From contig JALOOO010000025.1 in the NCBI GenBank assembly GCA_025454375.1, positions 1-32,752 of the forward strand: a DNA stretch of 32,752 bases, read 5' to 3'. Both the position numbers and the translations under genes were made by a program. The notes beneath the pieces were generated by a model. That model was not told the origin of the DNA and ran no database searches. It saw only the letters and a list, made by a program, of their open reading frames with translations. The first letter of the stretch is position 1; every line of letters starts with the position of its first letter. This document shows positions 1 to 32,752 of this stretch, in pieces. This DNA is from Leptolyngbya sp. Prado105 (lineage in GTDB: Bacteria; Cyanobacteriota; Cyanobacteriia; Leptolyngbyales; Leptolyngbyaceae).

Positions 1-705
1 CTGTCTCGTAAACTAAATCGCCGCAATACGATCGAACAAATGGCAACCGTCGGACCAGAATCACTGATGATTGCACTGCTGACAGCGATGTTTGTTGGGG
101 CAGTGTTCACGATTCAAGTGGCGCGCGAGTTTATTAATCTAGGGGCAGGAACGGCGGTTGGCGGTGTGTTGGCGATTTCACTATCGCGAGAATTGGCTCC
201 TGTTTTGACTGCGGTGGTTTTAGCCGGACGAGTCGGATCGGCATTTGCAGCAGAAATCGGAACGATGCGGGTGACGGAGCAAATTGATGCTTTGTACATG
301 CTGCGCACTGACCCGATCGATTATTTGGTGATCCCACGTGTGATTGCTTGCTGTCTGATGTTGCCGATTTTGACCTTGCTCTCCCTCGTAACGGGGATGA
401 CAGGCGGCATGTTCATTGCAGAATGGCTGTATGGCATCTCGCATAATGTTTTTCTTAACTCGGCAAAAAACTTTCTCAGCGTTTGGGATCTCTGTAGTTC
501 ACCGATTAAGGGATTTGTGTTTGGCGCATTAATCGCAGTGATTGGGTCGAGTTGGGGACTGACGACGACTGGAGGCGCAAAAGGAGTTGGACAATCGACA
601 ACGACTGCGGTTGTAACGTCACTGCTGGCAATCTTTGTGGTGAATTTCTTTTTGTCATGGTTGATGTTTCAAGGGCCTGGACAGGCGATCGGACGAGGAC
701 TGTAA
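1..705 (+). CDS. MlaE-family ABC transporter permease (5' end outside window)
   Basis: The frame is open from the first base, so the start codon lies upstream; 234 codons plus the stop are visible of a family usually near 260 residues. It is an inner-membrane permease of the MlaE/TGD1 type, which works with an ATPase and an MCE substrate-binding protein to move lipids between membranes. The visible part has the family hallmarks: a hydrophobic segment running into the VFTIQVAREF stretch, the SRELAPVLTAVVLAGRVGSAFAAE-type core (here SRELAPVL followed by AGRVGSAFAAEIGTM), the EQIDAL motif, and a C-terminal half with GLTTTGGAKGVGQSTT and a final membrane span. No partner ATPase or MCE gene lies downstream. 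A hairpin with a T-run follows the stop. The family assignment is firm; the lipid substrate is not known from sequence. Confidence 0.93.
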   Translation: MSRKLNRRNTIEQMATVGPESLMIALLTAMFVGAVFTIQVAREFINLGAGTAVGGVLAISLSRELAPVLTAVVLAGRVGSAFAAEIGTMRVTEQIDALYMLRTDPIDYLVIPRVIACCLMLPILTLLSLVTGMTGGMFIAEWLYGISHNVFLNSAKNFLSVWDLCSSPIKGFVFGALIAVIGSSWGLTTTGGAKGVGQSTTTAVVTSLLAIFVVNFFLSWLMFQGPGQAIGRGL

Positions 706-732
706 GGGATTTTAGATTTTCTTTTCAGAACG

Positions 733-756
733 TCTGTACTTCTGACAGATTTTTTT
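733..756 (+). terminator. Rho-independent-like terminator after the MlaE-type permease
   Basis: A 5-bp stem TCTGT (733-737) / ACAGA (745-749) is followed directly by seven T residues (750-756), 28 bases after the permease stop. The stem is short and the T-run is good. It separates the permease from the next + strand gene. Confidence 0.5.
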
Positions 757-892
757 GTATCTTAATTGGCATCAGGGAAAATCTAACCGGAAAGATCTTG
801 ACGCTTTGCTATATGTAGTGTTTCATAGTGAAGCGACTTTGAATGAGACGCTATATCTAAATAATTCGCCCTAATTTGGAGAATTACTCCCT

Positions 893-1429
893 ATGGTTTC
901 GCAAGTTGAGACACCGACCTTTGATGCACCCCGATCGCGCCATCTGAGTGTGGAGGGATTGGTGCAGGTGTTTACCTCGTTTCACCGCAGTTTTTTTACC
1001 GGGGTGATGGCGCAGGCGATGCGGATCGCGGGGCAGGGGACACCCGTCCTAGTGGTGCAGTTTCTCAAAGGGGGAATTGGGCAGGGCTACGATCGACCGA
1101 TGCAGTTGAGTCAAAATCTCGATTGGATTCGGTGCAATGTGGTACGGTGCATCGATACGCCGCAGATTGATCCAGACGAAGCGCGATCGCTGTTAGAACT
1201 CTGGCAACATACCCGTCGAGTTGTGGAGCAAAATCGCTACGACTTAGTGGTACTAGACGAGTTGAGTTTAGCGATCCATTTTGGATTTATTCCTGAAGTA
1301 GAAGTCCTAGACTTTCTACAAAACCGTCCTCGCCATGTGGATGTGATTCTTACAGGTCCCGACATGCCCGAAGCCATTTTAGATGTAGCCGATCAAATCA
1401 CAGAACTCCGTCGCACCCATCAACCCTAA
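893..1429 (+). CDS. CobO/BtuR-like P-loop family protein with degenerate Walker A
   Basis: A 178-residue protein that aligns by eye with cob(I)alamin adenosyltransferases of the CobO/BtuR type: VLVVQFLKGG (residues 52-61), a Walker B-like DLVVLDELSLA (117-127), and VILTGPDMPEAILDVAD (151-167) matching the family's LTGR-x-AP-x-x-L-x-x-x-AD region, then a final TELR. The N-terminal segment where CobO has its glycine- and lysine-rich P-loop (GxGKGKTTAA) instead reads FTSFHRSFFTGVM (27-39), with no lysine and no glycine pair. ATP binding in the usual way is therefore doubtful. I infer a cyanobacterial paralogue that kept the fold but probably lost or changed the adenosyltransferase activity. The next gene, dcd, starts 39 bases after its stop, so the two may be co-transcribed. 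Confidence 0.8.
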   Translation: MVSQVETPTFDAPRSRHLSVEGLVQVFTSFHRSFFTGVMAQAMRIAGQGTPVLVVQFLKGGIGQGYDRPMQLSQNLDWIRCNVVRCIDTPQIDPDEARSLLELWQHTRRVVEQNRYDLVVLDELSLAIHFGFIPEVEVLDFLQNRPRHVDVILTGPDMPEAILDVADQITELRRTHQP

Positions 1430-1468
1430 GAAAATTCAAGTCCACACCTCATACCTAACAACAGCGTC

Positions 1469-2050
1469 ATGATCAAAAACGACACCTGGATTTCGCAGAT
1501 GGCACAAGAGGGAATGATTGCTCCTTTTGAGCCTCAGCTTGTGCGCCGTGCTGAAGGGCTACCTGTGATCTCATACGGGTTGAGCAGCTACGGATATGAT
1601 TTGCGTTTGTCAGCTTCGGAGTTTCGGATCTTCAAACACATCCCAGGAACAGTCGTTGATCCTAAAAAATTCAGCGATGCAAATCTTGAACCTGCTCCCT
1701 TGCATCAAGATGAGCATGGAAGTTTCTTTATTCTGCCTGCCCATTCTTACGGATTAGGGGTCGCACTAGAGCGCTTAGAAGTCCCAGATAACGTCACAGT
1801 GATTTGTATTGGCAAATCGACCTATGCCCGCATCGGACTCATTGCCAATTTGACTCCAGCAGAAGCAGGTTGGAGAGGGCATTTAACGCTTGAGTTCTCG
1901 AATTCATCGAGTGCTGACTGTCGGATTTATGCCAATGAGGGGATCGTGCAACTCCTATTTTTAGAAGGATTACCCTGTGCGGTCAGTTACGACGATCGAC
2001 GCGGTAAATACCAGGATCAAGTCGAGCGGGTAACATTGGCACGAGTTTAG
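1469..2050 (+). CDS. dcd: dCTP deaminase
   Basis: A 193-residue protein, the usual length for dCTP deaminase, which converts dCTP to dUTP (and ammonia) to supply dTMP synthesis in the cytoplasm. Diagnostic stretches are SYGLSSYGYDLRLS (35-48), the nucleotide-binding GKSTYARIGL (115-124, GRSSxARxG in many homologues), and TPAEAGWRGHLTLEFSN (129-145), in which E142 corresponds to the catalytic glutamate of the LEFxN motif. The trimeric dUTPase-like fold is known for the family. The ATG is the first start after the upstream stop. Nothing in the sequence separates a mono- from a bifunctional deaminase/dUTPase. Confidence 0.96.
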   Translation: MIKNDTWISQMAQEGMIAPFEPQLVRRAEGLPVISYGLSSYGYDLRLSASEFRIFKHIPGTVVDPKKFSDANLEPAPLHQDEHGSFFILPAHSYGLGVALERLEVPDNVTVICIGKSTYARIGLIANLTPAEAGWRGHLTLEFSNSSSADCRIYANEGIVQLLFLEGLPCAVSYDDRRGKYQDQVERVTLARV

Positions 2051-2224
2051 ACTGACGTATTGTTGCAGTGGGATTGACCTAGTATAAGAGCGATCGAGAA
2101 ATTGATCAGCTTGCTGCTTGAGTTTGTCCCACCTGAAGCGTCTCTATTCATCGGAGATCCGCACCCCAATCCACATCCTCGATCGCGTTAAAATTCAGAA
2201 AAGCAAACGTGAGCGCGAAACAAA

Positions 2225-2869
2225 ATGGTGTTATTCGGATTTGGTAAAAAATCGGCATTGCCGTCTCCTAATGAAGCCTTAAAAGGTCGATCAGAAAAAA
2301 TGCCCGTCCCAGACAAGCACTTTGTCAATGGACATCCGCTAAAGCCCCCGTTTCCCGCAGGAATGGAAACCATTGTGTTTGGATTGGGATGCTTCTGGGG
2401 TGCAGAGCGCAAGTTTTGGCAGCAAGAAGGGGTTTACACAACTGCTGTTGGATATGCAGCCGGGTACACACCGAATCCAACCTATCAAGAAGTCTGCTCT
2501 GGCATGACCGGGCACAATGAAGTTGTTCTGGTTGTTTACGACCCGACAAAAGTAAGCGATGAGCAACTCTTAAAAGTCTTCTGGGAAAGCCACGATCCTA
2601 CTCAAGGAATGCGTCAGGGCAATGATGCGGGAACGCAGTATCGATCGGGAATTTATGTCTATTCCGATGAGCAGCGCAACCTTGCAGAAGCCTCTCTAAA
2701 AATGTATCAAGAAGAACTTGCAAAAGCTGGCTACAAAGCCATTACCACTGAAATTCTGGATGCTCCAGAGTTTTACTATGCAGAAGCCTACCATCAGCAG
2801 TATCTAGCTAAAAATCCAAATGGCTACTGCGGCTTAGGCGGCACAAAAGTCTGCTATCCCGGTGCTTGA
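2225..2869 (+). CDS. msrA: Peptide-methionine (S)-S-oxide reductase MsrA
   Basis: A 214-residue protein that repairs methionine-S-sulfoxide using thioredoxin. The active-site motif GCFWGAE is at residues 55-61 with catalytic C56. Two resolving-cysteine candidates sit at the C terminus (GYCGLGG, C202, and C210). GHNEVV and GTQYRSGIY are further family signatures. The roughly 45-residue N-terminal extension beginning MVLFGFGKK is typical of cyanobacterial MsrA and supports the ATG chosen. The last 16 bases overlap the 3' end of the convergent metallo-hydrolase gene. The 170-base leader upstream shows no recognisable regulatory element. Confidence 0.96.
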
Positions 2870-4497
2870 TCCACATCTTGTGTCGTCGGTTCAGGCTCGA
2901 TCGCAGTCTGAACCGATTCAAATGCAGGACAATATCCATCGGCTGTAACTTTGAAATTAAACAAAGGCGAAGCAGGATTCCAACAGCGCTGTCCTCGAAA
3001 ATGCCGACAGCGAAAACAGCCGTCTTTCTCCGTTTCTGCCATCCAGGTTTGCGATCGATCTTGAGCAATCAATTCTCTTTGATTCAATCCTCGCAAAACT
3101 AGATCTTGACCTTGCCAACGCGCTTCAATTAATCCAGTATCAGAGAGCGATCGCCAACGCGGATCGCTCATAATTGCGTCTGATAAAGTAATCGTGACTG
3201 TCGCACCTAGATCCGAAAGCTCTCCTTCATAGGTTGTTTCAGGAGGGGCAGGCTGTAAGAATGTTTCTCCGATCGGCAGTTCTACTAAAGTCCCTGATGC
3301 AGGCAGATGCAGATGATAGCGATTGTGTAACTCATCTAAGCCTGTTAGATCGCAAAGATAGTTCGGATCGCCATGCACGAAGATCACATGCTGCGGGCGG
3401 AGATTGTGGATAAATTGAGTCGTACTTGCTCCATCGCAATGCTGGGCAAGCAGATAAGTCTCGATCGAGTACTCTGGCGAAAGCTCAAAGATGACATCTT
3501 CTAACTGATGGGGCAGCAATGTCAGCCAATGTTCAGGCACAGCTTGAAAGAATTCCTGCCAATCTACAGAAAAATCGCTCAACACAATACAAGGCGATTC
3601 ACCCACGATCGATCGCTGTTCTGGATGCAGTCGCCGCACTCTTGGACGAATCCGCTCATCCCAAAACAAAGATTGATGCTTGGCAAAATTTTGCACAGAA
3701 GCAGGCAAATGTGGCAGAAGCTCCAGATAGGCATCGCAGCCAGAGGCAACCGTACCATCCACCCAAATATTAAGATCTCGACCCGTGAATAAATGATGAC
3801 TTCTCAACAGCATCAAAAGTTCTTGTCCGAGTCCGATCATCGGAACCGGAAGCAGAACACACCGTCGATCGTTTAACACCTGGCTAATTCTCTCAGCAAG
3901 CTGATTCTCTTGCTGCCTCCGATGCGGAAATCGAGCCGTCCCATAAGTCCCTTCAACAATCACAACATCCGGATGCAGCCCGCGCAACTCATCAAGCCGC
4001 AAGCCCTCCACCAATCGCGAATTGGACAGGAAAAAATCACCAGTGTAAAGCACCGTACAAGGACGCTCTCCAGTTGCCGGAGTATAGGTGAGCAGAATCG
4101 CCGCGGCTCCAGGAAGATGTCCAGCCTGAAACAGTTCTGCTGTTAGACCATCAAGAAATTCGACGGGAGATCGCCAATGTAAAGCATGAGCAAACTGCGG
4201 AACTTTTCCAGGTTCACTCAACCAGTTGAGTGGCAAAAGCTGAGTCGTCGCTTCACTCGCATAGATTGGCATCTGTGGGAAAGCTCGATGCAGATCCAGT
4301 AAGCCTTGAGCGTGGTCAGCATGAGCATGGCTACAGAGAACGACATCTGCGGGAAAAGGACTGCCAGATTCGACAATTGCAGAAATATCACTCAAGCCAC
4401 AATCCAACAAGATTCGGTAGGGACCCATCCGAATCAACAGCGACACTCCTTCGTCGCCCTGTCCCGCTCCAAAAGGAAAACAGTCCAATTGCGTCAC
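2854..4497 (-). CDS. MBL-fold beta-CASP-type metallo-hydrolase with C-terminal cysteine cluster
   Basis: A 547-residue metallo-beta-lactamase-fold protein of the RNase/CPSF-like (beta-CASP) group. Seen: the metal-binding [10 protein letters not shown] (about residues 56-65), the motif [15 protein letters not shown], the VIVEGTYG beta-CASP signature, and FVHGD near the end of the core. After the core, around residues 490-525, a C-x2-C-x7-C-x17-C cluster (CFRC ... RCW ... YCPAF) looks like a small zinc- or iron-sulfur-binding tail. Translation starts at GTG, with AGGGTGG just upstream as a good ribosome site. Family knowledge suggests an RNA-processing nuclease or another hydrolase; the substrate cannot be told from sequence. 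Its 3' end overlaps msrA by 16 bases. Confidence 0.85.
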
Positions 4498-4533
4498 GAA
4501 TCCACCCTAGAACAATTCAGATTTCGGCGGACA

Positions 4534-4581
4534 GAAGGCAAGATCTTGAGGGTAAATTGGGCAACTCAAGATTCTGTCTTC
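4534..4581 (-). terminator. Long hairpin between the 40-residue gene and the metallo-hydrolase gene
   Basis: Arms 4534-4550 and 4565-4581 form a 17-bp stem with one A-C mismatch and two G-T pairs, around a 14-base loop. It starts 14 bases after the stop of the small gene, so it probably ends or processes that transcript before the metallo-hydrolase gene. Neither side has a clear T-run, so Rho-independent action is uncertain. Confidence 0.5.
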
Positions 4582-4594
4582 AATTCTTCAATCC

Positions 4595-4717
4595 TTAGTG
4601 CGCGGAACCATTGCCATGATAGTTGTCCGTATCATAGAAGCCATTGCGCGTGCCGAAAAACAGACAGGCGACAGTGAAGATCCCTGTGAGAACCAGTAAG
4701 ACGAGTTTGACATCCAT
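4595..4717 (-). CDS. Small single-span membrane protein, candidate NdhP
   Basis: A 40-codon gene starting MDVKLVLLVLTG and ending TDNYHGNGSAH. It has one predicted membrane helix (about residues 4-22) followed by the short polar tail FGTRNGFYDTDNYHGNGSAH. The composition, the strong tail and the position between two minus-strand genes with its own downstream hairpin make it look like a real conserved cyanobacterial thylakoid-type small subunit and not chance. Its size and layout fit small subunits of photosynthetic complexes; NdhP of the NDH-1 complex is my best guess from memory of its tail, but this is not certain. No PsbI, PsbM, PetN or PetM signature is present. Confidence 0.68.
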   Translation of the reverse strand: MDVKLVLLVLTGIFTVACLFFGTRNGFYDTDNYHGNGSAH

Positions 4718-4864
4718 AATCGCTTACAACCTTTTCTAATCTTTATTAATGAGTGTACAGGAGCAACAATACAAACTGATGCTACGAACTATGAACGATT
4801 TTAGAGTGAGATTACTAAAAGCTTAGCAAATCACAGATTGATCACAGATTTACCCTAGGAGAGA

Positions 4865-5350
4865 CTATTGTGGTTTGATCGGCTGTCCGCGATCGGTAAA
4901 TCTCACAGATTTGATTTTTAGCGTCGGATTTTGCGTCAAGGTGCGTCGCACACTGCCAAATAGCGCCAGTTGTTCACAGTTTGCCAGGGTCGTGAGGGAT
5001 TTTCGGGCATTGGGAACCGGGCGAAAATCGATCGTTGCTGTCCCTGATTTAACTTTCACGCGGTAGCCTGCCACATCGAGACTCTCGCTATTTGCTCTTT
5101 GTAAGGTTTGAGCGATCGCTTGAGTCACAGGCTGATTGGCGGGAACGGTTGATTTTGTCGCCTTAAATTTATTGCATTGGCTATCAAGTTCAAAAATATT
5201 AACCGTTAGAGTTTTTCCTTTGATTGCAGGTTTCTCAGCAGGAGAAGCGACCACTGGGGAAGGCGAAACTTCAATTTTGATCGGTTCGGGAGATCGGCAG
5301 CTACTGAGTATAAGAAATACTGTGCCCAAGAGAAAGAGATTGCGGGTCAT
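4865..5350 (-). CDS. GerMN-domain lipoprotein
   Basis: A 161-residue protein with a lipoprotein signal: a basic start, a hydrophobic stretch and the lipobox LSSC with C18 as the probable lipidated residue. A Pro/Ser-rich linker (about 20-45) leads into a GerMN-type domain (about 48-155): TVNIFELDSQC, then a region like the VTQAIAQTLQ helix, the strand TATIDFRP and the closing VRFTDRG. GerMN domains were first described in spore-germination lipoproteins but are common in non-spore formers, including cyanobacteria, where they are envelope proteins of unknown role. It is divergent from mgtE across a 300-base gap. Confidence 0.8.
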   Translation of the reverse strand: MTRNLFLLGTVFLILSSCRSPEPIKIEVSPSPVVASPAEKPAIKGKTLTVNIFELDSQCNKFKATKSTVPANQPVTQAIAQTLQRANSESLDVAGYRVKVKSGTATIDFRPVPNARKSLTTLANCEQLALFGSVRRTLTQNPTLKIKSVRFTDRGQPIKPQ

Positions 5351-5653
5351 CGGGGTCTAAATTTCCTGTTTTTCGCTTCTGTTATTGGAAAGAGAGACTA
5401 TACCAACTAGGGTAGAGCATTACTTTGAGTGCCTTTCCACCAAAGACAGGATTTCTGTCTTGTGCGGCTATACACATTGTGAAATTGCTGTTTCAGGGGT
5501 AGCATAAGCTTAGCAATGCCCGCTAGGGGTATTGATGTTGATTTCTATAAATTTCATGGACGAAGTCCATTTAGCCAACATACAACGCATTTCCTAACCT
5601 GGTTGCCCCTTTGTGGTCTTCCAGCGCGAGGAAGATTATGGAGGGAAAGTTAG
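5351..5653. other. Divergent intergenic region upstream of mgtE and the GerMN lipoprotein gene
   Basis: Three hundred bases without a gene. It holds a 7-bp hairpin, AAGACAG (5443-5449) / CTGTCTT (5455-5461), the word GGGGTA twice (in CAGGGGTAGC and CTAGGGGTATTG, about 5495-5535), and a clear ribosome site GGAGGGAA ending 7 bases before the mgtE ATG. It must contain promoters for both genes. I looked for an M-box or other magnesium-type leader, which would make sense here, and could not match one. Confidence 0.4.
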
Positions 5654-7006
5654 ATGCTGACTCAAGACAGTCGAGCAACGCTCGATCGTATCTCGGATCT
5701 CAACCGTTTAAAGTTAGAACTCAACGAATTGCCTGCGATCGATGTTGGGGATTACATCTCTGGACTCGCCCCTGAACAACGAGCAATTACGTTTCGGCTG
5801 TTAAATAAAACTCAAGCGACGGATGTATTTGAATATTTGCCGCCGGAAGTGCGCGAGTCTTTAATTGGCTCATTGCACAATATTCAGGTCTGTCAAATTG
5901 TGGAATCGATGCGTCCTGACGATCGAGCAGAGCTATTTGATGAATTGCCTGCGGGAATTGTGAAGCGACTCGTGCAACAACTTAGCCCAGAAGAACGGCA
6001 GGCAACTGCGACAATTTTGGGATATGCCGAGGGAACAGCCGGTCGGGTGATGACGACCGAGTATGTCCGCCTGCGAGAAGGGTTGACAGTCGGTGAAGCC
6101 TTGAGCAAGATTCGACTCGCTGACCGAGATAAGGAAACGATTTACTATGCCTACGTTACGGATAACAACCGCAAACTGAAGCAGGTTGTATCGTTGCGGC
6201 AATTATTGTTTTCGATCCCGGATGCCAGAATCGAAGATATTGGCAGCGATCGAGTGATCAAAGCTCGCACAGAAATGCAGCAGGAAGAAGTGGCGCAATT
6301 GATGAAGCGCTATGATTTGCTGGCGGTTCCGGTCGTCGATCGAGAAGATCGTCTGGTTGGGATTATTACGGTCGATGATGTTGTCGATATTCTCGAACAA
6401 GAGGCGACGGAGGATATTCAAAAACTCGGCGGTGGCGGTGGGGATGAGTCTTCGCTGTCTCGTCCGATCGATAAACTTCGCAATCGATTGCCTTGGTTGT
6501 TGGGAATTATGGCGCTTTATATCGGCGCATCTAGTGCGATCGCACCCTTTCAATCGACGATCGCGGCGGTTCCAGTGTTGGCGGTGATTATGCCTCTGTT
6601 CTCGAATACGGGCGGAACGGTGGGGATTCAGGCTTTGACGGTGACGATTCGATCGCTTGGGGTTGGCGAAGTTAGCTCAAAAGATACGTTCAAAATTTTA
6701 CGCAGAGAATTGATTGCAGGATTGGGAACGGCGCTGGCATTAGGGTTGACAATGCTGCTGCTGTCTCTGATTTGGACAAGACCGGAGGAACGCTGGGTTG
6801 GATTTGTAGCGGGATTGGTGATGGCATCAAATAGTATTGTCGCGGTCACATTAGGGACTTTATTACCGATGGGATTGAAACAATTGAAGCTCGATCCAGC
6901 TTTGGTCAGTGGTCCATTGGTGACGACTTTGCTTGATACGATCGGCTTTATTACTTTCCTAACGCTGATCACGTTTAGCTTAAATGTTCTCAAGCTCCCA
7001 ACTTGA
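5654..7006 (+). CDS. mgtE: Magnesium transporter MgtE
   Basis: A 450-residue protein with the full MgtE order: an N-terminal superhelical domain (about 25-125; VFEYLPPEVR, RAELFDELP), two CBS domains (about 130-260; MTTEYVRL, AVPVVDREDRLVGIITVDDVVDILEQE), a glycine-rich linker, and about five membrane helices (about 285-450) with GGTVGIQALTVTIRSL and the SNSIVAVTLGTLLPM pore region. MgtE is a Mg2+-gated Mg2+ channel of the plasma membrane; the soluble domains close it at high cytosolic Mg2+. The ATG follows a strong GGAGGGAA ribosome site. The 3' end overlaps the truncated alkB remnant by 17 bases. Confidence 0.96.
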   Translation: MLTQDSRATLDRISDLNRLKLELNELPAIDVGDYISGLAPEQRAITFRLLNKTQATDVFEYLPPEVRESLIGSLHNIQVCQIVESMRPDDRAELFDELPAGIVKRLVQQLSPEERQATATILGYAEGTAGRVMTTEYVRLREGLTVGEALSKIRLADRDKETIYYAYVTDNNRKLKQVVSLRQLLFSIPDARIEDIGSDRVIKARTEMQQEEVAQLMKRYDLLAVPVVDREDRLVGIITVDDVVDILEQEATEDIQKLGGGGGDESSLSRPIDKLRNRLPWLLGIMALYIGASSAIAPFQSTIAAVPVLAVIMPLFSNTGGTVGIQALTVTIRSLGVGEVSSKDTFKILRRELIAGLGTALALGLTMLLLSLIWTRPEERWVGFVAGLVMASNSIVAVTLGTLLPMGLKQLKLDPALVSGPLVTTLLDTIGFITFLTLITFSLNVLKLPT

Positions 7007-7346
7007 GTGTCCGAAAGGTGAGGTTAATTCGCTCTGTTACAGGGCGTTTTATTTTCGGGATCTGGTGCAGCCAGTCCTGCTGACTTCTACCCCGCATTAA
7101 TAAAAAGCTGCCATGTGTGAGTTCAAATTTGATGGATTGCTGTGCTTTGTCAAATTTGTGCTTTAAGGCAAAATTTCGACGATTCCCCAAACTGACAGAC
7201 CCAATGACCGGATTTCCTCCGAGTTCGGGTTCATCGTCGCTATGCCATGCGATGCTATCTTGCCCGGTTCGATAAATCGACTTCTCGGGGTCGTCCACCC
7301 GGTTTTGCTTCGGGTAGCAAATCCCTCGACAGTTCATATTGAGCAT
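6990..7346 (-). pseudogene. AlkB-like 2OG-Fe(II) dioxygenase, 5'-truncated remnant
   Basis: The C-terminal part is clear AlkB: YRTGQDSIAWHSDDEPELG carries the iron-binding H-x-D (WHSDDE), followed by NPVIGSVSLG, LTHGSFLLMRG, the distal histidine in LHQIPK and the arginine-containing ERINLTFR. AlkB enzymes remove alkyl lesions from DNA using 2-oxoglutarate and Fe(II) and are about 200 residues; only about 95 are recognisable. Upstream of YRTG the frame continues to an ATG at 7346 with CRGICYPKQNRVDDPEKS, which has no AlkB resemblance, and no other frame nearby encodes the missing half. All metal and cofactor residues survive, but the N-terminal nucleotide-recognition lid is gone, so activity is unlikely. 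Confidence 0.8.
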
Positions 7347-7379
7347 AGCTCAGGTTACTTGGATATGATTTACTCATGT

Positions 7380-7435
7380 AGCTCTCTCGGTGCTGTGTGT
7401 TTATGTATCTACAGCGTATACCGGAGAGCTTTTTT
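7380..7435 (+). terminator. Strong hairpin with T-run at the alkB/ATPase scar
   Basis: AGCTCTC + CGGT + GCTGT (7380-7396, one bulged T) pairs with ACAGC (7411-7415), ACCG (7420-7423) and GAGAGCT (7424-7430), giving 16 pairs interrupted by a GTAT bulge, then T residues to 7435. This is a textbook intrinsic terminator shape for + transcription, yet no + gene ends nearby (mgtE stops about 370 bases earlier). A TATGAT box at 7364-7369 sits just upstream, so a very short RNA is possible. Confidence 0.6.
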
Positions 7436-7456
7436 ACACCCTTGATTGTCTTTTAA

Positions 7457-7906
7457 AGCATCCTCTTAGAAGGCTTATGGCAAGGGACTAGCGAAGTTGA
7501 ACGATTATTGCTGATGCTGATCACTCTGCAAAAGCTTCAAGGCAAAGTGACAGGTGCGCGGTATGAGTTGCGGGATTTGCCAGAGATTTTGCAACAGCGC
7601 GATCGAGAAATCAACGAATTAACCGAACGCGGACTTCTCATTCGGACACAAGATAATCCGCCACTGTGGGATCTCTTCTCACCCATCTTTCACTGGTGGA
7701 TTCTGAGAGAAATCGAATCCAGCGATCCAGAGCAGTTAAACGATCGACGTAAAGTGTGGGGAGAACTCGTGACCCAAAAACGCGCCGATCAAATGGGTGA
7801 CTTAGTGAAATGGGTCAAACAATATCCAGAAACACTGAAACAGTTATGGGACTTTGTGATGCAAATGGCAACCAGTGCAGGATTTCCAAAACTCCCTGGA
7901 AATTGA
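7457..7906 (+). pseudogene. C-terminal fragment of an ATPase-like protein, 5' end lost
   Basis: The frame is open from just after a stop at 7454-7456. The first protein-like residues (LEGLWQGTSEVERLL) come before the first plausible starts, TTG 7508 and ATG 7514, and look like the interior of a longer protein. What remains (about 140 residues) has a helical, winged-helix-like part (ELRDLPEILQQRDREINELTERGLL) followed by WDLFSPIFHWWILREIE, the kind of tail seen on cyanobacterial AAA/NACHT-like ATPases. No Walker motif is present. I infer a gene remnant; a short expressed product from 7508 cannot be excluded. It lies head-to-head with the truncated alkB. Confidence 0.6.
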
Positions 7907-7976
7907 CCCATTGAATTCGTGTCAAAGGCTCCATTCTGCGGTATGAATAGTGAGCTATGCGCTCCTTCAATGATTT

Positions 7977-8966
7977 ATGAGTTGGAATCGTCGCCACGTT
8001 TTATCGCTTGCTGATTTTTCGCCCCTCGAATATGACACTGTTTTGCAGACGGCAAGTAGTTTTCGAGAAGTGTTGACTCGTCGCACAAAGAAGGTTCCGA
8101 CACTTCAGGGTCAAGTGGTCGCAAATCTATTTTTTGAACCTTCGACTCGCACCCGCAGCAGTTTTGAACTTGCAGCAAAACGATTGTCAGCCGATACTTT
8201 GAACTTCGCCGCAAGCACTTCTTCGATCACAAAAGGCGAAACTATTCTCGATACCGCAAAAACGTATCTGGCAATGGGAACAGACATGATGGTGATTCGC
8301 CACAAAGAAGCGGGAGTCCCTCAAGCGATCGCGGATGAAATGGATCGCCTCAATGTCAAAGTCGGAGTTCTCAACGCTGGAGACGGACAACACGAACATC
8401 CTTCTCAAGCGTTATTAGATCTGTTCACGATTTGCTCACTGATGGATGTCGAGAAACCACGATCGAGCTTACTTAAGGGTAAAAAAGTCGCGATCGTTGG
8501 AGATATCTTGCACTCACGAGTCGCTCGATCGAATATTTGGAGTTTAACCGCAACAGGAGCCGAAGTCTATTTAGCCGCTCCTCCAACCCTACTCCCAAAA
8601 GAATTTGCCGATTTCGCCAAAGACAGTGACCTCGATCGCAAATTATTTATCCATTGGACTTTAGAGCCTGCCTTAATCGATGCCGATTTTGTCATGGCGT
8701 TGCGATTGCAAAAAGAACGCATGACCAGTCATTTACTGCCCAGTTTGCGCGAGTATCATCAGCAGTTTGGGATTACCCGCGATCGCTTAAAGCTCTGCAA
8801 GCCAGAGGTTAAAGTCCTGCATCCGGGACCTGTGAATCGCGGCGTTGAGATTAGTTCAGATTTGATGGACGATCCGGTGCTGAGTTTGATTTCGCAACAG
8901 GTAACGAGTGGAGTGGCGGTGCGGATGGCCCTGTTGTATCTAATGGGAGGGGGCAAAGTTGGTTAG
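7977..8966 (+). CDS. pyrB: Aspartate carbamoyltransferase catalytic subunit
   Basis: A 329-residue enzyme for the second step of pyrimidine synthesis, carbamoyl phosphate + L-aspartate to N-carbamoyl-L-aspartate. The carbamoyl-phosphate loop [18 protein letters not shown] is complete (about residues 53-70), followed by [13 protein letters not shown], the RHKEAGVPQ region, [36 protein letters not shown] in the aspartate domain and [11 protein letters not shown] near the C terminus. Length and motifs match stand-alone cyanobacterial PyrB; no regulatory pyrI is present. The start ATG lacks a strong ribosome site. The next gene, crtH, follows 37 bases on. Confidence 0.97.
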
Positions 8967-9003
8967 ACTAAAAAATGTAAAGTTGAGCGATCGCTAAAAT
9001 TTC

Positions 9004-10506
9004 ATGAGTTCTACTGACTACGACGTAATTGTAATTGGGTCTGGCATTGGCGGATTAGTCACGGCTTCCCAACTCGCTGCAAAGGGAGCAAGTGTTTTAG
9101 TTCTAGAGCGCTACTTGATTCCGGGTGGAAGCGCAGGATATTTCGATCGCGAGGATGGCTACCGCTTTGATGTCGGCGCGTCGATGATCTTTGGATTTGG
9201 TGATAAGGGCACGACAAATTTGCTGACTCGCGCTCTGGCGGGTGTCGGAATGTCGATCGAAACGATTCCCGATCCGGTGCAGGTTCACTATCATTTGCCC
9301 GATGGTCTAGATCTCAAAGTTCATAAGGACTATGAAAAATTCTTACAAGAATTAATTGCTTACTTTCCACACGAGGAGAAGGGAATCCGGCAATTCTATG
9401 ATGAGTGCTGGAAGGTCTTTAACTGCCTGAATGCAATGGAGTTACTATCGCTTGAGGAATTGGGATATTTGACCCGAGTGTTTTTCCAGCATCCGTTCGC
9501 TTGCTTGGGATTAGTAAAATATTTGCCGCAAAATGCTGGAGATGTCGCACGACGCTATATTAAAGACCCGAAATTACTAAAATTTATTGATGCAGAATGC
9601 TATATCTGGTCGGTTGTGCCTGCCGATCGTACTCCGATGATCAATGCAGGGATGGTGTTTAGCGATCGACATTACGGCGGGATTAACTATCCGAAAGGTG
9701 GCGTGGGTCAGATTGCTCAAAAACTGGTCGAAGGGTTAGAAAAAGCGGGCAGTCACATCCAGTACAAAGCACGAGTGACAGAAATTTTGACTGAAAATAA
9801 TCGCGCGGTGGGGGTTAAGTTAGCATCAGGGGAGAAAATTTTCGCAAAACGAATCATATCCAATGCGACCCGATGGGATACTTTCGAGAAGTTACTTCCC
9901 GAATCGCAAAAACCAAATTCCGAAACAAAGTGGCAACAGCGCTATCAACAATCTCCAAGCTTCCTAAGTGTGCATCTGGGAGTGAAGGCGGAGGCATTAC
10001 CTATGGGAACAGAATGCCATCACGTTTTACTCGAAAATTGGAATGATATGGAAGCAGAACAGGGAACAATCTTTGTCTCGATTCCAACTTTGCTCGACCC
10101 AAGCTTAGCACCCGCAGGACATCATATCGTGCATACTTTCACGCCAAGCTGGATGCAGGAATGGGAGAATTTGTCTCCGAGTGATTATGAAGCGAAAAAA
10201 GAGAATGCAGCAAATCGATTGATCGATCGATTAACGAAATTGTTTCCCGATCTCGATCGCGGCTTAGATTTCCAAGAAGTCGGAACACCGAGAACGCATC
10301 GCAGATTTTTAGGGCGAGAGAATGGAACCTATGGACCGATTCCGTCAAAAAAATTGCTCGGATTGCTCGGAATGCCGTTTAATCGAACGGCGATCGCGAA
10401 TCTCTACTGTGTCGGAGATAGTACATTTCCTGGACAAGGCTTGAATGCAGTTGCCTTCTCTGGGTTTGCCTGCGCTCATCGCGTTGCGGTTGATCTGGGT
10501 CTTTAA
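9004..10506 (+). CDS. crtH: Carotenoid (prolycopene) isomerase CrtH/CrtISO
   Basis: A 500-residue flavoprotein. The N-terminal dinucleotide fold [18 protein letters not shown] ends in the acidic residue of VLVLERY, followed by GGSAGYF, the usual start of CrtH and related desaturases. [21 protein letters not shown] and the C-terminal flavin-contact region [17 protein letters not shown] are all present. In cyanobacteria this enzyme converts poly-cis-lycopene to all-trans-lycopene at the thylakoid membrane, upstream of beta-carotene and xanthophylls. Length and motif order separate it from CrtD/CrtI desaturases, although these are its closest alternatives. It overlaps the convergent K+ channel gene by 4 bases. 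Confidence 0.93.
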
Positions 10507-11570
10507 CCTTTCCAAACTCGGGATGAGCCGCGATACCGAATTTTGCGGCGCACTCCCAAGTTTCGCATCACATGCGGCATATCATCTTGATGCCCTAGCA
10601 CAATTACTGCATCGCCTTCATGTAGAAAAGTGGATTGCGAAGGGTGCGTCAGCGTTGTCCCATCCGCCCGTCTCAGTGCCACAATGATCATCGTGCCTCT
10701 GCCTCGGATTTCAATATCTCCGATCGTTGCTCCAATTAACCCCGAAGCTGGATTAATTAACAATTCATCCACTTGAATATCTAGCTGCCCTAGTAACTCA
10801 TTCAATGTCGCCCGCTCATCTCCTTGACTAAAGAAATCGAGCGTTGCCGGATGCGTGATCATATGCGCCATGCGAAATGCACTGATTGAAGCAGGCAGAA
10901 CCACTTGATCGGCTCCTGCTAACCGCAATTTCTTCTCCGTTGAAGGCAGTTCACCCCGAGAAACAATCATCAAGTTTGGATTGAGTTCGCGAGCCGTGAG
11001 CGTAATGAAAACATTCGCCGCATCATCGGGCAAAACCGTCGTTAACGCTTTCGCTCTTTCGATGCCCGCTTGATACAGAACGGTATCATCCGTCGCATTC
11101 CCGGTATAAACCAGGTAGCTTAAGGCTTCGGCTTGCTCAATTCGCTCAGCATTGTTATCAATGATCACAAATGGGACATGAGTATCTGCAAGTTTCTTAG
11201 CCAAAATTTGTCCCATGCGTCCGAAGCCACAAATGATCACATGGTCTTTCAGGGTTTCGATCGTGCGCGTCATACGTCGTTTTCCTAGAAGCTGATTGAT
11301 TTCGCCTTCTGTGATCATCTGCACAAACCCTCCCACTGCATAGACAGCCGAGGATGTCCCACTGATAATTACCAAGATTGTAAAGACTTTCAGGGCGGGT
11401 GTATTAATCGGTTGCACTTCCCCGAAACCCACACCAAACACTGTGATCACAACCATGTAGATTGCATCTAAAGGCGACCAACCTGCATAGATATAGCCAG
11501 CCGTTGCACCGAGAACGGTAATCAGAAAAAAGACGACTCCAGTGAGAATTCGCCTAAGGGGGGATTGCAT
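10503..11570 (-). CDS. Two-TM potassium channel with RCK/TrkA-N and TrkA-C domains
   Basis: A 355-residue protein with one membrane helix at about 8-30, a pore loop with [14 protein letters not shown] (41-54), a second helix at about 61-85, an RCK/TrkA-N Rossmann domain (about 108-225; [17 protein letters not shown]) and a TrkA-C domain (about 260-340). This is the MthK layout, a ligand-gated K+ channel of the plasma membrane. The selectivity filter reads GVGFGE in place of the common TVGYGD; phenylalanine and glutamate variants occur in some channels, so K+ conduction is still likely but selectivity may differ. The gene lies just downstream of the PilJ-like gene on the same strand with 66 bases between. 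Confidence 0.9.
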
Positions 11571-11636
11571 AGTGACGATTCAACAAGATGGATCTTTATC
11601 CTCGCAGATAGAGTGGGTGTTGAAATGTTCTAATCG

Positions 11637-14513
11637 CTACCCGGCTCGATCTCCCGCTTGAATTTTAAACATTCCGACTGAAGATTGCAGTTCTTCTGCA
11701 ACGTCCACAGTCTGTCGTAATGCGTCTGAGACGCGCAAGGATGAGTCTGATGTGCGAGTTGATACTTCAGCGACTTCTTTGATCAAATTTGTCACCGATC
11801 GAGAAGTATCTGCCTGAGATGCCATGGTTTCTGAAATTGATTTGACCAATTGATCCATTTGCTGAGAAACTTGCACGACATGCAGCAGGCTCTGTTTTGC
11901 ATTGCGGGCAGAATGAGCGCTTTCAACCGCCTGGGTCGCACCCTGCGTCATTGTCTCAACGACTTCACCCGTTTGGTGCTGAATCGTCTCGATAATCATG
12001 GTAATTTCGCGCGTTGCATTAGCCGATCGAGAAGCGAGTTCTGCAATCTCATTTGCCACAATGCTGAAGCCGCGACCATGCTCTCCTGCACGAGTCGCTT
12101 CAATGCTGGCATTGATTGCAAGTAAATCGGTTTGAGTCGCTAAATCATTGATCAGCGAGACAACTCGCCCAATCTGCTGAGACGATTCACCTAACTGTTT
12201 GACTTTGCGAGTCGCATCTTCAACTGTCGCTCTGAGACTGTAAATACTGGTCACGGTTGAATCCATAACGGTTTCGCCTGATTCAGCCGCATGGGTTGCC
12301 GTTTCAGCCGCGATCGCAGCTTTTTGGGCGCGTTCTGCAACGGCTTGCATCGCGGATGTCATTTGCTCTACCGAATTTAAGGTTCGAGTCGTTTCTTGGG
12401 CTTGTTTTCGAGCTTGCTCGGCGAGATTTTCGACTTCGCCTTCGTTGTTGCTCAAAAGCTCGTTGACTTGAGCAGAGGACTGTTTGACCTTGACGACAAT
12501 ATCGCGGAGATTTTCAACGATCGCATTAAAGAAATCCGCGACTGTTCCTAAGTCTCCGGAAGTAACATTGGCACGAACCGTTAAATCTCCTGCGGAGACA
12601 TTCTGCACTTCGCTTAAGAGTTGAACGATTTGCTGCTGTAAGGAGTCTTTGCGGGTTTCGGCAGCTTGCAGTGCAAACTGACGCTCTTGCAGAAGGCTGG
12701 ACTGATCGAGGGCATAGCCAATCTGGGTGACCAGTTGAGATAAGAAATTAATTTCAGACTGCTTCCAGTCTCTGGGCGAGTTGCACATTTGAGCGCAAAC
12801 TAAACCTGTGATCTGCTCATTCTGCTTGAGCGGGAGAACGATTTCAGCTTTTGTTTTCAGGGCTGTGGCTTGTTGCTTGTACGTCTCATTGGATTCTGTT
12901 TCTGCATTGTGAATCACCCAAGCCGATTGGGATTTGTATTGCTCAAGCTGTTCGAGTCCCAATGGATTGTCAATGGATTTGCCCGTTACACTGAAGTCGT
13001 CGTTGCCGATCGATTCTGTTGTGATTTGTGCGCTTAAACCTGGTTGCAAGTTGTAAATAACTACGCGATCGAGTTTGAGAAAGTTCCGGAGTTCGTCGAT
13101 TGCGGTTTGTAAAATCTGCGTCGAATGGATCGATCGCCGCATTCGGACTGTGATTTCGCTTAAGGCTCTCGCTTCTTTGGTTTGCTGCTCTTGTCGGGAA
13201 ACTTCCCCGGCTAAAGCGACTTCTGACGATCGAATACTTTCTGCCATGCGATTAAATGCGATCGCCAATTTTCCAACTTCATCGTTGGCATAAATGTCCG
13301 CTCGGACTGTTCGATCGCCATTGGCAAAGGCTTCGGTCGTCTGTTGCAGATCTTGAATCGGTTTGATCACCATCCGCCGAAATAGTCCTGTCCAAGCCGC
13401 GATCGCCGCGAGTGCAAGCGCAAGCACGATGCCTTCTTGCTGCAAGCTATTCCAGAGCAATTGATTCAAAGCAATCTCAGGTGTGCCCCGAATAATGATC
13501 GCGCTCGGTTGGTCATCTCGGACGGGGACGGCTCGTTCTGGCGTTTCAACAATTCGGTTCGGCAGCGCTTTGGCGGCAACCGTATGGATTTGCCCACCAA
13601 TCTCAAGCCGTTGCGTCACCGTCTCTCCATTGGCTGCGATCGCGGATTGAAGAACCGCAGAATCAGGGAGTGTGATATCAATCTGCGATTGCAGCGTTTC
13701 GCCTTTACTCAGCGAAGTGGCTAAGCTAAATTTGCCATTTTCACGCCGGAGGTAAATTGCACTATAGCCGCCGCCAAATGCGTTGAGGGTGCTTTCAACG
13801 ATCGGTAATTTGCGATGGGCAATGTCTCCAAAGATCAGAACGCCCAGAATGTTGTCTGACTTCTCAGGGTCGCGGACGGGAGTAATCACATAGCGAATCA
13901 GCGCATCTTGCGGTTTGAAGCCGTCAGGCAGGGGTGGAGCTTCTTTGCTCAGTTCTTCACTTTTGACAATTTCGTTCGCTTTGATCTGGTTACCATCTTT
14001 GAGAACTTGCTGAATCAGGGCAACGAGTCTGGGGGAATTGATCGTCTCTTTCGATCGCGGATTGTTCGCATTCGCAATAATCCGTAAATCTTTGCCTACG
14101 AGGGTCGCGTATTCCATACGACGCGCTTTGACTTCATTCTGCAAAATCTTCTGCAATTCGGGGGATGGGGCTTGATTGGTTTGGTGATTTTTTGCCGCAG
14201 TAATGACAGCCGGGTTGTCAGATTGTCCCCGCGAACCGAAGCCCATTTGATTAATTTTGATGTTGTAATTTGTCTCGGTGACGGCGAGTTCGGATTTAGC
14301 TTGAGCAAGCAGTTGAGTTCTCAGGCTATTGGTTAAGACGATCGTGGAACCGATGCCAAATCCTAGAATCGGAATTAATTCACACAGCGTTAGCGCGAGA
14401 AGCTGTTTGCGCCCGATCGATAAGTTGTAAAACCAATTGACCAAAGCAGGGCGGGGTTTTGCAGATTGAGAAGTCGAGCGGTTGTCTAACATAGGTGCAA
14501 ATATGGCAGCCAT
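11637..14513 (-). CDS. PilJ-like methyl-accepting chemotaxis protein (GAF + HAMP + MCP signal)
   Basis: A 958-residue receptor: cytoplasmic lead (1-35), first membrane helix (about 36-62), a large periplasmic sensor region (about 63-355), second helix (about 360-378), HAMP (about 380-432), a GAF domain (about 455-605), a second HAMP-like unit (about 632-680) and an MCP signalling domain (about 700-950). The signalling hairpin tip is recognisable at QTDLLAINASIEATRAGEHGRG-type sequence (DLLAINASIEATRAGEHGRG, 796-815). Homologues in cyanobacteria are PilJ/HmpD/PtxD-type receptors controlling type IV pilus motility through a CheA/CheW pathway; none of those partners is in this window. An in-frame ATG at 14492 is an alternative start. 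The ligand is unknown; the GAF domain could bind a bilin or small molecule, but I see no diagnostic bilin cysteine motif. Confidence 0.88.
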   Translation of the reverse strand: MAAIFAPMLDNRSTSQSAKPRPALVNWFYNLSIGRKQLLALTLCELIPILGFGIGSTIVLTNSLRTQLLAQAKSELAVTETNYNIKINQMGFGSRGQSDNPAVITAAKNHQTNQAPSPELQKILQNEVKARRMEYATLVGKDLRIIANANNPRSKETINSPRLVALIQQVLKDGNQIKANEIVKSEELSKEAPPLPDGFKPQDALIRYVITPVRDPEKSDNILGVLIFGDIAHRKLPIVESTLNAFGGGYSAIYLRRENGKFSLATSLSKGETLQSQIDITLPDSAVLQSAIAANGETVTQRLEIGGQIHTVAAKALPNRIVETPERAVPVRDDQPSAIIIRGTPEIALNQLLWNSLQQEGIVLALALAAIAAWTGLFRRMVIKPIQDLQQTTEAFANGDRTVRADIYANDEVGKLAIAFNRMAESIRSSEVALAGEVSRQEQQTKEARALSEITVRMRRSIHSTQILQTAIDELRNFLKLDRVVIYNLQPGLSAQITTESIGNDDFSVTGKSIDNPLGLEQLEQYKSQSAWVIHNAETESNETYKQQATALKTKAEIVLPLKQNEQITGLVCAQMCNSPRDWKQSEINFLSQLVTQIGYALDQSSLLQERQFALQAAETRKDSLQQQIVQLLSEVQNVSAGDLTVRANVTSGDLGTVADFFNAIVENLRDIVVKVKQSSAQVNELLSNNEGEVENLAEQARKQAQETTRTLNSVEQMTSAMQAVAERAQKAAIAAETATHAAESGETVMDSTVTSIYSLRATVEDATRKVKQLGESSQQIGRVVSLINDLATQTDLLAINASIEATRAGEHGRGFSIVANEIAELASRSANATREITMIIETIQHQTGEVVETMTQGATQAVESAHSARNAKQSLLHVVQVSQQMDQLVKSISETMASQADTSRSVTNLIKEVAEVSTRTSDSSLRVSDALRQTVDVAEELQSSVGMFKIQAGDRAG

Positions 14514-14647
14514 TGAATATTAAAAGGGATTTGGGTACGTTTGATGTGTTTTATTTGACCGAGATTCAAGCCTGTAAAATTTCTAAGTTGATCAGGAGTA
14601 TTTCAAGTTGATGCTGTAGCATTCAATATTGTGTTATCTAACTTCTT

Positions 14648-15217
14648 ATGAAACGTTATCTAATTTCTCTGACCGCAGTATTCGCTTTAGCATGTAATTT
14701 AAATTCTTCCGCATCGGCAATTCCTGGGGATTCGGTACAGACGGTAAAGAATTGGGCAAAGCAACACTCACTGTTATCGCCATTGAATCGAGGAATTGCC
14801 GAGTTAAGTGGGTTGCCATTTTACACAAGTCAAGCAAAGCTACCTAATGGTACAGTTGTCTTTTCAATGAGTCCGGATCGTCAAGATAAGATTTCGCAAA
14901 GAGAGACGATCGCATTTGCAACCGCTCAAGCTTTTCCGGGCTTTACACGGCAAAATTTAGACGTAATTCGACAGATCTTTAATCGTAGAATTGTGAGTGA
15001 TTTTCGTGCGTCTCGCTATGTTGCAAAAGTTGATTACGCTTTTGTTGAGAATCGATATTTTCGCGGAAGTCAGTTTGCTTATCAGACGGCAACCTTTAAG
15101 CAAGCACAGAACGGACAGAAGTTTTATCATTTCACTGTGATTCCATTGAAAGATTTGGAGGCAATCATTCAAGGCGATCGTCAATGCCGCAGTCGGAGCG
15201 CGAATGGTTGTGAATAA
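14648..15217 (+). CDS. Secreted protein of unknown function
   Basis: A 189-residue protein with a signal peptide: MKRYLISLTAVFALA followed by a possible cleavage after SSASA near residue 24. The mature part has no domain I recognise; it contains a GLPFYTSQAKLPNGTVVFSM-like strand region, a helix starting SQRETIAFATAQAFPGF, and a basic, cysteine-containing tail (CRSRSANGCE). The two tail cysteines could form a disulfide. It ends 3 bases before xdhC, so the two are very probably co-transcribed. It is divergent from the PilJ-like gene across 134 bases. Confidence 0.75.
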   Translation: MKRYLISLTAVFALACNLNSSASAIPGDSVQTVKNWAKQHSLLSPLNRGIAELSGLPFYTSQAKLPNGTVVFSMSPDRQDKISQRETIAFATAQAFPGFTRQNLDVIRQIFNRRIVSDFRASRYVAKVDYAFVENRYFRGSQFAYQTATFKQAQNGQKFYHFTVIPLKDLEAIIQGDRQCRSRSANGCE

Positions 15218-15220
15218 GTC

Positions 15221-16150
15221 ATGTTCGATCGACAATTTGCTAAAGTTCTAGAGACAATGCCTGCGGTTTTAGCGACCGTGATTCAAACTCAAGGCTCTGT
15301 GCCTCGCGAAGTGGGAGCAAAGATGCTCATCTGTGCAGATGGGCAGGTTTTGGGGACAATCGGCGGCGGTGCGGGTGAAGCGAAAGTCATTCAGCACGCT
15401 CGATCGATTCTCGAAACCGGACAAAAGCGATGGGTCGAAATCGATCTCACGGGCGCACCTCAGCGAGAGACTCAGGGCGTTTGTGGCGGAGTGATGCGCG
15501 TGTGGCTAGAACGGTGGCAAGGCGATCGAGCAATTTCTCTGGTTCGGCAAATTGTAACCCTGCTCGAATCAGGGCAATCTGTGACGATCATCACGCCTTT
15601 TGATCAGCGATCGCCCTATTTGTCTGAGGATTGTCCGGCTCAAGCCTTTCTCGAAACGCTTCAACCTGCGCCAACGTTACTAATTGTCGGGGCAGGTCAT
15701 TGTGGAATTCAGTTGGCAAGGGTTGCAGATTTGATCGGATTTCAGGTGATTGTGCAAGACGATCGACCCGAGTGGGCAAATCCTGAGTTGTACCCAACTG
15801 CCAAAGTGGCAAATTGCTCGATCGATCGCATTGTTTCTGACCTTGCGAATCATACAGAACTCTATGCAGCCCTAGTAACACGCGGTTACCAATTCGATCT
15901 GGCTGCGTTAGCAGCATTATTAAATCGCGCCTTGCCCTGCCGATATTTAGGGATGATCGGGAGTAAGAAACGGGTCAGAAAGGTTTATCAAGCCTTAGAG
16001 GGAATTTCGCCGGAAAAATTGCGATCGATCTACGCTCCGATTGGGTTAGATATCGGAGCTTTAACCCCTGAAGAAATCGCGGTGAGCATCGGTGCAGAGT
16101 TGATCTTAGTTAGGCGAGGCGGAACAGGTCGATCGCTTTCTGAGCGGTGA
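15221..16150 (+). CDS. XdhC/CoxI-family molybdenum hydroxylase maturation protein
   Basis: A 309-residue protein with both XdhC parts: an N-terminal XdhC/CoxI domain (about 10-90; TQGSVPREVGAKMLI, GTIGGGAGEAKV, then the cysteine-bearing QGVCGGVMRVW) and a C-terminal Rossmann domain (about 145-270; LLIVGAGHCGIQLARVAD, VTRGYQFD, YLGMIGSKKR). XdhC proteins bind and sulfurate the molybdenum cofactor before insertion into xanthine dehydrogenase-type enzymes. No hydroxylase gene is in the window, so its client must lie elsewhere. The final IGAELILVRRGG stretch is also typical. The ATG is 3 bases after the upstream stop. Confidence 0.92.
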   Translation: MFDRQFAKVLETMPAVLATVIQTQGSVPREVGAKMLICADGQVLGTIGGGAGEAKVIQHARSILETGQKRWVEIDLTGAPQRETQGVCGGVMRVWLERWQGDRAISLVRQIVTLLESGQSVTIITPFDQRSPYLSEDCPAQAFLETLQPAPTLLIVGAGHCGIQLARVADLIGFQVIVQDDRPEWANPELYPTAKVANCSIDRIVSDLANHTELYAALVTRGYQFDLAALAALLNRALPCRYLGMIGSKKRVRKVYQALEGISPEKLRSIYAPIGLDIGALTPEEIAVSIGAELILVRRGGTGRSLSER

Positions 16151-16243
16151 GAATAGACTGAGTGGTTATTAGCAGCAGTGTGAGTTGATTTTCACGCTTG
16201 AGCTTCGCTATCTTTGTCTACAACGTTTGTCCGGTGTAGAGAA

Positions 16244-16630
16244 ATGGCGATCGATTTAATTGTCTTTAGCGTCACGATTGATCCGAGTGCAATTGCAGGC
16301 GCTTGTCTTTGGGCATTGGCGCTATATTTGGGATTTTCGCCCGTTGGGGATTGGGTGATCGAACAGTTGCATCGCTGGTTTAACTATGCAGAACGATCGC
16401 TGTATTCGTCGATCGAGGAATTCGAGCGAACTAGAACTGCACGAGAAGCTCAAAATGCTTTTTATGCGGCAATTCTCAGCATTTTTCCATTTTTGGGCAT
16501 GGGGGCACTGTGCAACTTTGGAGTCGAAGTTGGCTTAGGAAAAAGCTGGGCGATTAGTGCCGGGATTCTAGCTTGTATGGGCTGCGGCGTTTATGAATTA
16601 GGTCGCCGGACTGGACAAAACTCAGACTAG
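16244..16630 (+). CDS. Small membrane protein of unknown function
   Basis: A 128-residue protein starting MAIDLIVFSVT. The ATG at 16244 is preferred over an in-frame TTG 30 bases earlier because a TAGAGAA ribosome-like site precedes it. Three hydrophobic segments (about 14-32, 76-92 and 98-116) surround an amphipathic middle region with GDWVIEQLHRWFNYAERS and a charged EEFERTRTAREAQN helix. I do not recognise a domain; it resembles short conserved hypothetical proteins of cyanobacteria. It overlaps the convergent oxidoreductase gene by 9 bases. Confidence 0.7.
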   Translation: MAIDLIVFSVTIDPSAIAGACLWALALYLGFSPVGDWVIEQLHRWFNYAERSLYSSIEEFERTRTAREAQNAFYAAILSIFPFLGMGALCNFGVEVGLGKSWAISAGILACMGCGVYELGRRTGQNSD

Positions 16631-17719
16631 TTCTTGATGAATCTCAATGCCCCGACGTTGCATCGCTCGATCGAATAATTCAGTAGACAAAGCTTGCTCG
16701 ATCGCCCAAACTCCCGGTTTTTTTAACTCACCCGATAAGAGCATTTCGGCAACCGTTCCTGTCCCAATTCCTGCCGAAACAGCAGTGTCAGCATGAGTCA
16801 GCGTTGAAATACACCGGGTCGGCTGACCGTTTTTTTCTCCCGTTACTTCCGATCGGATCGCCACTCCAATGCCACTCACTCGATCGCTCACATCTGTCAT
16901 AAAGTGACTGACATAAGACAAAAATTCGATCACCGCTTTGGTTTGTAATAACTTCGGATGCCACCAATGTGCCACACTCCACGTCAGATAGTTGTAAAAC
17001 TGCGGAACAGTCGCGAATTTTGTGACCACCGTTTTGACCGGGAATGTATCAGGTAATGTAAAAGCTTCAGGCATGTCAAACCAGTAAACGCCGACTTTGC
17101 CGTATTTGGGAAATTCGATCACTTCGCGATCGCTATACGGCTTCACAATTTTCCAATCCCCATCGATCCAAGCTTCAAACGGACGTTGTAACCCGAGAAA
17201 CGTGGTTCGCATCACTGTGACACCTGCTCCACCTGAGCCTGCAACCACATAACTTAAATGAATTTTCTCCGCATGATCTAACTGTTCTACATCACGTCGC
17301 ACCATACTATTAGAAATGCCAGGAAAGATCCCTGTATTAATCACAGCCGTCACCTCTACCGATTCAGCACTGGCACGATATGCTAATGCTTTGCGAGTAA
17401 AGGAAGGATGATCACTAACATCGATATAGTTAACACTTTCGTCAATGCAAATTTGTAGCACACTCGCATCGCGATAGTGAAAGGGCCCTGCACAGTGAAT
17501 CACTAAATCAGACTGAGCGATCGCAGATCGTAGATCAGATGCAGCCAAATCAAGCTGTTTAAATGTTGCTCGATCGCCCAATTTCTGAGCAACTGCTTGA
17601 CCTGAAACTAGATTACGTCCAGCGATCGTGATTTTGGCTGAGGTATGCGCGATTAAATCTTCGGCAACTTTGCTCCCGATGCGCCCACTGCCACCGAGGA
17701 TGAGAACTTGCTGAGTCAT
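16622..17719 (-). CDS. Saccharopine dehydrogenase-like NAD(P)-binding oxidoreductase
   Basis: A 365-residue protein from the ATG at 17719 (MTQQVLILGGSGRIG); an upstream in-frame ATG at 17740 adds seven residues with no family match. The N-terminal Rossmann motif GGSGRIGSKVAEDL, the VIHCAGPFHY segment after the second half of the fold, and the DVSDHPSF loop match the saccharopine dehydrogenase NADP-binding family (Sacchrp_dh_NADP). True lysine-pathway saccharopine dehydrogenases have partner domains not seen here, so this is a related reductase of unknown substrate. A VINTGIFPGISNSMV stretch is typical of this subgroup in cyanobacteria and plants. Confidence 0.85.
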   Translation of the reverse strand: MTQQVLILGGSGRIGSKVAEDLIAHTSAKITIAGRNLVSGQAVAQKLGDRATFKQLDLAASDLRSAIAQSDLVIHCAGPFHYRDASVLQICIDESVNYIDVSDHPSFTRKALAYRASAESVEVTAVINTGIFPGISNSMVRRDVEQLDHAEKIHLSYVVAGSGGAGVTVMRTTFLGLQRPFEAWIDGDWKIVKPYSDREVIEFPKYGKVGVYWFDMPEAFTLPDTFPVKTVVTKFATVPQFYNYLTWSVAHWWHPKLLQTKAVIEFLSYVSHFMTDVSDRVSGIGVAIRSEVTGEKNGQPTRCISTLTHADTAVSAGIGTGTVAEMLLSGELKKPGVWAIEQALSTELFDRAMQRRGIEIHQELV

Positions 17720-17767
17720 GAGCTTTCGTAACATCTCCACTTTAGATTGTATGAGAGATGGCGAGTG

Positions 17768-18505
17768 CTAATTCGCTTCGATTCGAGCTTGTAATGCTTC
17801 GTATTGTGCTTTAAATTCGGGATTATATTGCATTGCCGCTTCCGCCGCTTTGAGCGCTTGACTCAACTCACCCATTTTTTCTAGCGTCTTGATTTGATAG
17901 TGGCGGGCGTAATTCATTGAATAGGGATCGCCCTGGGCGTTTGCGATGGAAGCATTGAGTAATTTGATCGCGTCTTCGTAGCGTCCCAGTTTGTAATGGG
18001 CAAATCCCAGATCGCCGAGAACATGGGCATTGTTGGGAACATATCGCAGATAGGAATTTAGAGAGACGATCGCGGCTTCATATCGTCCGAGTTGCAGCAG
18101 GGTGTCGCCGCGTTCGTGGGCTAGATCGCGATAGTCGGGACGCAGGGCGTAAGCACGATCGTAACTTTCGAGTGCGGCTTCAAAGCGTTGATGTTTTGCC
18201 AGCGCTAAGCCGCGTTCGTGCCAGAGGCGAAAATCATTCGGGTGATGTTTTAGACCTGCTTCGTAAGTCGCGATCGCACCTTCGAGATCTTTTGCGCCTT
18301 CAAGCTGCTTGCCGTGACCGAGCCAGTGCAGCGCTTGGGTGAAGGGTTGCGCCTGGGATGGAGCTTTTGGCTGGCGGAGCGCACGACTGGCAAGAGCAAT
18401 CCCGAACGCGATTAGCACAATTCCCCAGCTAACGATTGGAGAATCGGGAGTAATAGGACTCGATGGATTGGACGGTTCAGAACTCGTGAAGGTGCGTTGC
18501 GACAT
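17768..18505 (-). CDS. TPR-repeat protein with N-terminal membrane anchor
   Basis: A 245-residue protein with a Ser/Pro/Thr-rich N terminus, one membrane helix (about 24-42) and then four to five tetratricopeptide repeats (about 55-240), for example a unit starting AIATYEAGLKHHPNDFRLW and one with ALESYDRAYALRPDY. The pattern W/G/Y/A/P at the standard TPR positions is regular. Such proteins act as docking scaffolds; no partner can be named from context. It lies upstream of the oxidoreductase on the same strand with 48 bases to that gene's preferred start, so co-transcription is likely. Confidence 0.88.
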   Translation of the reverse strand: MSQRTFTSSEPSNPSSPITPDSPIVSWGIVLIAFGIALASRALRQPKAPSQAQPFTQALHWLGHGKQLEGAKDLEGAIATYEAGLKHHPNDFRLWHERGLALAKHQRFEAALESYDRAYALRPDYRDLAHERGDTLLQLGRYEAAIVSLNSYLRYVPNNAHVLGDLGFAHYKLGRYEDAIKLLNASIANAQGDPYSMNYARHYQIKTLEKMGELSQALKAAEAAMQYNPEFKAQYEALQARIEAN

Positions 18506-18593
18506 AATTTAAGAGATATGCCTAAAGTGTGCTTCCAATCTAGCACTACTGACTTTGGAGATTGGAGGGTGTAATTGTCAAAACCTGAAACGA

Positions 18594-18622
18594 TTCGCCC
18601 TTTACAGCATACTTAGGGCGAA
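18594..18622 (-). terminator. Hairpin overlapping the stop of the PA14/beta-helix gene
   Basis: Arms 18594-18601 and 18615-18622 pair perfectly over 8 bp (TTCGCCCT/AGGGCGAA) around a 13-base loop. The minus-strand stop codon TAA (18613-18615) overlaps the base of the hairpin. It is in the right place to end the beta-helix transcript, with only a weak T-rich tail (TCGTTTC). Confidence 0.5.
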
Positions 18623-20376
18623 AATTCGATCGCGCCAATGTCTTGAATGCCTGCTCTAGGTCGCTGCATAAAATCGACTTGCACTTCAGGACGTACCGCT
18701 CCCGCATCAATCGCAGGACTATTCGATCGCAATCTAAAATCACGCTTTGCTGGATCGACAAACTGCGGATCTTTTCCAAAAATATTGCCCTGACCCAAGC
18801 CTGTATAGTTATCAGAGTTGTAGATCAGATTATTCTCAAAGCGGATATCGCGTTTTGATTGAAAGATTGTGTTCACCTTCTTGCCCGGTTGTGGAACCAT
18901 GATGTTGTTGAGGACAGTCACGCGATCGCTAAAACTTGCCACAATTTCGCCATAGTGCGTGTCTGGATTCTGCGAATTTTGATAGGTCGTATTATTGATT
19001 ACATCGACATTCTCGCTGCTAAAGACTTGGATTCCGGCGGCTCCATTGTTGTAAACCAGATTGTTATCTACAAGAGTTCTACCCCGATAGGGAAGTTTAG
19101 ACGATCGCTCTTGAGTGTTTTTGCCATCGTCTAAGATAATCCCGTTGCCTTCGGTGACTTGCCCAGCTTCCCACCAGGGGACGAAGCTATTGTTGTCGTA
19201 TACTTCATTGCCTCGAATGATCATCTTGTAATCATTGGTATTGTCGTCTGAATTCCAGTTATAGATGACTGAAATTCCACTTGCGCCGTTAGAAGTATAA
19301 AGTCCATTGTTGTAGACTTTATTGTTCTCGATCGTAATGTAGTCTCCTCGGTTGACTCCAATCCCTCCACCGCCAAAGCCATGAATGCGGTTGTCTCGGA
19401 TTTCAATATGGTGCGGATTGAACTTGTAATTTCCATTGCTCTCACCGGATGGATAGATTGCAATGCCATTGTTATTGACAGAGGTATTGTTGAGATTGCC
19501 TCTCTGAGAAAGTGCATACTCTAGTGAAGTATTTTTGTTGTTGCCTTCTAGCTCTAAACCTGCAATTCGCACATAGGAAGACCCTTGCACATTGATGGCA
19601 TAGCGGCTGCGGGACTCGATTTTCGGGCGATGTCCAGGAAAAGCTTTAATCGTCGTCCACTGATTCGGTGAGCCATTCTTCTCATAGATGAGCAGCACTT
19701 CCCTGTCAGAATTTGTACTATAAGTCCCGTTCATCACATAGATTGTGTCGCCTGTAGCAATGCGATCGCCTGCTTTCTGCAATGTCCGAAACGCTGTCTC
19801 TGGACTTTCTCCATTGTTCTCGTCACTGCCTGCACCAGAGACATAGTAAATCCGTCCAGAGCCTTGGGCACGCGCTTGCATCATCGATTGCTCGATCGTA
19901 GAAAGCTGGGTGGGTGGAATAATTTGGGCAGCTTGGCTTGTACTTTCCCAGCCGAGCTTCACTGTTGCGACTCCGGCTTCATTGAAGTACTCCAGCCGAA
20001 TGTCGTACTGTTGATTTGCTTGTAAGCTAATCACTGCTTGATCACGTTTCACCGGATGAGCATCCCAATGATCAATTAACAACTGATTGTTCACCCATAG
20101 CCTCACTCCATCATCCGATTCTGTCGTAAAGGTATAAGTTTCACTCTGTTTGGGTTGAATCTTCCCACTCCAACGCGCGCTAAAGCTCTCAGAAACCCGA
20201 GGATTGGGAGTCGATTGCTGCCAGTCAAATTCTACTGTTGGATCGATCCGAGTTAGAACAGATGAGCCACTGAGCGTTTTGTTATTAAAAAAATCAGCCT
20301 GTAATCCTGCTTGATAGTTTCGCACTGCATAGCTCTGTAAATCCAAACTGGACTGAGCGATAAAATCAGGCAACAT
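18613..20376 (-). CDS. PA14-domain plus right-handed beta-helix protein
   Basis: A 587-residue protein from ATG 20376 (MLPDFIAQSS); a further in-frame ATG at 20535 would add 53 cysteine- and arginine-rich residues that look non-coding, so I reject it. First comes a PA14 domain (about 20-155: GLQADFFNNKTLSG, FTTESDDGVRLWVNNQLLIDHW, LEYFNEAGVATVKLGW), a carbohydrate-binding beta-sandwich. Then a parallel beta-helix (about 180-565) with many ENN/YNN turns (ITIENNKVYNN, LVDNNLVYNN, DVINNTTYQN), closing with SPAIDAGA and DIGAIEF, typical of secreted polysaccharide-active or adhesive proteins. No signal peptide is evident from either start, which is odd for such domains. Function is unproven; polysaccharide binding or cleavage is a reasonable inference. 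Confidence 0.85.
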   Translation of the reverse strand: MLPDFIAQSSLDLQSYAVRNYQAGLQADFFNNKTLSGSSVLTRIDPTVEFDWQQSTPNPRVSESFSARWSGKIQPKQSETYTFTTESDDGVRLWVNNQLLIDHWDAHPVKRDQAVISLQANQQYDIRLEYFNEAGVATVKLGWESTSQAAQIIPPTQLSTIEQSMMQARAQGSGRIYYVSGAGSDENNGESPETAFRTLQKAGDRIATGDTIYVMNGTYSTNSDREVLLIYEKNGSPNQWTTIKAFPGHRPKIESRSRYAINVQGSSYVRIAGLELEGNNKNTSLEYALSQRGNLNNTSVNNNGIAIYPSGESNGNYKFNPHHIEIRDNRIHGFGGGGIGVNRGDYITIENNKVYNNGLYTSNGASGISVIYNWNSDDNTNDYKMIIRGNEVYDNNSFVPWWEAGQVTEGNGIILDDGKNTQERSSKLPYRGRTLVDNNLVYNNGAAGIQVFSSENVDVINNTTYQNSQNPDTHYGEIVASFSDRVTVLNNIMVPQPGKKVNTIFQSKRDIRFENNLIYNSDNYTGLGQGNIFGKDPQFVDPAKRDFRLRSNSPAIDAGAVRPEVQVDFMQRPRAGIQDIGAIEFSP

Positions 20377-20649
20377 ATGCAATTCTCGAAAAGGGTGAAC
20401 AGAGCCTGGTAGAGCAACCCTTCTCCGAAAAAATAACTTCAATAGTGTGTCACACCTGTCTGCATAATGTAACAGTACGCAACGATCCCAGCATGTAAAA
20501 CTTAAAACAAAGCACCAGCGGCAGGTTCGTCTCAACGTGAATCACGACAGAAACATCAGATGATACATGTCGAAGGATCAGCCAGGAAGTAAACTAAAGC
20601 AATATCAGAGGCAACCTTCGCGACCCTTGCTAGAGGTAAAAAAATTAAC

Positions 20650-21966
20650 ATGACAACGCATGAAGATTCAACGTCACTCAAACGAGTTTTCGGGCTACCA
20701 GCGCTTGTTATATACGGAGTTGGTGACATTTTGGGGGCTGGGATTTATGCCGTGATTGGAGATATCACCAAGCCGTCTGCTTCACTGGTTTGGGTTTCAT
20801 TTATTGTGGCAATGGTTGTTGCTGCCTTTACTGCCTTGAGCTATGCCGAATTAGGAGGACGATTGCCTCGCTGTGGAGGGGTTGCTCACTTTGTGCATCA
20901 AGCTTTTCGCACAGAATGGCTTTCGGTACTGGTGGGCTGGTTAATGTTTTGCACCTGCTTGGTGTCGATGGCAACGATTTCTAAAGCATTTGCAGGCTAT
21001 CTCATGGCATCTCTGCCCGGTCTTCCGGAATGGTTTCTGATCATTTCGCTGTTTGCTGCGTTGGGGTATGTCAATTTTCGAGGCATGAAAGAATCTTCTC
21101 TGCTGAATTTGATTTGTACGGTGGTGGAAGTTTCTGGACTCTTGATTGTAATTTTAGTTGCAGGATCTTTTCTATTTGGTGGGGCAGCAGCAGCAGCAGC
21201 GCCAGTTACTTTTACTGAGCCTGCATTAGGGTGGACAGGAATTATCAATGGAGCCTCGATCGCGTTTTATGCGTTTATTGGCTTTGAGGATATTGTGAAT
21301 GTTGCTGAAGAAGTCAAAGATCCTGAGCGCAATGTTCCGAGAGGCATTGTGTTGTCGCTGGCGATCGCGGGTGTGATTTATATTGCAGTTTCTTGGTTAG
21401 CAGTTCAGGTGCTTAATCCTGCTGAGCTTTCTGCTTCAAATGCACCGCTTCTGAGTGTGGTGAGTCGCGCCCAGCCCAATTTCCCAAAACTAATTTTTAC
21501 GTTAATTCCAATTTTTGCCGTGATGAATACGGCATTGCTCAATTTTGTCACGGCTTCCCGGTTGGTGTTTGGGATGGCGCGAGAAGGGTTAATTCCAGCT
21601 TGGGCAGGGAAGCTGCATCCTGAGCGAGCAACGCCTTATCGAGCAATTTTAGTAATTTTAGCGATCGTCACAGTCATTGCACTGGCTGGAACACGAGAGC
21701 TTTTAGCAGGCACAACTGCTACGCTGATTTTGATTATGTTTGTTTTGACTAACCTGTCTCTACTCGTGATTAAGCAGCGAGAGCCGATCATTTCTGGATT
21801 TCGGGTGCCAATCGCTGTTCCTGTGATCGCGATGTTACTCAATCTCGTCCTGATTGTCTATGCTCAGCAAAAGAGCCACTTTTTCGCATTAGGCTTTATG
21901 GGGATCGGGATTCTGCTAATCTTGCTTCAGAATGCGGTCAGAAAACGACAGTTGCCGAGTATTTGA
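20650..21966 (+). CDS. APC-superfamily amino acid permease
   Basis: A 438-residue membrane protein with about 12 hydrophobic segments. The first helix has the unwound substrate-binding motif GVGDILGAGIYAVIG, and later IAFYAFIGFEDIVNVAEEVKDPERNVPRGI matches the APC signature between helices 6 and 7. It would import an amino acid or related amine across the plasma membrane, probably by H+ symport; the substrate cannot be read from sequence. A run of alanines (AAAAAAP) in the loop after helix 5 comes from a GCA/GCG repeat near 21185. The start has a reasonable ribosome site, AGAGGT, and lies divergent from the beta-helix gene. Confidence 0.93.
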   Translation: MTTHEDSTSLKRVFGLPALVIYGVGDILGAGIYAVIGDITKPSASLVWVSFIVAMVVAAFTALSYAELGGRLPRCGGVAHFVHQAFRTEWLSVLVGWLMFCTCLVSMATISKAFAGYLMASLPGLPEWFLIISLFAALGYVNFRGMKESSLLNLICTVVEVSGLLIVILVAGSFLFGGAAAAAAPVTFTEPALGWTGIINGASIAFYAFIGFEDIVNVAEEVKDPERNVPRGIVLSLAIAGVIYIAVSWLAVQVLNPAELSASNAPLLSVVSRAQPNFPKLIFTLIPIFAVMNTALLNFVTASRLVFGMAREGLIPAWAGKLHPERATPYRAILVILAIVTVIALAGTRELLAGTTATLILIMFVLTNLSLLVIKQREPIISGFRVPIAVPVIAMLLNLVLIVYAQQKSHFFALGFMGIGILLILLQNAVRKRQLPSI

Positions 21967-22036
21967 GAAGGTTGACGCTGATCCTGACAAACATTAAAAG
22001 ACTCGAAACATTTGCCCCATCAGGTGAAAGGCTCAG

Positions 22037-22042
22037 TATAAT
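22037..22042 (+). promoter_or_regulatory. TATAAT -10 box upstream of the structured leader
   Basis: A perfect TATAAT consensus with a weak -35 candidate, TTGCCC (22012-22017), at 19-base spacing. Initiation about 7 bases downstream would place the 5' end at the base of the stem that begins at 22044. Confidence 0.5.
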
Positions 22043-22043
22043 T

Positions 22044-22119
22044 GCAGCTTCGGAAAAGGCGAGGGGTTCGCGAGATTGTTACGGGGAGCAATCGCCCAAG
22101 CCTTGATTTTCCGAACTGC
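22044..22119 (+). ncRNA. Candidate three-way-junction RNA (leader or small RNA)
   Basis: An outer stem GCAG-C-TTCGGAAAA (22044-22057) / TTTTCCGAACTGC (22107-22119) of 13 bp with one bulge encloses two hairpins: GCGA-GGGGT-TCGC (22059-22071) and GATTGTT-ACGGGG-AGCAATC (22074-22093). Both hairpin loops carry GGGG. A competing pairing, GGCGA (22058-22062) with TCGCC (22092-22096), would break both inner hairpins, as in a switching leader. It starts within a few bases of the expected transcription start and ends 47 bases before the ATG of the next gene. I cannot match it to a named family. Confidence 0.45.
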
Positions 22120-22166
22120 TAGCCAAACCTTTGAATCTGTAAACTCTATAACCGAATTGTGTCATC

Positions 22167-22751
22167 ATGCTTACACTTTTAGGCATTCCCCGCTTCGAGC
22201 AATATGTCTTGAATATGGCATTGGTTCATCTGTGCGATCGCGAAAGTCATGTGGGACATCTCACTCGGCAACTCAATGCAGCAGATGAAGCGATTCAGCA
22301 AGTTACAATCTACATTCCGCATCCAGAGCAGCAATATGATGGCATGTCTCTCGAAGCTGGACTGTCTCAGGGCTACAACATTGAAGTTGATGCCGTTCTC
22401 GATCGCGCTCGGATTCCCTATGTGATTCCGAGAGGCGCACAGTTTGTCAGGATTTTAAGACAGAAAGGGCTAGATCAAGGATTTAATTTAGCAGCAGTCG
22501 GGTTATTTGTTCGCCCTCTAGCGATTTTGAAGCTAGACCTGATTGTGAATATTGAAGAAGCAGACTATCAAACGATCGCAGTTCGACATCCTGTAATTCG
22601 AGACTATCCGAGCGATTGGGAACAGAAGCTGAATCAATTTCTCCAGCAAGAAATCCCGAATGAAGCTTTGCCAAATTTAGCAGGATACGTCGATCGAGCG
22701 ATGAACTCGGACTATACGCCGCCAAATTGGACACAGATTTCAATGGATTAG
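22167..22751 (+). CDS. Conserved hypothetical protein, soluble
   Basis: A 194-residue soluble protein without a signal peptide or membrane segment. I do not recognise a domain. Visible features are an alpha-helical start (RFEQYVLNMALVHLCDRESH), a strand VTIYIPHPEQQYDGM, a central IPYVIPRGAQFVRILRQKGLDQGFNLAAVG-like alpha/beta stretch and an acidic tail ending YTPPNWTQISMD. The gene sits alone behind the structured leader and TATAAT box, and a bidirectional hairpin separates it from the anti-sigma gene. Confidence 0.72.
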   Translation: MLTLLGIPRFEQYVLNMALVHLCDRESHVGHLTRQLNAADEAIQQVTIYIPHPEQQYDGMSLEAGLSQGYNIEVDAVLDRARIPYVIPRGAQFVRILRQKGLDQGFNLAAVGLFVRPLAILKLDLIVNIEEADYQTIAVRHPVIRDYPSDWEQKLNQFLQQEIPNEALPNLAGYVDRAMNSDYTPPNWTQISMD

Positions 22752-22756
22752 ACTGA

Positions 22757-22789
22757 ACTGAGATCGCTTAAAAGATAAGTGATCTCGGT
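22757..22789. terminator. Bidirectional terminator between convergent genes
   Basis: Arms 22757-22769 and 22777-22789 make a 13-bp stem (two G-T pairs) around the 7-base loop AAAAGAT. It fills the gap between the stops of the 22167-22751 (+) gene and the anti-sigma gene (-). Confidence 0.65.
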
Positions 22790-22796
22790 ATCTCTT

Positions 22797-23588
22797 TCAG
22801 GTTCGACTTTGCATGATGACAGGACCGCCCTTCGTCGTTGGATCGCTCAGCGCATCGATCGTAATAAACATCTGAGTCGGATTCTTACCGCAAATACTGG
22901 CAGAAGGAGTAAGCTGGACGAAGCCTTGAGCATTGCTATTAAACTGACCACAATATGCAAGCGTTGTTTCGACAGGGACTTTTGCCCAAAGTCGATAGAT
23001 CTTGCCAGAGGGCAATTCGGGAAGATTTTGCACCACAATGATCACTTTATTTTGATCAGATGACATCATCAAACTTCCAGACGCTGCATTTGCGCGATCA
23101 GAACCTTGTAGAGAATAGACCAACGTTCCAGGCTGCTGCAACGTATTCAATACAGGACGAATCGTTTGATTTTGAAGCTTTGCTTGCTGGAGATCGCGCG
23201 CTAAAGTTTCGACACGAGAATTGGCTTGCTGGAGTTGAGTATTGAGCGAAGTAACTCGCCACCCCAAAATGAGGAGCATTGTGCTAGCAGCGATTACTGA
23301 TCCAAGTCCTGCAACCCGCTTAAATCGATGCATGAACAGAGTGGGTTGAGCAGATGAATGATCCTCGGCTCCTAAAATTCGATCGCGCAGATCTGCTGAA
23401 GGGTGACGGAGTGGAGCCGATTCTGAAACTAGACTAAACGCATCTTGAAATGCCTCAACTTCTTGTTGTAGCTCAGGATGCTCCTTAAGTAACCGTTCAA
23501 CGAGGACGGCTTCCTCAGAGCTAAGATTGCCAAGGACATACCCTGCAATCAATTCCTGCCAATTTTCCGGGAGTTCTGCGCTGACCAT
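22797..23588 (-). CDS. RskA-like anti-sigma factor
   Basis: A 263-residue protein: a cytoplasmic N-terminal anti-sigma part (about 1-75; ELIAGYVLGNLSSEEA resembles the helical YALGALxxEE motif of RskA/ChrR-type regulators), one membrane helix (about 92-110), a short coiled stretch (about 112-140) and an extracytoplasmic RskA C-terminal domain (about 150-260; LPSGKIYRLWAKV, GGPVIM). RskA proteins hold their ECF sigma factor at the membrane until regulated proteolysis. It follows the sigma gene with an 11-base gap, which is the standard sigma/anti-sigma operon. Confidence 0.9.
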   Translation of the reverse strand: MVSAELPENWQELIAGYVLGNLSSEEAVLVERLLKEHPELQQEVEAFQDAFSLVSESAPLRHPSADLRDRILGAEDHSSAQPTLFMHRFKRVAGLGSVIAASTMLLILGWRVTSLNTQLQQANSRVETLARDLQQAKLQNQTIRPVLNTLQQPGTLVYSLQGSDRANAASGSLMMSSDQNKVIIVVQNLPELPSGKIYRLWAKVPVETTLAYCGQFNSNAQGFVQLTPSASICGKNPTQMFITIDALSDPTTKGGPVIMQSRT

Positions 23589-23599
23589 AGTAGACGATG

Positions 23600-24181
23600 T
23601 TATCGAGAGAATTGAAGGCGTTGGCGGAGTTTAAGGAGTCCTTGACGCGATCGAGTTTTGACAGTCCCTAGCGGCAAGTTTAGGCGTTTGGCAATTTCAG
23701 ATTGGCTAAGTCCTTCATAGTAAGCAATTTCTAAAATTTCACGTTCATTATTGGATAAATCCGTCAAAGCATTGCGAACTTGATCCGATTCTTCACTCGT
23801 CACGAGTTCTTCTAACAACGGTGACGTTTCTTGGTCAGACATCCGCTGCCAGCGTTGCAAAAATCGATATCGAGTCCCTTGAGCGCGGCGTTTGTCGATC
23901 GCTTTCGATCGCGTCACAGTGCTGAGAAACGTTTTGAGCGAACCCCGTGAACTTCGATAAGTATCCTTATGCCAAAAGGTCAGAAAAACATCCTGAGTCA
24001 CGTCTTCGGCTTCTTCAGCGTTGCCCAAAATTCGATAAGCCACACTGTAAACCAGTTGGCAATACCGATCATAGAGAACTGCTAATGCCTGAGTATGTCC
24101 TTCGCGCAGTGCAGCAATCACATACTCATCAGAGTGTTGTTTGAGAGGAGTTAGGTCAGACGGGAGAAAATCAGAAGCCAT
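23600..24181 (-). CDS. ECF-family RNA polymerase sigma factor
   Basis: A 193-residue group 4 sigma factor starting MASDFLPSD; an in-frame ATG at 24262 would add 27 residues with no sigma similarity. Region 2 is at about 20-90 (ALAVLYDRYCQLVYSVAYRILGNAEEAEDVTQDVFLTFW), and region 4 at about 130-185 (LSNNEREILEIAYYEGLSQSEIAKRLNLPLGTVKTR-type helix-turn-helix). It belongs with the SigK/RpoE-like ECFs paired with RskA anti-sigmas. Quoted in short parts, the key words are EEAEDVTQDVF, LSQSEIAKRL and LGTVKTRSRQGLLKLR. The downstream anti-sigma gene and the divergent fasciclin gene suggest a self-contained regulon. Confidence 0.92.
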   Translation of the reverse strand: MASDFLPSDLTPLKQHSDEYVIAALREGHTQALAVLYDRYCQLVYSVAYRILGNAEEAEDVTQDVFLTFWHKDTYRSSRGSLKTFLSTVTRSKAIDKRRAQGTRYRFLQRWQRMSDQETSPLLEELVTSEESDQVRNALTDLSNNEREILEIAYYEGLSQSEIAKRLNLPLGTVKTRSRQGLLKLRQRLQFSR

Positions 24182-24476
24182 TGCGAAATAAAAGCAGTAG
24201 GCGCGTTCTGATTCTACATGTAAGCATTGCATTTCTCCTCTTGGACTCTCTATTTCTAACATGGGAAGCGCGATCGATTGGATGTTTCACTCAAACAAAA
24301 ACTTTCCAATCCGATCTGAGGTGTTCCTCGTATTAGGAAATGAGTGGGCGGAAAAAGCCCGAAACTCAAGAGGATGTTTGAACTGTATCAGCCATCCCTC
24401 TGCGATGCTCCCTCCTAGATTACAAAGAACTTGCAGTCTGTTGGTTTTGATTTCCCTAATCTCAATGAAGTAACTT

Positions 24477-25043
24477 ATGAAAATTCAAGCATTCCGATTG
24501 ACTCAAACGCTTAGTGTTGCGATCGCGCTCACAACGGTACTATTTGGCTTCAGCGCACAAGCAAATGCTTGTCCAAATTCTGCAACAAAGAAAGTATCAG
24601 CATCAACCGTTGCCTCTCAACCGACTCAAGCTAGAACCGTCGTTGATATTGCCGCAGGCAATCCTGCTTTCACGACTTTAGTGCAAGCGGTGCAAGCAGC
24701 AGGATTGGTGGAAACCTTATCAGGTAATGGTCCTTTTACTGTTTTTGCTCCCACCAATGAGGCGTTTGCGGCACTTCCGCAAGGGACGTTAGAAAAATTA
24801 CTTCAGCCTGAGAATCGCGAAACCTTGCGGAAGGTTCTCACGTATCATGTTGTTTCAGGTGATTTGATGTCAAAGGATTTGCGTTCGGGTAACGTTGCGA
24901 CAGTAGAAGGAAGTTCAGTTGCGGTTCAAGTTCGCGACAAGAAAGTAAAAGTCAACAATGCGAATGTCATCAATGCGGATATTGATGCAAGCAATGGGGT
25001 AGTTCACGTGATCGATCGTGTCATCCTTCCTCCTGATCTATAA
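24477..25043 (+). CDS. Secreted fasciclin (FAS1) domain protein
   Basis: A 188-residue protein with a signal peptide (about 1-30, ending near SAQANA) and one FAS1 domain (about 52-187). The two FAS1 blocks are clear: [17 protein letters not shown] (H1) and [14 protein letters not shown] (H2), with the YHVV motif between them. FAS1 domains mediate adhesion or matrix contacts at the cell surface. Its closest functional parallels by layout are mycobacterial MPT70/MPT83, which are also single-FAS1 exported proteins controlled by an ECF sigma/RskA pair. The 295 bases between it and the sigma start hold the promoter region for both; I could not identify an ECF consensus there with confidence. Confidence 0.93.
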
Positions 25044-25080
25044 CCTCTAAAAGCAGAAATCGATCTTCTAAGGGGACTTG

Positions 25081-25665
25081 CTAGGCTTGCTTGCCGCTTT
25101 CCCCTTTGATCACAGCAGAAGCAATCAAATGCGCGAGTCTTAACGGTTCGGGAACATGTCCTCGATCGGTGACTCGCGCTAAAACTTTTGACGTAATTTC
25201 GGGCGTTGCACCCGCGACTTGGAAGACAAACGGAGCCGACTCGTAAATGATCCCAGCGCGGGAGATCATCTCTAATCGGCGTTCTGGTTCAGGCAGTCGT
25301 CTTAAGGCATATTCTACTTTTTCGAGTTTGGGATAGCGACGCATCACACTCACACAGGGAATCGCGATCGCATTTGACAATGCAGGCAGATCGACAATAT
25401 TAAACCCACCGAGTGAGATGCCATCGAGTAAAACAATGTGCAATTGGGGTAAGAATTTACTTTTGAGTAAAACATTCGCGATCGTCTCTGTTGCATCCCA
25501 GCCATCGGGTTGAATCTCACTCCACAGCATCCCCTCGAAACGGGTTCCGGCACAGACGATTCCAGCAATGGGGACAGGCTGACCCGATTTACGAATGAAA
25601 GGAGCATCATCAAAGCCGATCGCCCGAATTAAGCGGTTTTGTTCAATTAGAGTTTCGAGATTCAT
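25081..25665 (-). CDS. DUF99 family protein
   Basis: A 194-residue protein. The start IRAIGFDDAPF, the VCAGTRFEGMLW segment, LLDGISLGGFNIVD and IPCVSVMRRYP are the DUF99 core, a family related in fold to endonuclease V but without an assigned role and best known from archaea. The ending EPLRLAHLIASAVIKGESG is also family-like. It is convergent with the fasciclin gene. No function is claimed. Confidence 0.88.
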   Translation of the reverse strand: MNLETLIEQNRLIRAIGFDDAPFIRKSGQPVPIAGIVCAGTRFEGMLWSEIQPDGWDATETIANVLLKSKFLPQLHIVLLDGISLGGFNIVDLPALSNAIAIPCVSVMRRYPKLEKVEYALRRLPEPERRLEMISRAGIIYESAPFVFQVAGATPEITSKVLARVTDRGHVPEPLRLAHLIASAVIKGESGKQA

Positions 25666-25732
25666 TGCGTTAAGCGTTGCAGGTTCTATTATTTTGACGC
25701 TTCAGCCTAAATCTCAGATAGCAATGTTTGCA

Positions 25733-25816
25733 CGATAACGACCAAGATAAGCGGCGAGGAATGAGCTAGAACGAAGCGCAGAGTCTTTAAATCGCCGCCT
25801 CATCGACTTGTTAGCT
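25733..25816 (-). repeat. attC-like integron recombination site
   Basis: Read on the minus strand, 16 bases after the toxin stop: R''-like AGCTAAC (25816-25810), spacer AAGTC, L'' GATGAGGCGGCGA, a 34-base variable region, L' TCGCCGCTTATC, spacer TTGGTC and R'-like GTTATCG (25739-25733). L'' and L' pair throughout if one G in L'' is left extrahelical, with a single G-T pair; the spacers of 5 and 6 bases do not pair; and the AAC/GTT triplets face each other at equal distance. This is the architecture of a cassette attC site, 84 bases long. The R boxes match the RYYYAAC/GTTRRRY consensus only in part. Confidence 0.5.
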
Positions 25817-25832
25817 GGCTTGCCACAGCCAA

Positions 25833-26090
25833 CTACTTCAACAACTTCTCATATTCATCATGCTCACCGATCCAGATCCAATAATAATCGTCTCCTTTTT
25901 TCAATGCTAATGCTCGATATCCACCACTGATCCGAGCCGACCAAAGATTCTTGCTAACTTTCTTAAAATGCAGGGAGGGATGAAGTGAATTTTCCTTCCA
26001 AAGCTTGTAGGCTTTTCGCGCTTGCTCCTTCATATCAGGGGACAGTTCAGCATAGGACTTCTAGAAATCAGCCGTCGTTAAGGACTTCAT
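25833..26090 (-). pseudogene. RelE/ParE-like toxin interrupted by one in-frame TAG
   Basis: The reading frame from ATG 26090, which overlaps the antitoxin end, encodes MKSLTTADF, then TAG (26063-26061), then KSYAELSPDMKEQARKAY and on to GEHDEYEKLL: 85 codons in all, the usual size for this toxin family. Homologues have tryptophan (an FWKSY-type motif) where the TAG stands, and TGG to TAG is one base change. Family traits downstream are RKAYKLWKEN, HPSLHFK, WSARISGGYRALAL and WIWIGEHDEY. These toxins are mRNA-targeting or gyrase-targeting small basic proteins neutralised by the partner. Re-initiation at ATG 26033 would give 66 residues lacking the first helix, so I infer an inactive toxin. Confidence 0.72.
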
Positions 26091-26289
26091 CTAGATCCCT
26101 CACGTTGCTAGCTGCTATATCTGCTTCTGCTCTAGCAATCAGATGATCTAATTTTCCTGCTGCTAAATCTGCTTCAATCTGCCTATCCCACATCTCATTA
26201 AGATATTCTTGAAGCCAGTTTGCCAGAGCGCGAACTTCACCCTCTGGCAATTGTTTGATAGCTGACTCAACCTCTAAACGATTAGTCAT
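26068..26289 (-). CDS. Type II antitoxin, partner of the broken toxin
   Basis: A 73-residue acidic, helical protein: a short N-terminal part (EVESAIKQLPEGEVRALANWL) and a C-terminal tail ending DLDEVLNDG, the usual toxin-wrapping form. It resembles the small antitoxins paired with HigB/ParE-like toxins in cyanobacteria, although no DNA-binding fold is obvious. The toxin start codon lies inside its last codons (23-base overlap), the standard translational coupling of such pairs. The antitoxin itself is intact. The 200 bases upstream hold no gene or repeat I can name. Confidence 0.7.
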   Translation of the reverse strand: MTNRLEVESAIKQLPEGEVRALANWLQEYLNEMWDRQIEADLAAGKLDHLIARAEADIAASNVRDLDEVLNDG

Positions 26290-26495
26290 ATGGAAAGTCC
26301 ATCATTTGAAGAGCATTTCCATTTTATCGCCAATTATGGCTTGGAAGTCAGTAGCAACTCAAGCACCTAGATCGATGCCTCCTGATTCAAACCGCCACAC
26401 CAAATTAAAAATTATGATGTAGGGACTTCCGCCTGCCTAGCTAGATGCTCTAACCCTGCTTTAAACTGAATAAGCAATTGCTCGACGAATTTCTT
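26290..26495. other. Gap upstream of the antitoxin and the DUF3082 gene
   Basis: About 200 bases with no gene. It must hold divergent promoters for the antitoxin (-) and the small membrane protein (+). I looked for a second attC-like site that would close an integron cassette here and did not find one. Confidence 0.3.
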
Positions 26496-26786
26496 ATGTC
26501 AGACTCTCCCACTCCCCAATCTCCCACTCCTCTACGCTGCGTCCTCGGCTCGATCGTCGCCGCCGCCCTTGCCTACGCGCTCTACAATATGACAACCTCG
26601 ATCGCACTTTCCTTCACCACAAAACCAATCACATCAGATAGTCTCGTTGTTCAACGGATTTCCTCTGCTGTAAGAACTCTTGTTCTAGGTATGAGTACGA
26701 TGGGAACAGGCATCTTCGGACTGGCAGCCCTGGGACTCTTTGCGCTTGCGATTCAACTGCTCATCAGCAAACCTAAAGAAGAATAG
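26496..26786 (+). CDS. DUF3082 small membrane protein
   Basis: A 96-residue protein from ATG 26496 (MSDSPTPQSPTP); an in-frame TTG 18 bases earlier is less likely. A Ser/Pro/Thr-rich start leads to a membrane helix (about 18-38), a loop with the short TTKPITSDS motif, and a second helical hairpin (about 56-90; VLGMSTMGTGIFGLAALGLFAL). This two-helix layout with the KPI loop fits DUF3082, a family restricted to cyanobacteria and plastids, with no assigned function. Confidence 0.78.
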   Translation: MSDSPTPQSPTPLRCVLGSIVAAALAYALYNMTTSIALSFTTKPITSDSLVVQRISSAVRTLVLGMSTMGTGIFGLAALGLFALAIQLLISKPKEE

Positions 26787-26896
26787 TTAGAACGATCGTC
26801 GGTTGAAATCGTCTGGATAGTTCTTCTGCCCTTCAAGTGATTTCGCGCTTTGGCGCTTATTTGAGTTTGGAGATAGCAAACGGTTTCAACAGAATC

Positions 26897-27103
26897 TCAC
26901 GATTCGTCGAACGCTTCTAAATCTAGAAGATAAAGATAAGGCTCGACTAATTCTGGGCGCTGAAACGCGATCGCTCTCAGCAGATGCCAATCGTTTAGAC
27001 CTTCAAAGGCATCCGTATAATCATCCTTCTCCAAACGAGCCGCCAGCGTTTCGATATCCGACTCCGTCAGTTTCGACACATCCACCTGTTTCAGACCAGA
27101 CAT
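26897..27103 (-). CDS. Small hypothetical protein
   Basis: A 68-residue acidic protein from ATG 27103 (MSGLKQVDVSKL); a TTG at 27121 would add six residues. It is predicted to be helical, with ESDIETLAARLEKDD and LVEPYLYLLDLEAFDES. I recognise no domain, and the coding potential is moderate. It lies between DUF3082 and chlI on the opposite strand. Confidence 0.5.
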   Translation of the reverse strand: MSGLKQVDVSKLTESDIETLAARLEKDDYTDAFEGLNDWHLLRAIAFQRPELVEPYLYLLDLEAFDES

Positions 27104-27284
27104 AATTCGCCGCGCCTCCAACGATTTTCCCCTTGATCCAAATTTTACTTCACCGATTCAAACTCGCTTCAAAATAAAACGTTATTTACGATCGTGCATC
27201 CTATCTGCTCGATTTCAGGTCACAATCCATGTCACAATAAGTAACGCGACTTAAAAATAGCCTTAACTTTTCTCAGGACTTCCC

Positions 27285-28373
27285 GTGACCTTTACGACAG
27301 AAACAACTTCACAAAACGGACGATCCACCGCAGTTCCCCGTCGGCGTGCGGTGTTTCCTTTTACTGCGATCGTCGGGCAAGAAGAAATGAAACTTGCTCT
27401 CCTGCTCAACATTATCGACCCCAAAATCGGTGGGGTGATGATCATGGGCGATCGTGGAACCGGAAAATCGACCACGATTCGCGCGCTGGCTGACCTGTTG
27501 CCCGAAATTGATGTCGTGGCTGAAGATCCCTTCAATAGCCATCCAGCCGATATCGAATTGATGGGCGATACCGTTCGCCAGATGCTTGACCAGGGTGCGA
27601 CTGTGCCCGTGGTAAAGAAGAAAGTCATGATGGTCGATTTGCCCCTGGGTGCGACAGAAGATCGCGTCTGTGGCACGATCGATATCGAGAAAGCCCTCTC
27701 AGAAGGGGTCAAAGCATTTGAACCAGGACTGCTTGCGAAGGCAAATCGCGGCATTCTCTATGTCGATGAAGTTAATCTTCTAGATGATCATTTAGTCGAT
27801 GTGCTGCTCGATTCGGCAGCATCGGGCTGGAATACGGTCGAGCGCGAAGGCATTTCGATTCGGCATCCAGCACGGTTTGTTCTCGTGGGTTCTGGCAACC
27901 CAGAAGAAGGAGAACTGCGTCCGCAATTGCTCGATCGCTTTGGAATGCACGCGGAAATTCGCACGGTCAAAGAGCCTGCACTGCGCGTTCAAATCGTGGA
28001 GCAACGGACAGAATTTGACCAAGACCCAATGCCATTCTTAGAGAAGTATCAGCCTCAGCAGCATGATTTGCAGCAGCAGATTGTGGACGCTCAAGAACGC
28101 TTGAAGGGGATCGTGATTGATTACGATCTGCGGGTGAAGATTTCGCAGATGTGTTCTGAACTCGATGTCGATGGTTTGCGCGGCGACATTGTGACAAACC
28201 GTGCGGCAAAAGCGCTTGCTGCTCTAGAAGGTCGGACTGAAGTGACCGTGGATGAGATTCGCCGCATCGCGCCGCTCTGTCTACGTCACCGTTTGCGTAA
28301 AGACCCAATGGAATCGATCGATTCTGGTTACAAAGTTGAAAAGGTCTTTGATCAAGTGTTTGGCATGGAATAG
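27285..28373 (+). CDS. chlI: Magnesium chelatase ATPase subunit ChlI
   Basis: A 362-residue AAA+ ATPase that, with ChlD and ChlH, inserts Mg2+ into protoporphyrin IX, the committed step of chlorophyll synthesis. Walker A is GDRGTGKST (about 55-63), the insert with [17 protein letters not shown] is typical of ChlI/BchI, Walker B is [13 protein letters not shown] (about 152-164), sensor 1 is [20 protein letters not shown], and sensor 2 / C-terminal helical domain runs from about 250, with a conserved LRHRLRKDP. Translation starts at GTG. A terminator follows the stop. The 160 bases upstream contain the promoter but no element I can name. Confidence 0.97.
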
Positions 28374-28449
28374 TAGCTGGATGGGTACTGTCGATCGAGC
28401 AGACAATCCTGCATGATCAGAGACATGCTCAATGCTTACACACCAATGT

Positions 28450-28485
28450 TGTAGAGGGATTCGTAATGAGTTCCTCTACATTTTT
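28450..28485 (+). terminator. Intrinsic terminator after chlI
   Basis: TGTAGAGGGA (28450-28459) pairs with TTCCTCTACA (28471-28480) over 10 bp with one G-T pair, followed by five T residues (28481-28485). It lies 76 bases past the chlI stop and abuts the convergent hydrolase stop. Confidence 0.8.
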
Positions 28486-28486
28486 A

Positions 28487-30088
28487 TTAATCTGATACCA
28501 AGCTCGAAAGAGACAACTGAGAGCGACATTGCCCCCCCGTATGCAGATCGATCGTAATGATCTGAAAGTCGATCGCGCTTGCATGTTTCGCAGTTTCTCC
28601 TGTCCCTGCATTCACCGCATAAGCCGGAAAACAAGCGCCACTGATACTCAATCGAATTGCACTGCCTTGACTAATCCGGATACAAGTCGGCTGCAATGCA
28701 ATTTTATAAGCTGCGAGTTCAGAGCGATCGCTTCTCAAATACCCCTGCGAAAAATTCATCACACTGCCATCGGGGTTCACTTCCGATAGCACCGCACAGA
28801 GATCAAAACTCTCTGCATCCGAGCTTGCATACAGTTCAACGACACTCTCTCCGACTAGATGCACATCTGCTTCGAGCCTCTTCGTCGTGTAGGTCACAAC
28901 ATCACTCCGAGCCTCGATCGCACTGCGATCAAATGACCCACAAGGATAAGCCATATGTCCACCTAAAGCTGGAACAGGTCGCCAAGGATCATGAACAATG
29001 ACATCGATCGCGCGCTGTGAACTTTCTGAAGTTAGATGTCCTTCTCGATCGTCCATTCCTGCTAATCCACTACTTTCGAGGATCAGCAAAGTCTGTGAAC
29101 CCTCTGGGAATTCAGCAAACGATCGCCATCGGTTACTACCCATCTCAAATAATTGCACAGGCGGATCATTGAGTTCAGATCCTTTGAGAAAGTGATCAAA
29201 CCAGCGAATCTGAGCGCGATCGCAAAAACTCGCAGCCTCGGCTCCATAATCGATCGCCCCGACTTTACGCCCCCAAGGTAAATGCGCCCAAGCTCCTACA
29301 ATCAAATGTTGTCGATGCTTTTTCGAGCTAGCTTGATACGATCGCAATGTCCCCCGCATGTAGGGATCAAACCAGCCGCCGATATGCAGCATTGGAAGCT
29401 CGATCGACCTGACCTCCGGCGTTAATTTCTGCCAATACGCATCCTTTGAATCGAGCCAAGCTTGATAGTAAGCATCATACTGTGCGTACTTTTGCATCAC
29501 ATCCGGATAGGCGGGAATGCGATCGCTCAAGGGCAAATTCTTCGCGGCTCTAGATAGCTCCAAAAAAGCAACTTCATCTCCTTGCAGCCGAGCCGTTTCT
29601 GCTGCTAATTGAATTGCCCACCCCAAATTTGCGAACAGACAAAAAGCCCCATTTTCATACGCCCAGTCTCGTTTCAAATCAGGTGCAAGCATTGCAGGAC
29701 AAATCGTTTTCAATGGCTCTGGTTTGTTTAATGCAGCATACAACTGAGTCATCCCTTGATAAGAAAACCCATACATTCCCACCTTGCCATTGCTGCGAGG
29801 CAAATTCGCTGCCCAATTGACTGCTTCAAATCCATCTTCGATCTCATGCTCAAACAGCTTAAACTTGCCCTCTGAAGTTCCCCGTCCCCTGACATCCTGA
29901 ATCACGACAATGTAACCCTGAGCCGCATACCAGGACGGATGTGCATACACCACCGTCGATGCGATCGCGCGTCCATAGGGCTGCCGCATTAATAAGACTG
30001 GAAATTCTCCTTCGGCATCTGGATAGTACACATCCGCATCCAACCGAACCTGGTTGTGGGTATACATCGAGACTAATTGTTTCAGCAT
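28487..30088 (-). CDS. CocE/NonD family alpha/beta hydrolase
   Basis: A 533-residue protein from ATG 30088, whose A is shared with the stop of the exosortase gene (TAATG); an in-frame ATG at 30181 lies inside that gene and is rejected. N-terminal alpha/beta hydrolase fold: RQPYGRAIA, QDVRGRGTSEG, the nucleophile elbow GMYGFSYQG with the catalytic serine, GWFDPYMRG with the catalytic aspartate and GAWAHLPWG with the histidine. A C-terminal jelly-roll domain (about 330-525) completes the X-Pro dipeptidyl-peptidase/CocE layout. The family includes peptidases, esterases and acylases; cocaine esterase is one named member. The substrate is unknown. Placement behind an exosortase suggests an envelope or exopolysaccharide job, but this is inference. 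Confidence 0.9.
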   Translation of the reverse strand: MLKQLVSMYTHNQVRLDADVYYPDAEGEFPVLLMRQPYGRAIASTVVYAHPSWYAAQGYIVVIQDVRGRGTSEGKFKLFEHEIEDGFEAVNWAANLPRSNGKVGMYGFSYQGMTQLYAALNKPEPLKTICPAMLAPDLKRDWAYENGAFCLFANLGWAIQLAAETARLQGDEVAFLELSRAAKNLPLSDRIPAYPDVMQKYAQYDAYYQAWLDSKDAYWQKLTPEVRSIELPMLHIGGWFDPYMRGTLRSYQASSKKHRQHLIVGAWAHLPWGRKVGAIDYGAEAASFCDRAQIRWFDHFLKGSELNDPPVQLFEMGSNRWRSFAEFPEGSQTLLILESSGLAGMDDREGHLTSESSQRAIDVIVHDPWRPVPALGGHMAYPCGSFDRSAIEARSDVVTYTTKRLEADVHLVGESVVELYASSDAESFDLCAVLSEVNPDGSVMNFSQGYLRSDRSELAAYKIALQPTCIRISQGSAIRLSISGACFPAYAVNAGTGETAKHASAIDFQIITIDLHTGGQCRSQLSLSSLVSD

Positions 30089-30963
30089 TACTTTTGAGCA
30101 TTCAAGAGGGGCTGAGTTGCATAGTAATAGATTGTGAACAAAATTCCTGAAAAAATCTGCCCCCCAACCGTACCGTGCCAAAACTCAAACGCATCTTTGC
30201 CCCAGTACACCGCAGCCAAAACCATCACCGCAATGCGGCACACATTCATCACTAATGCCAATGAAATGCCGATCGCGATTAAAGCAAGCATCATCCGCGA
30301 TCGCACTCGAAAGACAATCCCCATAATGAGTGCCGTCATCAACATCACAAACGACATCTCAAACCCATCACACCCAGATGCAACCTCAACCGTCCCCGCT
30401 GGCAAAACGATGAATTGTTCTTGAATTGAGACAGGCTGTCCGATCACTTTTAGCAACTCACCTCCGCCCCAAGCCATCCATTTTGATAACGCTTGCGGAT
30501 GAGCCACAATGCTCCAGAGATGGCGTGCAACTCGCTCTAAATTTGGATGTAAGCTCAGCATCAGTAACGCGATCGCTGCCCACTGCTGTCGCAAAAACGG
30601 CAATCCCTGATAGCTCAGAACCCCCCCGACTAGAATAATCATGCAGCTTAACGATTGCGGCGTAACAGCAGGATAGTAAAAATAAAAAATTGCTAACCCA
30701 CCTAAAATTAAGCCACTCCCCAGCCATTGGTCTTCGATCGAGATTTCCTGCACCGACTTACGATGTCGTCTGAGTTGTCGAACGGCAAGCGCGATCAATA
30801 AACTGTTCAAGATCAGGTGCGACATTCCGCTAACAACCACAGTTGCAGACAGAGAAATCAGAGTAGGCAGATAGACTCCTAAGCCAAGTGCCGCACCTGA
30901 AAGCAGAATCCAGTTATGAATCGATCTCAAGCTCGATTTGAAGACAGAAAATTCTCTATTCAT
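30088..30963 (-). CDS. Exosortase (cyanoexosortase type)
   Basis: A 291-residue polytopic membrane protein with about eight helices. The catalytic triad of exosortases is readable: C198 in EVASGCDGFEMS, R243 in NVCRIAVMV and H263 in EFWHGTVGGQI. These transpeptidase-like enzymes recognise PEP-CTERM-type C-terminal sorting signals on exported proteins and are usually linked to exopolysaccharide loci. No PEP-CTERM protein is visible in the window, so the targets lie elsewhere. It follows the HpsJ-like gene by 5 bases and overlaps the hydrolase start by one base. I cannot place it in cyanoexosortase A, B or C by eye. Confidence 0.88.
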   Translation of the reverse strand: MNREFSVFKSSLRSIHNWILLSGAALGLGVYLPTLISLSATVVVSGMSHLILNSLLIALAVRQLRRHRKSVQEISIEDQWLGSGLILGGLAIFYFYYPAVTPQSLSCMIILVGGVLSYQGLPFLRQQWAAIALLMLSLHPNLERVARHLWSIVAHPQALSKWMAWGGGELLKVIGQPVSIQEQFIVLPAGTVEVASGCDGFEMSFVMLMTALIMGIVFRVRSRMMLALIAIGISLALVMNVCRIAVMVLAAVYWGKDAFEFWHGTVGGQIFSGILFTIYYYATQPLLNAQK

Positions 30964-30968
30964 CCCTC

Positions 30969-31577
30969 TTAAGCTCTGAAGAGGTACAAGCTATAGCGTC
31001 CCAGGACAAGCAAGGTTACACCAATGACGGCAAGATTGCCAATACTGAGAATCCCACTTTTAAGAATGCTATTGTTCGCATTTTGTTTCGCGGATTCTGC
31101 TTGGGCATTGACTCGTTGAGCCGCTTGTGTAAGTTGTTCGGGTGTAATTTTCGCGCCTGCCTCTGGATTTTCCTGGATGGCTTGCAGTCGAGAGTTAAGC
31201 TGTGAAACTTGGGCGCTAATTTGCTCGTTTGCTTGACGCTGGAGTGCCAGACTATCTTGAGCGACAACAGCACAAGAAAGCACAAAGACCGTGCCGATCG
31301 TAAAACAGAGGAGCGCAAGCGATCGTAGAATCTTTCGCCGCTCAACGCCGTACATCAGCAGCGCTAATCCAAACAACACGACAATACTGCGATCGCCCAC
31401 TTGCTGAAGTGAGCTTAATCGCCACTGGGCTGCCCCAAAATCAGGAGGCAGTACAATCACGAAGAAGTCAACCGCAAACGCGACCAGACAAGCAAGCCCA
31501 ACAATCCGGCAAAGTTTCTTGGCACGAGGTGAATCAATCAACGAGGAACCCACGATTTTCTTGGAAGTAAAAGTCAT
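30969..31577 (-). CDS. HpsJ-like membrane protein
   Basis: A 202-residue protein with three N-terminal membrane helices (about 26-46, 68-82 and 88-108), a coiled-coil stretch (about 112-165; NEQISAQVSQLNSRLQAIQ) and a final helix (about 175-200). This layout matches HpsJ-type proteins found beside cyanoexosortases; HpsJ itself belongs to the hormogonium polysaccharide locus of Nostoc punctiforme. First gene of the operon with the exosortase and hydrolase. Assignment rests on architecture and neighbour. Confidence 0.75.
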   Translation of the reverse strand: MTFTSKKIVGSSLIDSPRAKKLCRIVGLACLVAFAVDFFVIVLPPDFGAAQWRLSSLQQVGDRSIVVLFGLALLMYGVERRKILRSLALLCFTIGTVFVLSCAVVAQDSLALQRQANEQISAQVSQLNSRLQAIQENPEAGAKITPEQLTQAAQRVNAQAESAKQNANNSILKSGILSIGNLAVIGVTLLVLGRYSLYLFRA

Positions 31578-31717
31578 AAAAAGGATTGCGACGCGAAAAA
31601 AACAGGTGGTAGGCTGCGTCGGATTCCCTGAATTCTAGTCATCGCAATTTTAACAAGGTGATTTTTAGACCTCGTGGAAAATACCCAAACTTTATCAAGA
31701 CTGGATATTGAGTTTAC

Positions 31718-32272
31718 TTAGTTTTTATAGACGGCTTCGCTCAGTTTCGTATGCGCCTCACGGATTTTAGCCGTTGCCCGTTGGGTCACAGCCGTCCAGT
31801 CAATCTGCTCTGGATAGGGTGCGAATACTGCTTGTCCGGTTGCTGGATTGTAGATGCGACAAAATAGAACTTGCTCTGTATCGCCCGCTTCAACGGCGAT
31901 CGTGATCGGCTGGCGAAAGGCTTCGATCGGAAGTTTGGACAGCATAAAGACGAGTCCACGCGCGAATAGAGTATCGTAACCGGATTGAATCACGTAAGCT
32001 CGATCGGCGCGAATATGTAAATTCACCTTGTAGTCCGGTTTACCCCGAAATTCTTTCTCTTCGACTTCTAGCTTTTCAATGATTCCGGTGAGCGCGTGCT
32101 GCTCGATCGGCTCATGTTCTGATTTTGCGCCATTCCAGAAATACCACAGACAATCACTGTATTGACGATTTGCGTAGATATAGCGCGGTTTTGGCGGATG
32201 GCTAAAGCCTAGCGTTTGTTTTGAGGAGCGCAGTTCGTCAAGAATCGCTTGCAAGAGTTGATTGCTGTCCAT
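31718..32272 (-). CDS. Conserved hypothetical protein
   Basis: A 184-residue soluble protein with no signal peptide. I do not recognise a domain. It shows an RYIYANRQYSDCLWYFWNG block, a mostly beta middle (ALTGIIEKLEVEEKEFRGK, KVNLHIRADRAYVIQSG) that could be a small barrel, and a helical tail. It lies alone between the exosortase operon and the GH65 gene. Confidence 0.72.
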   Translation of the reverse strand: MDSNQLLQAILDELRSSKQTLGFSHPPKPRYIYANRQYSDCLWYFWNGAKSEHEPIEQHALTGIIEKLEVEEKEFRGKPDYKVNLHIRADRAYVIQSGYDTLFARGLVFMLSKLPIEAFRQPITIAVEAGDTEQVLFCRIYNPATGQAVFAPYPEQIDWTAVTQRATAKIREAHTKLSEAVYKN

Positions 32273-32350
32273 AGAAGCCGAAATGATTTAATACATAAAT
32301 ACTATACTCGACTCGCAAAGACGATCGCAAAAAACACATGAAATCTTGGA

Positions 32351-32389
32351 TTTAAACAGGCTCTAAATTAAATTTAGAGCCTGTTTAAA
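32351..32389. terminator. Perfect 19-bp palindrome at the end of the GH65 gene
   Basis: Arms 32351-32369 and 32371-32389 are exact reverse complements with a single central base; the core AACAGGCTCTAAATT is flanked by A/T-rich ends that provide T-tracts in both directions. It ends 2 bases before the GH65 stop (32391), so it is most simply the transcription terminator of that gene. Confidence 0.7.
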
Positions 32390-32390
32390 T

Positions 32391-32752
32391 TTACGCAGAG
32401 GTAAAATTAGTTTGAGTCGATCGAGCAACTGCTTCACACATTACTTGGTTTTGGGACAAATCAAACTCATACCATTGGTCTTGCCAACAGAGGCGGAACT
32501 TCACCCTTGTCCAATGCACAGGCAAACTTGGACAAGCGACAGGACCTAATTCTGTCAGACGAATTCCCGCAAATCCAAAGACGATCGCTTGCCACACTCC
32601 ACCTGCTGAAGCCGCATGAATTCCTTCTGAAGCATTACCACGCACATCTTCGAGATCGACGAGTACCGATCGCATAAAGTGCTGATAGGCTTCCTCAACT
32701 TGAGCAAGTCCACAGGCCAAAATCGCATGAACCGCTGGACCGAGCGACGACC
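32391..32752 (-). CDS. GH65-family glycoside phosphorylase/hydrolase, C-terminal end (partial)
   Basis: The frame is open to the right window edge; about 120 C-terminal residues are present of a protein normally near 750-800. AYQHFMRSVLVDLEDVRGN, then GIHAASAGGVWQAIVFGFAG and the closing sugar-enzyme sandwich domain (VHWTRVKFRLCW) are the GH65 C-terminal signature. The family contains maltose, trehalose and kojibiose phosphorylases and trehalases; which one cannot be told from this part. A strong palindromic terminator follows. Confidence 0.88.
   Translation of the reverse strand, partial: SSLGPAVHAILACGLAQVEEAYQHFMRSVLVDLEDVRGNASEGIHAASAGGVWQAIVFGFAGIRLTELGPVACPSLPVHWTRVKFRLCWQDQWYEFDLSQNQVMCEAVARSTQTNFTSA

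Follow-up and report, generated by a model that had tools for sequence, protein, structure and literature searches.

A solitary ParE-like toxin-antitoxin cassette in Leptolyngbya sp. Prado105, and attI-like platforms scattered through its lineage

Introduction

Solitary integron cassettes of the SALIN type, defined in PMC12690207, have been described in Shewanella, where 115 were counted in 41 genomes (PMC9229058). The locus that we describe here, in the cyanobacterium Leptolyngbya sp. Prado105, is like them in having one attC and one cassette, no integrase nearby and a place among sites scattered over the chromosome (PMC9229058, PMC12690207). It differs in its cyanobacterial host, in the two full-length integrases carried on other contigs and in a lineage-specific attC sequence type. 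Cyanobacterial attC sites have been given a taxon-specific covariance model by Ghaly et al. 2021 (PMC8352920), and ours belongs to the same taxon and the same structural class. Toxin-antitoxin modules are also cassette cargo in the Vibrio cholerae chromosomal integron (PMC11023631). In contrast to those cassettes ours is solitary, and its toxin frame contains an early stop. Finally, Loot et al. in 2024 reportedly described the integration of cassettes at genomic sites, attG. Such integration predicts cassettes at scattered non-attI sites; at our locus the target site is putative.

With solitary cassettes, cyanobacterial attC sites and attG insertion all described already, the cassette reported here is another SALIN. 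Our reading, to which we give a probability of about 0.9, is that the minus strand from about 26358 to 25739 of the window (the whole 32,752-nt stretch that was analysed) is an integron cassette standing alone in the chromosome and consisting of a ParE-like toxin-antitoxin module and a cyanobacterial-type attC; the mode of insertion, its target and the direction of transfer are deduced.

Results

The attC site occupies positions 25733..25816 of the minus strand, in the order R''-spacer-L''-loop-L'-spacer-R'. R'' (AGCTAAC, 25816-25810, minus strand) is followed by the spacer AAGTC and by the L'' arm GATGAGGCGGCGA (25792..25804, minus strand), in which a single G at 25801 is extrahelical. A loop of 34 nt leads to the L' arm TCGCCGCTTATC (25746..25757, minus strand), which pairs with L'' in the covariation count, and then come the spacer TTGGTC and R' (GTTATCG, 25739-25733, minus strand). 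Both central spacers are unpaired, and the AAC and GTT core triplets of R'' and R' face each other. The crossover would fall between the G at 25739 and the T at 25738 of the minus strand. In an integrated cassette, R' past the crossover is part of the flank. Every element of the full attC architecture that the original prediction had described is present, and the site begins 16 nt downstream of the toxin stop (ORF 25833-26033), in the orientation of a gene cassette, as can be read from the sequence and its ORFs. The agreement of the R boxes is as partial as had been said: the R'' and R' arms pair at just four positions from the core and then mismatch.

How much does such an architecture prove? 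A descriptor with facing AAC and GTT, spacers of 5-6 nt, a nine-pair stem and one bulge matches three places in the window, and it also matches at least one place in 12 of 30 dinucleotide-shuffled windows (mean 0.53). The bare architecture is therefore weak evidence, and homology has to decide. An Rfam search of the window gave no match. A pattern with fixed core letters found the window site alone in the Leptolyngbya sp. Prado105 genome, so a covariance model was needed.

In a first comparison of 39 genomes, our own included, the attC matched 13 places in eight others. From matches to the attC itself and from homologous toxin-antitoxin loci we aligned 12 complete sites of relatives, leaving out the window site and dropping a near-duplicate (L035), two half sites (L033 and L040) and the truncated sites of genomes G016 and G009. 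The resulting covariance model, R1, run with filters off, gives the window site 80 bits (E 1.7e-22), and the seven other window matches listed at E <= 10 reach 8.5 bits or less. Since the window was absent from the training set, this score is not circular. The covariance-model check proposed for the minus strand thus confirms, as far as sequence can, that 25733-25816 is a genuine attC site.

The stem is supported by covariation. In the 12-site training set, again without the window, the share of paired cells is 94.0%, and covariation reaches 0.252 (0.138 in shuffles). Across 132 aligned sites (125 distinct), collected with R1 and fitted to it and hence biased towards it, 93.9% of cells pair (79.6% in shuffles), both sides have changed in 212 cells (55.5 in shuffles) and covariation is 0.372 (0.115 in shuffles, at most 0.086 in slid controls). 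The core triplets read AAC in 120 and GTT in 123 of these 132. R1 finds matches at E <= 1 in 55 of 58 genomes, in a search whose stricter filters weak sites may escape. A scan with the integrase from contig C97 of our genome returned 80 loci, and R1, run on 62 of them, gave 75 attC matches on integrase-bearing stretches, among them stretches of Myxacorys, Phormidesmis, Calothrix and Pseudanabaena. One such locus, L218 of Lyngbya sp. HA4199-MV5, has short attC-like units in tandem after the attI, to the left of intI, apparently cassettes with little or no gene content.

The hairpin could in principle be an ordinary inverted repeat, a terminator or a chance structure with no tie to integrons, and the ease with which shuffled windows yield the bare architecture speaks for this. 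Against it stand the 80-bit homology to sites in many genomes, the same attC family on integrase-bearing stretches of named cyanobacteria, and the strong covariation. Homology and covariation rule out a chance hairpin, no terminator-like site lies within 25600-26600, and a tRNA identity was tested and rejected. We regard an ordinary hairpin as extremely improbable.

The attC of the window has one extrahelical base, which is G on the coding strand (25801) and C on the bottom strand. An extrahelical base on the R''-L'' arm sets the recombining strand; attC sites typically have two or three such bases, the first of them almost exclusively a bottom-strand G (PMC2727003). The window site lacks this typical, non-required trait, and it has company. 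The first extrahelical base is a coding-strand G in 127 of the 132 homologous sites (alignment A5), in 73 of the 75 on integrase-bearing stretches (A6) and likewise in two matches on Chloroflexi stretches, all counted from R1-found sites alone and with a slight bias from the training of R1 on sites with G. At the second extrahelical position 120 of the 132 sites have A; the window site has C, and the usual base is absent. The coding-strand G is the complement of the published norm for attC, and at the level of the lineage it is more novel than the cassette. The main text of PMC8352920 uses neither 'extrahelical' nor 'extra-helical'. In the VCR, a G-to-C change at the first extrahelical base lowers recombination with attI 2.7-fold, and attC sites without extrahelical bases still recombine with attI, with a 6.2-fold drop; effects on attC x attC recombination are larger, up to 68-fold for one substitution (PMC2727003).

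Upstream of the attC lies a ParE-like toxin gene (25833..26090, minus strand). The frame carries an early in-frame stop at 26063-26061 (minus strand), which leaves 25833-26033 open, and this ORF matches PF24732 (ParE_like) at E 4.5e-8, with 33.4 bits against a cut-off of 24.4. An intact homologue is present in G018. The window toxin may have lost its activity, or translation may restart at an internal ATG. A 73-residue ORF (26068..26289, minus strand) overlaps the toxin start; it has no family match in Pfam or NCBIfam, and its position in the gene order and its conservation jointly with the toxin make it the putative antitoxin gene. Homology to the copies in G017, G018 and G009 stops at 26353, 26352 and 26354, respectively, which places the probable 5' end of the cassette, and with it the putative junction, at the minus-strand motif GTTGCTA (26352..26358). 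The cassette occupies about 25739-26358 and is a ParE-like toxin-antitoxin module closed by an attC.

The module is found, with or without an attC, in other genera and in unrelated surroundings. When the whole window was compared with nine homologous loci of 3.4 to 18 kb, none showed similarity at E <= 1e-4 beyond the module and its attC. In G016, which is of a different genus, the module is 91% identical, and the 2.9-kb query that shows this has one other match there, in part of the DUF2555 gene, at 70%. Among the nine loci a full attC follows the module in two (G017, with 73 bits, and G018), a truncated one in two (G016 and G009) and none in five (L013, L014, L017, L021 and L022). The G018 module has one attC upstream, a 14-nt attC remnant three bases before its start and a full attC after it, and homology to the window continues through that last attC. 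This pattern is the mark of a cassette that has moved between genera and whose attC has decayed or is missing in several copies. The proposal that the module is integron cargo is borne out: the attC is real, the module recurs in unrelated surroundings, and the G018 copy sits between attC sequences. The cassette on our contig C51, with copies at 85-86% in G002 and G004 far from the counterpart of its downstream flank, is a sister case for mobility.

Might the segment have spread by homologous recombination, a transposon or a plasmid, with the attC uninvolved in its arrival? The IS-like repeat in the left flank (see below), the five of nine loci without an attC after the module and the occurrence of half an attC on mobilizable plasmids are in keeping with this. 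Yet in G017, G018 and G009 the match to the window starts at one and the same place to within 2 nt (26352-26354), and the G018 match extends through the attC, as it would for a cassette. We consider spread without the attC improbable, and movement as a cassette our preferred reading.

The plasmids merit a description of their own. The 5' half of an attC like that of the window occurs on 29.6-kb mobilizable plasmids of Tolypothrix and Microchaete (three records, one examined). In the Tolypothrix plasmid NZ_CP064891.1 (L260, 3029-3109) the half attC follows an alpha/beta hydrolase gene, and this plasmid is a possible vehicle for cassettes.

On the side of the attC the cassette is flanked by a gene of the Endonuclease dU family (Endo_dU, 25081..25665, minus strand; PF01949, E 1.7e-55) and on the other side by a DUF3082 gene (26478..26786, plus strand; PF11282, E 1.4e-31). 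Between the latter and the cassette lies a 55-bp repeat (26391..26445, minus strand), also present near the ends of four G011 contigs at 94-95% identity. We take this repeat to resemble an IS200/IS605-type end. The IS-like end, being close upstream, may have changed the left cassette junction. The Endo_dU, DUF3082 and DUF2555 genes lie far apart in relatives. Comparison by eye of the region upstream of Endo_dU found no empty site: the sequence there is unrelated in five of seven other genomes of the genus (G003 and G006 lie outside the comparison) and likewise in one relative from another genus. Capture at a secondary site, as originally suggested, therefore finds no backing from an empty site, and insertion at this spot is a deduction. 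Secondary-site capture, loss of a neighbouring platform and rearrangement are all candidates for the landing. None of the three results that were to count against the original prediction (a background covariance score, no other attC-like site in the genome, plain synteny in all relatives) was obtained.

The genome as a whole carries two integron integrases above the TIGR02249 cut-off of 265, on C97 (475.2 bits) and C348 (466 bits), which align over 314 and 312 residues, respectively, to the V. cholerae IntI structure 2a3v (E 3.2e-93 and 1.2e-87). The statement that no integrase is in view thus holds for the window and fails for the genome. A search of the whole genome for further copies, which had been advised along with the search for intI, yields 11 attC sites at E <= 0.02 on 11 contigs (R1). 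For four of these (C72, C73, C262 and C261) a contig end is no more than about 700 bases away, so their solitude is uncertain. The attC of the window lies 25.7 kb and 6.9 kb from the ends of its contig, C49; R1 finds no second attC in these 32.7 kb, and the integrases are on other contigs, C97 and C348, as in a SALIN. The suggestion from their genes that contigs C97 and C72 might be joined was rejected, the two having no 25-mers in common.

Solitary sites occur in the relatives as well. In six complete or near-complete genomes, 50 of 150 listed attC sites (from 154 matches) stand more than 10 kb from any integrase and from any other site on the list, a count in which R1 may miss divergent neighbours. 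In our own genome, upstream ORFs were scanned at six of the 11 loci: a Pfam toxin family appears at three (ParE_like in the window, BrnT on C289 and PIN on C262) and at none of C371, C195 and C257. An enrichment of toxin-antitoxin genes in solitary over arrayed cassettes is unsupported in the relatives, families of this type occurring in both sets. Solitary cassettes gave DUF5615 four times, BrnT three, DUF433 three, PemK two, Fic one and UPF0175 one (75 ORFs at 48 of 50 sites; the first 25 of 56 families); arrayed cassettes gave PIN 11 times, UPF0175 four, BrnT two, ParE_like one and Fic one (75 distinct ORFs at 54 of 65 sites), with sites lacking a suitable ORF left out of both tallies.

Where would such cassettes dock? 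By eye, the region upstream of many cyanobacterial integrases, reading away from the gene, contains imperfect palindromes, each about 35 bp long, lined up one after another and closed by a half unit with a GTT core (L028, L029 and intI loci L091-L112). At the C97 integrase of our genome (L028, 6914-7230) four near-identical palindrome copies stand in a row; the corresponding C348 region is L029, 38-250. By a strict count, in which some palindromes are not of the attI type, two or more occur in 11 of 26 integrase loci, against 30 of 400 random windows; the other 15 loci fall below two, and the C348 region has none. With loose settings all shuffles were beaten at only three of 23 loci upstream of integrases. 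Single-strand covariation of the palindromes is low (0.195, against 0.158 in shuffles), and little covariation is what is expected of a double-stranded binding site.

We built a second model, R2, from the last palindrome unit and the core in 16 sequences. It finds attI-like sites in seven of eight genomes of the genus, five of them in our own genome; the divergent palindrome array of C97 has no R2 match. Only the site on C348 adjoins an integrase, and the other four (C289:68910-68976, C96:71422-71488, C322:4129-4195 and C257:6766-6832) have no full integrase beside them. Such sites also occur in G002, G001, G005, G006 and G007, often followed by a solitary cassette, and G005, G006 and G007 carry them although no integrase was found there at E <= 1e-60. 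The platforms on C348 (L029) and C322 (L283) share 50 identical nt, which run from the core until contig C348 ends; this suggests one and the same first cassette at both. We examined 22 attI-bearing sequences that have no full integrase, after setting aside from a list of 24 the window and L293, a sequence that R2 does not match. Five of the 22 have clear integrase remnants next to them (G002 5677645, G001 C23, G001 C1, G006 326099 and G007 C177), so some platforms are decayed integrons.

Of 20 attC sites listed for the three sister genomes G002, G004 and G006, 12 are preceded, within 6 kb and on their own strand, by an attI-like site (ten distinct attI); three of the pairs rest on weak attI matches, at E about 0.001. 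The count leaves aside two of ten G002 attC matches and two attI matches that are partial or reversed. With sites placed at random, such pairs average 0.066 and reach 3 at most over 2000 trials; on the wrong side or strand there is one.

These pairs bear on the origin of our locus. The cassette could be the last survivor of a decayed array, or of an integrase-less attI platform that stood here, the attI having been lost, perhaps by an IS-like insertion, and no capture at a secondary site being involved. Besides the pairs themselves and the IS-like end close to the cassette, G017 points this way: an attI-like site (L047, 6984-7049; 47 bits) lies there on the same strand as the module, which begins at 8078, 1.0 kb past it, with the attC (8614-8697) 1.6 kb past it. 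On the other side, R1 finds the window's attC alone, and no attI-like sequence in 25600-32752 gives a match above 8.5 bits (filters off). A vanished platform is a possible but doubtful account of how the cassette came to stand alone.

Discussion

On our main reading, an IntI supplied probably by one of the two integrase genes of this genome, or else by a donor, would have acted on a circular cassette. The attC of this cassette, as a folded bottom strand, would have recombined with a double-stranded G|TT, so that the inserted cassette has a single attC, at the 3' end. The toxin frame would have acquired its early stop after arrival. Toxin-antitoxin cassettes of integrons have their own promoters (PMC11023631), and such a cassette can therefore persist away from an integron platform. 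The attC of the window could by now be a remnant that no longer recombines; its partial R''/R' pairing, the missing second extrahelical base, the IS-like end and the want of an attI make this conceivable.

The integrase-less, scattered attI-like platforms are, at the level of the lineage, more novel than the cassette of the window. Among the open-access titles and openings of abstracts that were listed, we found no such platforms in cyanobacteria, and earlier work on them may exist. We suggest, tentatively and at rather less than even odds, that the genus has a 'distributed integron', in which many scattered attI platforms without an adjoining integrase, together with scattered single cassettes, would depend on none, one or two IntI genes acting in trans, the attI being of an unusual kind: tandem palindromes, imperfect and roughly 35 bp long, closed by a half unit and the GTT core. 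If this is right, cassettes are inserted and expressed in a variety of chromosomal settings. The genus has near-closed genomes in which several attI-like platforms lack an integrase, and these make the idea of one integrase with many docking sites in trans testable.

The consistent difference at the first extrahelical base is a natural experiment on strand choice by integrases at attC. Our findings indicate that integron cassettes spread through filamentous cyanobacteria and lodge singly in the chromosome. The solitary cassette described here sits in a genome that still carries integrases.
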